64,000 nt of DNA from a virus, in IMG/VR virus record IMGVR_UViG_3300025646_000015, positions 37,269-101,268 of that record; one strand, written 5' to 3'. Each line of letters opens with the position of its first letter. Within the stretch, counting starts at the first letter, position 1. The notes below the pieces were generated by a model. It saw only the letters and a program-made list of their open reading frames with translations. It ran no database searches and was not told where the DNA came from. The translations under genes and the position numbers were made by a program. Shown here one piece after another: positions 1-64,000 of the stretch.

Positions 1-78
1 ATTAGCTCCTTTTCTCCTTCCACTTCCAGATTTTCTTGGAGTTCCATCTTTATTTAAAGTAATATTTCTGTTTTTCAT
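1..78 (-). CDS. Partial hypothetical protein (N-terminus only)
   Basis: An ATG at 78 opens a minus-strand frame of 26 codons that runs off the window edge. The visible N-terminus is Lys/Arg/Gly-rich (NKDGTPRKSGSGRRKG), like an AT-hook or a basic unstructured tail. A well-formed sigma70-like promoter lies immediately upstream at 86-114. The function cannot be judged from 26 residues. Confidence 0.6.
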   Translation of the reverse strand, partial: MKNRNITLNKDGTPRKSGSGRRKGAN

Positions 79-85
79 AATAATT

Positions 86-114
86 ATTATGCCACAAAAA
101 TAACCATTAGTCAA
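86..114 (-). promoter_or_regulatory. Sigma70-type promoter for the partial gene at 1-78
   Basis: On the minus strand TTGACT (109-114) and CATAAT (86-91) are separated by exactly 17 nt. The start codon at 78 lies about 8 nt after the -10 box, so the leader is very short. Confidence 0.65.
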
Positions 115-147
115 GTTTTTTTAAAAAAAAATAAATTTTTAAAAAAA

Positions 148-429
148 TTAAGATAAGAATGTGTCGGGGATTTGGTCGTGATCTATGAATGAACCGCTAT
201 TGTTGTCGGAAGATTCATAAATGATAAGATCGGGAGCTTTATCATTAGATTTCATTTTGTTTAAGAAAACAACGACATTTAATTCCTTCTCTTCGTCAGA
301 GCCTTTATTTAGTTTGATTAATCCTGAATAAAACTGTTGAGTCTTACCCTCTTTTCTCCAAAGAGCGCCAAGTTCACGCTTACGCCATTCAGATGTTGAT
401 TTATTTTCTGTGCTATGTGTATTATCCAT
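148..429 (-). CDS. Small conserved phage protein (DUF736-like)
   Basis: This 93-residue protein carries the pattern LGALWRKEGKTQQFYSG, then VVVFLNKMKSNDKAPDLIIYES. That layout is typical of a widespread family of small phage and bacterial proteins of unknown function (compare DUF736: G.LW.K..K...Y.SG, then K....K.PD..IY). It is a single gene with its own sigma70-type promoter (459-487). The assignment rests on motif pattern only, and no biochemical role is known. Confidence 0.6.
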   Translation of the reverse strand: MDNTHSTENKSTSEWRKRELGALWRKEGKTQQFYSGLIKLNKGSDEEKELNVVVFLNKMKSNDKAPDLIIYESSDNNSGSFIDHDQIPDTFLS

Positions 430-458
430 ATTATTTATATAATTGTTAATTTCGAAGT

Positions 459-487
459 ATTATAAATGAATTATAAAATAAAGTCAA
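459..487 (-). promoter_or_regulatory. Sigma70-type promoter, near consensus
   Basis: Minus strand: TTGACT (482-487), 17-nt spacer, perfect TATAAT (459-464). It drives the gene starting at 429. It overlaps the upstream extension of the divergent plus-strand frame that opens at 466, which is one reason to place that gene's start further in, at 535. Confidence 0.75.
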
Positions 488-534
488 GTTTTTTTATTTC
501 TATTGATTTTTTTTTAAAAGAACTTATCATAAGT

Positions 535-1368
535 ATGAATCAAAAATATATGCATAGAACAGTCGCAAACTCCTTAGGTAGTGGGTTTTTTTCGTGTTGT
601 GGTAGCTTACTTGAGCTAATATTTAATTACAATAGGATGACTGGAGAAATCCCATTATTTGTAGATAACTCTTTTAGTTTTAGAAATTTCAAAACAATAA
701 AAAAAGAAAAAGAAGATATATTTTTTGATTTCTTTGATGAGCCGAAAGTTAGTAAAGCCAAAGTGGGGAAAATCAAAAACAAGGTTACGAAAAATATATC
801 TGAATTCAAGAAGTTTGAAAAAATTGAATTTGAGAAAATAAACTTTTTAATAAAAACATTTTTTAACCCAAGCGAAGAGATTAGAAAAATCAAAAAAGAA
901 ATAGAAGATAAGTTTAAAATTAATCCTGAAAACACTTGTTCTGTTTTATATCGAGGCAATGACAAAATAACCGAGATGGCGGAAACGAAAAAGTCTTGGT
1001 ATTTGAAAGAAATAAAAAAAATAAATAAAAAAGAGGAGGATTTAGACTTCTTTATTCAAACAGATGATTCCAGCTTTTTAGCATATGCAAAATCCTTTAT
1101 TTCAAAAGAAATAAATTATAAAACAGCAGGAGAATACATCAGATCATTTGATGATAAAACTCACTCTGTTAACACATTTTTTGGGACAGCAGAGGATTCA
1201 AGAATTAAGAATTACAAATACGCAAAGAATTTCTTAGCCATTATGATGATTATTGCCGAAAGTAAATATATTATTTGCAATTCAGGAAATGTAGGACTTT
1301 GGGCTTGTTTATTTAGGGGGAATGCAAAAAATGTGGTACAAAAGTTGCCCAAAAAAGTATTTTTATAA
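535..1368 (+). CDS. Fucosyltransferase-like glycosyltransferase (GT-B type)
   Basis: This 277-residue protein (start chosen at ATG 535; the frame opens at 466 but that part overlaps a promoter) contains VLYRGNDK near residue 135, recalling the H-x-R-x-G-D phosphate/nucleotide loop of O- and alpha-fucosyltransferases. A C-terminal ICNSGNVGLWACLFRG near residue 248 resembles the donor-binding Ser/Asn loop of that fold. The middle (about 80-130) is very Lys/Glu/Ile-rich and could be an insertion. It stands alone on the plus strand and its stop overlaps the convergent methyltransferase stop. The GDP-fucose synthesis genes at 55.9-57.9 kb make a fucosyl donor plausible, but the specificity is inference. 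Confidence 0.5.
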   Translation: MNQKYMHRTVANSLGSGFFSCCGSLLELIFNYNRMTGEIPLFVDNSFSFRNFKTIKKEKEDIFFDFFDEPKVSKAKVGKIKNKVTKNISEFKKFEKIEFEKINFLIKTFFNPSEEIRKIKKEIEDKFKINPENTCSVLYRGNDKITEMAETKKSWYLKEIKKINKKEEDLDFFIQTDDSSFLAYAKSFISKEINYKTAGEYIRSFDDKTHSVNTFFGTAEDSRIKNYKYAKNFLAIMMIIAESKYIICNSGNVGLWACLFRGNAKNVVQKLPKKVFL

Positions 1369-2124
1369 AATATGATTTTTGATTTCTAAATTTCTATTAT
1401 TAATCCTCATTTGCTTGAGGATATGTTTTTTATCTTCTAAGTAATCTTCTTGATTTAAATAAAGATTGGGATTCCATTTTATAAAAATTTTGTTAATTTT
1501 TTTGTACAAAGGTGAAGACAACAATGCATTAAGTAATTTTTTTTCATCCCCCTGCACATCAATTTTCATAACAATATAAGGATTAAAATAATCTTTAAAG
1601 ACATCAACCAACAAATTATGTATACCTATACATTTAACATTTTTAGTATCATACTTTACGCTATGAAAGTTTCCCCAATGATCAATATTTGCTATAGTGG
1701 AAGAACCAAATGGTTTGGTTTCGAAATGAGAACCTTTTGATCTTTGAACCATTTTAACTAATTTTGCTTCATTAAATCCACTTTGAGCCGAAACCCCTAA
1801 ATTCTCGTATGTAAAGTTTTTGAATTTTGGCAATGTGTTCGTAATGGGATATGATGCAAAAAATACAGATTCATCTAATTCATAACAACGAACATCCCAT
1901 GAATTATCAATACCAAAATCATTAACATATTTTTTAAGTCCATTAAAATTGCCAGAACCAATATCAATAAAAACTTTTTGTTTTTCGGTGTATTCAATAA
2001 TTGAATCTAGTAATTGTTTGCAATCGAATTCTAAGTTATTTTCATTCTTGAAGGATTCTATTGTTGATAGAATTTGTGATCTAATTGTAGTTTTAGTTTT
2101 TTGTATTTTTTGTTTTGTTTTCAT
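1363..2124 (-). CDS. FkbM-family methyltransferase
   Basis: This 253-residue protein has a SAM-binding motif I FIDIGSGNFNG near residue 55 and the family signature VMKIDVQGDEKKLL near residue 185 (compare the FkbM pattern LKIDVEGxE). FkbM enzymes O-methylate sugars or glycan and polyketide hydroxyls. The N-terminus is Lys/Thr-rich. Its start overlaps the end of the HNH gene by 32 nt, so the two are probably translated from one message. It is one of three FkbM-type genes in this window (also 11330 and 15762), suggesting methyl decoration of a surface glycan. Confidence 0.75.
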   Translation of the reverse strand: MKTKQKIQKTKTTIRSQILSTIESFKNENNLEFDCKQLLDSIIEYTEKQKVFIDIGSGNFNGLKKYVNDFGIDNSWDVRCYELDESVFFASYPITNTLPKFKNFTYENLGVSAQSGFNEAKLVKMVQRSKGSHFETKPFGSSTIANIDHWGNFHSVKYDTKNVKCIGIHNLLVDVFKDYFNPYIVMKIDVQGDEKKLLNALLSSPLYKKINKIFIKWNPNLYLNQEDYLEDKKHILKQMRINNRNLEIKNHIL

Positions 2125-2716
2125 TGATTTTTTTATATTGAATTATTTTTTCACATAATTTATAGAGTTCATCTAAGCTCAAATCACCTTTTGCCGTATT
2201 TGCCGATTTTATGCATATACCTAAATTGCTTAGATCATTTGTTCCCCCTTTGGATGTAGGAATGATATGATCGAGGTTATATGTTTCAGGTTTATTTAAA
2301 TCTATTTTTTCTCCAGTTAAATAACAGACAGGATTATCTCCTATTTTATTCAACACATCTTGATAGGAATAATTAGAGGAAATGTTATTTACAAGTCCAT
2401 GCGTTTTATGCTTATTACTTCTTTTAAAAGTCTTGACTTTTCCTCTAAAAGATTGGTTGTCAAATTCTTCTTTGGAAGTTCTATTTCTAAATGCAGAAAT
2501 TTTTCTGAAAATTGATTTTCTGTTTTTAGTTTGAGACCGAACTCTTTCTTTTTCTGAACCATCTCCACAATGGTAACTAATTGTTGATTTAGAACAATTT
2601 AATATTGATTGAATTTCTTTGTAGCTTTTACCTTCTGATCTTAATTTTAAGATATCTTCCTTTCGCTTTTTATTATTTAAATTTTTTCTTTTTTTTGTCT
2701 GGAAAGTTTGGTTCAT
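2093..2716 (-). CDS. HNH endonuclease with N-terminal helix-turn-helix
   Basis: This 207-residue protein has a basic N-terminus and a helix-turn-helix at about 20-50 (GKSYKEIQSILNCSKSTISYH). The C-terminal HNH domain has CYLTGEKIDL, then the catalytic region NLDHIIPTSKGGTNDLSNL, where the His, the Asn after it and a later Asn match the HNH fold. This looks like a free-standing, homing-type endonuclease. It is followed without a gap by an unknown gene and lies inside the glycan region, so it may have moved there with its neighbours. Confidence 0.8.
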   Translation of the reverse strand: MNQTFQTKKRKNLNNKKRKEDILKLRSEGKSYKEIQSILNCSKSTISYHCGDGSEKERVRSQTKNRKSIFRKISAFRNRTSKEEFDNQSFRGKVKTFKRSNKHKTHGLVNNISSNYSYQDVLNKIGDNPVCYLTGEKIDLNKPETYNLDHIIPTSKGGTNDLSNLGICIKSANTAKGDLSLDELYKLCEKIIQYKKINENKTKNTKN

Positions 2717-3088
2717 TTAAATCATTGATTTTAAAATATTAAATATAAAAGATGATGCTAGAAAAATTTCTTCTTTATCTGCTTGATTTATTATATCAAG
2801 ATTACATAAGTTTTCTAAATTTTCTTCGAAAGCAAAATACTTAATGTTTTCTGAAGGGTTATAAATATAGAAGCAATGAATTCCATGCTCGCAATTTTCT
2901 AGCAATAAAAAATAATTAGATTTGGATTCTTTGATTTTAAATGATGTGATTTTATTATATATATCAAGACATTTTACTGAAATATCATCAATTTCTGATT
3001 TTACAAAATTGCCTTTTAAATGATTTTTGTAAATTTCATTAAATACTGTCTTAAAATTTAAATTTTGTAAGATTTTAGTAATTTTCAT
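2717..3088 (-). CDS. Hypothetical protein
   Basis: This 123-residue protein is not recognised. ATG 3088 is preferred over the TTG one codon upstream. It is rich in Ile, Phe, Asn and Lys, has no transmembrane segment, and has a central stretch FLLLENCEHGIHCFYIYNP that looks like a beta-sheet core. A GTGTAAA element ends 8 nt before the start. The stop codon abuts the HNH start. Confidence 0.5.
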   Translation of the reverse strand: MKITKILQNLNFKTVFNEIYKNHLKGNFVKSEIDDISVKCLDIYNKITSFKIKESKSNYFLLLENCEHGIHCFYIYNPSENIKYFAFEENLENLCNLDIINQADKEEIFLASSFIFNILKSMI

Positions 3089-3096
3089 CAATATGA

Positions 3097-3103
3097 TTTA
3101 CAC
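3097..3103 (-). promoter_or_regulatory. GTGTAA(T/A) start-proximal element
   Basis: GTGTAAA on the minus strand, ending 8 nt upstream of the ATG at 3088. It belongs to the recurrent element set described in the findings. Confidence 0.4.
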
Positions 3104-3582
3104 TATATCATATTGTTTGATCCTATAATTTGATACTTAATCCCGCTTTGAAATTGACCGAGTTTATTTCTTGCAGGGCAAAATTTTCCATTCTCATTTC
3201 TTTTCTCGAAACTAATGCGTAACCCTTTGTTCCAAGGAGTGTTGTTGGTTGAAAATCTTCCTTGACTGTCTCTGTTATCTGATTTATTTGGGGCAAACCA
3301 AGAATCTTTTGATATTTTATACAATTTATGTTTTGTGTTCGGATAACTTTTTTCCAATATCAACTCCCACTCTTTATCGCTTAAAACCCTTCCCTTATAC
3401 TTATTTTTATTTAAATGATATATTCTTATATTGGATATGGATATTTTTTTTAAATCTTTTTTAATTTTTTTTAAAAAAACTTCTCCAGCATGATCTTTAT
3501 TTGAAGCTTTAATAAAAGATTTCGCATGAAAATCAAAAGCTGAATGTATAATATAATATATTATGTATATATTTGAGTTCAT
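3103..3582 (-). CDS. NUMOD3-like DNA-binding protein
   Basis: This 159-residue protein has an N-terminal part with the pattern KSFIKASNKDHAGEVFLKKIKKD. A C-terminal basic part holds several short NUMOD3-like units (GRFSTNNTPWNKGLR, NGKFCPARNKLGQF). NUMOD3 units occur as DNA-contact modules next to homing endonucleases. No nuclease motif is visible here. A related N-terminal segment appears in the proteins at 7134-8000 and 8760-8993, so this is a small paralogous family within the phage. It overlaps the next gene by one base. Confidence 0.45.
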   Translation of the reverse strand: MNSNIYIIYYIIHSAFDFHAKSFIKASNKDHAGEVFLKKIKKDLKKISISNIRIYHLNKNKYKGRVLSDKEWELILEKSYPNTKHKLYKISKDSWFAPNKSDNRDSQGRFSTNNTPWNKGLRISFEKRNENGKFCPARNKLGQFQSGIKYQIIGSNNMI

Positions 3583-4466
3583 TATAAATGTCGTCTTATT
3601 AGATATTTAGATAATGCATCCTTTAATGCTTCCTCTACTGTTCTAATCGGAATATATTTTTCGATTTTCGATGTATCAAGAGTGCAATTTGAGCGAGGAG
3701 CAACAACTTCTTGCATAAAATTATCTAAATTGCTGAAAAATTTAAATTCTTTATTTGGCTTTAAATGTTCTCGCATTAAATCAACTACTTCTTTAGTAGT
3801 AATACTACCTTTATTTGTTACATTGTAAATCCCAAATGGGACGTTTTGCTCGATTAAATCAATAGTATATTTTGCAAAATCAGCGCGATGAGAAAGAGAA
3901 TTACGCGCATCTAATAATTTATCGTAAGTTAATAATTTAGTTAAATAATTGCGTGGAGATTCGAATTCATCAAATGGTATGCGCAGTCTAAAAATATAAC
4001 TATCTGGAGCATTTTGCTTGATAATTTTTTCTGCGAGAGCTTTGGTTCCACTATAAAAACTACCATTTTGAAAATCAAAATTAGAAACATCTTCTTCTGA
4101 AAATTGTTTTTCATATCCAGTATAAATACAGCCCGAAGAAATATGAGTATATAAATACCCTTTATTTGCACAAAGTTGAGAAAAAAACGCGGGTAAAACT
4201 ACATTACCTTCAACTGCATCCGATTTGTTTAGCTCGCAAGCATCCACATTTGGTTTGCCAATATATCCCGCGCAATTAATGATGGAAACATTATAGTGTT
4301 TGACTGTTTTTTTGTATACAGTATTTGACAGCCAATTATCAAAAACTTTCATATTTGTATAGTCTACATCTGTGCGACTAAGGGCGATATAAGGTAAATC
4401 GCGAGACATTAATTCTTTTATTATAGCTTCTGCTATATAGCCATTTTTGCCTAATATTATATACAT
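3582..4466 (-). CDS. NAD(P)-dependent sugar reductase/epimerase (RmlD-like SDR)
   Basis: This 294-residue protein begins with a Rossmann motif (MYIILGKNGYIAEA, G-x-x-G-x-x-A). It has NCAGYIGKPNVDACELN near residue 75, a typical RmlD-type segment. The catalytic pair Y-x-x-x-K is in FYSGTKALAEK near residue 140, with an upstream Ser in HISSGCIY. Members reduce or epimerise nucleotide-activated 4-keto-deoxysugars, as in dTDP-rhamnose synthesis. It lies in an operon with glycosyltransferases and a sulfotransferase. No other rhamnose pathway genes are in this window, so the substrate is open. Confidence 0.7.
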   Translation of the reverse strand: MYIILGKNGYIAEAIIKELMSRDLPYIALSRTDVDYTNMKVFDNWLSNTVYKKTVKHYNVSIINCAGYIGKPNVDACELNKSDAVEGNVVLPAFFSQLCANKGYLYTHISSGCIYTGYEKQFSEEDVSNFDFQNGSFYSGTKALAEKIIKQNAPDSYIFRLRIPFDEFESPRNYLTKLLTYDKLLDARNSLSHRADFAKYTIDLIEQNVPFGIYNVTNKGSITTKEVVDLMREHLKPNKEFKFFSNLDNFMQEVVAPRSNCTLDTSKIEKYIPIRTVEEALKDALSKYLIRRHL

Positions 4467-4472
4467 AAAAAA

Positions 4473-5138
4473 TTAAAGATTATTGCGCACATGGTAAACA
4501 CATTCTCCAAAACCCCCATTATCCAATATACATTTATAAGAAAAAACTAATTCTAAAAATGACTCGTCAATGAACTTTATGTCATCAGAAGAAGTTTGAA
4601 AAATATTGATTGGTAATTTGAATTCCTGTTTAATTGAATATAAAATATTATTTATAATATCTTGATTGACAGAATAGTTGTGATCTGTGTATGAGTATCT
4701 ATTGTCTAATAAATCATTCGATCCGTAATGCATTGCAGCAACTATGGTTATCGAGGAAGTTTGGCTGTCTAAAAAGTTGTCTATTGAATGCATCAACCTA
4801 TCTCTATTGAAAATAAAACAATCTTGATGAAACTCATTATCTGTAGCAATATCCCCACATCTAATATTAACACAAAGATTGTTTTTGGCAGGTTTATAAA
4901 ATTTTTTTGAAATCGAAGCCAAAGACTCCCAATTTATTTCTTCAGGACGATTGATATCAATTGTTTTTAAATATTTAAACAAAATAGAATCTTGATATTT
5001 GGGGTCAGATAAAATTATTTTTCGATCATTTTTCCATCGCATCCCTCGGGCATAAATTAAATCTCCAATTCGATAGTGCTTATTACATTTGAGTAATCTT
5101 ATTTGTTCAAATAAATTTATTTTTTCAGAAATTGTCAT
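4473..5138 (-). CDS. Fucosyltransferase-like protein
   Basis: This 221-residue protein contains CVNIRCGDIA near residue 95 (compare the H-x-R-x-G-D loop of GT11 and related fucosyltransferases). A C-terminal segment SSDDIKFIDESFLELVFSYKCILDNGGFGE resembles the GT11 acceptor-side pattern in which a database sugar-binding loop follows an acidic strand. It is short compared with the usual roughly 280-300 residues of GT11, so it may be minimal or truncated at the N-terminus. It sits between the RmlD-like gene and a DXD glycosyltransferase. The class assignment is tentative. Confidence 0.4.
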   Translation of the reverse strand: MTISEKINLFEQIRLLKCNKHYRIGDLIYARGMRWKNDRKIILSDPKYQDSILFKYLKTIDINRPEEINWESLASISKKFYKPAKNNLCVNIRCGDIATDNEFHQDCFIFNRDRLMHSIDNFLDSQTSSITIVAAMHYGSNDLLDNRYSYTDHNYSVNQDIINNILYSIKQEFKLPINIFQTSSDDIKFIDESFLELVFSYKCILDNGGFGECVYHVRNNL

Positions 5139-5141
5139 AAA

Positions 5142-5924
5142 TTAAATTGATGGGTTTTTTAATTTATTAAATATAATATATTTGTATATATCTGATCTTT
5201 TTGATTTTTTGCCAAAATCTTCAAGGAAATTATTATTCATGTTATTAACTCCTCCATGAATGTGAAAAAGATTATATGACTTTTTTATTTTAGCAAAATT
5301 TATATTTTCAGATCTAAATTCAAAGGTGATAGGTATACGCGAAAACACTTTTAAATGATGACACAAAAATTCAATTAAAAACATGTCATTTAATTTTTTA
5401 TCCTCCTTGTTTTGTAAGTTTATGTTATAAAATTCAGAAAATTTCTTAGATGTAGATTCGAAATCTTTGCTATTAAAAAAATCTTCAAAAAAATCAAGGA
5501 GTGTTTCGGAAGATTGTTTTGTCATATAACCACAAGATCCTGAGTTAGCCAAAATACATGCTTGGTTTTTAATTACAGAATCCGCCTTTTTAAAATTGAA
5601 AGATTGGTTGAATACATCGTAATCACACCATAAGCAATCCTCTTTGTTTTCTAGAACAAAATTGGTATAGGCATACCACCTTAAATAACAATGCATTAAA
5701 TATCTAGGATAATTTGGAGAAAATTTGTAAAAAGGGCTATTGAAATCTTCAATTTTTATATTTTTCAATTTTGAATTGGAGATAGCGTCTTTTTTTGACA
5801 AAACGATTGGATTCCAACCTTTGGATTTCCAATTTTTTTTCCATATATCAACAAGAACCAGACTGTCTTCAGACAATCTTAAATTATCTATAGGCTCATA
5901 ATAACAAATAACAGTTCTTTTCAT
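5142..5924 (-). CDS. Glycosyltransferase, DXD type (GT32-like)
   Basis: This 260-residue protein starts with VICYYEPIDN and has WKKNWKSKGWNPIVLSKKDA near residue 28, an N-terminal strand typical of small GT-A enzymes. The putative metal-binding DxD is in LWCDYDVFNQSF near residue 98. The same layout (KLWQKNWSNLGFEPIIL, then FSDCDIFNIS) occurs in 14463-15263, so the two are paralogues. The donor and acceptor are unknown. It precedes the fucosyltransferase-like gene in the same operon. Confidence 0.6.
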   Translation of the reverse strand: MKRTVICYYEPIDNLRLSEDSLVLVDIWKKNWKSKGWNPIVLSKKDAISNSKLKNIKIEDFNSPFYKFSPNYPRYLMHCYLRWYAYTNFVLENKEDCLWCDYDVFNQSFNFKKADSVIKNQACILANSGSCGYMTKQSSETLLDFFEDFFNSKDFESTSKKFSEFYNINLQNKEDKKLNDMFLIEFLCHHLKVFSRIPITFEFRSENINFAKIKKSYNLFHIHGGVNNMNNNFLEDFGKKSKRSDIYKYIIFNKLKNPSI

Positions 5925-5929
5925 TTTAA

Positions 5930-6469
5930 TTAAAAATTGTACCCAAAATGATTAATTACATCTTTATTTTCTTCATGAACTATATCAATCATTTCAGAAT
6001 TAAAAAAGGGCCGATAATCTGACGTTTTTCTAGTGCCGTGATGATCAAAATGAGGCATATTTACCTTTGGCAAATCAATATAATTTAATAATTCCTTATA
6101 ACCTTCTTGCATTTCTTCTAGCTTTATATGAAAATCGAGCTTCTCCCAATCTTTATATTTAAGCCTAGGCTCATTATAAAAAAAATCTTCAAAATCTTTG
6201 TATGGTTTTTTGTGCTTTATGCAATGATAATACCATGAAACCAACCTATCCCAGGGGTTTCGTAATACGGCAAATTTAAAATAATCATTAATGTTTAAAT
6301 TCATAGAGGAGATTTCGTTTTCCATATCAGAAAAACTTCTGTGAAACCCAGGGTCTTCTGGTTTGTAGCCATGTTTTTTAAGAACCCCCCATTTGATGGC
6401 TAAACGCATAGAGGTGCCGCCACATTTTCCGTAATGTAAAAATAGTATTTTATATTTATGCCATATCAT
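5930..6469 (-). CDS. Sulfotransferase-family protein
   Basis: This 179-residue protein has the 5'-phosphosulfate-binding P-loop variant FLHYGKCGGTSMRLAI near residue 10. A second PAPS contact segment FKFAVLRNPWDRLVSWYYH lies near residue 64 (R-x-P-x-R-x-x-S). Both are hallmarks of membrane-associated carbohydrate sulfotransferases, which transfer sulfate from PAPS to sugar hydroxyls. It is short for the family, with a compact C-terminus. Its neighbours are a DXD glycosyltransferase and a sigma-like gene. A second sulfotransferase lies at 16495-17109. Confidence 0.75.
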   Translation of the reverse strand: MIWHKYKILFLHYGKCGGTSMRLAIKWGVLKKHGYKPEDPGFHRSFSDMENEISSMNLNINDYFKFAVLRNPWDRLVSWYYHCIKHKKPYKDFEDFFYNEPRLKYKDWEKLDFHIKLEEMQEGYKELLNYIDLPKVNMPHFDHHGTRKTSDYRPFFNSEMIDIVHEENKDVINHFGYNF

Positions 6470-6472
6470 AGG

Positions 6473-7144
6473 TTATTTTGATCTAGATTTTTCCCTGCCT
6501 CCTCCAAATAAATAATTTATAGCTCTATTGCCTTTAGCCAAAAATTCTTTATCGCAATCTGCATTTATATCTATTTTGATATAAGATTTGATTCTATCAT
6601 ATATATCCATAATAGAATGAGAGATAGCTTGGTGAGTAACTCCTAACGCATTACCAAGCTCATCAAGAGTCTTACCTTGTAGGACAAATGGGAAAATATT
6701 TTTTTGGCGAGGAGTTAATATGTCACTATAATCCAATAACCATTTAATGATATTATTGTATTTTTCTGAATGATTTAATTTTGCGAAACTAGGATCTTCG
6801 GCACCTATAGTTTGACACATGTAATCAAAAATAGTTTTATCGCCCTCGTCACTTTTGACTAGAGAATCATCTTTTCTTTCGAGATATTTTTTATCTCCAT
6901 AAGCGAAACCCCCACTAGCAGTCCATTTAATAAAATTTCGACAAGTCATATGGGTAAATTTTCTAAATTCTGTTTCATTGTCAAACACTTTGTCAAATAA
7001 TTTGTTTATACAATAGTTGTTAATTTCAGAAATAATTTCCTCTACAGTTAACTTATGGTGAGGTCTCCTGTGTTTACTTACGATTTTAATCATGTCGTCT
7101 TGATATTCAGACAACCATTTTATATTCTGATCTTTATTTTCCAT
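6473..7144 (-). CDS. Sigma-70 region-4-like transcription factor
   Basis: This 223-residue protein has a C-terminal helix-turn-helix resembling sigma region 4 or LuxR: LTPRQKNIFPFVLQGKTLDELGNALGVTHQAISHSI near residues 142-177. The N-terminal half (VEEIISEINNYCINKL, then FRKFTHMTCRNFIKW) resembles the helical region 2 of small sigma factors, though the match is weak. It could be a phage-encoded sigma factor or co-regulator. Its end is rich in Arg and Lys. The next gene upstream overlaps it by 11 nt. Confidence 0.55.
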   Translation of the reverse strand: MENKDQNIKWLSEYQDDMIKIVSKHRRPHHKLTVEEIISEINNYCINKLFDKVFDNETEFRKFTHMTCRNFIKWTASGGFAYGDKKYLERKDDSLVKSDEGDKTIFDYMCQTIGAEDPSFAKLNHSEKYNNIIKWLLDYSDILTPRQKNIFPFVLQGKTLDELGNALGVTHQAISHSIMDIYDRIKSYIKIDINADCDKEFLAKGNRAINYLFGGGREKSRSK

Positions 7145-8000
7145 AATTAAGACATTTTTTAACAGTTTGGTAATTGCATTTTAATTTTTCGCGTATCATA
7201 TGAAAAGTTGCTCCCTCTGACCTCATCTTTACAGCTTGAGGCGCGAGTCTGGCTATGCGAGCTTCTGATTTTTTTTGCCAAGCACTCTTAATTCCAGCAA
7301 TCCTTCTTTCATTGTTGGCTAAAGCATGAGCTATGCTAGGTGGGGGTGGGGGGAATTCTTTTTGCCAATCAACTTCAACAAATTTTTCTTCCATCAATTT
7401 ATACAAAGATCTAATTGGCATGCCCATTGATTTAGCTGCTCTAGTTCGATTATTGCCGTTGAGCGATAAATGTAGCTGAATTTTCTCTTTCATGCCTTCA
7501 CGCTCTTCTTTGGGCCATTCTATCCATTTGCCTCGCCATAACATATAAGGTTTTTCTTCTTTTTTAGCTGTATGAATGGGTCGAATCTTGTTACCCTTTT
7601 GAAAACCCACTCCCTTCTTGGGTGGAGTGCCTTTGTTAAAGCGGTTATTATAACCTTTAGGTCTAGTTTTATTATATTTAAATAAATGGTTGGCGAAATT
7701 AGGGAAAGATGCATCTCTGATGCATTGCCAGTCTTTAATATTCAATCTCAAGTCATGCATGGCTGTATCATGAGTTAACATAAATATTTGTAATGCCTTG
7801 ATTTTGTGAGAGGGGTTATCTTCTTTAACTTTTTTAGTTAAAATTTTTTTTGCTAAGTCAGCAGATCTAGCTTTAATAACAACACGAAAATCTAACTCAT
7901 TACCCTCGGAGTCATGCTCGGTATAATCTATTTTCCAATACTGATCGAAAGAGAATTTCTTTTTTCTATATTTAAATTGAGAATTTTGTTTTTTAGGCAT
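7134..8000 (-). CDS. NUMOD3-like / HTH DNA-binding protein
   Basis: The start is taken at ATG 8000 (MPKKQNSQ), 2 nt after the stop of the upstream gene; the longer frame would overlap it. The 288-residue protein has a basic N-terminal domain of the paralogous type (VVIKARSADLAKKILTKKVKED), NUMOD3-like repeats (NRFNKGTPPKKGVGFQKGNK), and a Fis-type helix-turn-helix (GNNRTRAAKSMGMPIRSLYKLM). A second possible HTH is at the C-terminus (FHMIREKLKCNYQTVKKCL). No nuclease residues are seen. It is probably a regulator or remodelled homing-endonuclease accessory, next to two sigma-like genes. Confidence 0.5.
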   Translation of the reverse strand: MPKKQNSQFKYRKKKFSFDQYWKIDYTEHDSEGNELDFRVVIKARSADLAKKILTKKVKEDNPSHKIKALQIFMLTHDTAMHDLRLNIKDWQCIRDASFPNFANHLFKYNKTRPKGYNNRFNKGTPPKKGVGFQKGNKIRPIHTAKKEEKPYMLWRGKWIEWPKEEREGMKEKIQLHLSLNGNNRTRAAKSMGMPIRSLYKLMEEKFVEVDWQKEFPPPPPSIAHALANNERRIAGIKSAWQKKSEARIARLAPQAVKMRSEGATFHMIREKLKCNYQTVKKCLNYGK

Positions 8001-8001
8001 A

Positions 8002-8232
8002 TCAATCTTCCAATGAGTCATCGACCTTTTTTTTGAATTCGGGGTTGCTATCGTATATCCCCATTGATCTGCCAATGGCATGAGAGAATCGATCAATGAA
8101 AATCACAACACCTATTATAATATAAAAATATATATTATATATACCTATTGAAAAATATAAGCAGGTTAATAAAACTATGTAAGGTAAATATTTATTCAAT
8201 AAATATTCTATCATTGCTTGCATACTATTCAT
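8002..8232 (-). CDS. Small membrane protein
   Basis: This protein of about 76 residues has two hydrophobic segments (YIVLLTCLYFSIGIYNIYFYIIIGVVIFI) followed by a charged tail DSNPEFKKKVDDSLED. The start at 8232 overlaps the stop of the sigma factor gene (ATGAATAG), which argues for translational coupling. The topology resembles that of small phage membrane proteins. The function is unknown. Confidence 0.5.
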   Translation of the reverse strand: MNSMQAMIEYLLNKYLPYIVLLTCLYFSIGIYNIYFYIIIGVVIFIDRFSHAIGRSMGIYDSNPEFKKKVDDSLED

Positions 8233-8779
8233 TTTTAAATTCTCCATATACTTCATAATAATTAATTTTTGTTTTTGTTGATTTTAACAAATTTTGCCTA
8301 ATCCTAAATAATGTAGCAGTTATAGATCCAATAGGTTTATTTAGCGTTTTTGATATCTTCTTCATAGAGTAATTTTTTTTAAATCTTAAATTAGCTATTT
8401 CCTTCATGTGTTCTGGCAAATTTTGGTAAGATATATCCAAAGCTTCTTTTTCGTGCTTATGAGGCTCATAAGTGATAGATTCATCCATAATATCTTGAAT
8501 CAATTCGCTATCAAAAAAAATTTTATTTCTTTTCTTTTTGGTGAGAAAGCCCATTACTTGATATCTAGCAATTTTAAATGCCCATGTTTTAAGTTCCGCT
8601 TTATTTGGATCAAATAAGTCTTGTTTTTCGCAAAGAATTAGGTTTGTTTCTTGTAATACATCTTTAGCATCTTCATAATTATGAATTATAGATAATATAA
8701 AAGAAAGTAATGAATTTTGAATTTTTGCAACCTCCAAATCAAAGAAAAAAGGTGGACCTTTATAAGTTTTGTCTTTCAC
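8225..8779 (-). CDS. ECF-type RNA polymerase sigma factor
   Basis: This 184-residue protein starts at GTG. It matches the ECF layout: region 2 with YEDAKDVLQETNLILCEK (residues about 35-52) and LKTWAFKIARYQVMGF (about 64-79), a linker, then region 4 with LPEHMKEIANLRFKKNYSMKKISKTLNKPIGSITATLFRIRQ (about 126-167). Such a factor would redirect host RNA polymerase. A candidate target is the GTGTAAT element found before virion genes, though this link is only inference. It overlaps both neighbours by a few bases. Confidence 0.8.
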   Translation of the reverse strand: MKDKTYKGPPFFFDLEVAKIQNSLLSFILSIIHNYEDAKDVLQETNLILCEKQDLFDPNKAELKTWAFKIARYQVMGFLTKKKRNKIFFDSELIQDIMDESITYEPHKHEKEALDISYQNLPEHMKEIANLRFKKNYSMKKISKTLNKPIGSITATLFRIRQNLLKSTKTKINYYEVYGEFKNE

Positions 8780-8993
8780 TCCACTTTCCTGAATAAGGAT
8801 TAAATTTTTCTATATATATATTTTGAACAATAAGACCCTTTTTCTTTAACATCGATTCGTGCGAATCTAAAGCTTCTTTAGAGTTTTTTGCCATAAAGTA
8901 ATGATAACTATCCATAACTGAATGATATGATCCTGCATTATATTTGATGCGATACTCAAAGAGTTTTTCAGCCAATTTTTTCTTCTTCTTCAT
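8760..8993 (-). CDS. Hypothetical small protein
   Basis: The start MKKKKKLAEK at 8993 gives 77 residues; the frame opens at 9035 but that would overlap the upstream gene more. It contains HYFMAKNSKEALDSHESMLKKKG, related to the N-terminal segment of 3103-3582 and 7134-8000 (aromatic strand, Ala-Lys-Ser, long basic helix). Here it occurs without NUMOD or HTH parts, as a stand-alone domain. The role is unknown. Confidence 0.5.
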   Translation of the reverse strand: MKKKKKLAEKLFEYRIKYNAGSYHSVMDSYHYFMAKNSKEALDSHESMLKKKGLIVQNIYIEKFNPYSGKWSERQNL

Positions 8994-9153
8994 CCATCCA
9001 ATAAATGTCATCAAATAAAACGAATTTATATTCATCTTCTAATTCCAATTCAACCCCAACGGGCTGACCTGCAGAAACAACAATGTCATTTTCTTTATAA
9101 AAGAATTCTTCGTAGTCTGATGCAAAAACTATTTGACAAGATTTTATATTCAT
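8968..9153 (-). CDS. Small acidic hypothetical protein
   Basis: This 61-residue protein is rich in Glu and Asp (VELELEDEYKFVLFDDIYWMDEEEE). It is the first gene behind a strong sigma70-type promoter at 9185-9213, so it is probably expressed early. Its acidic nature would fit a DNA-mimic or inhibitor, but nothing in the sequence proves that. No family is recognised. Confidence 0.5.
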   Translation of the reverse strand: MNIKSCQIVFASDYEEFFYKENDIVVSAGQPVGVELELEDEYKFVLFDDIYWMDEEEEKIG

Positions 9154-9184
9154 ATTTTATATATTGTTTTATTATTATGAAATA

Positions 9185-9213
9185 ATCTTAACCCAAAATT
9201 TACAAAATGTCAA
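9185..9213 (-). promoter_or_regulatory. Sigma70-type promoter with perfect -35
   Basis: Minus strand: TTGACA (9208-9213), 17-nt spacer, TAAGAT (9185-9190). The -35 is a full consensus match. It reads into the gene at 9153 and the sigma factor operon behind it. Confidence 0.75.
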
Positions 9214-9228
9214 GTATATTTAATATTA

Positions 9229-10275
9229 TTACAATTGAGATATTATCGCAGAACACAACTTGGGTAGAAAAATTTCACCAATAACTTTTCTAATAAAATT
9301 AGGTTGATAATCATATCTGAAGCCCCCGTTTGAGCCTGAATGAGCAAAACGATCTAAGCAGTTCTCAGGAAGGCCGCATACACAAAGCAATTCCCTTATT
9401 GACAGAACTCTTGGGTCAGTTGGATGCACATTATTTTGGCTGGATATTGAGCCATTTGTCATTGTTACAGTAGGTGCAGGTTTGTCCCAATACATTCGTT
9501 TGTATGTAGTCATAAATCCTTTTATTCTTCTACCATCTTTTTGGGGATAATCAATCAAATTATTGAAAGCAGTATCACCCTCAGGTGTAGATGACATCCA
9601 TTTGACATGATTAGGGTTATGATTAGGTGCAAAATGCCAAGGTATATCAGAATGCTCTCCATTATTTAAAGAAGGTAGGTGTCCTATCGCATCTCGAAGG
9701 GTGTAAGTCTGACGCATGGCTGAAGGATGTTCCCACTTCCCGTTTGGAGAAATTAAGCAAATAGAACGTTTTCTAGACTGAGGTGTGCCAAAATTTTTTG
9801 AGTCAAGCACTAGAAATTTAGCTTTCATGCCCTTGGGGATATTTAAATTTATGAATTCAGAAATTTTAACAACAGAGTTGTTATAATTTATAAATGTATC
9901 AGGCATTTGGGGGACATTTTCAATTAACATATATTTTGCCCCAATCGAATGAAATACATCTAAAGCATAAACTATAAGTTTATTTCTAATATCATCTGGT
10001 TTTTTTAAAGCATTTGCTCCACTCATGCCTTGACAAGGGGGAGTAGCTATGACTAAATCGACTCCCTCGTCTTGACTTAATGATTTTTGAATTATTTGAT
10101 TTCTTATTTCAATGGAAGATATATCACCATGAATACAATCACATTCTGGATAAAATTTATTATATAATTCACACCTTGATTCAATCAGCTCATTTGCCAG
10201 TACTACATTGACTCCTAAATTTTTTAGATAAAATTCTCCAAAACCAACATTTGAAAATAAAGATATTGCATTCAT
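9229..10275 (-). CDS. DNA (cytosine-5) methyltransferase
   Basis: This 348-residue protein shows C5-methyltransferase motifs in order: SAM-binding ISLFSNVGFGEFYL at the N-terminus, catalytic PPCQGMSG near residue 82 (the Cys attacks C6), MLIENVPQMP near 118 (motif VI), SRKRSICLI near 170 (motif VIII), a target-recognition region about 210-290 and a C-terminal GGFRYDYQPNFIRKVIGE (motif X). It is of ordinary length. No restriction partner is adjacent, so it is an orphan enzyme, probably protecting phage DNA from host restriction. It has its own sigma70-type promoter. Confidence 0.92.
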   Translation of the reverse strand: MNAISLFSNVGFGEFYLKNLGVNVVLANELIESRCELYNKFYPECDCIHGDISSIEIRNQIIQKSLSQDEGVDLVIATPPCQGMSGANALKKPDDIRNKLIVYALDVFHSIGAKYMLIENVPQMPDTFINYNNSVVKISEFINLNIPKGMKAKFLVLDSKNFGTPQSRKRSICLISPNGKWEHPSAMRQTYTLRDAIGHLPSLNNGEHSDIPWHFAPNHNPNHVKWMSSTPEGDTAFNNLIDYPQKDGRRIKGFMTTYKRMYWDKPAPTVTMTNGSISSQNNVHPTDPRVLSIRELLCVCGLPENCLDRFAHSGSNGGFRYDYQPNFIRKVIGEIFLPKLCSAIISQL

Positions 10276-10291
10276 GAAACGTATATTATAT

Positions 10292-10320
10292 AGTATATAT
10301 TATATGCATGCGATTATCAA
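10292..10320 (-). promoter_or_regulatory. Sigma70-type promoter for the cytosine methyltransferase
   Basis: Minus strand: TTGATA (10315-10320), 17-nt spacer, TATACT (10292-10297). The -35 overlaps the stop codon of the upstream glycosyltransferase gene. Confidence 0.6.
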
Positions 10321-11333
10321 GATTTAAATTTACGAATTAAATCACTAAGCTTATTGCAAATATCCCTAAATTCAGAAATTGATAAATTAATTTTATTTGC
10401 ATTTAAGATTTTGCAAATTATTTCATCATTTAATTTAGCATCGCAAAATAAACTTTTATTAATTGGAAAATTTAAATCAATCAATTCGGATTTATTAATG
10501 AAATTTTCTGAAGCTTCGTGTGTAAATAAAAGTTGCCAGGATGACCCTATGTTAGATTTTAAGAATCTACAACAATCCGATACTTTATCAAAATCTGATT
10601 TTAAGTTTTCAATTATTTGGTTGGGTGTAAAATTAGGTTTTTTGTCCGAAAACACTGTGGTAAAAGTTTTTATTAAATAATTTTCTATAGATCTGCAATG
10701 CAAGTGAAGAAGAGCAGATTCTGTATAAGAAGGTGTTGTTAGTGGAACATTGCAAAAATGAACAGAATTATATTCATCTAAGCTAATATTCTTATATTTA
10801 ATTCCATTAGACCAGACCGAAGAAGAGTCTTTGAAATAAAAAAAGTGAGAGCCTAAATTCCTAATACATATAGATCTCCTTATCATAGTTTTGATATGAT
10901 TAGATCTAAAAAAATTTAAGCCAGAATTTAAATCTAATTTTACATCCAAACAATCTGGATAATTTGATATATTATGAGCATTAATCCAATTAAAAAAGTA
11001 AACATCAGCTTGGTTTCGGTCTATAAAATCTTTAAGACTTGAATACTGTTTGTTTAAGAGCAAGAATTCATCACAGTCGATATTTAAAATAAAATCAGAA
11101 TCAGAGTTAAATTTTTTTAAAAACCGCTCGAAGAAATCTTGCAATGCCTGATCTCCATTATTTCCAGAAATTGCATCTATTATATTGACGCAACTATTTT
11201 TCTTAAATTGATTTAATTCACTATTGCAAATATTGATTATATATATTTCATCAACTCCTAAATTTAGGTAATGATCGATAAAATAATCAAGATACTGAGC
11301 TTCATGGAAGCATCTTGTCACCAAACGAATCAT
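10317..11333 (-). CDS. Glycosyltransferase (GT92 / GT2-like)
   Basis: This 338-residue protein begins LVTRCFHEAQYLDYFIDHYLNLGVDEIYII, the typical start of the GT92/Glyco_tranf_2_4 group. The metal-binding acidic motif is FILNIDCDEFLLL near residue 83, followed by VYFFNWINAHN. C-terminal HLHCRSIENYLIKTF near residue 200 also fits that group. It is part of an operon with an FkbM methyltransferase, a fucosyltransferase-like gene and a GT2 enzyme (10317-13787). The sugar transferred is unknown. Confidence 0.75.
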   Translation of the reverse strand: MIRLVTRCFHEAQYLDYFIDHYLNLGVDEIYIINICNSELNQFKKNSCVNIIDAISGNNGDQALQDFFERFLKKFNSDSDFILNIDCDEFLLLNKQYSSLKDFIDRNQADVYFFNWINAHNISNYPDCLDVKLDLNSGLNFFRSNHIKTMIRRSICIRNLGSHFFYFKDSSSVWSNGIKYKNISLDEYNSVHFCNVPLTTPSYTESALLHLHCRSIENYLIKTFTTVFSDKKPNFTPNQIIENLKSDFDKVSDCCRFLKSNIGSSWQLLFTHEASENFINKSELIDLNFPINKSLFCDAKLNDEIICKILNANKINLSISEFRDICNKLSDLIRKFKS

Positions 11334-11971
11334 AATTTAAAAGATTTATTTACATATATATTATGAAATCCAGATCGAATACGGCTAAACTTTAGATCAT
11401 TTAATAAAAATTCAAATTTATGATAATTACAAATTTTTTCATTATCTTTTTCAAAAAAAACTAATCTTAGCTTTGACAAAAAATCAATCGCTCTTTTTTG
11501 TCTACAAAAAAAGTTTAAGCACCCCTCGCAGTCAGCGAAAAGTACAGTAAAATCAGTATCAACCAAAGATCTAACATGTTGTAGTGAATAAGGTTTTATT
11601 GTTAAATCAGGATTACTGGAAGAACCAATCGAAGTATATCCACCCGTAAATCCAAGTGGATGATCGGGCTGAGGAACGTGTAATAATTGTGGCAAATCAT
11701 TAATAGAACCATGCACAATATTAAACTCAGATTTATGAATGTCTTTATTTTTTGTTAAATCTAAAAATGCAGAATTATTGGGTTCAACAACAACATGATT
11801 TTTAGGGATCAATAATTTTTTATTAATTTCAACTGCTGTTCGACCTATGCCACCCCCTAATTCAAGTACACAATCGTTTTGATGCACAAATTCTCTAGCA
11901 ATTAAAACTTCTGGAAACTCATACTTGTTGTGAGTAAAATCTTTTAATTTATTGTTTATATAAAAATTCAT
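11330..11971 (-). CDS. FkbM-like SAM-dependent methyltransferase
   Basis: This 213-residue protein has motif I VLELGGGIGRTAVEIN near residue 36, an acidic VVVEPN after the second strand, and FADCEGCLNFF near residue 150 in the position of the FkbM DxEGxE motif. It overlaps the downstream glycosyltransferase by four bases. It is likely an O-methyltransferase acting on the same glycan. There is a central glycine/serine-rich loop (GFTGGYTSIGSSS) not usual for the family. Confidence 0.6.
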   Translation of the reverse strand: MNFYINNKLKDFTHNKYEFPEVLIAREFVHQNDCVLELGGGIGRTAVEINKKLLIPKNHVVVEPNNSAFLDLTKNKDIHKSEFNIVHGSINDLPQLLHVPQPDHPLGFTGGYTSIGSSSNPDLTIKPYSLQHVRSLVDTDFTVLFADCEGCLNFFCRQKRAIDFLSKLRLVFFEKDNEKICNYHKFEFLLNDLKFSRIRSGFHNIYVNKSFKL

Positions 11972-11983
11972 GTATATAATATA

Positions 11984-12886
11984 TTATAACCTTAAACATT
12001 CTAAATTTTCAGGATCAAAAGAGAAATAATTAATAGAATCGGCATTTCCCAAAAACCCCGCCCATGTTGAGAATGCTGATTTTCTTTTGCCAAAAGGAAA
12101 ATGAGAGACCGATGTTATGTCGCGAGAATAAGATAAACAATAGAAGTCAGACAGTGTGTCGGTTAATGATTCCTCTTGATTTATTAAACCTGTATGACAT
12201 TTATTTTCATTAAATAAAATATGGGGAAATTTATTTTTAATAAAATTTAAAAAAAATATATTGTCGCAAGAAACAAAGTCAGCTTCCTTAATTTTGCCCT
12301 CGAAATAATTTAATAAAAAATCAAAAACATAATCATGTTTTAGCGAATTAGACCAATTTTCAAATGAAAAACTTGGGGGCATGTGATTACGGTAATAATT
12401 TAATAAAAAATTTGATGAAACTAAGGATTGATCTCCCAATCTAAAATGCAGTGCCTTATGGATTTTAGGTTTTTTATTAAAAAGAGTGTCTTGTATAGAA
12501 AAATTTTCAAGAAATATTTGTTTTAAAAAATTAATTAACGGTTCGGGTGGAGAAAAAGAATCTAATTCCGAGTCACCATTGCTCATAACAAAAACACTAT
12601 CATTTGAAGAATTTAATGTTAAGAATTTTTGGAGTTGATGATTATTTCCATCTATATAAGGAATGTGTTCTGGGAAATTGCCCTGATAAACAAGTTCTTC
12701 ATTTATATTTATAAATGGCTCTAGAGAATGTCCGCTGGCACAAATAAAAAAATTAATATCGTTATATTTGCATATCATATATGCTTGACTAATGCCACGG
12801 ATAATATCACCAAGACCAGAAAATGTAGGCTTGATTTGATTGTTGATAAGACAGTTGTGTCTAAGACAATAGATCAAATTATTCAT
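11984..12886 (-). CDS. Fucosyltransferase-like glycosyltransferase (GT-B type)
   Basis: This 300-residue protein has GLGDIIRGISQAY near residue 25, a loop seen at the N-terminus of GT-B fucosyl- and related transferases. ALHFRLGDQSLV near residue 150 is the H-x-R-x-G-D loop. SYSRDITSVSHFPFGKRKSAFSTWAG near residue 253 matches the C-terminal donor-site Ser-x-x-Ser-x-F-S region. It overlaps the GT2 gene by 8 nt. Together with Gmd/Fcl, a fucosyl donor is reasonable, but the specificity is inferred. Confidence 0.6.
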   Translation of the reverse strand: MNNLIYCLRHNCLINNQIKPTFSGLGDIIRGISQAYMICKYNDINFFICASGHSLEPFININEELVYQGNFPEHIPYIDGNNHQLQKFLTLNSSNDSVFVMSNGDSELDSFSPPEPLINFLKQIFLENFSIQDTLFNKKPKIHKALHFRLGDQSLVSSNFLLNYYRNHMPPSFSFENWSNSLKHDYVFDFLLNYFEGKIKEADFVSCDNIFFLNFIKNKFPHILFNENKCHTGLINQEESLTDTLSDFYCLSYSRDITSVSHFPFGKRKSAFSTWAGFLGNADSINYFSFDPENLECLRL

Positions 12887-13787
12887 CTAGCACCTTTCCT
12901 AGTAAAATTTTATGAGTTAATAACTGTATGTTTTGAATTAATCCATAAAAATCAGAACTATCTTTGTGAAAAATTTGAGAACAGACAGATTGTATTCTCT
13001 GAGTCTGATTCTCAGCTTCTAAAATCCAATTTTCATTGGTCATGATGTCTGAGACAGCCTGCCATGCAACCCTTTTTATCAACCAAGATTTTGTAACTTG
13101 ATGTTTTTTTAAATAATGTTTTACCGAAAAACACGGGTTGTAAAATATTTTACCACCAGAATCATAAATTTTATTTAATAAATCGTTCTCTTCTGAACTA
13201 AGTAGGCCGAGATTATCACCTTTTCTGCCCAAGGATAAATCAAAGCCGCCAAATTCTAATATTTTAGCCTTTTTGATCAATAGATTTGCTCCAACCAGCC
13301 ACCTAGCTTGAGTTTTGTAATCTAAAATAGCATTGCCAAAATCCAAGATAGATAACATTGGATAAAGCTCTTCAAAAAACCAATCTGGCTTCGAAACAAA
13401 AGACCAATCTGGCAAAGCCTTGCCCCCAATGGCATCTGGGTTATTCATATTTTTGATGGCTTCTTTGACCTTTATTGAGAAATCTCCATAAATAGAGACA
13501 TCATCATCCAGAAAATGAATATATTCGGTTTTGCAATAATCAACACATATATTTCTTGAATCAGATAATCCGTTGCATTCAGAATGAAGGTAGAAGAAAT
13601 TCGGAAAGTTGGAAATAATATTTTTCACGTCTTCTAAATAAATAAAATTATCATCCTGAATTAAATTAGCAGGAGTGTTGTCATGAACAAATACATTGAA
13701 ATCCAAATCTTTTTGCATGACCAAGTCTTGCATTATCCCTTTTAAATGAAAATAATTATTATATGTAGATATAGCAAAAGTTATCAT
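12879..13787 (-). CDS. GT2-family glycosyltransferase
   Basis: The start is set at ATG 13787 (MITFAISTYNN), because the longer frame from 13880 would begin inside the promoter at 13852-13880. The 302-residue protein has the GT-A opening TFAISTYNNYFHL, and the metal-binding IHFLDDDVSIYG near residue 92. WLVGANLLIKKAKI near residue 162 and FDLSLGRKGDNLGLLSSEEND near residue 182 are characteristic acceptor-side GT2 segments. The ATG directly follows a 23-nt tRNA 3'-end-like sequence (13788-13810). Confidence 0.85.
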   Translation of the reverse strand: MITFAISTYNNYFHLKGIMQDLVMQKDLDFNVFVHDNTPANLIQDDNFIYLEDVKNIISNFPNFFYLHSECNGLSDSRNICVDYCKTEYIHFLDDDVSIYGDFSIKVKEAIKNMNNPDAIGGKALPDWSFVSKPDWFFEELYPMLSILDFGNAILDYKTQARWLVGANLLIKKAKILEFGGFDLSLGRKGDNLGLLSSEENDLLNKIYDSGGKIFYNPCFSVKHYLKKHQVTKSWLIKRVAWQAVSDIMTNENWILEAENQTQRIQSVCSQIFHKDSSDFYGLIQNIQLLTHKILLGKVLDE

Positions 13788-13810
13788 TGGAGCAAGTGAG
13801 GGAATCGAAC
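13788..13810 (-). other. tRNA 3'-end-like fragment (T-loop, acceptor half, CCA)
   Basis: The minus strand reads TTCGATTC followed by CCTCACTTGCTCCA, the T-loop, 3' acceptor strand and CCA of a glycine-type tRNA. The upstream sequence cannot fold into the rest of a tRNA and the 5' T-stem half does not pair. It therefore looks like a remnant, an attachment-site core, or a recruited fragment. It abuts the ATG of the GT2 gene. Confidence 0.5.
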
Positions 13811-13851
13811 TAGTAGATGATTTTGTTTTAAAAAAAATTTTAGTTAACTGG

Positions 13852-13880
13852 AGTATATATAATATATATTTTTCACACAA
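13852..13880 (-). promoter_or_regulatory. Sigma70-type promoter for the GT2 operon
   Basis: Minus strand: TTGTGT (13875-13880), 17-nt spacer, TATACT (13852-13857). The roughly 60-nt leader would contain the tRNA-like fragment. Confidence 0.5.
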
Positions 13881-13985
13881 CTTCTAATTTTTGGCAGAAT
13901 TAATGCAACAATAATATTGAAGTGCTCAAAACGAGGCTTTGATGTAGACAAAATGTCGCATGCAACTAAAAAAAATATAAATACA

Positions 13986-14462
13986 ATGACAAAATTACAC
14001 ATAAGAAGCAATCTTCCTAGTGGAAACTTAATTACTAGAGAAGAATTTTTAACACCGTTTGATTCTATTTTCGATAGCATCATACAAAAAACAATACCTT
14101 CTTTTTCCGAAGAGTTTGGGATTAGTTTTTTTGGAAATAACAGCTACCCAAAAGTAGATGTAATCGATCACGAAGATAAAATAACGATTGAAGCAGAAAT
14201 CCCAGGGCTATCAAAAGAAGATGTATCTGTTGACTTAGAAGATAATATCTTGTCTATTACTGGATCAAAAAGAAGCCAGCAAGAAGATAGGGAAAAAAAA
14301 TACATCAGAAGAGAGCTTAAAAGATCAAGTTTTAAAAGATCATTTCAGCTTGGAGAAAATTTTAAAACAAAAAATATTAAAGCTGACTTTAAAGATGGTA
14401 TATTATTAGTAATAGTACCCAAAAAAGAGCCAGAAAAGCCTAAAAAAATAAAGATATTATAA
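13986..14462 (+). CDS. Small heat-shock protein, Hsp20 family
   Basis: From ATG 13986 the protein has 158 residues; in-frame ATGs at 13917 and 13953 are alternatives. The alpha-crystallin domain runs from about 55 to 148: YPKVDVIDHEDKITIEAEIPG, then LSKEDVSVDLEDNILSITG, YIRRELKRSSFKRSF and the C-terminal DGILLVIVPKKE. The terminal KIKIL contains an I-x-I/L-type motif that docks onto neighbouring subunits. Hsp20 is common in T4-like marine phages, where it is thought to help virion protein folding. It stands alone on the plus strand and ends in its own terminator. Confidence 0.93.
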   Translation: MTKLHIRSNLPSGNLITREEFLTPFDSIFDSIIQKTIPSFSEEFGISFFGNNSYPKVDVIDHEDKITIEAEIPGLSKEDVSVDLEDNILSITGSKRSQQEDREKKYIRRELKRSSFKRSFQLGENFKTKNIKADFKDGILLVIVPKKEPEKPKKIKIL

Positions 14463-15263
14463 TCAAGCCCCTTCGGGGGCTTTTTTGTGCAAAGATAGCT
14501 TGTTGTAAATTTTTGCAAATTGAATCCTGCGATCATAAGTTGTTAAAGTATGTTCATCACTTGAGTCATGACAGAATTTGTGAGACAAGTGAACCAGCTT
14601 GCTTTCAAAAACTAAAGAGGGTATATGTATATTATAAGGCTCTTTAGGCAAATTTGGTTCTCCTACATAAGTATTATTAAATTTATAAAATATTCTATCA
14701 TCCAGTCCTTTTTTAAAAATAGCCATAAGAAAATCTTGATCTGTAAAAAATTTCCTGAAGCCATGAACTGGATCTTTTATTAGAGAAACTCGGTGACAAT
14801 GTTTGATAATATCTTCTTTGTTTTCAAAAAGATAATCTATGTAGGAAAAGAAATTGACTGCATTTCCAGACATAAAGCAAGGGCAGGCTCTATGAAACCA
14901 TGTTAAAGATGATGGATTTGATGTAATGTCAGAAGGAGAAAGAGAAATATTAAAAATATCACAATCAGAAAAAAGAGAAAAATCCTTGCAAAAATATGCA
15001 AAAGCTAAATGCTCCAAGTGTGTTGCCATGTGATAGCTATGTTCTTCTACTTTTTGTCCAGAAGCATGAAAGTGGATGTATTTCACAAAATCACAGTACT
15101 TTTTATAAAGAGGCTTGTCTTGAATCATGGCTTTATTTAAGATAATTGGTTCAAACCCTAAATTGCTCCAATTTTTTTGCCAAAGCTTTAAAAAAGACGT
15201 AGCCTTTTCAATATAATTTATGTTTTTGAAGTTAGTGAATTGGTGATATGTATAAATTTTCAT
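14463..15263 (-). CDS. Glycosyltransferase, DXD type (GT32-like)
   Basis: This 266-residue protein begins MKIYTYHQFTN and has KLWQKNWSNLGFEPIILNKA near residue 27 and FSDCDIFNISLSP near residue 100 with the putative metal-binding DxD. It is a paralogue of 5142-5924. Its ATG lies 4 nt behind the encoded CCA of the tmRNA, so the two are probably cotranscribed and separated by tRNA-type 3' processing. Its last codons form part of the hsp20 terminator hairpin. Confidence 0.6.
   Translation of the reverse strand: MKIYTYHQFTNFKNINYIEKATSFLKLWQKNWSNLGFEPIILNKAMIQDKPLYKKYCDFVKYIHFHASGQKVEEHSYHMATHLEHLAFAYFCKDFSLFSDCDIFNISLSPSDITSNPSSLTWFHRACPCFMSGNAVNFFSYIDYLFENKEDIIKHCHRVSLIKDPVHGFRKFFTDQDFLMAIFKKGLDDRIFYKFNNTYVGEPNLPKEPYNIHIPSLVFESKLVHLSHKFCHDSSDEHTLTTYDRRIQFAKIYNKLSLHKKAPEGA
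14466..14486 (+). terminator. Rho-independent terminator behind hsp20
   Basis: Stem AGCCCC/GGGGCT closed by a cTTCGg tetraloop (14466-14481) and followed by a T run (14482-14486). The last codons of the convergent minus-strand glycosyltransferase lie within the stem. Confidence 0.9.
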
Positions 15264-15267
15264 AAAA

Positions 15268-15678
15268 TGGTGGAGGTGGCGGGAGTTGAACCCGCGTCCT
15301 GATCGCCTGCAACGATCACATCTACAAGTTTAGTTGATTTTTTTTATAGTTAAGATATCAACATCCAACTAGCCATTTCAATTATTTACAGTTTATGATA
15401 TGGATAAATTTTTATCTGTTTTGGCAGATTAGTGACCCCGCAATCTTAATATCTGCGTCAAAAGTTGCGAGGGGGCAGCTTTCAAGCTACCATCTCAAGC
15501 TCTTCAGCTTGCTCGAATTGTACGAGATTGTCGTACTCTTCACGAGCAGCTTCAAGAAGCTCTTCTATGCTATAATAACCTTCGGCATGTATAGCTTGTG
15601 TGTCTTGATATCGGAGCCTGACACATCTCCGACTTGCAGTGAAAGAATTCGAACGTCAGTCAAATCCAGAACACCCCC
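15268..15678 (-). ncRNA. ssrA: Transfer-messenger RNA (tmRNA), one-piece
   Basis: The 411-nt RNA has a 5' end GGGGGUG that pairs with 3' CACCUCC before ACCA. The third pair is G-U, the alanine identity element. The 3' end has the canonical T-arm GGGTTCAACTCCC and an encoded CCA. Four features fit tmRNA: PK1 (stems CGGAG/CTCCG and GTGTC/GACAC) ends 11 nt before the resume codon, the -4 A and -5 U are present, PK2 (CGCAA/TTGCG with GCAGAT/ATCTGC) follows the tag, and a later pseudoknot pairs TAGTT/AACTA and GTTGAT/ATCAAC. The tag frame is at 15482-15586. It rescues stalled ribosomes and tags the nascent chain. Phage-borne tmRNAs are known but uncommon. Confidence 0.95.
15482..15586 (-). other. 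tmRNA tag reading frame (34 residues)
   Basis: From the resume codon GCC the tag begins AEGYYSIEELLEAAREE and ends EELEMVA, with stop TGA. The -5 U and -4 A upstream of the resume codon match the E. coli rule. The tag is highly acidic and far longer than the usual 8-15 residues, yet ends in a small hydrophobic VA like a C-degron. Confidence 0.8.
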
Positions 15679-15718
15679 ATAAAATTTTAAAGAACTAAAT
15701 ATAGTTTACACTTTATTT

Positions 15719-15746
15719 ATAGTAACAAAAGATAAAATAAAGTCAA
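15719..15746 (-). promoter_or_regulatory. Sigma70-type promoter for tmRNA
   Basis: Minus strand: TTGACT (15741-15746), 16-nt spacer, TACTAT (15719-15724); an overlapping TATAAA gives a 19-nt spacer. It lies about 40 nt before the mature 5' end, leaving room for a leader removed by RNase P. Confidence 0.6.
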
Positions 15747-15761
15747 GTTTCCCATAGTGTT

Positions 15762-16349
15762 TCATAATTTCTCAGCTATAGTGTTTAAACGGTCTTTCTT
15801 TTTTACAGAATAACCATACTGTTTTAATTTTTCTACACAAGGTTTATATACTTCACCTTTTAGCTCGTTGATTCTTGGATATCCGTCGGCATGTAAATGC
15901 TCAAACTCAATATACTTAATATCAAATTTATCTAAATTAAAGTTTAATAAAATTTCACAATCGGAACCTTCAGCGTCAATATAAAGTCTATCACATTCTG
16001 TTATATTATTAAGTTTAAAAAATTCATCTAAAGTAAAACATTCAACTTCTATTTCAAAAATGCTTTCATGGTTATGTGCTGTTAAATGTTGCCTATTAAT
16101 TGAAGAGTGCTGGATTTTTGATATATTAGTAGGAACAAACATCTTAATAACTTTTTTATTCGCTACAGGGGATATAGCTATATTAAAAATTTTAAAGTTT
16201 TTTATGTTTTTATATGCCTCTTTAATGTGTGGGTTACACATGGATAAAGGTTCTATAAGGTAAACCTTTTCAATTTCATCTTTGTGATTTATAACATATT
16301 TGTGACAATCATCTAAAGAATTATTAGTGCCTACTTGTACTATTTTCAT
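15762..16349 (-). CDS. FkbM-family methyltransferase
   Basis: This 195-residue protein begins MKIVQVGTNNSLDDCHKYV. VYLIEPLSMCNPHIKEAYKN near residue 30 gives the acidic SAM-ribose contact, and LYIDAEGSDCEILLNFN near residue 118 is the FkbM motif D-x-E-G. YIEFEHLHADGY follows as the next core strand. It is compact but complete. It lies upstream of the tmRNA promoter and is separated from the sulfotransferase gene by a 145-nt gap with only weak palindromes. Confidence 0.8.
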   Translation of the reverse strand: MKIVQVGTNNSLDDCHKYVINHKDEIEKVYLIEPLSMCNPHIKEAYKNIKNFKIFNIAISPVANKKVIKMFVPTNISKIQHSSINRQHLTAHNHESIFEIEVECFTLDEFFKLNNITECDRLYIDAEGSDCEILLNFNLDKFDIKYIEFEHLHADGYPRINELKGEVYKPCVEKLKQYGYSVKKKDRLNTIAEKL

Positions 16350-16494
16350 ATTAATAATTTATTAAAATTGTTGATTAAAAATTTACTTTTTGTAAATTCA
16401 AGTCTATCTTAGGATTACACCGAATTCCATTTTTTTAACTATATCTATAGTTTATTAAAATTTTTTTATACTATAGATTATTCAATTTTCTAAA

Positions 16495-17109
16495 TTATTC
16501 TCCAAATTCATAACCAAAATACTCAATGTCTCGTGCATACTTTTCTGCGACAATCTCGCGAGTTTCATCATCGTAGTATTCGGTGTAGTGTTTGTGGTTG
16601 GTTTTGTTAACATGTGGTAGGCTCTGAAAAGGAAGTCCAAGCGAAAAGCTTATTTCATCAAAGCTTTTTTGAAGAGATTCGTATTTAAATATTAAATCAC
16701 ATCCTTTCGCAAAATCTATTACATTCATTGAAATAGGAGGCCACACGCTAAGATGTTTTTTTACAAATTCCCTAAAAGAGACAGACCCTACATTGAACCT
16801 TGAAGTTGAGTTGAAACCATAGCTCCATGCCGAGACCAAACGTGAATAAGGATTGCGAGAAAAACAGAATTTAAAGTAGTTACCGAGGTTTTTATATGTT
16901 TCTGGGAAAAGCTTGCCTAGCTCATGCATTGGTATATGATGGGGACAATAATTAATATTTGTTTTTGAGTGAATAAAATTTAAAAATTCTCCTTGACTAA
17001 GTCCATGATATAAATCTTTTTCTGTCAAACCAAGTCCAACAATTAATGAAGAACTGCCAGTTTTCGGGTAACGCAAAAATATATATTTATGTTTTTCAGA
17101 GATGATCAT
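16495..17109 (-). CDS. Carbohydrate sulfotransferase (Sulfotransfer_2-like)
   Basis: This 204-residue protein has the PAPS loop YIFLRYPKTGSSSLIVGL near residue 9 (K-T-G-S-S). FKFCFSRNPYSRLVSAW near residue 75 gives the 3'-phosphate contact R-x-P-x-R-x-x-S. CPHHIPMHEL near residue 55 is a typical acceptor-side stretch. It transfers sulfate from PAPS to a sugar. It sits 3 nt behind the Bpt/ATE-like gene. Two sulfotransferases in one phage suggest a sulfated glycan. Confidence 0.8.
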   Translation of the reverse strand: MIISEKHKYIFLRYPKTGSSSLIVGLGLTEKDLYHGLSQGEFLNFIHSKTNINYCPHHIPMHELGKLFPETYKNLGNYFKFCFSRNPYSRLVSAWSYGFNSTSRFNVGSVSFREFVKKHLSVWPPISMNVIDFAKGCDLIFKYESLQKSFDEISFSLGLPFQSLPHVNKTNHKHYTEYYDDETREIVAEKYARDIEYFGYEFGE

Positions 17110-17111
17110 GT

Positions 17112-17915
17112 TTAAAACCCAAGTAGTTTTTGAAATTTATTATAATCCACAAAATCTTCTAATGTATTGCTATTAGAATCGTTTTGTGCGATATTAATTA
17201 ATTGTCGTTTATTTGACATCCATTTCCTTCCTGTCCAAACTTGTACTCCTTTAATGTAAGATTTGTATTGAGAGGGTGTTTCGCTATACACTCCGATGTA
17301 TAAGTATTTGAAGTTAAAGCGTTTACAAAGCTCGACTTCTAAATGGTTGGATAAATTGCCGAGAGATAATTGTGGCTCAGAGTAGTCCCAAAAAAATAAA
17401 CCCGAAACTAAAGAGTGACCAACTTGAGTCATTGCGGTACAGGCAATTATTTCATCGTTTAGATAAAACAAAATGAAATGACTACTATCATCAACAACAT
17501 ATTTAAGAAAATTTTCTTTATCTAATATATCTTTGTAATTTTTGTGTGTTACATAGTTGTTATATATAGAATAAAGTTTATCTTTTATTTGATCTCTATC
17601 TGATTTTATATTTAAATCGCCAATAGTAATGTATTTGTAAGAAAAATTATTTAATTTTAATGCTTTTAAGTGCTTACTTTTTGCGCGGAACTTTTCGCAT
17701 TCGATTCTTGCGCTTCTTAATTGACACCAAATTTGTTTATTATTTGCTTCACTTTCGTTCACAAATTCGCAATCGTTGGTATAGAAATATGTGGGTAGCC
17801 AACCCGTAGCTAGGGCTTCATCCTCTTCGCCACTATCAACCCAAGCAGAAATAAGAGTATAATTAAAGTCTGTATCAGCTTGCTTAGAAATAACATGGTC
17901 ATAAAATATTTTCAT
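17112..17915 (-). CDS. Aminoacyl-tRNA-protein transferase-like protein (Bpt/ATE1 family, GNAT fold)
   Basis: In this 267-residue protein the C-terminal half matches the ATE_C pattern: GLFFWDYSEPQLSLGNLSNHLE near residue 170, FKYLYIGVYSETPSQYKSYIKG near 205, then a conserved Trp. The family signature is S-L-G-x-Y followed by YLYLGYW...M.YK..F. The N-terminal half has ALATGWLPTYFY and CQLRSARIECEKFRAKSKHLKALK, recalling the family's GWRRxG...R..R and basic tRNA-side helix. The paired zinc/Fe-S cysteines of ATE1 are mostly absent. Family members add Leu or Arg to protein N-termini, creating N-degrons for ClpS/ClpA-type proteolysis. The identification is by eye; another GNAT activity is possible. 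Confidence 0.6.
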   Translation of the reverse strand: MKIFYDHVISKQADTDFNYTLISAWVDSGEEDEALATGWLPTYFYTNDCEFVNESEANNKQIWCQLRSARIECEKFRAKSKHLKALKLNNFSYKYITIGDLNIKSDRDQIKDKLYSIYNNYVTHKNYKDILDKENFLKYVVDDSSHFILFYLNDEIIACTAMTQVGHSLVSGLFFWDYSEPQLSLGNLSNHLEVELCKRFNFKYLYIGVYSETPSQYKSYIKGVQVWTGRKWMSNKRQLINIAQNDSNSNTLEDFVDYNKFQKLLGF

Positions 17916-17931
17916 TCTACATTGATGTTTT

Positions 17932-18534
17932 TTATTTTTGGTTATTTAATAATGAACCAATTAAATCAAATGTTTTTTCATTCTTTGTAAGAACCCCAAG
18001 ACCATGAGAATGCTTAAAATTAAAATTATAAAATTCATCTTTGATCTCATCAAAAAATCTTCCTACATCCTTTGGAAATGAAATTGTGTCGTGAAATAAA
18101 ATTAAAGCATCTTCGTTACAATGATCAATCCAGTTTGTGAAATCTGATTTTACAGCATCGTATGTATGAAGTCCGTCAATGTGTAAAATATCTATTTTTT
18201 TATTCCAAGTTTTAGATAGTTCGGTGAAATCACTTTTTATAATTTCTACATTATCTATGTCATAGTGTGATTCCATGTCCGATTGTAAATTTTTAACAAT
18301 TTCATACGTGTTTCTATATTTTGCGTGTTCATCACCTTGAAACCAATCGACTCCATAAACTTTTCCAATTTTTGGTTGGGCAAAGCAAAAAGTGGAAAAT
18401 CCGTAGTCAACTCCAAGATCAACTACAATATCTGGTTTTAAAATTTCAACCAAATTCATTGCAAATTCTCCGTGACCCATCCATGCAGTTCCATGCACAC
18501 TTATTAATTTTTTAATGTATTTAACTCTGCTCAT
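17932..18534 (-). CDS. Class I SAM methyltransferase (Methyltransf_24-like)
   Basis: This 200-residue protein has motif I IVVDLGVDYGFSTFCF near residue 35, an acidic VYGVDWF after strand two, and DILHIDGLHTYDAVKSD near residue 112, the D-G-x-H metal-binding signature of the CmcI/macrocin O-methyltransferase group. LILFHDTISF follows. Such enzymes are Mg-dependent O-methyltransferases acting on sugars or small molecules. It lies in an operon between the ATE-like gene and a glycosyltransferase-like gene. Confidence 0.75.
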   Translation of the reverse strand: MSRVKYIKKLISVHGTAWMGHGEFAMNLVEILKPDIVVDLGVDYGFSTFCFAQPKIGKVYGVDWFQGDEHAKYRNTYEIVKNLQSDMESHYDIDNVEIIKSDFTELSKTWNKKIDILHIDGLHTYDAVKSDFTNWIDHCNEDALILFHDTISFPKDVGRFFDEIKDEFYNFNFKHSHGLGVLTKNEKTFDLIGSLLNNQK

Positions 18535-18564
18535 TATATTTTATATTTTAAATTGTATTGTTTA

Positions 18565-19242
18565 TCAATTGGAGAACAACCAAAACTCAGCACTGTAGAA
18601 TGGGGACTGCTTTAATTTACAATCTGAATATTTATTTAATTGTACATACTTAATAGGACAGGGCAGACTTTTTAGATGATCGGAAGTTGACCACCAAAAA
18701 TTACCGCTGTAATGGTTGCCACGAAAATCTATACCAGTATGGTTTTTGTTATTCAAATCTTTTTGGCACTTTCTCCAATTTGTTATTAAAGTGTTAGACA
18801 TTGCTAATCTCCAATCCTCTCGGCTGTTGTAATACATATGAGCGCCAGAATGCACAGAGCCTTTTCCGTGAAGATATAATATATTCGCAGGATTTTTTAA
18901 CGCATTAATTTGATCATGCATGAATTTAAGAGTGTCAGCCTCAAGCCCTGTTTTACCAATTAGAAGTCTGTGATTATTTTCAATCTCAATGGGAGTGAAT
19001 GAACTTATATACTCCCGCAATTCTTGATTAAGATATTGATGCAAATTTATTTTAGACAATTTACTTGCAAATGTTTGTTGAATATTATGCCTATGCTCTT
19101 GCATATTTGCCCCAATAATATTAATGTGTAATTTGTTTATATTTTCATACAAATCTGACTTTATAATTTCATCTAATGTTCTAGAAAGTATATCGAAAGA
19201 TTTATCTGTACAAAAGTAATGATAGTAAATTATTTTATTCAT
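18565..19242 (-). CDS. Glycosyltransferase-like protein
   Basis: This 225-residue protein has NILYLHGKGSVHSG near residue 120, then DWRLAMSNTLITNWRKC and HYSGNFWWSTSDHLKSLP near residue 182. The set H-G-K-G, W...L...W..C, and GNFWW belongs to a family of putative glycosyltransferases often found in polysaccharide loci and large viruses. No DxD motif is certain. It is translationally coupled to the next gene upstream (overlap of 4 nt). Confidence 0.5.
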   Translation of the reverse strand: MNKIIYYHYFCTDKSFDILSRTLDEIIKSDLYENINKLHINIIGANMQEHRHNIQQTFASKLSKINLHQYLNQELREYISSFTPIEIENNHRLLIGKTGLEADTLKFMHDQINALKNPANILYLHGKGSVHSGAHMYYNSREDWRLAMSNTLITNWRKCQKDLNNKNHTGIDFRGNHYSGNFWWSTSDHLKSLPCPIKYVQLNKYSDCKLKQSPFYSAEFWLFSN

Positions 19243-19778
19243 TCTACATTATATATTTCTGTATTGGGTTTAGGTATAAATTTTACACTATCATTTACTA
19301 TATGATCATCCCATATGATCTTATTTGTTGGTTGCGCGGCAAAATTGCCCTCGTTTAATTTGATAAAATGAAATGGTTTGTAAAACTTTGGGTCTTCTGC
19401 TCGATCTGAGCCATAAGGTTCTAAGGTAAACATATATTGACCATGATGAAATTCTTTATTTTCATCAAAAAACTTACAATTCATATATTTGAGATAGTCG
19501 TATTCAATAACACTGTTAGAATAGCTAAATGAATCATAAGTCATTAAGAATGATAAATCTCTTTGTGGAGCTTCCTTGAGCCAGCAAAAGGCATGTAAGG
19601 GTAACTTTGTATATACCGCGCCATTTTCAATCATAGCTACAAATGTCATAGCTTGATTTTTGATTGTATGGACGCCGAAAATTACACAATTTAAATGATC
19701 GGGTATATCTTCAGAATTAGAAACAAATTCTCTCCTCAAAAAGCATTTGATTGCTGGAGTGTTATTGCATAACTTCAC
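19239..19778 (-). CDS. Conserved hypothetical protein of phage type
   Basis: This 179-residue protein has the pattern GAVYTKLPLHAFCW near residue 53, then YDYLKY, HHGQYMFTLEPYGSD near residue 110 and FAAQPTNKIIWDDHIV near residue 147. I associate this order of motifs with a family shared by marine phages and bacteria, with no assigned function. There are no transmembrane segments. It overlaps both neighbours by 4 nt, so it belongs to the 17.9-20.5 kb operon. Confidence 0.55.
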   Translation of the reverse strand: MKLCNNTPAIKCFLRREFVSNSEDIPDHLNCVIFGVHTIKNQAMTFVAMIENGAVYTKLPLHAFCWLKEAPQRDLSFLMTYDSFSYSNSVIEYDYLKYMNCKFFDENKEFHHGQYMFTLEPYGSDRAEDPKFYKPFHFIKLNEGNFAAQPTNKIIWDDHIVNDSVKFIPKPNTEIYNVE

Positions 19779-20476
19779 ACATCTTTAGGTTTTTTTTTCT
19801 TTTGCGCTTTTTTATATGCTTCTGGATCTGGGCGATCTTTATCTCCAGGTTTTGCTGGACGATAGTTTTTACCTTCCCTTTTTTTCTTTTCTCTAATGTT
19901 ATGCCAAAGGCCTTTGCCTTCAGCCTCTGATTTCTCTTTAGGTTCTTCTTCTTTTTTGGAATCTTTATCTTCTGCTTTCTTGGGATCTTTGCCCTGTTTT
20001 TTTAAAATTTTCTTTTGCATTTCTGGGGGAAGTTTTTTTTGCTGCTCAGTTAATTCGGCATCAGATTCATCTAAATAATTTAAGAGATCTTCATAAGTTT
20101 CTTCGGAACCCTTTGTGACTTTAGTAACACTTTTCTTGCTCCACATTTTACATGACCAATAGCGGGCTTTTGTTTTTGGTCCTGGATTTTCACAATTATG
20201 TCTCGCGCGAAAAGATTTCCTGCGCTCAGGACTGTCTCTTTTGATTTCCATATTGGGGTCTCCAAAATTAACTTTAACGACATTACCCTTTTCGTTTTTC
20301 ACATAGACCGAAAACTTCTTTGGTCCGCCTGGTGTACGAAAAGGTTTGTTTAAAGTCTTGCCCTTTGTTTTTTCTTCGGCCCAAGCTTCTTCGCCAATTT
20401 CTTCTTCGTTCCCAACTTCGGCAGCAAACGCTTTCTTGATTTCTGAGGAAAAATCTATTTCATGTTTGTAATTCAT
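19775..20476 (-). CDS. Conserved basic/acidic phage protein, KE-rich C-terminus
   Basis: The start is taken at MNYKHEIDFSS (20476), giving 233 residues. The core has GKPF-type RTPGGPKKFSVYVKNEKG, then VNFGDPNMEIKRDSPERRKSF and CENPGPKTKARYWSCKMW. This arrangement is one I associate with T4-like marine phage proteins of unknown role. The C-terminal half is a highly charged Lys/Glu/Pro segment and ends in GLWHNIREKKKREGKNYRPAKPGD, another phage-typical unit. Its start codon shares the palindrome CATG with the divergent plus-strand gene. Confidence 0.6.
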   Translation of the reverse strand: MNYKHEIDFSSEIKKAFAAEVGNEEEIGEEAWAEEKTKGKTLNKPFRTPGGPKKFSVYVKNEKGNVVKVNFGDPNMEIKRDSPERRKSFRARHNCENPGPKTKARYWSCKMWSKKSVTKVTKGSEETYEDLLNYLDESDAELTEQQKKLPPEMQKKILKKQGKDPKKAEDKDSKKEEEPKEKSEAEGKGLWHNIREKKKREGKNYRPAKPGDKDRPDPEAYKKAQKKKKPKDV

Positions 20477-20483
20477 GTGTAAT
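20477..20483 (+). promoter_or_regulatory. GTGTAAT start-proximal element
   Basis: GTGTAAT ending 9 nt before ATG 20493. Confidence 0.45.
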
Positions 20484-20492
20484 ATATATTGG

Positions 20493-20798
20493 ATGGTAAT
20501 AATTGATTCAAGATTAACTGCTCCACCTAGTGAAGTGTGTCTCTTTAGAGAAATTACACTATTCACGCGAGCTTTTCTGCAAGAAAATATAGTTTTAGAA
20601 TGCAGAAGGGAAGAAAGAGATTTTTACTATAAATGGTTGAAAAATAAAGCGGCATGGGATTATGTTGAGGATTTTATACAACCAAAATCTGAAAACGGGA
20701 GAATTTCTATAAGAACTAAAGATGGAGATATAACCATAGATAGAATTAACTATCAAAATATAAATTTTATATTGCAAAGATTAGGCATATGGACATAG
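20493..20798 (+). CDS. Hypothetical small protein
   Basis: This 101-residue protein begins at ATG 20493 (the frame is open from an ATG at 20475, which overlaps the GTGTAAT element). The body is ECRREERDFYYKWLKNKAAWDYVEDFI, then a basic/polar stretch ending LQRLGIW. There are no membrane segments and no recognised family. It forms a two-gene plus-strand unit with the following membrane gene, which overlaps it by 10 nt. Confidence 0.5.
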   Translation: MVIIDSRLTAPPSEVCLFREITLFTRAFLQENIVLECRREERDFYYKWLKNKAAWDYVEDFIQPKSENGRISIRTKDGDITIDRINYQNINFILQRLGIWT

Positions 20799-20989
20799 GC
20801 AAAGAAAGATTATTGCATTTTATAGTTTTTTTATGTTTCATGCTTATTTATATATGTTATGAAAAAAATAAAGAAAACGAAAAATTAAAAGACATGGTAT
20901 ACGAAGCAGAAAAAACCATTGGCATACAAAACCAAGTTATTATTAATCAGAAACATTACATAGAGGCAATTAATAAATTTATAAATTAA
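20789..20989 (+). CDS. Small membrane-anchored coiled-coil protein
   Basis: This 66-residue protein has a hydrophobic segment LLHFIVFLCFMLIYICY at residues about 8-24, followed by a charged Lys/Glu coiled coil (KNKENEKLKDMVYEAEKTI). The architecture resembles small phage membrane proteins such as i-spanin-like or rI-like factors, but no lysis partner is adjacent. It is convergent with, and overlaps by 4 nt, the deoxyribosyltransferase-like gene. Confidence 0.5.
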   Translation: MDIGKERLLHFIVFLCFMLIYICYEKNKENEKLKDMVYEAEKTIGIQNQVIINQKHYIEAINKFIN

Positions 20990-21522
20990 CGATATTCTTT
21001 TTTTAAGAGTCTCCACCTGTCGGAGTCAATTGGTTTATCTCCTGAATCTATAGAATTAATCATGTTAATAACCTCTTCTATTGAGTTATATATATATTTA
21101 TGAGGAATCATGCCAAACATCCATAATGGGGTTTTTACTTTACCGCCTTCGATGCTAATAAAAATTGGTTTTTTCATCCTTACAGCAGTCACAATTTCTT
21201 CTGCACTACCCCAACTTGCGACTTCTGGAACTAAATGAGCAATAATAAAATCACTTCTATCTACTAAATTTAGATCATAAGATCTTATAGTCTTTAGTTT
21301 TTCTGAAAGTACATCATATTTTTTATTTTTTAATAAAAAGTCCATTTCTGTTCGAGAGTTTTCACTCTCATCAACGTCTTTCACAAAAGGTTTATCGTAT
21401 GGATTAAAGCATAAAATATTAAGTTTGCTCAACTCTTTAGTAACTTCTTTTCTCCAATTTCTTCCATTAAGATACTGCATATGTCCAACCAAATAAACTT
21501 TGGTTTTCTGCAATAAATTCAT
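20986..21522 (-). CDS. Nucleoside 2-deoxyribosyltransferase-like protein
   Basis: This 178-residue protein begins KVYLVGHMQYLNGRNWRKEVTKEL and continues CFNPYDKPF, the opening of the NDT fold. DFIIAHLVPEVASWGSAEEIVTAVRMKKPIFI near residue 90 contains the expected S-D-x-x-I-A and the Glu of GSAEEI, the position of the catalytic Glu in this family. Such enzymes swap bases on deoxynucleosides or cleave deoxynucleotides. In a phage they would recycle nucleotides for DNA synthesis. The fold assignment is better than the reaction. Confidence 0.6.
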   Translation of the reverse strand: MNLLQKTKVYLVGHMQYLNGRNWRKEVTKELSKLNILCFNPYDKPFVKDVDESENSRTEMDFLLKNKKYDVLSEKLKTIRSYDLNLVDRSDFIIAHLVPEVASWGSAEEIVTAVRMKKPIFISIEGGKVKTPLWMFGMIPHKYIYNSIEEVINMINSIDSGDKPIDSDRWRLLKKEYR

Positions 21523-21525
21523 ACT

Positions 21526-22275
21526 TTAATTTTTTAAAAGTTTGATTATCTCCCTAGCTATTTTAGGGGGTATATCTTCATAAGAAGACCAAGAAGATGG
21601 ATCAAATTCTTTAAGATCAATGATATAGATACCGTCTTTATGCCATTGCCTTAATTGATCTAGGAAATTTTCAAAACTTGAAAGACCGAATGCCTCCGCA
21701 CTGGATTTCACGAAACCTTGAGGCGTTAGTGATGAAGATGGATTTGATAATGAAGGATTAGATAAACCTGACTTATCAATTTCATCGTCTCCGACAATAT
21801 GGATATTAAGAAAATTTCTAACACATCTCACAAAAGCTCGATTACAAGCAATTGTCTCTAAAAACTTAGTGGCAAAACTGCTGGTATTATTTAATGTAGC
21901 ATTTGCCGCGTCTTGGAATAAAACAGATTCAAAACTTGTTTCATAATTAGGAAGAAACTCTATAGAGCATAAAACTGAAACATGAAAGTCTTCGCACTTA
22001 ATAAAGTCATATTTTACACTTTTAAAACCTCGAAGCTTTGCCAATTCTTTTATGCCTCCTAATTTAATTAACAACTGATGGTCTTCTAATCCATCAATAG
22101 ATTTAGGCATAGGTTTCTTTCTTAGTTCAAACCAACTCTTGTTTGGGAATAAGAATTCATCTTTAACCATCGCTCTCCAATTGACAGAGCCATCTTCAGA
22201 AAAATTATAATTATAATCTTTTATTAGCCCCCTGTCGTCACGCTGGAAATTTAATTTTAATTGATTTTCTTGCAT
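21526..22275 (-). CDS. Conserved phage protein, possible DNA-annealing/recombination role
   Basis: This 249-residue protein has GSVNWRAMVKDEFLFPNKSW near residue 30, LLIKLGGIKELAKLRGF near residue 68, and TFAT-type FATKFLETIACNRAFVRCVRNFLNI near residue 132, then VGDDEID. This pattern recurs in many tailed phages. The A-x-N-R-A-F-V-R-x-V helix and beta strands recall single-strand annealing proteins, but that is a guess. A Ser/Pro-rich linker follows, and the C-terminus ends PPKIAREIIKLL. Confidence 0.45.
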   Translation of the reverse strand: MQENQLKLNFQRDDRGLIKDYNYNFSEDGSVNWRAMVKDEFLFPNKSWFELRKKPMPKSIDGLEDHQLLIKLGGIKELAKLRGFKSVKYDFIKCEDFHVSVLCSIEFLPNYETSFESVLFQDAANATLNNTSSFATKFLETIACNRAFVRCVRNFLNIHIVGDDEIDKSGLSNPSLSNPSSSLTPQGFVKSSAEAFGLSSFENFLDQLRQWHKDGIYIIDLKEFDPSSWSSYEDIPPKIAREIIKLLKN

Positions 22276-22280
22276 AATAT

Positions 22281-23381
22281 TTAAGATGTTTTATAAAAAA
22301 AGAAAAAATCTTGATCTTCCCACAAGTCAGAAGCATCAATGATTGATTCTAGTTCACCTGAGGATTGTTGACCAATGACCCAGTGAGCCTTACTGCAAAA
22401 CTCTCCGTTTTTGGAAAACAAACGTTTAGATGAAAACATCTTAGTATTATCGCAAAATTCAATAGAATTGTCAATATCTTTTTTTGTTTTTTTAGGGTAG
22501 TGAAAAATAGTTTCGTCAATGTATTTTAGCCTAACATCTTTTAATATATCTTCATTATCAACATACAATTCATATGGAACATTATAGTATTTTAATGTTT
22601 CAACAAATGTAAAATCTTGATCTAAAGAGTTTTTCATGTTGACACAGAATCGTAAATTTCCATGCCTTGCTAAATTAATAAATTCATTAGAAAAAGGTTT
22701 GTCCGTAATAATACTCGCGACCCTTTGATTGCAAAAATTTAAAATTTTATTCTCATCAAAAGATAAATCAGCTCGTATATTTAAACTAGATCTAGGGAAA
22801 AAATTTGGAGCAGGATCAAAATCAGGTATAACTTCGATTACATCTTGATTAGATAAGTTTCCTCTATAAATGTTATTTAGCTTGTTTAACTCGTGATCAA
22901 TCCCTAGGATGTTTAAAATTTTAGAAGCAATATTTGAAGTACTGATATTAATGTAGTTATTGTTGCATTCTAGGTAATCACCTTTGTATTTGGGCCAACA
23001 AAACTGACCAAAGTCTTTGGGGAAAAGACAAAAGCTTGGAACATTAAAACTATTTGATACATAAGTAAAATGATCGTACTCGGAAATGTGACATAAAGAT
23101 TTAGATATTAAATAAGAGTTTTGATTGAAAGAAAGATTTTTTTTATCTACAACGTTATATAAAGAATCTTTACAGTTTCCTATTAATAGAACCTTAATGT
23201 CTTGTTTCTCAAGATAGGGTAGGATTAATCTAATAACTTCATTCCAGTACTTGTAAAATTTTTCATTATCAAAAGAAATGCTTACATAATTTTCATGCAA
23301 ATTTGGATAAAAACAAGGGTTTACAGAAATTTCGTCGAACTTCAATGCAGAATACAGAGAGAATTTTTCCAATTTGTTCAT
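22281..23381 (-). CDS. Glycosyltransferase half, GT9-like C-terminal domain
   Basis: In this 366-residue protein the N-terminal third resembles the C-terminal nucleotide-binding half of GT9 heptosyltransferases: YVSISFDNEKFYKYW, then VLLIGNCKDSLY and HISEYDHFTYVSNSFNVPSFCLFP, where the usual motif reads D-x-x-x-x-H-x-A...P.ALFG. It starts within the stop of the upstream gene (ATGA), whose end looks like the missing N-terminal GT9 half. The remaining 200 residues are not recognised. The two may act as one split enzyme. Confidence 0.45.
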   Translation of the reverse strand: MNKLEKFSLYSALKFDEISVNPCFYPNLHENYVSISFDNEKFYKYWNEVIRLILPYLEKQDIKVLLIGNCKDSLYNVVDKKNLSFNQNSYLISKSLCHISEYDHFTYVSNSFNVPSFCLFPKDFGQFCWPKYKGDYLECNNNYINISTSNIASKILNILGIDHELNKLNNIYRGNLSNQDVIEVIPDFDPAPNFFPRSSLNIRADLSFDENKILNFCNQRVASIITDKPFSNEFINLARHGNLRFCVNMKNSLDQDFTFVETLKYYNVPYELYVDNEDILKDVRLKYIDETIFHYPKKTKKDIDNSIEFCDNTKMFSSKRLFSKNGEFCSKAHWVIGQQSSGELESIIDASDLWEDQDFFFFYKTS

Positions 23382-25267
23382 TGAGAAGATAGATTAATTA
23401 ATTTGTTTTCAATACTGGAAGATGGGGCTTGAACCAAATCAAAATTATAATAATAATCAAAATACTGAAGCATAGTTTTCTCTGAAGAAAATTCTTTTTG
23501 GTATGGAATCATTTGATATATACAAGGATGTCCAGACAGGATCGAGTGATGAGTCAATTTTGTAGAAAAATAAACATCAACATTATGAAACTTATTCTTA
23601 AAATCTTTGATTAAGGATGAAACTAATAGCAAATCTTCTATAGAATTAGTAGAAACAAACAAAGCTTTCTTATTTTCGTTTTTTGGAAAAATATCTTCTA
23701 TGCCAATTTGAGCATCTTTTTTTTCAATTTTTGCATTCTCGGAATGAGCTACTGATTTAAAATAATTCAATATATTAGATCTAGACATTCCATTTCTGAT
23801 TTGATTCATCCAGTGCTTGTGTCCATCATCATAATGATCAAGATCAATTTTTAATATATTTTTATATATATCAATCAGCCAAGAAGAATCATCCTGACTG
23901 TTATTGGGTGAATATTCTGGGTCGCGTTTCTCCAGGTCAAAAGAAAAGTCTTCAATATAATCCATGGAATCAAATATTTCTTCAAGTTTTTTGCCGATAA
24001 CTGGAATAGAATAGTTGTCAATAACATATTGTCTTGATTTTTCCCCCATCATTTTGCGTTGATTAAAATCCATCTTAAAGACTTTTTTTAAATTTTTAAA
24101 AATACTTTGAGGGGATGTACTGGCTTTAATAAATTGAGTGCCAGGTTCTCTGTACTCAGACCAATCAAGTGGTAGTCCCCCGCTGTCTTTATTGCAAGAA
24201 TCTATTCCGCAAGAGTAATTAGTAACTAAAGTTATAAGTTCTGTAAGCTTAGCTTCTTGTATAGGTATTTCCTGTCCGCCACTAGTGAATGGATGGCAAT
24301 AAACATCCATTAAATTATATATCTCATTCAACTGCTTTTCATTAACACCATGACTTATGTTTACGGTGTTTTGAGATTTAGAAGATCCGCATATAGGGCA
24401 ATCTTTCTCTTGTCCAGTGAAAGGCTTAATTTCATAATTAGAACAATTAGGGCAATAATAAGTGCAGAGAATATCTCTTGGATCAATTTGTTTTTCTTTA
24501 ATTAAAGAAACAATATCCCAACCTTCAGAAAAATTAGTGTGCAACAAAAGCTTGGCTTTGCTTTGGGGATAATTTTTTTTAAAAATCCTAAAACCTTCTA
24601 GCAAATTAGGAACACTTTTTCTCAATTGATTTCTAAAAACAAATCCTATAACAAAAGAATCTTCATCAATTTGAAAACGCTCTCTAAGCGATGATCTCTT
24701 AACAGAATCAAGCTTAAAAAAGTTAGTGTCATCAACCCCGCCATGAAGAGTCTTTACATGATTGATTCCATAATCTTCTTTAAAAGATTGTTCGGCAAAG
24801 CTTGACCAAACATAATAATTCTTAATTTTACTCGCAGATTTTACAGCATCAGGCAAAAGAGGAAGGCTATCAAGAGTAGTCCATACCATGGAATTTATTT
24901 TATTCCACCAATCTTTTTGAATAAAAGGGGAAAGTCCCCATATATCTTCAACACCTAAATATATATCAGGCTTTTCTGTTTTTATTACTTGATCAATCTG
25001 GAAATGTCCATATTGAGCAGACCTAGAAAGATTAGGGTCAGAAGTTAATCTGTCTAACTCTTCTTGAGAGCTTGGCAATCCACCAATAGCTTTCCATGGT
25101 AAAGTTTGTAAAGCTTGGTGTCCATTGGCAACCCCATTGCTTAATTCAATTATTTCATACTTGCCAGTTGAGGCCAGATATCTTAGTATATTTTTGGCAT
25201 TCTTGCCGAAACCAGTAAGGACTCTTGAGTAATTACTGTGAAAGATTATTTTTTTCTTTCTTTTCAC
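23378..25267 (-). CDS. GT4-family glycosyltransferase with GT9-like C-terminal extension
   Basis: This 629-residue protein has residues about 1-410 in the GT-B GT4 layout: RVLTGFGKNAKNILRYL at the start, FVIGFVFRNQLRKSVPNLLEGF near residue 208, and DVYCHPFTSGGQEIPIQEAKL near 325 (the E-x7-E donor site). A zinc-ribbon-like C-x-x-C...C-x-x-C insert (CPNCSNYEIKPF then CPICGSSK) lies near residue 285. From about residue 525 a GT9 N-terminal half follows (ALFVSTNSIEDLLLVSSLIK). A 4-nt overlap couples it to the next gene. Confidence 0.75.
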   Translation of the reverse strand: MKRKKKIIFHSNYSRVLTGFGKNAKNILRYLASTGKYEIIELSNGVANGHQALQTLPWKAIGGLPSSQEELDRLTSDPNLSRSAQYGHFQIDQVIKTEKPDIYLGVEDIWGLSPFIQKDWWNKINSMVWTTLDSLPLLPDAVKSASKIKNYYVWSSFAEQSFKEDYGINHVKTLHGGVDDTNFFKLDSVKRSSLRERFQIDEDSFVIGFVFRNQLRKSVPNLLEGFRIFKKNYPQSKAKLLLHTNFSEGWDIVSLIKEKQIDPRDILCTYYCPNCSNYEIKPFTGQEKDCPICGSSKSQNTVNISHGVNEKQLNEIYNLMDVYCHPFTSGGQEIPIQEAKLTELITLVTNYSCGIDSCNKDSGGLPLDWSEYREPGTQFIKASTSPQSIFKNLKKVFKMDFNQRKMMGEKSRQYVIDNYSIPVIGKKLEEIFDSMDYIEDFSFDLEKRDPEYSPNNSQDDSSWLIDIYKNILKIDLDHYDDGHKHWMNQIRNGMSRSNILNYFKSVAHSENAKIEKKDAQIGIEDIFPKNENKKALFVSTNSIEDLLLVSSLIKDFKNKFHNVDVYFSTKLTHHSILSGHPCIYQMIPYQKEFSSEKTMLQYFDYYYNFDLVQAPSSSIENKLINLSSQ

Positions 25268-25276
25268 TACGCAAAA

Positions 25277-25846
25277 TTAAAAAGGATCTTCTTCTGTAAT
25301 TTCTGCCTTAGGGGAATTGTCTGATTGATAATTTCGACTTGAATTAATTTGATAATCGATATAGGAATCAATGTATTTAATCAATAGTCTTTTTAGTACT
25401 TCAAGTTCTCCAGGTTCAAGCGCTATTTTTATGTTTACTGACTTATTTTTAGATAAAGAAAAGCCAAAACAGGGAACAATAACATCTGATTCCTCAAAAG
25501 ACTTACTAGAAGAATTGTAACTAGAAACTTTAGAGTTCTTGTCCCAAGGAGTCAACTTGATTGTCGTTGTATTCTCTCCATATGAATGAAAAGAAGAAAA
25601 CTGAGTTCTATTATTTAGAGCATTAAGGAACTCTCCTGCTTCATTATGATTAATTTTAGTATTAATCGTTTTTTCTGGGTTTTTAGCGTTACCAGAAAAA
25701 GATCCAGTTTTCTTTGAATCGTTCCACCCATGCTGAGCTATAGAGCTGATATAAAATGAAGGGGCATTATTTTTTTCTTCAGACAAAGAAAATGTAAATG
25801 CAGATCCAGAATTCTTGCTGTTAGGTTTGTAAAATTGAATAGACAT
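25277..25846 (-). CDS. Putative single-stranded-DNA-binding-like protein
   Basis: This 189-residue protein has two similar beta-rich segments (SIQFYKPNSKNSGSAFTFSLSE and IVPCFGFSLSKNKSVNIKIAL) and the unit KTGSFSGNAKNPEKTINTKI, consistent with a small nucleic-acid-binding fold such as PurA-like repeats. The C-terminus ITEEDPF is an acidic tail ending in Pro-Phe, like the partner-binding tail of bacterial SSB (DDDIPF). It heads the ClpC/polymerase operon. The SSB function is inference from the tail and context. Confidence 0.4.
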   Translation of the reverse strand: MSIQFYKPNSKNSGSAFTFSLSEEKNNAPSFYISSIAQHGWNDSKKTGSFSGNAKNPEKTINTKINHNEAGEFLNALNNRTQFSSFHSYGENTTTIKLTPWDKNSKVSSYNSSSKSFEESDVIVPCFGFSLSKNKSVNIKIALEPGELEVLKRLLIKYIDSYIDYQINSSRNYQSDNSPKAEITEEDPF

Positions 25847-25848
25847 AA

Positions 25849-26442
25849 TTATGAATTGGCTAGTTTTTCTTCGACTTTAAGCAAGATATCTAAAACTTCA
25901 TGCTCGTAACGAGTGTGTGTCCTCATTTTTTCAGCATCATCTGAAATATTGGACATTTCTTGAACAAATCTAGCATAAATTTCTTCATATCCATTAAAGA
26001 AGCAAACTTCTCCAGAGAAAAATTTTCTAACTTCTTCATTAGCTTCTTTGGGGGCTACTCCAGCAGTCGGCCTAAGTTTGTGGGTAACAATATAAGATGT
26101 CGCATCTTCTTGTTCTTTAAATGTATTTTCATTTAGAAGACGTTCTTCTTTTGATGGCATTAATGTGATACTGATAACTTGATTGTCTCGTTCGCAAACC
26201 AAGAATTTATAACCTTTAGTGACTTCCAACTTCTTTTTTGTTAAAAAAGATTTTAATTCTTTAACATCGCTACAATAATTCCATTCCCTTTCTTCATAAT
26301 TTTCTCCACAAGGATGGAATTCAACTAACCTGTCCCCAAGATGGGTAACTACAAAATTAGAATTCTGAGGCGAGTCTAGATCATTTACATGAATATCTGC
26401 TTCAGCTGCGTTTTCTTTGTCGATTTTATTTTTATTTTTCAT
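25849..26442 (-). CDS. Hypothetical protein
   Basis: This 197-residue, mainly charged protein is not recognised. The N-terminus is acidic, and the middle has FVVTHLGDRLVEFHPCGENYEEREW and YKFLVCERDNQVISITLMP. The C-terminus is helical (ISDDAEKMRTHTRYEHEVLDILLKVEEKL). It overlaps the clpC start by 11 nt and follows the SSB-like gene, so a replication-linked or ClpC-linked role such as an adaptor is possible but unproven. Confidence 0.5.
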   Translation of the reverse strand: MKNKNKIDKENAAEADIHVNDLDSPQNSNFVVTHLGDRLVEFHPCGENYEEREWNYCSDVKELKSFLTKKKLEVTKGYKFLVCERDNQVISITLMPSKEERLLNENTFKEQEDATSYIVTHKLRPTAGVAPKEANEEVRKFFSGEVCFFNGYEEIYARFVQEMSNISDDAEKMRTHTRYEHEVLDILLKVEEKLANS

Positions 26443-28894
26443 TTTTTTTGATTTGATCTAATGTTATTTTGATATTGGAAGAAGAATCTTTTATAATCAT
26501 TTTAGATATTATTTTTTCAATATTTTTTTGAATAATATTTTGAATTGGTCTAGCCCCCAAGTTTGCATCAAAAGCTTTTTGAGAAAGAAAGTCAATACAT
26601 TCCGAATCCAAGGTAACTTCAATTTTATACATTTTTTTGATTTTTCTAATCAACTTTGATATATTTTTCTTTGTGAGAAATTTAATTTGCTCTAAAGAAA
26701 ATGTATTGAATAGCAATATATCATCGATTCTATTAATCAACTCGGGTTTAAGTGTTAATTCAACTTCCTTCATGACGCTGTCTGATACAGAATGTTCTTG
26801 TTTCATGAAACCTACTGCTTGTTTTTGATGATAATGTTTAGCTCCGATATTGCCTGTCATTATAACAATGCAATTTTTAAAATTAGCATTTTTCCCAGAC
26901 TCATCTGTAAGCCTTCCTTCTTCTAGAATTTGTAAGAGAATATTCAAGACATCAGGATGAGCTTTTTCAATTTCGTCAAATAGTAAAACCGAATGAGGTT
27001 TGCTTTTGATTTTATCAGTTAAAGATCCTGATTCATTATATCCTATGTAGCCTGGCGCCGAACCTATTAATCTAGATATGTTAATCTTTTCTGAGTATTC
27101 TGACATGTCTAAATGAATTAAATGATTAGATCCACCAAAGTAAGTTTCTGCCAAATGTTTTGCTAAGAAAGTTTTACCTACTCCTGTAGGGCCCAAAAAA
27201 AGAAAAGATCCTAGCGGTTTATTGGAATTTGTTATTCCAAGTTTAGACCTTAGAATACATGAAGAAACAACTTCGCACGCATGATCTTGAAATAAAACTC
27301 CTTTTGATAAATCATTTTCGAGATTTAATAAGAAGCCCTGTTCGTCTTTGTTGATTTTTCCTATTGGAATCTTACAAGAACTAGAAACAACTTCAGCTAT
27401 TTCTTTTTTTGTTATAAAATTAATTTTAGATTTAATTCTATTTTTCCAATTTTTAAATTTCCTTTCGTGGATTTTTATTAATTTATTCTGTTGATTTCTG
27501 AACTCTTTTTTTAGTGCAGGATGTTGATCTTCCTGCGACATAAGAAACTCTAATTTTTCTTCAATTTCCAAAATTTCTTTTGGTTTAGATGAATTTCTTA
27601 TTTTGGCCCTAGCTCCAGCTTGATCAATTATGTCAACCGCTTTATCTGGCAACTGTCTGTCATTTATATACTGAACAGATAAGTCGATAGCAAATTGAAT
27701 AGCGTTTTTTCTATATTTAACATTGTGAAATTTTTCATAATAACCAATGCTTTGATTGATAATTTCGAAGCTTTGGTTTGCAGTAGGCTCATCAATTAAA
27801 ACTTTTTCAAAACGACGTTCTAGTGCAGAATCTTTTTCAAAAGATTTTTTATACTCACTGGGGGTTGTGGCCCCAATGCATCTAATCTTATTTCTAGCTA
27901 ATGCTGGCTTCAAAATATTTGCAGCATCTAAAGATCCTTCTGAAGCCCCCGCTCCAATTATGGTATGAATTTCATCAATAAATAAAATTATATTAGGATC
28001 TTTTTCGACATAATTAATTAAAGACTTCAATCTTTCTTCAAATTGACCCCTAAATTTAGTTCCTGCAATTAATGCAGTAAGGTCTACTTCTAGGATTTTT
28101 TTTGAACTAAGAAACTCTGTGCATTGATTGGCGGCAATAAGCTGAGCCAATCCTTCTATAATTGTTGTTTTTCCTGTGCCAGGAAGGCCTATTAATATAG
28201 GATTATTTTTGTTTCTTCTACATAATATTTCAGAAATTTGAGAAATTTCAAAATCCTTTCCTATCACTTTGTCGAACAAGGAATCTCTTGCCATTTTTAT
28301 ATAATCCTTCGTGAATGAAGTTATAGAATTTTGAGATAAAGGCGGTCGAGGATCATCAATGGATTCTTGGTCAGCTTGATTTTCATTAATTTGTCTATAG
28401 GGTCTTACTTTAGGAAGAGTCATCTCATTTGTATTTGAGAAATTTAACAGTGCCGCCTCCAGAAAACCTTTTATATTTAGATTAAAATCTTTTAAAAAAT
28501 TTGAAATGATCGTATCTTTCGTATTTAAGAAAATAAAAAAAAGATGCTCGACACCTATGTAATCATGAGAGAATTTCTCAGAAAGATCTTTGGCTTTTCT
28601 AAAAATTTCCAGATAATCTTCGCAAAAAGATAATTTTAATTGAGGAGTTTTTTGATTAAAATAAATCTTATCCTGAAGTTTTAAAGAATTAATCTCTCCA
28701 CTCATGTATGATTTAAAATCTTCTATAGGGACATTTATATATGTAAAAAAATTCTCTATAAAAAAATGAGAGGATTCTACAAAGCCTATTAATAAGGAGT
28801 CTAAACAAATGGAATTGAACCCAAGCTGTTGAGAAACTTTCTTCGAGAAAGAAATTAAGTGCTGCGCCCTTGGCGTTAAATTAAATTTATTCAT
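26432..28894 (-). CDS. clpC: ClpC-type AAA+ unfoldase (Hsp100)
   Basis: This 820-residue protein has an N-terminal Clp_N domain (1-150). AAA1 has Walker A GLPGTGKTT near 240, Walker B LFIDEIHT near 303 and pore loop GTKFRGQFEERL. A short coiled-coil middle domain (KIHERKFKNWKNRI) is ClpC-sized, not ClpB-sized. AAA2 has GPTGVGKTFL near 568, LLFDEIEKAHP, pore GYIGYN and sensor NRIDDILLF. Near residue 693, QAVGFMKQE matches the V-G-F loop that docks ClpP; B. subtilis ClpC also has VGF. ClpB lacks it. No ClpP is in the window, so it may recruit the host protease. The gene overlaps dnaE (ATGA). Confidence 0.9.
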   Translation of the reverse strand: MNKFNLTPRAQHLISFSKKVSQQLGFNSICLDSLLIGFVESSHFFIENFFTYINVPIEDFKSYMSGEINSLKLQDKIYFNQKTPQLKLSFCEDYLEIFRKAKDLSEKFSHDYIGVEHLFFIFLNTKDTIISNFLKDFNLNIKGFLEAALLNFSNTNEMTLPKVRPYRQINENQADQESIDDPRPPLSQNSITSFTKDYIKMARDSLFDKVIGKDFEISQISEILCRRNKNNPILIGLPGTGKTTIIEGLAQLIAANQCTEFLSSKKILEVDLTALIAGTKFRGQFEERLKSLINYVEKDPNIILFIDEIHTIIGAGASEGSLDAANILKPALARNKIRCIGATTPSEYKKSFEKDSALERRFEKVLIDEPTANQSFEIINQSIGYYEKFHNVKYRKNAIQFAIDLSVQYINDRQLPDKAVDIIDQAGARAKIRNSSKPKEILEIEEKLEFLMSQEDQHPALKKEFRNQQNKLIKIHERKFKNWKNRIKSKINFITKKEIAEVVSSSCKIPIGKINKDEQGFLLNLENDLSKGVLFQDHACEVVSSCILRSKLGITNSNKPLGSFLFLGPTGVGKTFLAKHLAETYFGGSNHLIHLDMSEYSEKINISRLIGSAPGYIGYNESGSLTDKIKSKPHSVLLFDEIEKAHPDVLNILLQILEEGRLTDESGKNANFKNCIVIMTGNIGAKHYHQKQAVGFMKQEHSVSDSVMKEVELTLKPELINRIDDILLFNTFSLEQIKFLTKKNISKLIRKIKKMYKIEVTLDSECIDFLSQKAFDANLGARPIQNIIQKNIEKIISKMIIKDSSSNIKITLDQIKKNEK

Positions 28895-31464
28895 TTAATA
28901 TCTGAGAGTTTCATATAAATTTTTTCGTCAATTATTGACAGATCATCAATAAAAATAACGTCATCTCCTTTGGATCCTGTTAGTATTACAATATTGTTTT
29001 TTTCTGGAATAGTATTTCTTGATTTAAACTTTTTTAACTTTTTATCTCTTCCGTCAACAAGTATAGCATTAAAAGATCCTAATTCATCAGAGATAACAAG
29101 TTTTAAATAATCATTATTTTTCCTGCTTTTTCCACTAAAAGAATCTTCTACGACTCCTATGTATTTTGATTTGTAGCCATTTTCATAAGAAAGAAGATCT
29201 AGGGAACTAGAAAACTTATGAGAAGAACCAAAACATTTTCCTAATGTGGTACTATAGCTAAATCCAAGAAGTTTAGTTTCAAAAAACCAATTAGCAAAAT
29301 CTTCATATTGTTTATTTTTATCATATATAGTTTTGTAATTTTTATATTTAGATTTAAGTGTTTCAAATCTAGAAGGCTTCATTATAGGCTTATTGTCATC
29401 GCCTATTAAATTGCCTTTGACCGCATGATCAATAGCTTTCAATATGTCAAAATCATACCGATCTCCGAGTTTATAAAAAATACGTTTTTCTCTATCTGTA
29501 AGAAGATTAAATACTTGTGCTTCAAGAACTAATCTAGCTCTACTTGTTTGATTTGAAGAAAGAGCTCCTGCTTGTATTAAAGATGAAAGTATTCCAATGT
29601 TTAAACCTGCAGTTTTAGCAGAAAGAAATGTATCAAATTTATTAGGATTGTCTGAATTTATAAAATCCCTTAAAGACGTGAGAGATTTTTTATTAATGCC
29701 CTTTATGCTATTCAGTCCATATCTTATATGATTACCCTCTATAGAGAAATCCATCTGTGATTTAGACAAATCTGGAGGCAATAATTCAATATTAAAAAAG
29801 GGTAATTCTTGCGAAATTTTTTTAATCTCATCTTGTGGGGATGGCTCATATTCAGTCATTTTTAATAAACTTAAAAAGAATTCCTTAGGATGATTGAATT
29901 TAATGAATGCAGTCCATGCAGATAGTATTGAATAAGATATTGAGTGACTTTTATTGAAAGAATAGTTTGCACTATCTTCAGCCACTTTCCAAAAAGAATC
30001 CCCTATTGAGGAATCAAGATTATTCTCTTTTATCTTATCGGAAATTTTATCTTTCCATTCTTTCATTTTATCCACCCTTTTCTTGCCAACTATTCTCCTA
30101 AGCTGTTCTGCCTCGTCCAAGTTGAATCCAATTTTTACAGCCATTTTCATTAACTGTTCTTGATACAAAGGTATGCCGCCAGTATAATCCAAAACATCAT
30201 CGAAGAAATGATTGATAGATTGCGCAGATCCTGATTTAACATAATCTTTATAGTTGTCAGCAAAGTCTATCGCACCTGGTCTAGCAATGGCTATTACAGC
30301 ACTTAATTGCTCAAGGTTTTGAGGTCTTATTTTCTTACAGACCGAAAAATTTGCGCCAGCCTCGATCTGAAAAATTCCATGGGGATGCAAGAGGTGCGAG
30401 AAATTAGAATAAATTTTTTCAGAATCCAAAGGAATATCTTCTGGCTTTATGTTCAACAAGGCGCACGAAGAATAAATGGCACTAAGAGTCCTAAGTCCTA
30501 AAATATCAAATTTAACAGTCAACTCTGAAATCCAATGCATATCATAAGAACTTACAATTGAGCCATCATTAGTTTTTTGAAGGGGGCACAAATCAGACAT
30601 TACATTATAAGATATAGCTATTCCCGAAGGATGGACTCCCGAATTTTTCTTGAGCCCTTCTAGTGTTTTAGCTATTTCGTAAACTTCTAAATTGTTTTTG
30701 CAAAAATTTGAAAATTTATCATTATGAGACCTAGCTTTTTCTAGCTTCATGACAACCCCGAATTCTTTAGGTATGTAATCACTAACTAGGTTAGCATCCT
30801 GTTCGGAGAAACTTGCAACTATTTTACAACATTCTTTAATACATAACTTACCACTCAAGGTATTTAGTGTTAAAATTTTACAGGTTCTATTAGGGTATTT
30901 GGATTCAATATAATTTATAACCTTTTGTCTATGTTCATAAGCGATGTCATTGTCTACATCAGCCAAAAGACCTCCGTCAAGAAAAGTAACTCCATCTTGT
31001 ACAGTTTTTTTTGCCCTGCTTCTAGAAACAAATCTTTCGAAATACAAATCATACTTTATTGGGTCTACTTTTGTGACATTAATTAAAAATAAAATCAAAC
31101 TTCCTGCTGCGGAACCTCGACCTGGGCCTGTTGGTATTCTATTTTTATGACAAAAATTTAAAATATCCCAATTCAATAAAATATAGTCTGTAAAACCAAG
31201 ATCATCAATGATATTTAATTCGTAGTCAAGTCTGTCTTGATAAGATTTATAATTATTTTTTCTATAAATTTCTTTGTCTTTAAGACCTTTGTCGCAAATA
31301 AGCCGCAGAAAGTCGGCGTTTGTTATTTTTTCAGAATTTATACCGAATTCTTTATAATAAGATTCATCAATTTTAATTTCTGGCAAACGAACTCCTGGGG
31401 GGACGCAATCTTGATAAGATTGAAAATCATTAAAAAATTGTTTATCTAAATATCTATCTTCCAT
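28891..31464 (-). CDS. dnaE: DNA polymerase III alpha-type polymerase, catalytic body (split DnaE)
   Basis: This 857-residue protein lacks the PHP domain. It starts at the PHP-palm linker (RLPEIKIDESYY). The palm has GPGRGSAAGSL near 116 and the metal-binding ADVDND near 170. VRPG-like IAIARPGAIDF near 393 and the thumb/fingers FNKSHSISYSILS near 510 (NKSHS motif) follow. A C-terminal OB fold has KYIGVVEDSFSGKSRKNNDYLKLVI near 770. PHP (248 aa) plus this (857 aa) total about 1,105 residues, close to intact DnaE. The two parts are separated by a GMP reductase and an exonuclease gene. Confidence 0.93.
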   Translation of the reverse strand: MEDRYLDKQFFNDFQSYQDCVPPGVRLPEIKIDESYYKEFGINSEKITNADFLRLICDKGLKDKEIYRKNNYKSYQDRLDYELNIIDDLGFTDYILLNWDILNFCHKNRIPTGPGRGSAAGSLILFLINVTKVDPIKYDLYFERFVSRSRAKKTVQDGVTFLDGGLLADVDNDIAYEHRQKVINYIESKYPNRTCKILTLNTLSGKLCIKECCKIVASFSEQDANLVSDYIPKEFGVVMKLEKARSHNDKFSNFCKNNLEVYEIAKTLEGLKKNSGVHPSGIAISYNVMSDLCPLQKTNDGSIVSSYDMHWISELTVKFDILGLRTLSAIYSSCALLNIKPEDIPLDSEKIYSNFSHLLHPHGIFQIEAGANFSVCKKIRPQNLEQLSAVIAIARPGAIDFADNYKDYVKSGSAQSINHFFDDVLDYTGGIPLYQEQLMKMAVKIGFNLDEAEQLRRIVGKKRVDKMKEWKDKISDKIKENNLDSSIGDSFWKVAEDSANYSFNKSHSISYSILSAWTAFIKFNHPKEFFLSLLKMTEYEPSPQDEIKKISQELPFFNIELLPPDLSKSQMDFSIEGNHIRYGLNSIKGINKKSLTSLRDFINSDNPNKFDTFLSAKTAGLNIGILSSLIQAGALSSNQTSRARLVLEAQVFNLLTDREKRIFYKLGDRYDFDILKAIDHAVKGNLIGDDNKPIMKPSRFETLKSKYKNYKTIYDKNKQYEDFANWFFETKLLGFSYSTTLGKCFGSSHKFSSSLDLLSYENGYKSKYIGVVEDSFSGKSRKNNDYLKLVISDELGSFNAILVDGRDKKLKKFKSRNTIPEKNNIVILTGSKGDDVIFIDDLSIIDEKIYMKLSDIK

Positions 31465-32087
31465 AAAAGCTGTTGAAATACATCGTGAGTTTTCTTTACA
31501 TCATATAATGCGTCATGCAACAAATTTGGATCAAATTCTATTTTGAAATCTTTACATAATTGTTGCAAGTTAGTTTTTATACCCTTTTTTCTATAATTTA
31601 AAAGTTTGTATTGCCAGCTTATCATGTCCGAATCATTCTTGTATTCAATTTTGTTTTTAAATGATCTAGCTAAACAATTAGTATCAATTATCCTTGGAAG
31701 ATAAGAATAGTTTGAGCCAAGCCCGAGAAGTCTTCTATGAATGTTATGTATATAAACATCAAAACCAAGTATATTGTGACCTACTATTATATAGTTGTTA
31801 TTATATATAAATTTTTCAAATTCATTGAGGGCCGATCTAGGGCAAACTTTAAATTTGTCATATTTTTTTTGAGAAAAACCTGTTACACGTTTGGCTCCAT
31901 CTGAAATATTTAAATCGTCCCAGTCTATATAAAATTCTTTTTCCTCTATAATCTTATCTCCTTGTGTTACAATAAAAGCCAATTGCCAGGGTTTGTTTTT
32001 AAAACTACCTAAATTTAAGTTGCAGGTTTCATAATCAAAAAATATGTATTTTTGATTTTTTTTAAATCTTAATAAATTCTCATTCAT
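31446..32087 (-). CDS. DnaQ/RNase T-like 3'-5' exonuclease
   Basis: This 213-residue protein starts at ATG 32087 (MNENLLRF), which overlaps the guaC stop. It has the DEDDh set: FFDYET near residue 17 (D,E), GHNILGFDVY near residue 103 (D), and LHDALYDVKKT near residue 195 (H,D). This is the proofreading fold of Pol III epsilon. It lies between the two polymerase halves and overlaps the polymerase start by 19 nt, so it probably supplies proofreading for the phage replicase. Confidence 0.88.
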   Translation of the reverse strand: MNENLLRFKKNQKYIFFDYETCNLNLGSFKNKPWQLAFIVTQGDKIIEEKEFYIDWDDLNISDGAKRVTGFSQKKYDKFKVCPRSALNEFEKFIYNNNYIIVGHNILGFDVYIHNIHRRLLGLGSNYSYLPRIIDTNCLARSFKNKIEYKNDSDMISWQYKLLNYRKKGIKTNLQQLCKDFKIEFDPNLLHDALYDVKKTHDVFQQLLWKIDI

Positions 32088-33040
32088 ACTTCGTAGTATT
32101 GGACTTGATTCAAGGCATCTATTTGATTTCCACCAGCATAGCTTATAGAGCTTTGCAAGTCTTGAGTTATTTCCAAAAGTTTTTGACCAACAGTCATATT
32201 GTTGCAAGCTATGTTTGTTAGCTTACCTTCTATATTATTATTATGACCTTTGTTTTCTGCGCTTGCAGATCCAAAATATGCTTTATGAGAAATATTATCA
32301 ATAGAACTTTCGATAGCTGGACTATCAATACATGCGGCAAATAAACCTCCAGCCATAACCATTGTCGCTCCAGCAACTATTGCCTTTGCTATATCTCCGT
32401 TACATTTTATTCCACCATCCGCAATAACAGGAACACGGTATCCATCATCTATAACATTAGAACACTTTTCAACGCAAGTAAACATTGGCATTGTGAACCC
32501 TGTTTTGTCTTTTGTTGTACATGGGGAGCCTTGACCTATGCCAACTTTTACGGCATCTGCTCCCCAATCATAAAGTTGCCTTACAGCTTCTGGCGTTGCA
32601 ACGTTTCCAGCTATAACATTAGTTCGAGGAAAATGTTTTTTAACATGGTTAATTGTATTATGCATTCTTTTACAATGTCCATGGGCGATATCAATTGTTA
32701 TGAAATCAATTCTTTGTTTAAGCTTTGCAAGAGCGAGTATATCTTTTTTGTCGGAAATTTTCACGCCCATACTAACAGAAATGAGAGGCCATCTTTCTTC
32801 ATTCATTTGAATAACAGTATCTTTAAGGGAGTTACCAAATCGATGCATGATATAAAAATAACCATCATTAGCCAAATTCCTAGATAAATCCATATCTATA
32901 ACTGATTTCATATTGGCGGGTATAATTGGTAGCATAAATTCCCTAGCACAGAACTCTACAGAGGGATCGCAATCAACTCTACTATGAACCTCGCTATAAT
33001 TAGGAATTAAACAAATGTCTGAATATTTAAGAGCTTTCAT
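32084..33040 (-). CDS. guaC: GMP reductase / IMP dehydrogenase family
   Basis: The start is MKALKYSDICL at 33040; the gene has 318 residues. The TIM-barrel nucleotide motifs are IPANMKSV near 36, DIAHGHCKRM near 113, DAVKVGIGQGSPCTTK near 160 with the catalytic Cys, VIADGGIKCNGDI near 205 and MAGGLFA near 228. There are no CBS domains, and the length fits GMP reductase better than IMP dehydrogenase. It converts GMP to IMP, or the reverse oxidation in IMPDH, adjusting guanine pools. It overlaps the PHP gene end by 14 nt. Confidence 0.88.
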   Translation of the reverse strand: MKALKYSDICLIPNYSEVHSRVDCDPSVEFCAREFMLPIIPANMKSVIDMDLSRNLANDGYFYIMHRFGNSLKDTVIQMNEERWPLISVSMGVKISDKKDILALAKLKQRIDFITIDIAHGHCKRMHNTINHVKKHFPRTNVIAGNVATPEAVRQLYDWGADAVKVGIGQGSPCTTKDKTGFTMPMFTCVEKCSNVIDDGYRVPVIADGGIKCNGDIAKAIVAGATMVMAGGLFAACIDSPAIESSIDNISHKAYFGSASAENKGHNNNIEGKLTNIACNNMTVGQKLLEITQDLQSSISYAGGNQIDALNQVQYYEV

Positions 33041-33773
33041 ATTTAGTATAATCTTCAAAACAGAATTTATTACTAGAGCAATGTTCTAGATTAGGACTTT
33101 CTAGAGAAACAGATTTTGAGGAAAAATTCCTATTGCAAATACATTTATAGGATTGATATGCTTCAAAATCATTATAGTTTTTATAAAAGATGCTTTTGCA
33201 ATTCATTAAATTAAATGAATTATTATTGCAGTATTTTAAGACCGAACCTTTAATTAGATCATCAAAAGGCAAATCATTGGATTCTATTAAAAATGTAGGG
33301 TTAAAGAAAGAAAGATCAACAAAAACGCTAGAGAAAGACATTATGTTTTGATAAATAAAAGAATCGTAAAAAGGTATGAATAGAGATAAATGTTGAGAAT
33401 TCCAAAAATCTTTTAAATCGTTCAATTTTATCACTCCATTATTTTCTAAATTTATATATGTTGATATTTTATTAAGCAATTTACAGCCATTAGAGTTTTT
33501 AGAAAAAACAATTATTTTATGAAAAATTTCACAGTCTTCATCTTCACATAAAGAAATTCTTAAGCCAAAAATAAAATTTATACCTAGATCAATACTGTTC
33601 TTTCTAGCTTCTAGAAAACCGCACATAGTATCCTCAACTAGAAATAATTGATTTAAATTGTTTTCTCTTAGTATATTAAATATATTATTAGGATTTCCGT
33701 TTTCGTAAGAATCTCGATCTATCCTAAGTATACTTTTACCTATTGAAAAATCTGATTTAAATAAAGGTATCAT
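33027..33773 (-). CDS. Split DnaE PHP domain (degenerate)
   Basis: This 248-residue protein matches the N-terminal PHP domain of bacterial DnaE: PLFKSDFSIGKSILRI at the start (normally H-x-H-S-x-x-S), LVEDTMCGFLEARKN near residue 46 and FIFGLRISL near residue 70. The metal-binding His residues of the first motif are replaced by Phe/Lys, so it is probably structural rather than a nuclease. It ends with the segment that in intact DnaE runs into the palm (LESPNLEHCSSNKFCF). It is the promoter-proximal gene of the polymerase operon. Confidence 0.78.
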   Translation of the reverse strand: MIPLFKSDFSIGKSILRIDRDSYENGNPNNIFNILRENNLNQLFLVEDTMCGFLEARKNSIDLGINFIFGLRISLCEDEDCEIFHKIIVFSKNSNGCKLLNKISTYINLENNGVIKLNDLKDFWNSQHLSLFIPFYDSFIYQNIMSFSSVFVDLSFFNPTFLIESNDLPFDDLIKGSVLKYCNNNSFNLMNCKSIFYKNYNDFEAYQSYKCICNRNFSSKSVSLESPNLEHCSSNKFCFEDYTKYESS

Positions 33774-33784
33774 TTATGTGCAAC

Positions 33785-33813
33785 ATTATAGCACATAAAA
33801 TCTATGTAATCAA
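33785..33813 (-). promoter_or_regulatory. Sigma70-type promoter for the polymerase operon
   Basis: Minus strand: TTGATT (33808-33813), 17-nt spacer, TATAAT (33785-33790). The ATG at 33773 is 11 nt behind the -10 box, so the message is nearly leaderless. The -35 overlaps the end of the preceding gene. Confidence 0.7.
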
Positions 33814-35039
33814 GTCTTTTTTATTTCTACAGTGTATTTGCTTTTAGGCTTATTTTCCTTGTCTAAATTTACAGAAGGAGCACTGTTACTTTCAGCCTCT
33901 TGAATATTTCCAAAATCTTTTTTTTCTTTTTTAAAAAAATTATTAAATTTTTTTTTAATATCTATTCTTTCAGGAGCAGGATCGACTCTATTATTTATAC
34001 TCATGCTAAATGCACAAATAATCATAACAATAGCTAGGGGGTCAAAAACAACTATAATGAGCATTATTACTAGCCGAACTGAAGTTCCGCTATCAAATTT
34101 AGGTCCACCAAAATCATAAATTAATTCTGATATGTATTTAATTGGACCAAGTTCGTTATCTATTATTAGTTGTTTATTTTCCAGTTCAAACTTGCGATTA
34201 TTTAAATTATTTATTAAAGAAAGAGAGTCTTTTATTTTTAGTTCTTGTGCGTCGAGAAAAGATAAATCGGACTCACTAATTTCAACTTTTTCTGATTGAA
34301 GAGAAGAAATTTTATTCCTAATCAAAGTTGATTCGGATTTAGAATTAGAACGAGATTTTAAAATCAAATCATCTAGGTTAGATATTTGAGAGTTTATAGA
34401 AGTTCTTTCTTCTGACTGTTGATCTTGCAATTTTTTAATTTTACTTTCAGTGCTTGAGAAAAATCCACCCTTCTGCGCTCTTAAAATAGCAACCTCTGAG
34501 TCAAGCTCTCTTATTCGATCTCTTAACTTATCTATTTTATTGTTTAAATCTAATATTTCCTGATCTGATCTAGAGTTTATAAACTCTATATCTTTCAATA
34601 ATTGATTTTTAATATCTTCATTTTTGTTTTCACTATAAAAAACGCTTGATTTTTTTTCTTCTATTATTTTCTTATATCTTTCTATAGATTCATTTTCAAA
34701 TTTTATTTTGCGATCTATTTCAGAAATTTCTTGCGTGGCAAAAGTTGAACTAGCATTATGTTCTATGTGTGATTTACTAAGAAATCCGAAAATACCCATG
34801 CTGGTTATGAACATTAGAATAACTACAGCTAAAGATAGGTAGAATTTAGTTAATCTAGAAATGAAACCCCAATTTTGATGAACCCATACAGCCACAATAA
34901 TTTTAGCTAATTCAAGGGCTGTTGCCATCACAACAATAGAAAAAATAGATCCAGGGAAGATTGCAGATAGTCCTATTATGCTAAAATACGCAGCAATTGA
35001 AGACAGCGATAATGCTGAAGCCATCAGCAAGAATTTCAT
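33810..35039 (-). CDS. Phage membrane protein with long coiled coil
   Basis: This 409-residue protein has three N-terminal hydrophobic segments (FLLMASALSLSSIAAYFSIIGL, FSIVVMATALELAKIIVAVW, FYLSLAVVILMFITSMGIFGFL), a long Lys/Glu/Ser coiled coil at about 100-310 and another hydrophobic segment near 335 (LVIMLIIVVFDPLAIVMIICAF), then a basic tail. The TALELAKII segment and the order of membrane helices resemble a conserved membrane protein of T4-like marine phages. Its role is unknown. It overlaps its neighbour by one base. Confidence 0.7.
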   Translation of the reverse strand: MKFLLMASALSLSSIAAYFSIIGLSAIFPGSIFSIVVMATALELAKIIVAVWVHQNWGFISRLTKFYLSLAVVILMFITSMGIFGFLSKSHIEHNASSTFATQEISEIDRKIKFENESIERYKKIIEEKKSSVFYSENKNEDIKNQLLKDIEFINSRSDQEILDLNNKIDKLRDRIRELDSEVAILRAQKGGFFSSTESKIKKLQDQQSEERTSINSQISNLDDLILKSRSNSKSESTLIRNKISSLQSEKVEISESDLSFLDAQELKIKDSLSLINNLNNRKFELENKQLIIDNELGPIKYISELIYDFGGPKFDSGTSVRLVIMLIIVVFDPLAIVMIICAFSMSINNRVDPAPERIDIKKKFNNFFKKEKKDFGNIQEAESNSAPSVNLDKENKPKSKYTVEIKKT

Positions 35040-35293
35040 TAAGGATCTCTTGGTTTAAGTGAGTTGAATAAATCTTGCTCAATTCGAATTGCTTTGGCCA
35101 ATTCTTGTGGATCAGGATTATACTTGTTAAGGTTATATTTCAGATAAAATAAATCTGATTTTAAATATTTTTCAAAAGCTAAATAGTTGCGAACATCAGG
35201 CCTTACTTTAAGCGGGGATATTTTAAGATCTTTTAAGTCGCTTTTTGAAGTTTTTACAACATAAACTTCTTTCGTATTATTTCCGTAACTCAT
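35039..35293 (-). CDS. Small conserved phage protein
   Basis: This 84-residue protein begins MSYGNNTKEVYVVK and has DVRNYLAFEKYLKSDLFYLKY and DPQELAKAIRIEQDLF. It is charged and helical with no motif of known function. The stop and start codons overlap with both neighbours, placing it in the 33.8-38 kb structural/membrane operon. Confidence 0.6.
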   Translation of the reverse strand: MSYGNNTKEVYVVKTSKSDLKDLKISPLKVRPDVRNYLAFEKYLKSDLFYLKYNLNKYNPDPQELAKAIRIEQDLFNSLKPRDP

Positions 35294-36060
35294 TAATAGT
35301 TAAAACTAATTCCAAACCATGCTCCGTCTACGACATCAGTGGAGTTGACGAAAGTCATTTTCTCTCCAATCGTTTCGATATCAGCTGGAAAATACGAAAG
35401 AGTACTTTTGTTAACATGTCGCTTAACCAGCTCTTTTGCTTCGTCAGTCATGAAACCATAGGCTACTCCAATAGCATATGTTACGCTAAAATCCTCGTAC
35501 TCTTTGAAAACATTAAATGAAAGACTTGCACCACATCCTCCGTCTCTCTCACCAAGAGAAAGGCCTAAATCCTGCTCCGTTACAGTTACCCCGCTGCTTG
35601 AAGTTCCGTTACTATATGTTTGAGTATTGGTAGTATAAGTCGTCTGAGTTCTTTGATTTGCCTCGTAAATTTTGCCTGCAGTAAAACCAAGAATTAAGGA
35701 AAATGATCGATCCCTGTATTCCACACCTTCTCCACGAAGCCAGGATAGCTGAGCTAAATCAATGGAGTATTTTTCTCTAGGAGCCCATTCTATGCCAGTT
35801 GTCTCTGTGCTAATCTCGGTAGCAGTGGTTGCAAATTCGCCCACTATAGTTGGGGTTGCTTTTATTACTTGTAAAGATTGGGCGTTAGTACTATTTGTTC
35901 CACTAGTGGTCTCAGAAACACTTTCTACTACTGGTGTGATTTGAAGTTCAGAAGAGACCTTTAAGACACTATCGGAAATGTTTTTGTTGATCTCTATTAT
36001 CGTTGTGATAGGAGTTACGTTATCTGATTCCTCCCTTGTTCCTCCTGTTGCTCTGCCCAT
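35293..36060 (-). CDS. Putative virion or outer-membrane-like protein
   Basis: This 255-residue protein has a Thr/Ser-rich N-terminal half and a C-terminal half of repeated amphipathic beta strands (FSLILGFTAGKIYEANQ, LSLGERDGGCGASLSFNVF, FSVTYAIGVAYGFMT). It ends AWFGISFNY, with an aromatic terminus like the insertion signal of porin-type beta barrels. No signal peptide is seen. It could be a structural protein of the virion. The barrel resemblance is a visual impression only. Confidence 0.4.
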   Translation of the reverse strand: MGRATGGTREESDNVTPITTIIEINKNISDSVLKVSSELQITPVVESVSETTSGTNSTNAQSLQVIKATPTIVGEFATTATEISTETTGIEWAPREKYSIDLAQLSWLRGEGVEYRDRSFSLILGFTAGKIYEANQRTQTTYTTNTQTYSNGTSSSGVTVTEQDLGLSLGERDGGCGASLSFNVFKEYEDFSVTYAIGVAYGFMTDEAKELVKRHVNKSTLSYFPADIETIGEKMTFVNSTDVVDGAWFGISFNY

Positions 36061-36062
36061 AA

Positions 36063-38009
36063 TTATTTTGCGTTAAAGTTAGTTGATTTAGGTAAAACGG
36101 TAGTTTTTTCCTTTAAAGAAATTTGAGATTTATCGAAAATAGATGATCCTCCAACACTTCCAATTCTTGCATAGTCTGGAAGTTGTGTAGAAACATCTCT
36201 GGATTTCGCTAAAATTTTTGTTGAATTAATTGGAGGTAATAAACCCTGTACATCGTATGTAGAGTCTTCTAATTTTCTTGGATTTGTGTCAGGAATAGAA
36301 AATAAACTTGTATGTTTATATGGATTTGGAAGACCTTGATACCCTGGCTGTCTATGCGCTTTAAGATTGGTTCCAGTATGATTGTCTTTTATTCCGTTTA
36401 AAAGCTTATAAGGAGCTTGATAAAGCAAGGGGAATACAGATTCATCGATTTTTAAATGCTTTCTATTTTTAAAGTAAAAAAACTTATCATTAACATACTG
36501 ACCTGGTGTTCCGCCTAGTGGGAGAAATAATGGAGCAGATAAAGTGTCACTATAAGCTCTAAACTTTAAATTTTGTTTTTCTGTCAAAGTTAATCTATTT
36601 GCTTCTAGAAATGTTTTTGATTTAGAAAGTTTGAAAAAATCAGCATAAGTCACATCCCATTTGAAATTTAAAGATGCACGAGTAGCAACTGGATCAAAAA
36701 GAATATGATTTACTGGAAGATTATTGTAAGTTAGCTCTCGAGCTCCAAAGGCAACTGGAGAATGCAGGGAATAAGAAAAAAATAAAGGTTTTTCTATGTC
36801 AGAAGCAGCCATTCTATGATTTAAAATACTAGCGGCATCTCCTAGTCCTCGATTATTTTCATTAAACTGAATTTCATAATAAACTCCTTTTACTTTGGAC
36901 GCAACAACCTCAAAATCCCAACCAGCAGCAGGAACTATGTAAGCCAATTGAGGAAACGAATGATATTCAACAGGAGATCTAGCAAAACCTTCATGATCTA
37001 CTCCATTAGTGTTATAATCAAAAACCATATTAAGGTTAAATTCTTTAACTTGACCGTATTCAGCCAAGTCTGCAAAATAATTGGCAACGGATTCGTCTAA
37101 GGTGATAACAAATGCTCCTGTGTTGCTAGGTTGTATAGTAAGGGGGATAATAACATCTTGGGTATCAACCGTTCCATCTTTTCCATGAAAAAATATAGAA
37201 GTATAATCTTTAGCCATACCTGTTAATAAACCATTTTCATCTAGATCTCCATGAATCTGTTGAAGCCCAGTAGGCTCTATAAACGTGCGTAAATGAGGTG
37301 GTAGAGGCCTATCATCTCCAGGAATTACAACTTCAAAATCTTGAGAAACATGCTGTAGCGGATAATTTCTATTAACATTAAGATTATTTGGGTGTCTTAA
37401 ATTCCCAACTTCATATTCGTTTGGGGTGCTTGTGGTTTTGATAACAAAATCAGTTTCTATTCCTGCAAGCATATAGTATTGTTTGGAACAAATAGAAAGT
37501 TCTCTGTATTTTTTTTTGTCAGTATAATAACCTTTGTTTTCTAAAAGAGGATATCCACCACCTAAATGGTTTGGCATTTTATTGTGTTCATCCTGACGTT
37601 CTGATAAATCTACATAAATGCCTGTTGCAAAGTTTTGTGTGATTCCAGGTCTTCTATAAGATGTCTGGTCAAACCCGTTTTCATCTTCAAAACTAGTAAA
37701 ATTACCTGGAACTTGTAAATAATTAGATTTAGGTTGAAGTTTAAATGGAAATCCATTAAAATATCCATTTGAAGTAAAAGATTGAGCTGGATACGGAACT
37801 TCTTTGTAAGATGTAAAGTTTCCAAGAGTTAATTGGGGGACTGAATTTGAGCCTTGGAAAAGATATCTTTTTTGCCCAAATTCTGTAGTGGTTGTGGTTG
37901 CTGCTATACTATTTGTAAAACCAGGTGTAGAAACTTCCACAAATGGATTAACTTTATTGCTAGTGGGCGAAGATTTGAATGAAGAATCAGGCTTGCGAAT
38001 TGGTTTCAT
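36063..38009 (-). CDS. Putative virion structural protein
   Basis: This 648-residue protein has low Cys and is rich in Asn, Pro and aromatic residues, with many short beta segments. It contains GKDGTVDTQDVIIPLTIQPSN and AFGARELTYNNLPVNHIL. It is not recognised as a known tail or head gene. A GTGTAAT element lies 8 nt before the start, as before other virion genes. It begins an operon with the proteins at 35.3 and 33.8 kb. Confidence 0.5.
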   Translation of the reverse strand: MKPIRKPDSSFKSSPTSNKVNPFVEVSTPGFTNSIAATTTTTEFGQKRYLFQGSNSVPQLTLGNFTSYKEVPYPAQSFTSNGYFNGFPFKLQPKSNYLQVPGNFTSFEDENGFDQTSYRRPGITQNFATGIYVDLSERQDEHNKMPNHLGGGYPLLENKGYYTDKKKYRELSICSKQYYMLAGIETDFVIKTTSTPNEYEVGNLRHPNNLNVNRNYPLQHVSQDFEVVIPGDDRPLPPHLRTFIEPTGLQQIHGDLDENGLLTGMAKDYTSIFFHGKDGTVDTQDVIIPLTIQPSNTGAFVITLDESVANYFADLAEYGQVKEFNLNMVFDYNTNGVDHEGFARSPVEYHSFPQLAYIVPAAGWDFEVVASKVKGVYYEIQFNENNRGLGDAASILNHRMAASDIEKPLFFSYSLHSPVAFGARELTYNNLPVNHILFDPVATRASLNFKWDVTYADFFKLSKSKTFLEANRLTLTEKQNLKFRAYSDTLSAPLFLPLGGTPGQYVNDKFFYFKNRKHLKIDESVFPLLYQAPYKLLNGIKDNHTGTNLKAHRQPGYQGLPNPYKHTSLFSIPDTNPRKLEDSTYDVQGLLPPINSTKILAKSRDVSTQLPDYARIGSVGGSSIFDKSQISLKEKTTVLPKSTNFNAK

Positions 38010-38017
38010 ATATGGAT

Positions 38018-38024
38018 ATTACAC
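38018..38024 (-). promoter_or_regulatory. GTGTAAT start-proximal element
   Basis: GTGTAAT ending 8 nt before the ATG at 38009. It overlaps the stop region of the Cas4/RecB-like nuclease. Confidence 0.55.
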
Positions 38025-39083
38025 CAAAAACGAAGCCTTTTCAAAAAAATGTGGGCATCCTTGATAAAATTTTTCAGCAAAAATATAATCGTCTGGATAG
38101 TCAGCTTTGTTTTTAATTTTTGTCGAAGCAATGAAATCTCCATCCTTGTTCAAAACATGAAAATATTTCATGGGTAACCTGTGTTCGCAGATATAGCTTT
38201 TTATTTTTTCTCCGTTATTATCAAGAACATATTCGCCTTTTGATTTTTTAAAACCCTCTTTTCCGCACATCAAGGGACCTCCAAAAGTCTTATCGGCTGG
38301 ATAAGACTGGTCTGCTGCAAAATTAGACCGAGCATCTTGTTCAGAAAAATTCTCTAAGTAAGATTGAATTGCGGTTAATTGATGCTCGAAACCATCTAAT
38401 TCTGAAGCAGAGATTTGAGACATTTTTAAGACCCCGTTTCCAGGATTGCCTAAAAGGTCATGAGATAAATCAAATTTAAGAAACAAAAACTCAACATCAA
38501 TATCTTGAACTTTAGGAAATAATTTTTTAACAGCAAGGCAATACATTAAATTTTGAAGATTATCTGTTATCTCTTTACCTTTGAATACTTGTTTGCTTGT
38601 CTTGAAATCTCTAATCAAAGCTTTGCTTTTTCTATTATATAAAAACAACTTGTCAATAAACCCGCGTATTTTATAATTTTTGGTACCATCTTGTATATGA
38701 AAATTAAACTCTTGCTCTGATATGGCATCAGAAGGTTTTAAGTTATTTTTGCCAAAAAAATCATATAGCAATCCTTTGATGATCATTGAATCCATCATTT
38801 CCATGTTTTCCTCATCATTAACTTTAAGTTTTTTTGCATGATAATTAACTAATTTAAAAACAGCTGGAGATACTATTATTGTTCCACTCTTGATGATAGA
38901 TTTGTAATGTTTGTTATGTTTCTTTTTTCCCAATAACTCAAATACTAAATGGCAGATCCAACCTCTACTAGATCCATCATTTCCTTCTTGAGGTAATTTT
39001 AATACATAACTGGTCCAGTATTTCCAAGAGCAGGATTGCGCTGTTTTTATTCTACTTGCAGAAAGATAAACGTCTTTACTCAT
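38019..39083 (-). CDS. Cas4/RecB-like PD-(D/E)XK nuclease with four cysteines
   Basis: This 354-residue protein has a Cys in SCSWKYWTSYV near residue 17, SRGWICHLVFE near residue 39, GFIDKLFLY near residue 140 (metal Asp), and IRDFKTSKQ near residue 160 (the D-x-K of PD-(D/E)XK). C-terminal cysteines lie in MCGKEGF, YICEHRLP and GCPHFF. One N-terminal plus three C-terminal Cys is the Fe-S-cluster layout of Cas4 and AddB. It is a DNA end-processing exonuclease, coupled to primase, helicase and RecA. No CRISPR array is present. Confidence 0.75.
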   Translation of the reverse strand: MSKDVYLSASRIKTAQSCSWKYWTSYVLKLPQEGNDGSSRGWICHLVFELLGKKKHNKHYKSIIKSGTIIVSPAVFKLVNYHAKKLKVNDEENMEMMDSMIIKGLLYDFFGKNNLKPSDAISEQEFNFHIQDGTKNYKIRGFIDKLFLYNRKSKALIRDFKTSKQVFKGKEITDNLQNLMYCLAVKKLFPKVQDIDVEFLFLKFDLSHDLLGNPGNGVLKMSQISASELDGFEHQLTAIQSYLENFSEQDARSNFAADQSYPADKTFGGPLMCGKEGFKKSKGEYVLDNNGEKIKSYICEHRLPMKYFHVLNKDGDFIASTKIKNKADYPDDYIFAEKFYQGCPHFFEKASFLV

Positions 39084-40134
39084 AATTAATCAATGTAGTT
39101 TCAAATTTTTTTATTTTTTTAAGAAAATCTTTTGTTGGGTTATTGATTTTATTTTTTGCATATTTTAATACTGAGAAATAATAATTCGAATCAAAGCTTC
39201 TTGAATATTTATTTTTCTTTTCTATCCATTCATTCATTTCCGCTTCATTCATGTCTCCGAAATCATTAGCTAATGGAAGGCAAATTTTTATTTTTTCAAA
39301 ATTAAAATAATTCAAAAGTTTAAAAAAAGATTTAACAGCTCCTTGTTTTCCTGCATTAATTCGTTTATTTAAATCATTATTAAATGATATAAATATATCA
39401 TTAATTTCAAAACTGCACAAATAGGAAATCAAGGACGGAGAGATATCAACTCCAAAACAACATAATACATTAAATATATTGTTTTGATAAAGATTTAATA
39501 CGTCACCTATACTCTCGACTAATATGACAGATTTAGATTCTAAAATATGAGGTCTAGATAAAAGATGTGGATAGATCCATTTTGTTTTGATGCCTATGTG
39601 TTTCCATTTAGGCCTGTTCTCTTTTTCTAACATATCTCTGCCTGAAAAGCCATGGATTTTACCGTAAATATTAAAAATAGGAAAAACAAATCTTTGGTAC
39701 ATTTTTCCTTCGGTGCAAAGACCTCCTTTAAACAACTTTAAAACTTCTGGAGAAATACCTCTGTTTTCATAAAAAACATAATGAGGCAACAATCTCTCTA
39801 GCAACGAATCAGGATAAATTTTTTCCATAGTAATTAATTCTTTTTTTTGAAATTGAACTTCATTATCAAAAGAAAAATCTTTTGATTTTATAAACTTATC
39901 AATTAAATCATCATCATTAGAATTTAATGTTAACTGAACTAACTTTTTGAAAGGCATGAAAGAAGTATTGTTTACATAATCTTTCCAAACTCCAGAATTT
40001 TTATAAATTTGTAATGCTGTTTTATTGTCGCCATTTCTAAATAAAGCATTAGTTTGCCAATAATCTCCTTTGTCTGATAAATCATAACCAAGGGAATTTA
40101 AAGTAGACTCTATATCTATAGTTTGATTATTCAT
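39076..40134 (-). CDS. DnaG-type primase (Toprim)
   Basis: This 352-residue protein has an N-terminal region resembling a primase core (GYDLSDKGDYWQTNALFRNGDN). VFYENRGISPEVLKLF near residue 120 is the RGIS segment. The Toprim domain has MYQRFVFPIFNIYGKIHGFSGR, then SVILVESIGDVLNL near residue 207 (catalytic Glu) and FISFNNDLN near residue 240 (degenerate D-x-D). No classical zinc finger CHC2 was seen. It is followed by the helicase with a 4-nt overlap. Confidence 0.75.
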   Translation of the reverse strand: MNNQTIDIESTLNSLGYDLSDKGDYWQTNALFRNGDNKTALQIYKNSGVWKDYVNNTSFMPFKKLVQLTLNSNDDDLIDKFIKSKDFSFDNEVQFQKKELITMEKIYPDSLLERLLPHYVFYENRGISPEVLKLFKGGLCTEGKMYQRFVFPIFNIYGKIHGFSGRDMLEKENRPKWKHIGIKTKWIYPHLLSRPHILESKSVILVESIGDVLNLYQNNIFNVLCCFGVDISPSLISYLCSFEINDIFISFNNDLNKRINAGKQGAVKSFFKLLNYFNFEKIKICLPLANDFGDMNEAEMNEWIEKKNKYSRSFDSNYYFSVLKYAKNKINNPTKDFLKKIKKFETTLINYE

Positions 40135-41654
40135 GAATTGAACAAATCTGGGACGTCACTTTCTCCATCTTGATTTGGAGATATGTCGGCAGTTCTCAAA
40201 TGATCAACTAAATCTCTTAAATCTCCAACTTCAGTAATATTAAAGTTATTGAAATCTAAGCTTATATAATTTCTTTTGAGGGAACCGTCAGCCATTCTAA
40301 CAGGCTCTATTTCTCCCATCGGGTCTTGCCCTAAATGTCTAGATTTAATGTTTGTCAACTTGTGTGTTCCAAAATTCATATCTTCTGCAATTTCAGAAGG
40401 CTCTTTTGTGCGTAATAAAAACATATGAGAACAAAATTGTGTGATCCTATCCGATAAGGATACTACAGTTTCGTCTTCTACAATATTATCTGAAGACCTG
40501 TTTCGACTAGTTCCAATTCTATTCATTTGAACACTTGTCATCATAGAAATTAAAGGTTTATTATCAATTACAATTTCTTTTGATATCAATTTTTTAAATC
40601 TATCAACCATTTCGCCAACGACCTGCCACTCATTCTTGTTAGAACTTTGCTGAAACGTGGTTTTAATATAATCAAAACTAAAAATCATTTGATTTCCCCT
40701 TCCGACTTTAGAGTAATAAAATCTTTTTACAATACTAATCATTTGATCAACGCTCATTCCTCCGCAATTATAATAATAAAACTGCATCCCCTTAAGGGTC
40801 TTCCAAGTCTTTCTTACTTTATTAACAATTTGATCTCCAGCTTGCCTCCATCTGCCACTCTCTAGCAAGCTTAATGGAACTCTAGAAAGAGCCGCACATT
40901 GTCTCATTGTTAATTCTTCTAAGCTCATTTCTCCATTATCAAAATGAAGTATTGGTACATGATTATTCTGCGAGGAAACTTTGGTGCAAAAATCCATACA
41001 GAATTGAGTTTTACCTATACCTGATCTTGCAACTATAACAGTTATATTACCTGGCCTTAATAAGGATCCGTATATTTCGTGCAATCTTTGATGGGGCCCA
41101 GATAAACCAAAATCATCCACAGGATTGTTCCCCCTTTCCTCTATCAACTCTTCCATTGAATCATATATATTAACAGGAATATCTGATCCAGATTCATAAA
41201 AATTTAATTTTCTGTGATATATTTGATCTAAACTTTCAATTACCAAATCATAATCCGAATCCATAGGTAGGGACTGCATCTTTTTAATCATGTCAGAACC
41301 GACATTGCAAAAATCTCTACGTAAAGATAGATTTTTTAAAGCTTTAGCCGTCTCAATAATAGAAGAACTCGAAGTTTTCCTAAGAGAAAGGCTTTGTAGA
41401 TAATCTAAAGGATTTATATTATCCTCAAAATCAATAGATAAGGATTTAATATGTTCAACAATTAAAAATTCATCAAAACTTTTACCTTTGTTTATAAAAT
41501 ATTTAATTGCTAGAAATATAGTGCGATTTGTCTTGCTATACTCTGTATAAAAATCATTTTCATCTATCAAATGAGCTATATCAAGATAAATGTTGGGATG
41601 TTGAAGTATGCCGCTAATAAAATGCTGTTCTAATTCGTAATTATATAATTGCAT
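40131..41654 (-). CDS. dnaB: DnaB-like replicative helicase
   Basis: This 507-residue protein has an N-terminal DnaB domain (EQHFISGILQHPNIYLDIAHLI). RecA-like ATPase: Walker A VIVARSGIGKTQFCM near 207, DNGEMSLEELTMRQCA near 255 (the usual S-L-E-M-x-x-x-Q), Walker B MIFSFDYIKTT near 326 and SDRITQFCSHMFLLR near 402. Length and order fit DnaB. It lies in an operon with primase and Cas4-like nuclease. An upstream TTGAGC and TATTTA pair with 16-nt spacing is a weak promoter candidate. Confidence 0.92.
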   Translation of the reverse strand: MQLYNYELEQHFISGILQHPNIYLDIAHLIDENDFYTEYSKTNRTIFLAIKYFINKGKSFDEFLIVEHIKSLSIDFEDNINPLDYLQSLSLRKTSSSSIIETAKALKNLSLRRDFCNVGSDMIKKMQSLPMDSDYDLVIESLDQIYHRKLNFYESGSDIPVNIYDSMEELIEERGNNPVDDFGLSGPHQRLHEIYGSLLRPGNITVIVARSGIGKTQFCMDFCTKVSSQNNHVPILHFDNGEMSLEELTMRQCAALSRVPLSLLESGRWRQAGDQIVNKVRKTWKTLKGMQFYYYNCGGMSVDQMISIVKRFYYSKVGRGNQMIFSFDYIKTTFQQSSNKNEWQVVGEMVDRFKKLISKEIVIDNKPLISMMTSVQMNRIGTSRNRSSDNIVEDETVVSLSDRITQFCSHMFLLRTKEPSEIAEDMNFGTHKLTNIKSRHLGQDPMGEIEPVRMADGSLKRNYISLDFNNFNITEVGDLRDLVDHLRTADISPNQDGESDVPDLFNS

Positions 41655-41699
41655 ATAAATAGCATTCTAGCATGAATGCTCAAGAATGTAAAGAAGAAT

Positions 41700-41960
41700 T
41701 TACAGATTTTCTGAAATATCAATGGAAGCTTCTCCTTCTTCCATTTGTATCAAATATTTCTCTAGAGATTTGCGAAGACCCATTTCTACTATTTGAGAGC
41801 TATATTTTGATATAACCATAGCTCTACCAGAATCATCCACATAACTTAATACAAAACCAGAATTGCCTTTATTATCGCCAGTGAATTCATACAACTTTTC
41901 TAAGAAATTGTTAGGCATTTCAAATTTGGATTCAAATATTTTGTTTTTATCATTGTCCAT
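41700..41960 (-). CDS. Small hypothetical protein
   Basis: This 86-residue, acidic, mainly helical protein has EMPNNFLEKLYEFTGDN and SGFVLSYVDDSGRAMVISKYSS. It has no transmembrane segment and no known family. A GTGTATA element ends 10 nt before the start. It lies between the helicase and a nuclease/RecA pair. Confidence 0.5.
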   Translation of the reverse strand: MDNDKNKIFESKFEMPNNFLEKLYEFTGDNKGNSGFVLSYVDDSGRAMVISKYSSQIVEMGLRKSLEKYLIQMEEGEASIDISENL

Positions 41961-41970
41961 CTATATATAG

Positions 41971-41977
41971 TATACAC
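41971..41977 (-). promoter_or_regulatory. GTGTATA start-proximal element
   Basis: Variant of the GTGTAAT element, ending 10 nt before ATG 41960. Confidence 0.3.
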
Positions 41978-42001
41978 CATATCGAAAGTATTAAACTTAA
42001 A

Positions 42002-42412
42002 TTATAAATCCAAGCCAAGATTTATGAATAAATCCTTATTTATTTCATCAGAATCGTAAATCTCAAAAAAATTTATTGCATTAATTTTGCAAAATTCAAT
42101 TTTTTGCTTGTCTCTTCTTATTTGATCTAAATAATTAATCTTATTTCCTTTGTGAAAATAGGGGACATACTTTCTGTGTTGAACTCCCTGCACTTCTATG
42201 ACAATAGATTTTGAGGCATTATAAAAATCAAAAGAAAGTTTTGTTCCTGCTACTGGAAATTCTTCAAAGACCACATTGTTTGACCAATAATCTTTTAAAA
42301 ATTGTTTGACTTTAAATTGTATTTTGCTTCTGCTTGAAGCATCCCAGTCTATTAAATAATTTTTAATTTTTGGAACTCGCTTAAATGAACCATGCAATGT
42401 TTTAAATTTCAT
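42002..42412 (-). CDS. PD-(D/E)XK-type endonuclease (Vsr/DUF559-like)
   Basis: This 136-residue protein has FEEFPVAGTKLSFDFYNASKSIVIEVQGVQHRKYV near residue 50: the metal-binding Asp of SFDF, then IVIEVQGxQH, the E-x-Q pair used by Vsr and DUF559 nucleases. A basic DQIRRDKQKIEFCKINAINFFEI follows. It probably cleaves a recombination or repair intermediate. It overlaps the end of the recA gene by 11 nt. Confidence 0.65.
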   Translation of the reverse strand: MKFKTLHGSFKRVPKIKNYLIDWDASSRSKIQFKVKQFLKDYWSNNVVFEEFPVAGTKLSFDFYNASKSIVIEVQGVQHRKYVPYFHKGNKINYLDQIRRDKQKIEFCKINAINFFEIYDSDEINKDLFINLGLDL

Positions 42413-43493
42413 TAAATGATTTTTCGAAATGAGAAAGTATTAAGTCGAAGAAATTTTTATTTTCTTCAATGAAAGATAAAAGTTTATTTTCACCTTGTAT
42501 TTTTTCTGGACAATCTATTTTTGATTCTTTGCACAAATCAATTATTTCGGCGTCAAAAGAAATCCATGCACCTTTTTGATCTATATATCCCCACAATTTC
42601 ATTATATCGATCAATTCTCTTTCTCTCCATATGCTGTTACCATTTTTTCTTCCATAACGAATTGGGTATCTAACTACAGATCCAGTTTTTTCATTAACAC
42701 TTTTTCTAAAAGCGATTTTGCAAAAATGTCCAATAGGATTTCCTTTATCTTCTATTTTAGAGGCGCTAGGATTAGAATATATAATATCATTAGAATATCT
42801 TTCTTGAAACTCAAGAATGAAGTTTGCATAATGTTTTACAGCATTACCTCCAGCTTGCTTAACTTTAGGACCAGTTCTGCTTGCGTAAGGATTCGCTGCA
42901 ACCTCTACCCTGACTTGAGAAGTGAGTATCATCATATGACCCATTTTAGTGATAGGCAAAACCATTTTCTTTAAAAATACGGATGTGACTAATGCTCCTC
43001 CTGCGACCTGCTCGCTTTCATCAAAAGGTTTATCAAAGTCACCTATGCGACATAATGCATCAACACTGTCAATTATGAATAAAAACTTTTTGCCTTCTTC
43101 ATTCTCTTCAACCAATGTTCTAATTAATTGAAAAACTTTTTCAAAAATATTACAATCAAATCTAAAGAATTTTTCTTCAGAAGTATCAACTCCAGTTCGA
43201 ATTAATAATTCTGGAGCCAATCTACCTTCGCTTCTAACATAAATAACCATAGCTTTGTCTCCAAAATGATTTTGGAAATTTCTAGCTACTGTTAATGCAC
43301 AGCTTGTTTTTCCACCTTCATTAACCCCTGTAAATCTGTGAGCTCCAGAAGGAAATCCTCCGCCTAATGCTAAGTCAAGGTTGATGCTTCCTGAGGGTAT
43401 TTTGTAATCTTCTTCCTCGCAAAAATTATAATGATAATTTTTATTAGATTTGTCTTGCAAGAACTTATTTATAATAGCAATTGATTCACTCAT
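42402..43493 (-). CDS. recA: RecA/UvsX-family recombinase
   Basis: This 363-residue protein has IPSGSINLDLALGGGFPSGAHRFTG near residue 32, Walker A GVNEGGKTS near residue 57, Walker B FLFIIDSVDALC near residue 137, and MILTSQVRVEVAANPY near residue 190. The next segment is SRTGPKVKQAGGNAVKHYANFIL near residue 210, typical of the RecA L2/C-terminal region. ATP-dependent strand exchange is expected. It is placed in the replication operon with helicase and nucleases, the usual setting of phage recombination genes. Confidence 0.9.
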   Translation of the reverse strand: MSESIAIINKFLQDKSNKNYHYNFCEEEDYKIPSGSINLDLALGGGFPSGAHRFTGVNEGGKTSCALTVARNFQNHFGDKAMVIYVRSEGRLAPELLIRTGVDTSEEKFFRFDCNIFEKVFQLIRTLVEENEEGKKFLFIIDSVDALCRIGDFDKPFDESEQVAGGALVTSVFLKKMVLPITKMGHMMILTSQVRVEVAANPYASRTGPKVKQAGGNAVKHYANFILEFQERYSNDIIYSNPSASKIEDKGNPIGHFCKIAFRKSVNEKTGSVVRYPIRYGRKNGNSIWRERELIDIMKLWGYIDQKGAWISFDAEIIDLCKESKIDCPEKIQGENKLLSFIEENKNFFDLILSHFEKSFNEI

Positions 43494-43824
43494 ATTTTAA
43501 GAATTGTTTAATTGTTTTAGGTTTAGAAGAAGTTTTGTAATCATCTCCACACTTAGGCCCCAATGTTATATTCTCTGTTTTCTTGGGCTTATATCTAAAT
43601 TCATTGATTTTTTTTTTCAAAATAGATTCCCCGAACTCTGTTTTAAAGTAAAGCAGTGAATCAAATTTTTTATTAAATTTTAAATTTGTCCAGAAATCTT
43701 CTGAATTAAAAAGTGAAAGTATTTCGTTTAAGAATTTCATTTCTCTTGCCCAAAATCCTCTTACGTTAGACTTGGGTTTGTCGACTAAATTTTCAATAAT
43801 TTTTTTCTTTTTTGTGTGTTTCAA
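43486..43824 (-). CDS. Hypothetical protein
   Basis: A TTG start at 43824 (MKHTKKKK...) is chosen because the longer frame from 43974 lies inside the convergent-phase glycosyltransferase gene. It gives 112 residues, with NVRGFWAREMKFLNEILSLF and a basic C-terminus (YKPKKTENITL). The RFW-type helical segment is frequent in small phage proteins next to recA. The function is unknown. It overlaps recA by 8 nt. Confidence 0.45.
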   Translation of the reverse strand: MKHTKKKKIIENLVDKPKSNVRGFWAREMKFLNEILSLFNSEDFWTNLKFNKKFDSLLYFKTEFGESILKKKINEFRYKPKKTENITLGPKCGDDYKTSSKPKTIKQFLKYE

Positions 43825-43828
43825 AATT

Positions 43829-45070
43829 TTAATATAAATCAATTGAATTTTTAGATGTGTTATAGTAATAGCAAACTTCTCGATTTCCATAAGTAGAATC
43901 ATAAACCTCATCAATAATAAATTTTTTGTTAGTATTATCGAAAGATTTGGCAGAAGGTTTTGAATTGAATCCATTATTGAAGTCTAGGAAATTTCTATTA
44001 ATGATAAAGCTGGAAGAATTTAAATATTCATAAAAAACACTATTACTTTCCATCGAAGAAACTTTTGAAAAAATATTTGTAAATTCAATTTCAGACATAT
44101 CTTTAGTTAAGTATATGAATTTTCCACTAGACCAGTAGCAGAATGTATTATAATCACTAGAATCAATATCATTGAAAAAAGATAATATCACTTTATTAGA
44201 AGAAAGTAAAGAATAAAAATTATTCTTAAAAAAATGAATGATTTCGTATTGATCTCTTATATTAAAGTAAAAAATGAAATTACAAGATGGTTTTATCAAG
44301 TCAAAATCATGAAAATTTTTTAATATGATTTTTTTTGATTCGCTACTAAAATTTAAGAAAAGAAAGCAAAAAGACAGGAAGCTTTGAGAGTTTTGATTCT
44401 TTGCGTATATTAAATAATTTTTTCGTTCATTGATTTTTGAAGCAACTTTATGATGCAAATGAAATCCTATAATTTCTGGAACAATAAAATGTTGATTGTT
44501 TGCAAGTTTATTATTAATAAAATCAAAATCCTCCCAGCCCCAGCCTTCAAATTTTTCATCGAATCCTTTTGATTGAGTGAATAATTTATTGCTAACTATA
44601 AAAGAATACTTCCCAAAATGATCACTGTACCTGAGTGGATTCATGGGCGAGCCCAAAACCTTTCCTTTTAGAAAATTTTTAGTTTGAGATTCTGTAAAAT
44701 TATAAACTCTATCAAAAGGTTTTACCAAATCTTCCCCATTAATGTAACTAATGATAAGCTCAAAAGGCAAGAATACATCTGCATCTAAAAACCAAAGGTA
44801 ATGAGTTTTAGACAAATTAGCAGCAATATTATATAATTTAGATTTTTTAAAAAATTTAGAATCTGATAAATATTTAACATGTTTATAATTCAAACTTTCA
44901 CTTGCATCAAGAATAATAGATTCTTCGATTTCTTTGTGAAAAATTTGTTCAACTAAAATAAGATTTATTTTAGATTTTATTACTTGAGAAATTATAAAAT
45001 CTAAATTTCTTTTGCGATCTTTGTGCGAGTTTTTAAATGCTATTATTATTGTATAATTATCAGAAGTCAT
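43829..45070 (-). CDS. Glycosyltransferase (GT2/GT7C type)
   Basis: This 413-residue protein has the N-terminal YTIIIAFKNSHKDRKRNLDFIISQ and YLWFLDADVFLP near residue 93 (metal Asp). FEGWGWEDFDFINNKL near residue 170 is the catalytic GWGxEDxD block of galactosyl-/N-acetylgalactosaminyl-transferases (GT7C). An Asn/Phe-rich C-terminal extension of about 200 residues is unrecognised. It sits between the RecA region and the ribonucleotide reductase beta gene, away from the main glycan cluster. Confidence 0.75.
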   Translation of the reverse strand: MTSDNYTIIIAFKNSHKDRKRNLDFIISQVIKSKINLILVEQIFHKEIEESIILDASESLNYKHVKYLSDSKFFKKSKLYNIAANLSKTHYLWFLDADVFLPFELIISYINGEDLVKPFDRVYNFTESQTKNFLKGKVLGSPMNPLRYSDHFGKYSFIVSNKLFTQSKGFDEKFEGWGWEDFDFINNKLANNQHFIVPEIIGFHLHHKVASKINERKNYLIYAKNQNSQSFLSFCFLFLNFSSESKKIILKNFHDFDLIKPSCNFIFYFNIRDQYEIIHFFKNNFYSLLSSNKVILSFFNDIDSSDYNTFCYWSSGKFIYLTKDMSEIEFTNIFSKVSSMESNSVFYEYLNSSSFIINRNFLDFNNGFNSKPSAKSFDNTNKKFIIDEVYDSTYGNREVCYYYNTSKNSIDLY

Positions 45071-46073
45071 CCTCTAGCGAGCCGCTTTGTTGATATTCTC
45101 TAACTCTGCGTTCAAAAAAGTTTCCCATTGCTTGCACATCTACAACTTCACCGAGCCATGGAAATGGGTTATTATCACTTGGAAAACGATATTCCAATCC
45201 AATGGCTTCAAGTCGACGATTGCCAATATAATGCATATAGTCAACAAACATTTCTGCATTTAATCCTAGTATCCCTGTAGGTAATACATCATGGGCATAT
45301 GAAATTTCTAATTCAACAGCCTTTTTAATGTGTTCTGTAAATTCTTCTTGAATCGCTTTGGTCCATATACTTGGATTTTGCTCGATCAAAGTATTAATTA
45401 AGTATGTTCCAAATGCAATATGAGAACTTTCATCACGAAGTGTGTATTTGATTTGATCTGAAATGCCCTGCAATTTATTTTGCCTACCCAAAGCTAATAA
45501 CATAGCAAATCCGCTAAAGAAAAATGTGCCTTCACATACAATCCAATAAGTCAAGAAATTTCTAAGGATCTCTTGCTTTCCTGATTTAGTATGAGGATCA
45601 AAATCTTGACGACTAATATCATCAGTAATACTCATAAGAAAATCGTCCTTAGCTTTAATGCTAGGAATGTTTTCATATGCAGCAAAAACTTCTTCTACAT
45701 TAAGATCTAAGCTATCACATATATATACTACCGTGAGGTTGTGAAGACTTTCCTCAAAGGCTTGACGCAATATGTATTGACGACATTCAGCATCTGTAAT
45801 AAAACGGAAAGCGGATAGTAGCAAATTATTGCCAACAAGAGACTCAGATCCAGCAAAAAACCCAAGGCAGCGTTTAACAAGTAATTTTTCATCATCTGTA
45901 ATTTCATTGTTTTTCCATTGTTGAATATCGTTTTGCATGGATATTTCTGTTGGCATCCAATTATTTGCACAACTTTTAAGAAATAAGTCCCATGCATATT
46001 TATGTTTGTGTGGGAGTATTCGATTGACTCCTGCGATATTTTTAGTTAAAAGTTCTCCTGTTTTGTCGCTCAT
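45060..46073 (-). CDS. nrdB: Ribonucleotide reductase class I beta subunit, class Ic-like
   Basis: The start MSDKTGELL at 46073 gives 337 residues. The ligand set is E77 (GSESLV), E108 and H111 (EESLHNLTVVY), E in VCEGTFFFSG and E/H in RDESSHIAF. Four residues after H111, where E. coli NrdB has the radical Tyr122, is Val115 (Tyr is at 117). A Glu at the first ligand position plus a non-Tyr at the radical site is the class Ic pattern (Mn/Fe cofactor, as in Chlamydia, which has Phe). The tail ends LEDDF, the usual R1-docking Phe. A sigma70-type promoter lies upstream. Confidence 0.88.
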   Translation of the reverse strand: MSDKTGELLTKNIAGVNRILPHKHKYAWDLFLKSCANNWMPTEISMQNDIQQWKNNEITDDEKLLVKRCLGFFAGSESLVGNNLLLSAFRFITDAECRQYILRQAFEESLHNLTVVYICDSLDLNVEEVFAAYENIPSIKAKDDFLMSITDDISRQDFDPHTKSGKQEILRNFLTYWIVCEGTFFFSGFAMLLALGRQNKLQGISDQIKYTLRDESSHIAFGTYLINTLIEQNPSIWTKAIQEEFTEHIKKAVELEISYAHDVLPTGILGLNAEMFVDYMHYIGNRRLEAIGLEYRFPSDNNPFPWLGEVVDVQAMGNFFERRVREYQQSGSLEDDF

Positions 46074-46087
46074 AATTATATAAAACG

Positions 46088-46116
46088 ATAATAACACATA
46101 TTAGGACCATTTGCAA
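46088..46116 (-). promoter_or_regulatory. Sigma70-type promoter for nrdB
   Basis: Minus strand: TTGCAA (46111-46116), 17-nt spacer, TATTAT (46088-46093). The ATG is about 15 nt downstream. Confidence 0.6.
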
Positions 46117-46125
46117 GAAAAAAAA

Positions 46126-47154
46126 TTAAGAATTGAAAGTTTTATATAAACTGTTCTTATATGGGTGTGCGCTATCTAGCTTTGATGCTAGTCCCCACTT
46201 GTGAGCTAGGTAGGCCTCTATGTTTTCGCGAGTTTCTTGAGTAAGCTGTTCTCCTTCGTTGTTAAAAAATAAAACTTCTGCAATATATCCTTCGTGCTTA
46301 TTTGAGTTTCCTTCCCTGCAGCCTAGTTGTAGTTTGAGCATATCTTCGTTGTTTGGTTGCGTTGAAACTAACTCGTGAATATATGCTACGTCTGGTTTGG
46401 AGCCTTGAAAAACTCCATCTCTATATAAAAATGTTCCAAGGTTTCCTTCTGTTGTCCCTAGCACAGTTTCTTGCATAGAAATTCTTTCGTTTGTGTCACT
46501 TTCGCTTAAAAAATCAATTTTGTCACTTTGTGAGCTGTCAAATGAACCTATGACAGATGAATCTGACCGCAGGTAAAATCTAGATTTGTTGGGGTTTTCG
46601 TTTCCTGAGCCAAGAATGTAATCTTTGTTTGCTGCGTCTGATTTGTATACGATAAATACGGTTGTGTATCCAAATGAAATTGCGTCTGTGCTTGAAAATG
46701 TAAGGCAATTGTCTGCTCCATCGAAGTCTATAACATTTAATCCGTTAAGGGTTCTAGAATTCGTGCTTGGCATGTGGCTAGCCATTGAGGTTGATGCATG
46801 AAAATTGTTTCCGCTAATATCTCTCCATTCGCTAACGCTTCCAGAAGACTCTGAGATAGAGTTGCTTACTGTTGCATCAAGGTGCACTCTTATTGTGATG
46901 TCTAAAGCATTTAATTTGCTTTTTCTTTGAGGTCTAAATCCTGAATCGTATTCATCTTTGATCTCTGACTCTAGATCAAAATCGTATAATTTTCTAAATA
47001 ATTCTCTGCCTGTATGATTAATAAAATAATGTTCGTCTGCTTCTGTTCCTGCTAAAAGTATTGTATTAATCTGAGATTTCCATGTACTTAAGTTTGTCTG
47101 CAGCTCTTCTTTTGTCGCAGAGTGAATAAGGTTATTTAATTCTTGAAGGTTCAT
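46126..47154 (-). CDS. Virion protein with C-terminal concanavalin-like lectin domain
   Basis: This 342-residue protein has a helical N-terminus MNLQELNNLIHSATKEEL, repeated in a short ORF at 52251-52340. From about residue 105 a LamG/ConA-like jelly-roll runs: VSEWRDISGNNFHAST, LNVIDFDGADNCLTF, TTVFIVYKSD. It ends at EAYLAHKWGLASKLDSAHPYKN, the C-terminal signature shared with three other domains in the window. It is a likely glycan-binding virion protein. A GTGTAAT element precedes it. Confidence 0.7.
   Translation of the reverse strand: MNLQELNNLIHSATKEELQTNLSTWKSQINTILLAGTEADEHYFINHTGRELFRKLYDFDLESEIKDEYDSGFRPQRKSKLNALDITIRVHLDATVSNSISESSGSVSEWRDISGNNFHASTSMASHMPSTNSRTLNGLNVIDFDGADNCLTFSSTDAISFGYTTVFIVYKSDAANKDYILGSGNENPNKSRFYLRSDSSVIGSFDSSQSDKIDFLSESDTNERISMQETVLGTTEGNLGTFLYRDGVFQGSKPDVAYIHELVSTQPNNEDMLKLQLGCREGNSNKHEGYIAEVLFFNNEGEQLTQETRENIEAYLAHKWGLASKLDSAHPYKNSLYKTFNS
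46153..46222 (-). repeat. Lectin-tail repeat, copy 1 (AHKWGL...HPYKN)
   Basis: Encodes YLAHKWGLASKLDSAHPYKN. The DNA shares the block ccccacttgtgagc with copies 2 and 4. Confidence 0.6.
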
Positions 47155-47163
47155 GTATAAAGA

Positions 47164-47170
47164 ATTACAC
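47164..47170 (-). promoter_or_regulatory. GTGTAAT start-proximal element
   Basis: GTGTAAT ending 9 nt before ATG 47154. It is part of the shared AATAGTGTAATTC leader also found at 52.35 kb. Confidence 0.55.
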
Positions 47171-47191
47171 TATTTAAAAGAAATGTCAAGC

Positions 47192-50100
47192 TTATTGGCC
47201 TATAGGAGCATAATTTTTATAGGGATGATCAGATGGTAAATTAGATTGTAGACCCCACTTGTGAGCGAGGTAGCCTTCGACTTTTTCGCGTTCAGTATTG
47301 GAATGGTTTTCGTTGAAGATGATGATTTCAGCGATGTGACCATCCCAGTAATGTTCGGATTTGGAACTATGTTTACCAATGGTGATACCAGCAGGAGCTG
47401 GACCCCCCATGTTGGATAATAGACTATTCTGTGCGGTGCCGTTGTGGTAAGGGATTGCATTTGTGCCATCACTTACTGCTACGAGGATACTATGAGCTTC
47501 AACACTTTTTGCAGGTGTGTTTGTATCAGCCGAATTCCATGCACCTGAACCATAAAACGTAGCAAAATCGTTATTCCCATTTCCATTACCTAAGTAATAA
47601 TACTTTTCGATATTTAATATTCTACGGTACCCATTGGTATTTGATTTGGCCACGGCATAGATGGAGTGTGCGTTTTGAAGGACGAAGTTTGAGGAAATCA
47701 AGTGGTCTGCCGTTCCATCAAAACTGAGAACGGATTTTCCGTTGAGGCCAGAAGCAACCAAAGTAGGTTGATTTGCCCCTGTTCCCTGCGTGGCATGGTT
47801 CGAGTTTCCGCTCTTATCCAACCATTGACTAACTGCATCGGAAGTATGAATGATAGTACTTGAATCGTACGCGTCCAACCAGAGACTTGTTGTTATATTT
47901 GAGGGAGTCCATAGTGTTTCACCAGTTGGAGCGGGAGCATAATTTTTATATGGATGATCAGTGTGTAATAAAGAATTTAATCCCCATTTGTGCGCTAAAT
48001 ATCCCTGGAATTTATATTGATCCAAAGTATTTGTTGTTATAATTACCTCTCCCCAGTCTGATTTTTGTTCAAAATTATCTGGATTACTAGAATCATTTAA
48101 TGTTAAACCAAATGTGTCGTTATTAAAGGTTATATTTGCTCCACTGGTCGGGCCTATCACACTTTGACCGTTAAGTAAAAGCTCGATGGTATCAGCAATG
48201 GGATCAATAACAACCTCGTATAAATTCCATAAATTTGTAAGGTCAGATGTTGAAAATGAAATAGATGGAAGACTTGTTGGACTCATATATATATTGCCAA
48301 AAAACTGGGTAGAGCTATTGGATTGAATAATGAATTGTTGAGGGCCTGATGCTAACAGCTGAAATAGTCCATTGAAGGTGCCTGTACCATCTTGAATGGT
48401 TGGTTTTACTACTAAATATATATGAATTCTTTGTTCTTTCATCGGGACGGCTGCAGTTAATTCGTCTGCCTCGTCATCTGATCGAAAAATATTAGCATTG
48501 GTTAAACCTGGTCCAGCATAACCCTCAACACTTGCATCATCATCACATGGGATTGAAGTAATACTATTTACTGGCATTACGGATAAAGAGTTTTTCCCTT
48601 TTTCTATTATTGATGTTATAACATTAGAAACATCTTTATTAAAAGATGTTTCATCGTTTGCATCTAACCAAAATAAAAGATCTGTTTGAACTTGACTTGG
48701 TAACCAACCTCCCCCCGTGTTTACAGTCATTGCTTTTTGCATTTCTGATGCAAATTCCACTCCAATATCAAACATATCGTTACATTGATTACCATTAAAA
48801 TCTCTAACAGAAGGATCTCCGACTCCAACATGATTACTTGTTGTGCTGCCGTTGGTTCCGTCACCAGGCCCGTGTCCAAACAATGCCGCGTTAACTATAC
48901 CTATATTGGGATCTTCATCTGCTACTGGTTGTTGCCAATCTCCTCCGTATCCAATTTTTGTAATAACAATTGGAAATGTTGCATAATTTGAAACACTGTA
49001 TTCTGTGTTTAAATGAGATCTAAAATCATTAATAAATTGTTGCAAAGCTGTCTGATCTCCTCCAGATTCTCCTTGCCACCATATTAAACCTTTAAAGTTA
49101 TATGAATAGCCAAGACTGGTGAGTTTGCTTGTCGCATCTGATAGGCTACTAACTAGCCCGCGCCAAGCATCTCCTTCATTATCTCCAGTGCCAGACTTAT
49201 TCCAGTCTGAAAGTTCTGTTCCTGGCAACAAGGTACTGGCACCTACTGCATATTTAATGATTCCAATGTTTGTTCCTAGATTTAATGCTTGAGCATGATT
49301 CATGAACCCTAGTTCTGGGCCGAACTGAGTAGATTGACCAAGAGATGAATTACCGTCATCACCTCGTGTGTATTTAGCTCGAGTGGAGAATTGCCAATTA
49401 GAATAATATTGTGATGTAGATGCATTGCTAGTGTCGTCATGCCAAGAAGTGTAAAACATGCCATTTTGAAATGCTTGCTCGAATGTTAAATCTGAAACTG
49501 GAGCATGTCCGTGAGCATTGCTTTGCCCAGCGATAATAAACAAATCAACTGATTTAGAAGAGCCAAGGGTTGTATTGTCATTAAATTTTTTCCAATCTCC
49601 TTTTAGGAAGTACAGGGGCTGATTGCTGGTTAAATCAAATACAACTTGACCATCTTTACCAACAGGTAAGTTTTCATTGGCACTTGTAACTACTTTAACA
49701 GTAGATTTTTCTTCGAGATCTATAATTTTTAAGTCGTTTTGATCAAAATAATCTTTAGACAAAGCTCTATCTCCTACAAAAAGACTGTTGGCACTTAGAT
49801 ACATATGCCTAATCTTATATTCCGCACTTCCAATATCATATGTTGAATTGGTATCTGGGATAATATGTGTGTTTAGGTTGCCGTTTAAATAAGTGGCAAC
49901 ATTAGAGTCTCCATATGTGCCTCCTTGATTAACTAGAGTTTCAATATTTGTGCCGCTAACAAGCAAATCACCGACGAAGTTTTTTGATCCTCCTATAGTT
50001 TGATCACCAGTTCTATAAACTCCACTGGTTACAGTCAAGGCATTGCCAGAAAGATTGCCGCTAACATTGCCAGAAATAAAACTATCAAATCTTTTTTCGC

Positions 50101-50344
50101 CGCTTATTAATTGATCGCCAGTTATATAAACACCACTTTCAAAGGTTGTGTAATAATTGTTTGTTGTAGATTCTCCTCCCCCTCCAGTAGAATAAGAATC
50201 TAAATCATTCCAGGCTGTTGTCCCGTCGCCAATTTTAAGAATTTGATTAGAAGTATCAAATCCAGGTTCTCCAGCATTTAGAACTGGATTATAGAAGGAC
50301 CATTGGCTGCTAGTCCCGCGTCGAAGTAGTATTCTTTGAGCCAT
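47192..50344 (-). CDS. Large virion fibre: SGNH/sialate-esterase domain plus two concanavalin-like domains
   Basis: This 1,050-residue protein starts with AQRILLRRGTSSQW and EPGFDTSNQILKIGDGTTAW, a tail-fibre head motif. TGDQ..SG units follow at about 75-130 (SGVYITGDQLISGEKRF). A SASA-type esterase at about 265-530 has FIIAGQSNAHGHAP (nucleophile Ser) and IWWQGESGGDQT. Two LamG/ConA domains at about 545-800 and 805-1,050 each end AHKWGL...HPYKNYAP. It probably binds and deacetylates a surface glycan. Confidence 0.8.
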   Translation of the reverse strand: MAQRILLRRGTSSQWSFYNPVLNAGEPGFDTSNQILKIGDGTTAWNDLDSYSTGGGGESTTNNYYTTFESGVYITGDQLISGEKRFDSFISGNVSGNLSGNALTVTSGVYRTGDQTIGGSKNFVGDLLVSGTNIETLVNQGGTYGDSNVATYLNGNLNTHIIPDTNSTYDIGSAEYKIRHMYLSANSLFVGDRALSKDYFDQNDLKIIDLEEKSTVKVVTSANENLPVGKDGQVVFDLTSNQPLYFLKGDWKKFNDNTTLGSSKSVDLFIIAGQSNAHGHAPVSDLTFEQAFQNGMFYTSWHDDTSNASTSQYYSNWQFSTRAKYTRGDDGNSSLGQSTQFGPELGFMNHAQALNLGTNIGIIKYAVGASTLLPGTELSDWNKSGTGDNEGDAWRGLVSSLSDATSKLTSLGYSYNFKGLIWWQGESGGDQTALQQFINDFRSHLNTEYSVSNYATFPIVITKIGYGGDWQQPVADEDPNIGIVNAALFGHGPGDGTNGSTTSNHVGVGDPSVRDFNGNQCNDMFDIGVEFASEMQKAMTVNTGGGWLPSQVQTDLLFWLDANDETSFNKDVSNVITSIIEKGKNSLSVMPVNSITSIPCDDDASVEGYAGPGLTNANIFRSDDEADELTAAVPMKEQRIHIYLVVKPTIQDGTGTFNGLFQLLASGPQQFIIQSNSSTQFFGNIYMSPTSLPSISFSTSDLTNLWNLYEVVIDPIADTIELLLNGQSVIGPTSGANITFNNDTFGLTLNDSSNPDNFEQKSDWGEVIITTNTLDQYKFQGYLAHKWGLNSLLHTDHPYKNYAPAPTGETLWTPSNITTSLWLDAYDSSTIIHTSDAVSQWLDKSGNSNHATQGTGANQPTLVASGLNGKSVLSFDGTADHLISSNFVLQNAHSIYAVAKSNTNGYRRILNIEKYYYLGNGNGNNDFATFYGSGAWNSADTNTPAKSVEAHSILVAVSDGTNAIPYHNGTAQNSLLSNMGGPAPAGITIGKHSSKSEHYWDGHIAEIIIFNENHSNTEREKVEGYLAHKWGLQSNLPSDHPYKNYAPIGQ
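47216..47282 (-). repeat. Lectin-tail repeat, copy 2
   Basis: Encodes EGYLAHKWGLQSNLPSDHPYKN near the C-terminus of the fibre. Confidence 0.6.
47941..48010 (-). repeat. Lectin-tail repeat, copy 3
   Basis: Encodes YLAHKWGLNSLLHTDHPYKN, closing the first lectin domain of the fibre; it is the most diverged copy at the DNA level. Confidence 0.6.
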
Positions 50345-50350
50345 AATTTA

Positions 50351-51178
50351 TCACAGCTCAGGTCTTTCGGAATAATATGTATGGGCGGGATCTAATTGAG
50401 ATTGAAGTCCCCATTTGTGAGCCAGGAATCCTTCGATTTTTTCGGTATGTGCAACATCTTGAACAATTACAATATCACTCATAAAACCATCTAAATATGC
50501 AGCTGACTGAAATTGAGAAGCGATTTTAAGACCCGTTCCGTTTCTGGTCCCTGTATTATTTGTGAGATCAATTACATTAACTCCATTTATTCTTAATTTA
50601 AATGTATCACTTTCTTGATCGGAAACAAATGATAAAATATAACAATGATCATTGCTTTCTGGAAATGTTTCTGTAGTAGATCCTCCTGGTTGATTTCCTA
50701 AAACACCGTTAATTCTTCTAAGAAAAATACGGTCAGGATCATTATTATCACTATCAAAAATAAATTCTTGGGGCTCTTCTGTGGCATCGATATCAAAACT
50801 TAAAATTGTATGAAATCCAAAAGTAGCGGTAGGTATAGAATTATTTACCAAATTTGCGGCACCATCAAAATCAAAAACATTCTTGTTATATAATTGTCTG
50901 GCTCCAATAACTGGACCATTGTTATCTGGGGAGAGTGCATACTGTCCGTTTTGACTCACAACAGTTGTTGCTCGATTATTCGAATCTAATGTTAGAGAGT
51001 CGGCGTCACTGGGGTCGTACCAACCAATCAAGTTGTCGGTTGAGTCAACATGTATTTGAGATGGAGTCCATGGATGACGACGTACATCAAAAAACATGGT
51101 ATTGTTCTTTTTCTTTAAAAGAAGGTGTCCTCGCACAAAATGCAAAGAATTGCCATTGGGATCTTTAAGTATTGCCAT
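50351..51178 (-). CDS. Virion protein with concanavalin-like lectin domain
   Basis: This 275-residue protein has an N-terminal SLHFVRGHLLLKKKNNTMF, then a LamG/ConA-like domain: LIGWYDPSDADSLTL, NVFDFDGAANLVNNS, DRIFLRRINGVLG, ending EGFLAHKWGLQSQLDPAHTYYSERPEL. The single domain matches the fibre's two. It lies between the 151-residue structural gene and the fibre, with gaps of only a few bases, so the three are one virion operon. Confidence 0.65.
   Translation of the reverse strand: MAILKDPNGNSLHFVRGHLLLKKKNNTMFFDVRRHPWTPSQIHVDSTDNLIGWYDPSDADSLTLDSNNRATTVVSQNGQYALSPDNNGPVIGARQLYNKNVFDFDGAANLVNNSIPTATFGFHTILSFDIDATEEPQEFIFDSDNNDPDRIFLRRINGVLGNQPGGSTTETFPESNDHCYILSFVSDQESDTFKLRINGVNVIDLTNNTGTRNGTGLKIASQFQSAAYLDGFMSDIVIVQDVAHTEKIEGFLAHKWGLQSQLDPAHTYYSERPEL
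50374..50440 (-). repeat. Lectin-tail repeat, copy 4
   Basis: Encodes FLAHKWGLQSQLDPAHTYYS. Confidence 0.55.
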
Positions 51179-51183
51179 GATAT

Positions 51184-51639
51184 TTAAGAAGTTGGTAATA
51201 GAAAATAAGTATAATAATTGGGTGTAAATAAGCCATGCGGTCGAACATCACTTTCAATAGAAAATCTTCTTTCATCAAACTCCAATCTTTTCGCGTTTTT
51301 TAAGATTTCATGTCCATCTGAGTCGACTTTTATTCGAACATAACCATCGGGCATTGTTATTTTTAATTGAGAATCTACAGAAGAATCTTCAAACATAGCC
51401 TCAGAACGATCTGTGTCATATTGAATGCGAGCATTAAATGATCCAGATTGAACAATTCTTTGCACAGTTTGTTTGGGAGCAATATTTTGTTGGTAGATGC
51501 TATTAAATTTAGGATTAGTAGAAAGAACTACTTTCTTCGCCTCTTTGTAGTAATAAATTGGCCGAGCGAATGTATCATGCAAGTCTTGAAATACAGATTG
51601 CATGGCAGATTTTTCAGAATCTGTCAGAAAGCTAGGCAT
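51184..51639 (-). CDS. Putative virion protein
   Basis: This 151-residue protein begins MPSFLTDSEKSAMQSVFQDLHDTFARPIYYYKEAKKV and has IQYDTDRSEAMFEDSSV, ITMPDGYVRIKVDSDG and a C-terminal FTPNYYTYFLLP. A small alpha-plus-beta protein fits head-completion or neck proteins of marine phages, but the family is not certain. It is the first gene of the lectin/fibre operon and has a GTGTAAT element upstream. Confidence 0.5.
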   Translation of the reverse strand: MPSFLTDSEKSAMQSVFQDLHDTFARPIYYYKEAKKVVLSTNPKFNSIYQQNIAPKQTVQRIVQSGSFNARIQYDTDRSEAMFEDSSVDSQLKITMPDGYVRIKVDSDGHEILKNAKRLEFDERRFSIESDVRPHGLFTPNYYTYFLLPTS

Positions 51640-51649
51640 AATAATGTAT

Positions 51650-51656
51650 ATTACAC
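51650..51656 (-). promoter_or_regulatory. GTGTAAT start-proximal element
   Basis: GTGTAAT ending 10 nt before ATG 51639. It is upstream of the lectin/fibre operon. Confidence 0.55.
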
Positions 51657-51666
51657 AGAAACACGC

Positions 51667-52269
51667 TTATTTTATACGAATTTCTTTCCAGTTTACCTTT
51701 TTATCTTTCACGAGATTTCTAATATGTCTTTGTTTGGAATTTAATTGACTGTTCCCGCTTTTTACTTCTATAAACGTAACCTCTTCTTCTCCGAAAGATA
51801 TATAATCTATGGGTTGACCCAAAAATGAACATTGTTCTGGTTCAAATTCAAATTGATCTAAGAAGGGAGCGAGTGTCTCTGCTATATGACCGAGCCTAAC
51901 TTCACTACTTTTCTTTTGGGATACTACTTTTGCTTTTAATTCTTGCTGTTCTGATAATTTTTCTTGAAGTTTTACTATAGTGTTTTCGTAATCCTTTTCT
52001 TTTGTTTGTATCTCAATCTTTTTTTCCTGTATAGATTCTCTTTCTAATTTAAAAGATTCTTGCAGTGTGGATAAATTATGTTTGTATGTATTTTCTCGAG
52101 CAGAGAAGTCTTGCTCCATTTCTTTTATCCTACCCTTTAATAGAAAATTATCTTTTTCTATATCTTCTAAGTTTTTTAATCTTTTTTTAAATTTTAAAAA
52201 AATAAAAGCAGATGAAACAATGGATGCGAGTAGTAATAACTCAAACAACATTAAACAAAAGTTTTCCAT
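51667..52269 (-). CDS. Membrane-anchored Holliday-junction-resolvase-like nuclease
   Basis: This 200-residue protein has an N-terminal transmembrane segment (MLFELLLLASIVSSAFIFLKF), a long charged coiled coil (about 30-125) and a C-terminal PD-(D/E)XK fold: PIDYISFGEEEVTFIEVKSGNSQLNSKQRHI near residue 155, giving D, E-V-K and the basic Q-R. This is the layout of Endonuc_Holl (PF10107-like) proteins. The exact substrate is unknown. The start overlaps a 29-residue leader ORF. Confidence 0.6.
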   Translation of the reverse strand: MENFCLMLFELLLLASIVSSAFIFLKFKKRLKNLEDIEKDNFLLKGRIKEMEQDFSARENTYKHNLSTLQESFKLERESIQEKKIEIQTKEKDYENTIVKLQEKLSEQQELKAKVVSQKKSSEVRLGHIAETLAPFLDQFEFEPEQCSFLGQPIDYISFGEEEVTFIEVKSGNSQLNSKQRHIRNLVKDKKVNWKEIRIK

Positions 52270-52340
52270 GAAGATCGATTAGCAATAAAATCATCTTCAC
52301 TCGATTCGTGAATTAAATTATTTAACTCTTGTAAATTCAT
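52251..52340 (-). CDS. Short leader-type ORF (29 aa), duplicate of an N-terminus
   Basis: It encodes MNLQELNNLIHESSEDDF..., whose first 11 residues equal the N-terminus of the lectin protein at 46126-47154. The 13-nt AATAGTGTAATTC element upstream is also identical. It overlaps the start of the nuclease gene in another frame. It may be a translated leader or the remnant of a duplicated gene head. Confidence 0.5.
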   Translation of the reverse strand: MNLQELNNLIHESSEDDFIANRSSWKTFV

Positions 52341-52347
52341 AATATGA

Positions 52348-52354
52348 ATTACAC
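52348..52354 (-). promoter_or_regulatory. GTGTAAT start-proximal element
   Basis: GTGTAAT ending 7 nt before ATG 52340. It is the twin of the element at 47164-47170. Confidence 0.5.
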
Positions 52355-52358
52355 TATT

Positions 52359-52793
52359 TTAACGCTTCTTACTTGGGATGGCATAAAACCCTACAACCAT
52401 AAAGCATAAATCAATGAAAGAACTGAGCATTAATCCACCACTCAATGTAACAACTTCCCATTCTTTACCGCCAAATATCCAGCTAAAGAAACCCCACTTT
52501 GCTCCATCGCCTTTAGGGACAATTACATCATAAGTAATTGTAGGATTGTGCGCATAATAAATCATAAGATAACACATAGTGAATGTTATCGTCATGAATA
52601 ATATTCTACGGGTAACTTTAACGAAAGGATCACTAGCTTGCTGCTCCTGATTTTTAATCATGGCTTCAAGCATCGCAGTATCTCTTGCTGCAAGCATCAT
52701 TTGATCTTGACGCTTTTGTTCAAGCCAAGAATTTATTAGGTTGCAGGCAAGTTTTATACCTGCACCTAATATGGTATTAAGAATTGGACCCAT
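52359..52793 (-). CDS. Holin-like membrane protein
   Basis: This 144-residue protein has an N-terminal amphipathic segment MGPILNTILGAGIKLACNLINSWL, a charged linker with AMIKNQEQQ, a transmembrane segment ILFMTITFTMCYLMIYY, a periplasmic loop, and a second transmembrane segment LMLSSFIDLCFMVVGFYAIPSKKR. The Trp-rich GAKWGFFSWIFGGKEW loop lies between them. It matches a class of marine-phage holin-like proteins with two to three helices. No endolysin is adjacent in the window. Confidence 0.6.
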   Translation of the reverse strand: MGPILNTILGAGIKLACNLINSWLEQKRQDQMMLAARDTAMLEAMIKNQEQQASDPFVKVTRRILFMTITFTMCYLMIYYAHNPTITYDVIVPKGDGAKWGFFSWIFGGKEWEVVTLSGGLMLSSFIDLCFMVVGFYAIPSKKR

Positions 52794-52984
52794 TAGCCAA
52801 GAGAGTCAAAAACTTCTTTACTGCAAAATTTTGTTAGCTTGGTTCCATCTTCGTCAACAGCAGATAACCCATAACGAGTAACTGTTTTACCAGTTTTAGT
52901 GGTGCGTTCATAAGTTTTTTTTTGAACATTAGCTTCAGAAATCTGAACTTTAGTTTTCTTTTTTACATTATAGAATTCTATCAT
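52793..52984 (-). CDS. Small basic hypothetical protein
   Basis: This 63-residue protein is Lys/Thr/Val-rich (KKKTKVQISEANVQKKTYERTTKTGKTVTRYGL) and mostly beta-prone. No family is recognised. Its stop codon shares a base with the holin-like gene start. Confidence 0.5.
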   Translation of the reverse strand: MIEFYNVKKKTKVQISEANVQKKTYERTTKTGKTVTRYGLSAVDEDGTKLTKFCSKEVFDSLG

Positions 52985-52998
52985 AATATTATATATTG

Positions 52999-53436
52999 TT
53001 AAATTTTATATCTTTTATCTCTATAGATACACAAGCATTCTATTAAATCATCTTGTATATTATAAGGAAAGTCTTCTATTTTTTCAAGTGGATACCAAAT
53101 ATATTCTGTATGTTCTTCATTTAATACAACTTCTGGCTTGTAATCTAAACAGCAGCAATAAACAGATAATTCAGTGCCGTTGTGATAAATATTTTTAATA
53201 TAATTTAATTTATCTAATGTGGTTTTAATTCCTGTTTCTTCAATCAATTCTCTAATTGCACAAATTATTGGATTTTCACCTTGCTCTATCGATCCGCCAA
53301 AAATACTCCAATATCCACCTAAGGAAATGGACTCTCCATTCCAAAATTCAATACGTTTACCAAGTAAAATTTGATCTTCAAAGACTACACCTACTCCCGA
53401 GGCTCTTTTATTGACATGATTCACAAATTTCTCCAT
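52999..53436 (-). CDS. Nudix hydrolase
   Basis: In this 145-residue protein the Nudix box is complete: GGSIEQGENPIICAIRELIE at residues 45-64 fits G-x5-E-x7-R-E-U-x-E-E-x-G-U together with the ETGI that follows. It hydrolyses a nucleoside diphosphate-X compound. A GDP-mannose or nucleotide-pool role is possible. It overlaps nrdA by 29 nt, a hint of functional coupling to nucleotide metabolism. Confidence 0.88.
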   Translation of the reverse strand: MEKFVNHVNKRASGVGVVFEDQILLGKRIEFWNGESISLGGYWSIFGGSIEQGENPIICAIRELIEETGIKTTLDKLNYIKNIYHNGTELSVYCCCLDYKPEVVLNEEHTEYIWYPLEKIEDFPYNIQDDLIECLCIYRDKRYKI

Positions 53437-55831
53437 TCTTCATGGCTTCAATACTGCAAGCTTGAGCTTCTTTTGTTGATGATGGTTGTTCGGAGGATGT
53501 TGATTTTTCAACTTTTGAAGCGGCTCTATTTCTCAAATAATAAGTGGTTTTCAATCCAACTTCCCAACTAGCCATATAAATATCATTTAAATATTTTAAA
53601 GAAGTGGTTTTATTATAAAGATTGAAACTAATAGCTTGATCGATCCATTTTTGGCGAGCAGCATTGGACTCGATGAGTTTAAACATGTCTCTATCAAAGG
53701 CAGTTTTGTATTTTTCTTTTATGTCTTCTGGAATAGATCCATTTAATAAAGATAAATCACCATCACAACTTTTGACTAAAGCTGCGGTTTCTGCATTCCA
53801 CAAACCTCTTGATTTCATATCTTTAACGAAATGGGGGTTTGTGATATAAAAATTACCGCTTTTATTTTCATAAACAAATAATACAGAAAAATTTGGTTCA
53901 ATGCTTTGTTCGACACCATTTATATAACCTATCGTAGCGGTAGGAGCAATTGCCATTACATTACTATTACGCATACCATTAGACTTTATCGAATTTCGAA
54001 CCTCTGACCAATTCAAAGATTCCCCATTTCCAGGCTCAGATTTTCTATATTTATGCAAATTATTCCAACTGTCTATTGGTAAGACGTTTTGGGACCACAA
54101 GGAGCCTTGGTAGTTTTCATAAGGTCCGCGTTCTTTTGCTAAATTAGAACTAGCTAATATAGCCTCCCTGCTATAAAATTCAAAAAAGTAATTGTTCCAT
54201 TCTATAGCTTCATCGCTATCTATAGATATATTTTTTGAATGCAATACATCATGTATCCCCATAACACCGAGGCCTATGGGGCGGTTTTTAAGGTTAGAAT
54301 TACTTGATTCTTTTGTTGGGTAAAAGTTAATATCAATAACATTATCTAACATTCTAACAGCTGTATGAATTGATTTTCTTAACTTATCAAAATTTATTTC
54401 TCCATCGTTATCTAAATGGTTTAGTATATTAATGGACCCAAGATTGCAAACGGCGGTCTCCCCTATTTCAGTTTTTTCACCCTCTTTATATCTTGACGGT
54501 TTTGTATGCAAAGTGATTTCTGTACATAAATTTGAACTGTGTACTATTCCAGCATGCTGGTTAGTATATCTGATATTACAAGGATCTTTGAATGTGCACC
54601 AAGGATGTGAGGTTTCAAATAAAACTTTTAACATTTTTTTCCACAAATCTTTTGCTGGAGTGGTCCTATAATTTTTAATTAAACCTTCTTCTGCCTTCTG
54701 GCACAATTTATTATACTTTTTATCAAATTCTTCGCCAAAGGAATCGTGAAGGTCGGCATCATTGGGGTCAAAAAAATACCACATGTCTTCATTTTTAACT
54801 CTACGCATAAATTCATCTGGAATCCAGGATGCAGTATTCATATCATGACAACGCAATCTGTCATCACCAGTGTTTCTTCTAAGATTAAGAAAATCTTCGA
54901 AATCCAAATGCCAAGGTTCTAGATATGCACAACCTGCACCTGGGCGTTTTCCTCCTTGGTTTACTGCAATAAGTAAATCGTTATAAATTTTTAACCAAGG
55001 AATGAGGCCGCTAGATATTCCGTTAGTTCCTTGAATATGAGATCCCGTAGAACGAAAAGGGGTAACATCAAGGCCAAGGCCACCTGCATATTTTGACTTT
55101 CTGGCTTCTTGCCAAGCTCCATCAAAAATACCATCGATACTATCGTCAAAAGTATTAAGGTAGCAAGAGCTGAGTTGAGAATGGGTAGTTCCACTATTAA
55201 ATAACGTAGGTGTTGAGGAGGTATAAAGTTGTTTGCTCAATAAATCATAAAACTCTATAGCCTTTTCGTTTTTATTTTCTTCATTGATTGCTAAACCCAT
55301 TGCGACTCTCATATAAAAAGACTGAGGAGCCTCCATAATTTTACCGTCTAATCTTATAAAATATCTATCATATAAAATCTGAATCCCCAAATATTTGAGA
55401 TGTTTATCTCTCCTGATTTTGAGAGATTCAGACAATTTTATCAAATCAAATTCAAGTAATCTAGAGTCGAGCCTATTTTCTTTTGCTAATTTCTTTATAT
55501 TCTGTATAAATGATTTTCTATATTGAAGTTTAAAAGTGTCAGAGTCAACCCCTTCTTTAAAACACTCTTTGTATAAAGTATTAAGCAATAATCCAGCCGC
55601 AGCATAGGAGTAGTTCGGTTCTTTTTCTATTTTCTCTCTGGCTGAGAGAATGAGTGCTTGATCTATTTCTTTAGTTGTGATCTTGTCAAATAACTGAAGT
55701 TGTGCATCTAATACTATTTCACTAGCAGAAACATCTTCTATTGAATCGCAAGCTCTTTGAGCACTTGCATTAATTTTTTCTACATTAAATTCTTCGAGTC
55801 GACCATTGCGTTTTTTAACTTTAATTTGCAT
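53408..55831 (-). CDS. nrdA: Ribonucleotide reductase class I alpha subunit
   Basis: This 807-residue protein has an N-terminal ATP cone (MQIKVKKRNGRLEEFNVEKI). STPTLFNSGTTHSQLSSCYL near 205 holds an active-site Cys. Next are KYAGGLGLDVTPFR near 248, NLCTEITLHTKP near 438 (catalytic Cys/Glu) and RPIGLGVMG near 520. The C-terminal Cys pair ICESCQ is for thioredoxin/glutaredoxin regeneration. It reduces NDPs to dNDPs with the beta subunit at 45-46 kb, which lies 7 kb away. A GTGTAAA element precedes the start. Confidence 0.93.
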   Translation of the reverse strand: MQIKVKKRNGRLEEFNVEKINASAQRACDSIEDVSASEIVLDAQLQLFDKITTKEIDQALILSAREKIEKEPNYSYAAAGLLLNTLYKECFKEGVDSDTFKLQYRKSFIQNIKKLAKENRLDSRLLEFDLIKLSESLKIRRDKHLKYLGIQILYDRYFIRLDGKIMEAPQSFYMRVAMGLAINEENKNEKAIEFYDLLSKQLYTSSTPTLFNSGTTHSQLSSCYLNTFDDSIDGIFDGAWQEARKSKYAGGLGLDVTPFRSTGSHIQGTNGISSGLIPWLKIYNDLLIAVNQGGKRPGAGCAYLEPWHLDFEDFLNLRRNTGDDRLRCHDMNTASWIPDEFMRRVKNEDMWYFFDPNDADLHDSFGEEFDKKYNKLCQKAEEGLIKNYRTTPAKDLWKKMLKVLFETSHPWCTFKDPCNIRYTNQHAGIVHSSNLCTEITLHTKPSRYKEGEKTEIGETAVCNLGSINILNHLDNDGEINFDKLRKSIHTAVRMLDNVIDINFYPTKESSNSNLKNRPIGLGVMGIHDVLHSKNISIDSDEAIEWNNYFFEFYSREAILASSNLAKERGPYENYQGSLWSQNVLPIDSWNNLHKYRKSEPGNGESLNWSEVRNSIKSNGMRNSNVMAIAPTATIGYINGVEQSIEPNFSVLFVYENKSGNFYITNPHFVKDMKSRGLWNAETAALVKSCDGDLSLLNGSIPEDIKEKYKTAFDRDMFKLIESNAARQKWIDQAISFNLYNKTTSLKYLNDIYMASWEVGLKTTYYLRNRAASKVEKSTSSEQPSSTKEAQACSIEAMKNGEICESCQ

Positions 55832-55838
55832 GTTATTT

Positions 55839-55845
55839 TTTACAC
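55839..55845 (-). promoter_or_regulatory. GTGTAAA start-proximal element
   Basis: GTGTAAA ending 7 nt before ATG 55831. A TATACT about 20 nt upstream may be a separate -10 box. Confidence 0.4.
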
Positions 55846-55922
55846 GGAGTATAGTTTTATTTTATCTAAAAAGATAAAAAAATAGAAAAAGAATTTTAAC
55901 AAAATTCAAAAAAAAATCAAGG

Positions 55923-56882
55923 TTATTCTTTATTTTTTTTTAAGAAAGATTGATATGATTTCAGAAGGCCTTCTTCAATCGTAACTTGCGGAACGAAACC
56001 AAGTTTTGAAATTCTAGTATTGTCCATTTTTTTTCTCATTGTTCCATCTGGCATATTTTTATTAAAAATAATGTCTCCATTATATTTTATAATTTTTTTA
56101 ATTTTTAATAAAAGATTTAAAATTGATATTTCCTCATTTGAACCACAGTTAAGATGAGATATTTTTTGATTGTATATTTCTGAAGCTTCGATATTTTCCA
56201 GGCAATGAAATATTGCATTAGCCAGGTCATCTACATACAAAAATTCTCGAAGGGGAGAACCAGTTCCCCAGAGCTCGACAGCTTCACTATTTGAAGATTT
56301 AGCTTCATGAACTTTTCTTATAAGTGCAGGCAAAACATGAGAAGTCTCTAAGTCAAAATTATCATTTGGCCCATATAAGTTGCAAGGCATGATTGAATAA
56401 AAATTACATCCATATTGATGATAAAAACTTTCGCACATTTTTAATGCAGCAATTTTTGCAATTGCATAAGGTTCATTTGTGGGTTCCAAGGGTCCACTCA
56501 AAAGATCTTCTTCAACAATTGGTCGATCAAAATTTTTGGGGTAAATGCAAGAAGACCCCAAGTTTATAAGTTTTTTAACATTAAATTTATGAGAAAAGTT
56601 GATAATATTATAACCTATAGCGAGGTTTTCCGAGATAAAATCTGCTCTATAGTAATTATTTGCATATATGCCGCCAACCTTTGCGGCACATAGGATGACA
56701 TAATCAATAGAAATATTTTTAAAAAATAATTCTACTGAATTTGAGTTAGTTAAGTCTAATTCATCTCTTGATCTTGTAATGATATTATCATAGCCAGCAG
56801 CCTTAAGTTTCTTAAGCACAGAAGAGCCTACCATTCCGTTATGGCCAGCCACAAAAATGCAACTATTTTTATCAAGCTTCAA
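55923..56882 (-). CDS. fcl: GDP-L-fucose synthase
   Basis: A TTG start at 56882 (MKLDKNSCIFVAGHNG) gives 319 residues, the family length; the longer frame from 56984 lies within gmd. It has CIFVAGHNGMVGSSVLKKL (G-x-x-G-x-x-G), ILCAAKVGGIYANNYY near 64, LGSSCIYPKNFDRPIVEEDLL near 107, and catalytic EPYAIAKIAALKMCE near 142 (Y-x-x-x-K). It converts GDP-4-keto-6-deoxymannose to GDP-L-fucose with NADPH. It overlaps gmd by 11 nt. Confidence 0.93.
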   Translation of the reverse strand: MKLDKNSCIFVAGHNGMVGSSVLKKLKAAGYDNIITRSRDELDLTNSNSVELFFKNISIDYVILCAAKVGGIYANNYYRADFISENLAIGYNIINFSHKFNVKKLINLGSSCIYPKNFDRPIVEEDLLSGPLEPTNEPYAIAKIAALKMCESFYHQYGCNFYSIMPCNLYGPNDNFDLETSHVLPALIRKVHEAKSSNSEAVELWGTGSPLREFLYVDDLANAIFHCLENIEASEIYNQKISHLNCGSNEEISILNLLLKIKKIIKYNGDIIFNKNMPDGTMRKKMDNTRISKLGFVPQVTIEEGLLKSYQSFLKKNKE

Positions 56883-57930
56883 GATAATCGTTCTGATACA
56901 TTTTTTTAACCAAGCTTTTGAAGTCAGTTTTTCTTTGCCAATGCATTTCTTTTTCTGCCAAAGATGGATTCCCGCATAACTCATGAACTTCCGCTGGCCT
57001 GTAAAACTTTTTGTCTATTTCAACAATAAGAAAATTACCTTCATGTGTATAATACTTTTCTTCATCCCCCTCCCCATTTTTATAAAAAAGAATATCAGCT
57101 TTTTTTAAGGTTTCTTCAAGAAATTCTCGAATTGTATGCATTTCTCCACTAGCTAAAATATAGTTTTTTGGAGCATTTTGGTTCAACATTAACCAAACCC
57201 CTTCCATAAAGTCTTCCGCATCACTCCAATCTCTCTTTGCATCCAAATTTCCTAACTTTAATATGGGAACATCGGTCGAAAAAATATCACGTTGTTCTAA
57301 AGCTTTTTTTAGTTTAGCAATATTATGAGATATTTTGCGAGTAACGAAATCAATGCCACGTCTAGTTCCTTCGTGGTTAAATAGCCAGCCCTGTACGGCA
57401 TAAAGACCGTAAGACTCTTTGTATACCCTAACTAAATGTCTTGCGGCACATTTAGCTGCACCATATGGAGACTGTGGATTCAGTGGGTGATTTTCATCCT
57501 GTGGCGAATATTCAACGTCGCCAAATTCTTCAGAAGACCCTGCATTGTAAAATCTACATTTAGGAGCAAATCTGCGTATGGCTTCTAGTATATGCAAAAC
57601 AGCATCTGCATCTGTTCCCCATGTTTGTATTGGATATTTCCAGCTTCCAGCAACAAAAGATTGTGCTGCAAAATTGATAAAATAATCAGGTTGTATATCA
57701 ATTACTACATCTCGAATGCTGTGTGGATCATTTAGATCCATATCAATAAGCTCAAAGTTTTCCACATTTTCTAAGTGTTGTATGTTTTTATGATTTAAAA
57801 CACTTAGCCTACGAATTGATCCATAGATTTTGAATTTTTCTTTTTTGTTGAGTAAGTAGTCACACATGTGACTGCCATCTTGTCCCGTCACCCCAGTAAT
57901 AATTACTTTTTTAATATCTGTACTTTCCAT
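56872..57930 (-). CDS. gmd: GDP-mannose 4,6-dehydratase
   Basis: The start is MESTDIKKVIITGVTGQDGS at 57930; 352 residues. It has the Rossmann motif GVTGQDGSHMCDYLL, NFAAQSFVAGSW near 90, the Ser of NAGSSEEFGDVEY near 128 and SPYGAAKCAARHLVR near 155 (Y-x-x-x-K). FNHEGTRRGIDFVTRKI near 190 is a diagnostic Gmd segment. It forms GDP-4-keto-6-deoxy-D-mannose, the substrate of Fcl. It has its own sigma70-type promoter (57937-57964). Confidence 0.95.
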   Translation of the reverse strand: MESTDIKKVIITGVTGQDGSHMCDYLLNKKEKFKIYGSIRRLSVLNHKNIQHLENVENFELIDMDLNDPHSIRDVVIDIQPDYFINFAAQSFVAGSWKYPIQTWGTDADAVLHILEAIRRFAPKCRFYNAGSSEEFGDVEYSPQDENHPLNPQSPYGAAKCAARHLVRVYKESYGLYAVQGWLFNHEGTRRGIDFVTRKISHNIAKLKKALEQRDIFSTDVPILKLGNLDAKRDWSDAEDFMEGVWLMLNQNAPKNYILASGEMHTIREFLEETLKKADILFYKNGEGDEEKYYTHEGNFLIVEIDKKFYRPAEVHELCGNPSLAEKEMHWQRKTDFKSLVKKMYQNDYLEA

Positions 57931-57936
57931 ACAGAT

Positions 57937-57964
57937 ATTATAAACTAACAAATCAAGAAATCAA
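57937..57964 (-). promoter_or_regulatory. Sigma70-type promoter for gmd-fcl
   Basis: Minus strand: TTGATT (57959-57964), 16-nt spacer, TATAAT (57937-57942), ATG 7 nt behind the -10. Confidence 0.6.
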
Positions 57965-58018
57965 AAAAAAAGAACCTCAAACTGATTTTATTGCCAGATC
58001 TATTAATCGTCGCAACTA

Positions 58019-59647
58019 TTAATAGGATTCGCGGCAAGTAACATCTTCCCACCCATGTGGGCTTACACCGCCCTGTTGATGATTAGCGATACAACAAGCC
58101 TCCCAACTATCGTAGCATTCAGTTCCTCCACCCAATAGCCTTCCATAATTATCATAAAGTGGTTGGCCGCAATATGAGTACCAAAGAGACTGATCAAGCA
58201 CTAGGCAATTAAGTCTAAGATTGGCATCATTGGTAAGATTGTCGTTCCATGGGTTTAGTTCATATTTCTGGCCCACTGGCTCTGGACCAGAGAAAAGGTT
58301 TTCCCAGCTATATTCGCCAGCTGCTCTTTCGTTTCCTGTCTCGCTGACATAACCACCTCCAGTGTCCGAGCAAGCGTCAGTGGTAATATCGCAGGTATTG
58401 TCGCACTCTGCCCATATTTCAAAACACATTTCGCTACTGCAAGTGCAGCTATGGCCATCATAAATACTAGTCGATGCGGTGCCCCCCGCTTCAAAAGTTG
58501 CTGTCCCACATACTTTTTCTGAAGCAGGTTTCTCCCAACTAACCCCATGCGAACTTCTACCTGGAATATAAAATTTTGTATTAGCACTGGAAGTATTGCC
58601 ACTTGAGGGGCTAGAAGAGAATGATAAATTAGGGTTAATTAATGGAGCATCAATAGCATTAAATCCTGGTAATTGATTTAATCTATTTTCTCGAGCTTCC
58701 TCCAGGAGTCTCGTACTGGGAGGAACTTTCTTGTCAACTCTAAAATTAGCAGGGTTTTGTTTATTTAATGTAGCTATAGAATCTAAATCAAGCCCTCTTC
58801 CGTGACTATACATGCCAAGCTCATCATCTATTAATGTAATTTTAGTTTTTCTAAATGTTTGCAGTTGTTGAGTTTTTCCAGTGTTAGGACTTCGAGATTT
58901 TAAAGTTGCTACACCATTTTCGTCTAGTTCCCAGAAATTATCTTTACCTTCGCCGACATTTGGGTTAAGAGATTCAACGAACTTAGATAAGGATATATTG
59001 CTAGCATGATTTGGAGTTCTATTGTCATGAACAAAATAAGGGTCGCCGCTATTAGCTTTTAATATTTCATCCTCTATAGGGCTAGTATAAAACACCTGTC
59101 TATTTAAAACCCCGTTTTTATTTATATAAATAGCACTTTTTGTGTTAATTGGATAACCTCTAAGAATTGTATAATTGCTTTCTAAATGTAGAATTTTTCT
59201 ATCTTCTTCTGGGGTTCCATCTAATGCAATAAATTCATTGTTTGAATTTACTTCGTAACCCTGAAGGAGGTAACAAAGCAATTTAACGAAAAATACTTCA
59301 CCCTCTTGGATATAGGAAACTTTAAAATTAGAGTTTTGTAAATTATAACCAGGCAACAATTCTATTTCGGCAAAGGTTTGGTGATCTACAGTGCCTTTGA
59401 AATTACTATCTGTTCCCAGAATTGCCCAGTGAATATTGTCTGGAGAGATATTATGATATTGAACATTTGGAGAAAAAACCAAGTCATGTTCTGAATCTCC
59501 AGTTTGTTCATTAAAATAAGTTTTGTAAATAGAATCGTCCATGAACCCATAAGGATCTTGACTGGTGTCAAATGATGGAGACAGTCTCCTTAGAACTGCA
59601 AGATCTAATGGACTAGGCCTGTTTACAAATTTTTTAATAGGTATCAT
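58019..59647 (-). CDS. Virion protein with Cys-rich C-terminus
   Basis: This 542-residue protein begins with the IPIKKFVNRPSPLDLAVLRRLS segment and has a beta-rich body (GYPINTKSAIYINKNGVLNRQVF). From about residue 378 it carries 13 Cys in about 165 residues (SCTCSSEMCFEIW, CDNTCDITTDACSD, ECYDSWEACCIANHQ, ending VTCRESY), likely disulfide-bonded outside the cell. It overlaps the preceding gene by 14 nt, so the two are coupled. It may be a receptor-binding or baseplate-tip protein. Confidence 0.55.
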   Translation of the reverse strand: MIPIKKFVNRPSPLDLAVLRRLSPSFDTSQDPYGFMDDSIYKTYFNEQTGDSEHDLVFSPNVQYHNISPDNIHWAILGTDSNFKGTVDHQTFAEIELLPGYNLQNSNFKVSYIQEGEVFFVKLLCYLLQGYEVNSNNEFIALDGTPEEDRKILHLESNYTILRGYPINTKSAIYINKNGVLNRQVFYTSPIEDEILKANSGDPYFVHDNRTPNHASNISLSKFVESLNPNVGEGKDNFWELDENGVATLKSRSPNTGKTQQLQTFRKTKITLIDDELGMYSHGRGLDLDSIATLNKQNPANFRVDKKVPPSTRLLEEARENRLNQLPGFNAIDAPLINPNLSFSSSPSSGNTSSANTKFYIPGRSSHGVSWEKPASEKVCGTATFEAGGTASTSIYDGHSCTCSSEMCFEIWAECDNTCDITTDACSDTGGGYVSETGNERAAGEYSWENLFSGPEPVGQKYELNPWNDNLTNDANLRLNCLVLDQSLWYSYCGQPLYDNYGRLLGGGTECYDSWEACCIANHQQGGVSPHGWEDVTCRESY

Positions 59648-61715
59648 AAATAACCTCCCATCCTTTATCGTTAATTAATCTGTTGATCGCAAAAAGTGTT
59701 TCATCATGAATATCATAAAGTTCTCCAGTAAACTCATCTCTATTAAGAAGATGTGTGGATAAGATGACTGGTTCCCCGTTATTTTGCGAAGTGTACATAT
59801 TCCCCCTGTTACCATTGCTGGAAAAAACTGGAGCTTCAGGTCCAGAACCTTGCCAGTTTTGATTACTAATATTTAAATAGCCATTTTTAGAAGAAACGGC
59901 TAATGCCGATTCTACCACTAAACTAATTCCTGTCATATTTAATTTGTTTCCAGCAACATTAATATATCTTAAACCTTTAATTGGAAAAATATTAGTCAAA
60001 GAAAGGTTTTTCGATTTTGTTTCTTTGTCTAAATGGCTAAATGCATCATCCCTTCCAACCAAGGTGTCAAATCCATCAAAATTTTCAAGTAAGTCTGCGT
60101 CATACATAGAAGTTAATGCTTCATTTGGCCTTTCTACCGTTATGTAACGAGACATGTTGAATTTTCCAGGTTCTGCTGTTTGTGTAAAAGCATAATTTCC
60201 ATATTCGTTTTTAACAGTAAATGGATGATGATTGTTCCATATATCTATTGAGCAATTAGAAATATCAAATTTTTCAAGATGAGGAAAATGAGAACGTCTA
60301 AAAATAAAATATTCTAAATTCGAATTGTTACTTAAATCTAGTTCGGTTACATTATGACATGAACCCTTAAAGGATTCGGGTATTCTGAAATATTTTAAAT
60401 CAGAATTGGTTATCTTAATTCCAGTCAAATTTCCATACTTGGTTCCGTGAAACAAATGTGGAGCACCGTATTCCCAGTATTCGTCTTGAGTATACCCTAA
60501 TGAATCAGAATTAATTGAGTAATAAAAACTATCGGGAGAAGGCATAAATAAATCTATATTTCTCTGGTTCGCTTCTGTTATTTTTGCGATTCCTGTTAAT
60601 GTAACTTCTGAATCCATGTGATCAAAATCTACAGCCCCAGAAAAAAGAAATTTTAAATTTTTATGATAGTCTATCAAGGTAGTACTTTTAACAAAAGAAA
60701 TTGTATTAGGCCCTGCAGTAAAACCAATTCCTGTTAAAAATTTAGAGCCAAGGTCATGATTCAAAAGTCCTGCTTTGGGGTCAAGTTCTGCATCTCTCAT
60801 AAAACCAGAACGAAAATCTAAATTTTTTACTAAACTTAAACTTTTCGAATGAAGATTGGTGTAGGAACCTGCTGTGATATTTTCATCATACAAATTAAAA
60901 GAGATGTCATAAGTGTGTAAAGGATCGCCGTAAGAATCGACTTTCCTATCCATATTTATTAATAAAAATTTCCCACTAAAAGAATAAGGTTGTGGCAAAT
61001 GATGTCTAATTGTATACATGGCTCGGTCACTTTCTGAACCATCATAACCAATTATCTCGCCACTGACCAAACTGGGATTGGATTGATCTGTAATATAAAA
61101 TTTTTCTGAAGATTTGTTTCCGAAAGAATTGGATTGAAGTATGTATGGCCCGAAATCAGGCCTTGCGATCATACCTCCTGTTGATACCCTGTAACCATTA
61201 TCACCAGAAATCAAATCTTCATCGATTGCAATTTGAACTTCCTCACATGTATGAAAGTATCTCAATTTCCTGGTTGTTTTTGTGCCTTCTACTGGATGAT
61301 CATATCCTATTCTATAATAACTATTAGATATATCTTCAAAGTGTTCTGTATCCAAATTTGTAGTAAAACTTATTGTGGCTGGAGGTTGAAGACCGAATAC
61401 TTGGTTTCCATTTTTATCTTTTTTTACCCTGTCTCTGGCAATTTTTAATGCATCGGGAGTTGGTTGAAATTTGTGAGGGTCTTTATGCTGAGTAGGGCTT
61501 TCAATATTAAATATATTTGTTTGTGTAAAATCTACATCATCGATCTCTAAACCCTGAGCCTTACTAAGTTTGTTAACATAATAAAGGGGGCGAGACTCTA
61601 TATCTCTTAACGTTGTAGGAATTCCAGTTTGGAAAGTAGGCATTGAATTATTTATGATACTTCTGCCTAATTTAAGCGCCCCTCCTCCTAGTTTGATATT
61701 TCTAGCATTTCCCAT
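59634..61715 (-). CDS. Large virion protein with leucine-rich repeats
   Basis: The start is MGNARNIKLGGGALKLG at 61715 (the frame opens at 61805 but that lies across the divergent gene start); 693 residues. Beta-rich N-terminal part, then leucine-rich-repeat-like turns at about 450-560 (LTGIKITNSDLKYFRI, VTELDLSNNSNLEYFIF, LEKFDISNCSIDIW) and again near 615 (LRYINVAGNKLNMTG). It probably belongs to the baseplate or tail-fibre network. It shares the divergent promoter region 61716-61772 with the plus-strand genes. Confidence 0.6.
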   Translation of the reverse strand: MGNARNIKLGGGALKLGRSIINNSMPTFQTGIPTTLRDIESRPLYYVNKLSKAQGLEIDDVDFTQTNIFNIESPTQHKDPHKFQPTPDALKIARDRVKKDKNGNQVFGLQPPATISFTTNLDTEHFEDISNSYYRIGYDHPVEGTKTTRKLRYFHTCEEVQIAIDEDLISGDNGYRVSTGGMIARPDFGPYILQSNSFGNKSSEKFYITDQSNPSLVSGEIIGYDGSESDRAMYTIRHHLPQPYSFSGKFLLINMDRKVDSYGDPLHTYDISFNLYDENITAGSYTNLHSKSLSLVKNLDFRSGFMRDAELDPKAGLLNHDLGSKFLTGIGFTAGPNTISFVKSTTLIDYHKNLKFLFSGAVDFDHMDSEVTLTGIAKITEANQRNIDLFMPSPDSFYYSINSDSLGYTQDEYWEYGAPHLFHGTKYGNLTGIKITNSDLKYFRIPESFKGSCHNVTELDLSNNSNLEYFIFRRSHFPHLEKFDISNCSIDIWNNHHPFTVKNEYGNYAFTQTAEPGKFNMSRYITVERPNEALTSMYDADLLENFDGFDTLVGRDDAFSHLDKETKSKNLSLTNIFPIKGLRYINVAGNKLNMTGISLVVESALAVSSKNGYLNISNQNWQGSGPEAPVFSSNGNRGNMYTSQNNGEPVILSTHLLNRDEFTGELYDIHDETLFAINRLINDKGWEVIYDTY

Positions 61716-61724
61716 ATCACTATA

Positions 61725-61731
61725 TATACAC
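61725..61731 (-). promoter_or_regulatory. GTGTATA start-proximal element
   Basis: Variant element ending 9 nt before ATG 61715. Confidence 0.35.
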
Positions 61732-61758
61732 ATAACATGTATTCTTTTCATTTTTAAT

Positions 61759-61765
61759 GTGTAAT
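61759..61765 (+). promoter_or_regulatory. GTGTAAT start-proximal element
   Basis: GTGTAAT ending 7 nt before the GTG start at 61773. Confidence 0.55.
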
Positions 61766-61772
61766 ATATTTT

Positions 61773-62945
61773 GTGGAAAGTTTGATTAAATATAACGCAG
61801 CTCAACTTTTTGTAAAGTCAGAAAGCGATCAAGAAATAAAACCAGTTTCTTTAGTTACAGATTTTAATTTTTCTTTTCAGATTCAAAGAGAATATATTGG
61901 ATCAGTAGGTTTTGAAGAAAAAATGCTGCCTGTGGTAAAAACGCCCGTTCCAACTTTCTCCTTCAGCTATTTTATATCTGATTTTGATAACGAAAAGTTG
62001 TTTGGGTTTATTACAAGAAATGAAGATTCGGTGCAAGAGAAAAAAGCCTTGTTTTCTAACTTTAGAAATTTAGACATATTCTTTTTATCTGAAGAAAATG
62101 GAATTTCTGACATGAATAAAATAAATAAGGATGATCTGACCGCTTGTTTTTTTACGGATGCATCTCTTGTTTCTTATAATTTAGAGGTTTTAAAAGCTGG
62201 AATAAAGGCAAATGTAGCCTTTGTTGCACAAAATATATCATTCCAAAAATTTAAGTCTTTAACAGATGGGTTAAATATTTCATTAGATGAAGAATCTAAG
62301 ATAACTACAATTAATAATGTAATCATTAATCCAAATCAAGGGCCAAACGATTCTCAAATAAACAAATTTATTGGAGGTTTTGAGTTAGATTTTTTTCAAG
62401 AAGCTCAAGTTTCATTAAATCTTCCGTACAAACAATTATTTGATTTTGGACAAATCTATCATAAAAGAGTATTGAGATATCCGATTGAAGGGCAAATTAA
62501 TATATCAGCAATAATAAATAAAAAAATTTATGGTGATATTTTAGATATATTTAAAAATGATAAAAAAAATAGTATTGTAATATATAATGGAAGAAAAGGA
62601 TGTCTTGATGACAATCAATTGATAGAGAATGAAGGAAGAGGGGGGATTTTAATAAAAGGAGCCCTTCTAAGCAAGCAGGACGCAACTTTATCAAATCAAA
62701 ATAGGGGATTCTTGAAAGCTAATATATCGTTAGATTTTGAAATTTATGAAGACTACGGAATGTGGATGTCAAAACATGTTCCAATAGGCGCAACATTTAT
62801 AACCGAAGATGTTTTAGAGTTTGATTTTATATTAGAAGGATCGGGGGAAGTTCAAGTTTTATCTGAGTCTGCATTAATAATCTTTAATACTATGAAACAA
62901 TTAGATGCAAACATATCGGATTTTAAAACAAATTTAAATTATTGA
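61773..62945 (+). CDS. Virion structural protein
   Basis: This 390-residue protein starts at GTG. Beta-rich, with repeated hydrophobic strands (VSLVTDFNFSFQIQREYIGSVGFEEK, FSFSYFISDFDNEKLFGF, LRYPIEGQINISAIINKKIYGDIL). It resembles tail or baseplate proteins but is not a recognised family. It has a GTGTAAT element upstream and is divergent from the leucine-rich protein. Confidence 0.5.
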   Translation: MESLIKYNAAQLFVKSESDQEIKPVSLVTDFNFSFQIQREYIGSVGFEEKMLPVVKTPVPTFSFSYFISDFDNEKLFGFITRNEDSVQEKKALFSNFRNLDIFFLSEENGISDMNKINKDDLTACFFTDASLVSYNLEVLKAGIKANVAFVAQNISFQKFKSLTDGLNISLDEESKITTINNVIINPNQGPNDSQINKFIGGFELDFFQEAQVSLNLPYKQLFDFGQIYHKRVLRYPIEGQINISAIINKKIYGDILDIFKNDKKNSIVIYNGRKGCLDDNQLIENEGRGGILIKGALLSKQDATLSNQNRGFLKANISLDFEIYEDYGMWMSKHVPIGATFITEDVLEFDFILEGSGEVQVLSESALIIFNTMKQLDANISDFKTNLNY

Positions 62946-62971
62946 TATTTAAATAATTTTAAAAACAAAAT

Positions 62972-62978
62972 GTGTAAT
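62972..62978 (+). promoter_or_regulatory. GTGTAAT start-proximal element
   Basis: GTGTAAT ending 7 nt before ATG 62986. Confidence 0.55.
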
Positions 62979-62985
62979 TAAATTT

Positions 62986-64000
62986 ATGGCCGAAAATAAA
63001 CAAAAAATTTCAGATTTACAAAGTATACAATTGCCTCCGCAAGATGATGATTTTTTGGTTTTGGCTAGATCTGAAATTGCTAATTACAAAATTAGGTATG
63101 AAGACTTCTCTAGAATGTATTCTGGTTTATTCTTGGGGGTAAAACCTGGGATTAATAATTTAATCAACGACAATTCTCAAGTAAATTATATTATAGAGAA
63201 AGGTGTAAAATTTGAACAAAAAACAGAGTTTGATTTGCCAATAAGTGGAAATCTATCAGGGACAGCTAGGTATACTCAAGATGCCGTTTATATAACTGGA
63301 GATCAACAAATCGATGGAGTCAAAACATTTAAAAATTATTTGGTCGGAAATTTATCTGGAGAAGCAACTTCTGTAAGAAGTGGCGTTTATGTAAGTGGAG
63401 ATCAAACAATTAGTGGGATAATAAATTTTGCAGATGGAATTACTATTAACGGAGAACCTTTTGATGCAGATATAGATCCAGATGAGGTTTTAACAATAAC
63501 TGGATTAGAGCAAGTCGTAACTGGATCGAAAATATTTTATAATTTCTTAATACCATCTGGAGGAATAACAACTACTGGGGACAGCGACTCACTGGTAATA
63601 CACAGCAAGAATTCAAGTTATGATATAATACCCACAGGCTCTTTGGTTTTAGATTTTGAAAGTGGAGTATATATAACTGGTTCAAATTTGGAAATAGAGA
63701 AAGATTTAAATGTAAACGGAGATTTAAATGCAAAAAGAGCTGGTATAAATACAACTACAGGTGTGGGAGCAATTTTGTCTAAATCTGGAGGGATGATTCT
63801 TACAGACGGTAGAGATCCTGCAGGATTTTCAGTGCCAGACGAATCCCTTACTTTCGCTTTTCAAAGCGGAGTATACATTACTGGAAGCGACCTAAATATA
63901 GAAAACGATCTGTATGTAGGAGGAACTTTGCGTGCAGATAACTTTGAAGCTGTCGACACTTTAGTCGGTGAATCTGGAGGAATGATTCTTACAGATGGTA
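62986..64000 (+). CDS. Tail-fibre-like protein, partial at the window end
   Basis: This frame is open for 338 codons and runs past the window edge, so its C-terminus is unseen. It begins MAENKQKISDLQSIQLPPQDDDFLVLARSEIANYKI. Repeats of the TGDQ..SG type follow (YITGDQQIDGVKTFKNYL, SGVYVSGDQTISGIINF, SGVYITGSNLEIEKDL, SGVYITGSDLNIENDL), a beta-helical fibre motif common in marine phages. GGMILTDGRD recurs near residue 270 and 330. Confidence 0.75.
   Translation, partial: MAENKQKISDLQSIQLPPQDDDFLVLARSEIANYKIRYEDFSRMYSGLFLGVKPGINNLINDNSQVNYIIEKGVKFEQKTEFDLPISGNLSGTARYTQDAVYITGDQQIDGVKTFKNYLVGNLSGEATSVRSGVYVSGDQTISGIINFADGITINGEPFDADIDPDEVLTITGLEQVVTGSKIFYNFLIPSGGITTTGDSDSLVIHSKNSSYDIIPTGSLVLDFESGVYITGSNLEIEKDLNVNGDLNAKRAGINTTTGVGAILSKSGGMILTDGRDPAGFSVPDESLTFAFQSGVYITGSDLNIENDLYVGGTLRADNFEAVDTLVGESGGMILTDG

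Follow-up and report, generated by a model that had tools for sequence, protein, structure and literature searches.

The locus described here raises two questions: whether a tmRNA gene (ssrA) found in viral DNA encodes a functional molecule with a long acidic tag, and what a tag of this kind would do to the proteins receiving it. The window (the whole stretch of DNA that was analyzed, 64,000 nucleotides) comprises positions 37269-101268 of a linear viral contig of 101,268 bases. The contig encodes rIIA/rIIB, a DnaE-type polymerase, DnaB, a UvsX-like recombinase, a sigma factor and ribonucleotide reductase; on the strength of these families it very probably belongs to a tailed phage, in agreement with the term "phage-borne" applied to the tmRNA in a first-pass annotation. 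Phage tmRNAs are already known (PMC4131195, PMC9004378, PMC7162821), and ssrA is likewise phage-encoded in mycobacteriophages Bxz1, Cali and Wildcat, in Bacillus phage G, and in Melnitz and related marine phages, although the tmRNAs of the Melnitz type are two-piece molecules (PMC9004378) whereas the one described here is one-piece. The features discussed in the following paragraphs are collected in Table 1.

Table 1. Features of the phage tmRNA and its surroundings, in window coordinates.
Feature	Position	Strand	Basis
One-piece tmRNA (ssrA), 411 nt	15268..15678	minus	RF00023, 124.3 bits, full length; ARAGORN ends identical; 12 helices supported in 31 relatives
Acceptor stem, 5' strand GGGGGUG, G3-U included	15672..15678	minus	100% paired in 31 relatives; pair 4 compensatory G-C/C-G
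Acceptor stem, 3' strand CACCUCC, followed by ACCA	15272..15278	minus	Sequence and structure alignment
T-arm GCGGG-UUCAACU-CCCGC	15279..15295	minus	Covariation at all 5 pairs, 100% paired
Pseudoknot PK1	15599..15632	minus	Compensatory changes in both stems
Pseudoknot PK2	15424..15472	minus	Compensatory changes among 31 relatives
Pseudoknot PK3	15373..15408	minus	Stem 2 covaries from CCAU:AUGG to CUUGU:ACAAG
Pseudoknot PK4	15333..15371	minus	Stem 2 GUUGAU:AUCAAC, 4 pairs covarying
Helix 5, hairpin around the end of the tag frame	15474..15491	minus	75.6% of cells paired; compensatory changes in 3/7 pairs
Tag stop codon UGA, within the helix 5 loop	15482..15484	minus	Structure alignment and frame
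Tag reading frame, 34 codons, resume codon GCC at 15584-15586	15485..15586	minus	Conserved from codon 2; pN/pS 0.27; predicted helix 7-33
A at -4 of the resume codon, equivalent to E. coli A86	15590..15590	minus	Invariant, with the preceding U, in 31 relatives
Candidate sigma-70-like promoter 5' of the tmRNA, TTGACT-16-TACTAT, extended -10	15719..15746	minus	Consensus scan only
HSP20 small heat-shock protein	13917-14462	plus	Close to the tmRNA
ClpC-like double-ring AAA+ unfoldase, candidate tag partner	26432..28894	minus	PDB ClpC, 586 bits; PHROG 4871; GF loop in 27 homologues

The tmRNA itself was placed correctly at first pass, in coordinates as well as in strand. When the covariance-model check was run, RF00023 matched 15268-15678 (-) with 124.3 bits (E 3.8e-48, model positions 1-374), far over its gathering score of 47; it was the sole RNA family reaching its gathering score in an Rfam search of the window, and ARAGORN and Rfam agree on both ends of the gene. 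The structure tested comprised the acceptor stem, the T-arm, part of helix 2, helix 5 and four pseudoknots in 31 distinct tmRNAs of the clade, among which 94.3% of the structure cells pair and 30 of the 69 pairs show compensatory changes. Structure covariation was 0.272, vs. 0.127 in shuffled controls (0/500) and 0.04-0.062 for slid versions of the structure. The acceptor G-U is invariant (31/31 sequences) and the window tmRNA encodes its CCA, so that the acceptor stem with G3-U, the T-arm and the encoded CCA reported at first pass are all present; the "three clear pseudoknots" of the same annotation are borne out as pseudoknots by compensatory changes among the 31 relatives, but they number four (PK1-PK4). 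In helix 5, the outer pairs are well kept among relatives and the two loop-closing pairs mostly not. The Ala-type acceptor with G3-U, the T-arm and the four pseudoknots are shared with the bacterial one-piece tmRNA (RF00023; E. coli ssrA), as are the A at -4 of the resume codon and the location of the tag stop within the helix 5 loop (PMC1168896). At the junction between PK3 and PK4, several relatives (L091, L184, L036, L140 and others) carry an extra insert 3' of the PK3 stem; these inserts are of two kinds, one hairpin-like (CCCCTGCGTAGCGGGG) and the other of the CCACTGAGTATTCGGGGGC type, and the window tmRNA has neither. Upstream of the gene, TTGACA and GTGTAnnAT occupy the position of the candidate tmRNA promoter in several relatives.

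Relatives were collected through two pattern scans of IMG/VR, based on the 3' part and on the 5' part of the tmRNA, and about 40 phage contigs were found to carry this tmRNA family; among 50,697 phage records, no nucleotide-level match to these tmRNAs was found. It is common for phages to acquire ssrA or to integrate into it, and the gene might on this basis be a passenger, i.e., a copy of a host ssrA without any role of its own. Such a route has been discussed (PMC9004378). For the present family it is hardly credible, given that the roughly 40 contigs carrying it are diverged (their ClpCs are ~40% identical) and have kept the structure and a tag under selection, and that a pattern scan of 84,980 species genomes yielded only two further matches, both on phage-like MAG contigs; in one of these bins, a large contig carries a tmRNA whose tag, 11 residues long, is unrelated. 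The bin PBIO01 (Halobacteriovorax label), to which L184 belongs, contains three different full-length tmRNAs, namely one of the phage type and two with the tags ANNDFAPAMAA and ANNNDNFEYALAA; the bin is therefore probably chimeric and constitutes weak host evidence, and the bins of both tmRNA-bearing MAG contigs cannot be trusted for host assignment.

The length of the tag depends on the codon at which translation resumes. Reading from the GCC at nt 93 of the tmRNA gives the 34-residue AEGYYSIEELLEAAREEYDNLVQFEQAEELEMVA, and the Rfam alignment also starts there; ARAGORN proposes instead an internal GCT (nt 132), which shares frame and stop with the 34-codon reading and would yield the 21-residue AREEYDNLVQFEQAEELEMVA, leaving the preceding 39 nt as a spacer. 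This 21-residue tag or a homologue of it is called by the same program in the window and in five relatives (L125, L126, L127, L152, and L156), but it would move the resume codon from 12 to 51 nt past PK1. Against it also stand U88-A89 and G93 (window tmRNA numbering), which are invariant in 31/31 aligned clade tmRNAs, such that UA-N3-G is found at GCC/GGC in the same place even in relatives with short tags. The 4 nt from A89 to G93 equal the spacing in E. coli, where A86, 4 bases 5' of the resume G90, is the main frame determinant (PMC2481249). Furthermore, codons 2-13, part of the supposed spacer, are conserved as protein (pN/pS ~0.2 with L055), and ARAGORN detects 25 of 36 clade tmRNAs while giving the comparative tag in 8 of them. 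Owing to the invariant UA-N3-G, to the purifying selection over codons 1-34 and to the inconsistency of ARAGORN within the clade, the 21-residue tag was rejected and is considered very improbable; a shorter tag from another resume codon, the outcome that the first-pass annotation had itself named as a refutation, failed the comparative tests, and the 34-residue reading stands. ARAGORN is the tool behind several phage tmRNA surveys; since it missed the gene or gave another tag in 28/36 clade tmRNAs, long tmRNA tags have probably been under-counted in such surveys. Nearly all clade tmRNAs resume at GGC (Gly), that of the window at GCC (Ala) and that of L166 at GCT; resumption on Gly sets most of the phage clade apart from the usual bacterial tmRNA, and is known elsewhere, as in Bacillus anthracis (PMC1168896).

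The 34-residue tag contains 11 acidic residues (10 E, 1 D), has a net charge of -10 and ends in MVA, which corresponds to the "about a third acidic" of the earlier description. Both its length and its strong acidity differ from the bacterial pattern, in which the commonest tag length is 10 (PMC11915505); lengths of 8-35 residues have been reported (reviewed in PMC8012679), a range including the window tag and exceeded by the 40-residue acidic tags of L055 and of the MAG contig L185. Altogether, nine of the approximately 40 contigs carry a long acidic tag, with either 34 or 40 residues and a net charge between -9 and -11, those with 34 residues being, besides the window, L036, L125, L126, L127, L152, and L156. 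Eight aligned acidic tags agree from codon 2 on (e.g., GEGYDSIEELLEAAREEYDNLVQFEQAEELEMVA and GEGYNSIEELLEAAREEYAVSQLIEDATALYEAEELPMAA). The pN/pS ratio is 0.27 over codons 1-34 of the seven 34-codon tags and 0.20 over codons 2-13 once L055 is added; when only the 34-codon set is used, codons 1-13 give 0.48, with few changes. This substitution pattern indicates that the tag codons are under purifying selection at the protein level. A DNA pattern back-translated from the start of the tag, which does not depend on the RNA backbone, was also compared with a viral collection of 2.9 million contigs and matched exactly seven, every one a tmRNA of this family. The GCC to UGA frame of 34 codons proposed at first pass is thus upheld by the invariant A at -4, the agreement among tags from codon 2 onward and purifying selection, and, to the extent that sequence can tell, the 34-residue tag is genuine. 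AlphaFold predicts a single helix over residues 7-33 (mean pLDDT 87; isolated peptide, 8 sequences). We estimate at about four in five the probability that the locus encodes a functional phage one-piece tmRNA with a 34-residue tag.

On the same RNA backbone, the other tags of the clade are 19-31 residues long and mostly basic. Those of 31 residues (L128, L158, and L184) have a net charge of +10, those of 19-21 residues range from -1 to +7 and end in LAA, MAA or similar, and every tag of the clade terminates in a small hydrophobic VA or AA. The 31-residue tags (L128 8295-8695, L158 5897-6294, L184 6321-6739) contain an internal repeat, GFKNR ... GFKxR, and look like partly duplicated versions of a 20-residue tag. 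Between tag classes, the flanking RNA is ~75-85% identical and the tag ~45-65%; in the acidic pair L152 and L156, nucleotide identity is 93% for the tag and 76-79% for the flanks. When mapped on a tree of 27 phage ClpCs, the distribution of the acidic tag needs three changes, or two when well-supported branches alone are counted, and the basic-tag phage G018 is nested among acidic-tag phages. From the lower likeness of the tags than of their flanks between classes, together with this scatter on the ClpC tree, we infer that the conserved RNA has had its tag cassettes exchanged or quickly replaced; these viruses seem to swap the label put on unfinished proteins. Outside the family, a viral contig with another tmRNA backbone (L050, 5302-5681) has an ARAGORN-called tag of 26 residues, ADVELSTMTFGDAMAWMESFDYAVAA.

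From what is understood of trans-translation, the phage tmRNA would be charged with Ala during infection, bind host SmpB and enter ribosomes stalled on cut or non-stop mRNA; translation would then resume at GCC, appending A plus AEGYYSIEELLEAAREEYDNLVQFEQAEELEMVA, with release at UGA. The C-terminal ...LEMVA, resembling the LAA/LVA type, would direct the tagged chain to a ClpP-dependent unfoldase, and, less certainly, ClpX or a Clp unfoldase might engage the VA end for proteolysis. An extra docking or initiation segment could be provided by the acidic stretch, which is long and helix-prone. Broadly, a role of the tag in degradation is fairly likely, and it is plausible that its long acidic part alters the choice of protease or adaptor. 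A mycobacteriophage DS6A molecule consisting of little beyond a tRNA-like domain has been proposed as a decoy, and a DS6A-like molecule strongly inhibits tmRNA (PMC4131195). The phage tmRNA might similarly compete with the host tmRNA for SmpB and ribosomes as its main activity, with a stable or unimportant tag, in keeping with the failure to find a phage SmpB in the 32 contigs searched; nonetheless, a decoy built on the tRNA-like domain needs neither an open, intact tag frame, here under purifying selection, nor the pseudoknots, here all kept, and this alternative appears quite improbable. It has also to be considered that the acidic tag might act as a protective or sorting label, maintaining the solubility of rescued chains or withholding them from host ClpX/SspB instead of accelerating their degradation: acidic tags of 34-40 and basic tags of 20-31 residues share one backbone, and the MVA end is unlike the LAA end of the basic group. 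Yet all tags retain a small hydrophobic VA or AA end, the feature that ClpX reads in ssrA tags, and many of the contigs also encode a phage ClpC that has a ClpP loop; a label of this type is rather unlikely.

The degradation reading directs attention to the unfoldase encoded in the window (26432-28894), whose closest PDB sequences are the ClpCs of S. aureus and B. subtilis (586 bits). It has a Clp_N domain, two AAA+ modules, Walker A/B motifs and pore loops, and shares with Firmicutes ClpC (S. aureus 6em8, B. subtilis 3j3r) Clp_N, the two AAA+ rings, a middle segment of ClpC size and the VGF loop; it differs in being phage-encoded, ~40% identical among phages, usually on the tmRNA strand and often near the tmRNA. 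The GF loop docks ClpP in known ClpC and ClpX; it reads VGF in the window protein and [VILMF]GF in 27/27 homologues, and the Walker and pore motifs are kept in the 27 phage ClpCs. A ClpC homologue was found in 25 of the 35 tmRNA contigs searched; 23 of the 25 share the strand of the tmRNA and two lie on the opposite one. Downstream of clpC, the tmRNA follows after 177-230 nt in G022 and G018, after 104 nt in the MAG contig G036 and after 1.4 kb in four more contigs; the distance in the window is 10.8 kb. This closeness is suggestive of a link between ClpC and tag but may be plain synteny. The interval holds a single shared ORF of ~440 residues, without any sign of an adaptor, in three contigs of the 1.4-kb group, and no gene in three other contigs examined for an adaptor.

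Several features of the surroundings are also worth recording. In the window, a minus-strand cassette (10317-20566) including an FkbM-type methyltransferase (15762-16349) flanks the tmRNA on both sides and lies partly between it and clpC; several of its genes resemble glycosyl-, sulfo- and methyltransferases, as judged by eye, and the clpC-tmRNA interval of G022, G018, and G036 is devoid of this cassette. The ATG noticed 4 nt after the CCA is indeed the putative start of an ORF (14463-15263, minus strand), which has no Pfam match and whose ribosome-binding site would have to sit in the 3' end of the tmRNA. HSP20 was considered as a linked chaperone and discarded, being present in only 8/31 related contigs and not reliably near the tmRNA.

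Phage Clp components are already known (PMC7824862), and huge or jumbo phages likewise carry trans-translation and Clp parts, such as ClpP, ClpS, ClpA, ClpX and tmRNA/SmpB (PMC7824862, PMC7162821). The phages described here differ from them in combining a ClpC-like unfoldase with a tmRNA of unusual tag; SmpB and ClpP were not found in 32 contigs of up to 206 kb, most of them fragments, nor ClpS in 23 contigs, and host SmpB and ClpP would therefore be needed. Under a more specific hypothesis, the phage ClpC-like unfoldase together with host ClpP would be tuned to the phage tag, giving a protease route under phage control. In a test for simple charge complementarity between ClpC and tag, the correlation of ClpC N-domain charge with tag charge was not significant (rho -0.39, p 0.07, uncorrected for six tests or relatedness), and the fact that the acidic label does not form one clade on the ClpC tree speaks against strict co-evolution with ClpC. 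That the phage ClpC reads the phage tag is a tentative proposal. Equally speculative is the full scheme of a private route from trans-translation to proteolysis, in which a phage ClpC borrowing host ClpP would read tag cassettes that can be exchanged (34-40 residues for the acidic, 19-31 for the mostly basic ones), so that rescued chains would go to a protease chosen by the phage and not to host ClpX/SspB.

The length and make-up of tmRNA tags are usually treated as nearly fixed; in this family the net charge varies between -11 and +10 and the length between 19 and 40 residues. One backbone bearing such varied tags constitutes a natural series for what a AAA+ protease needs in a tag. If the phage ClpC does read the tag, the system would represent a viral takeover of the degradation route linked to ribosome rescue.
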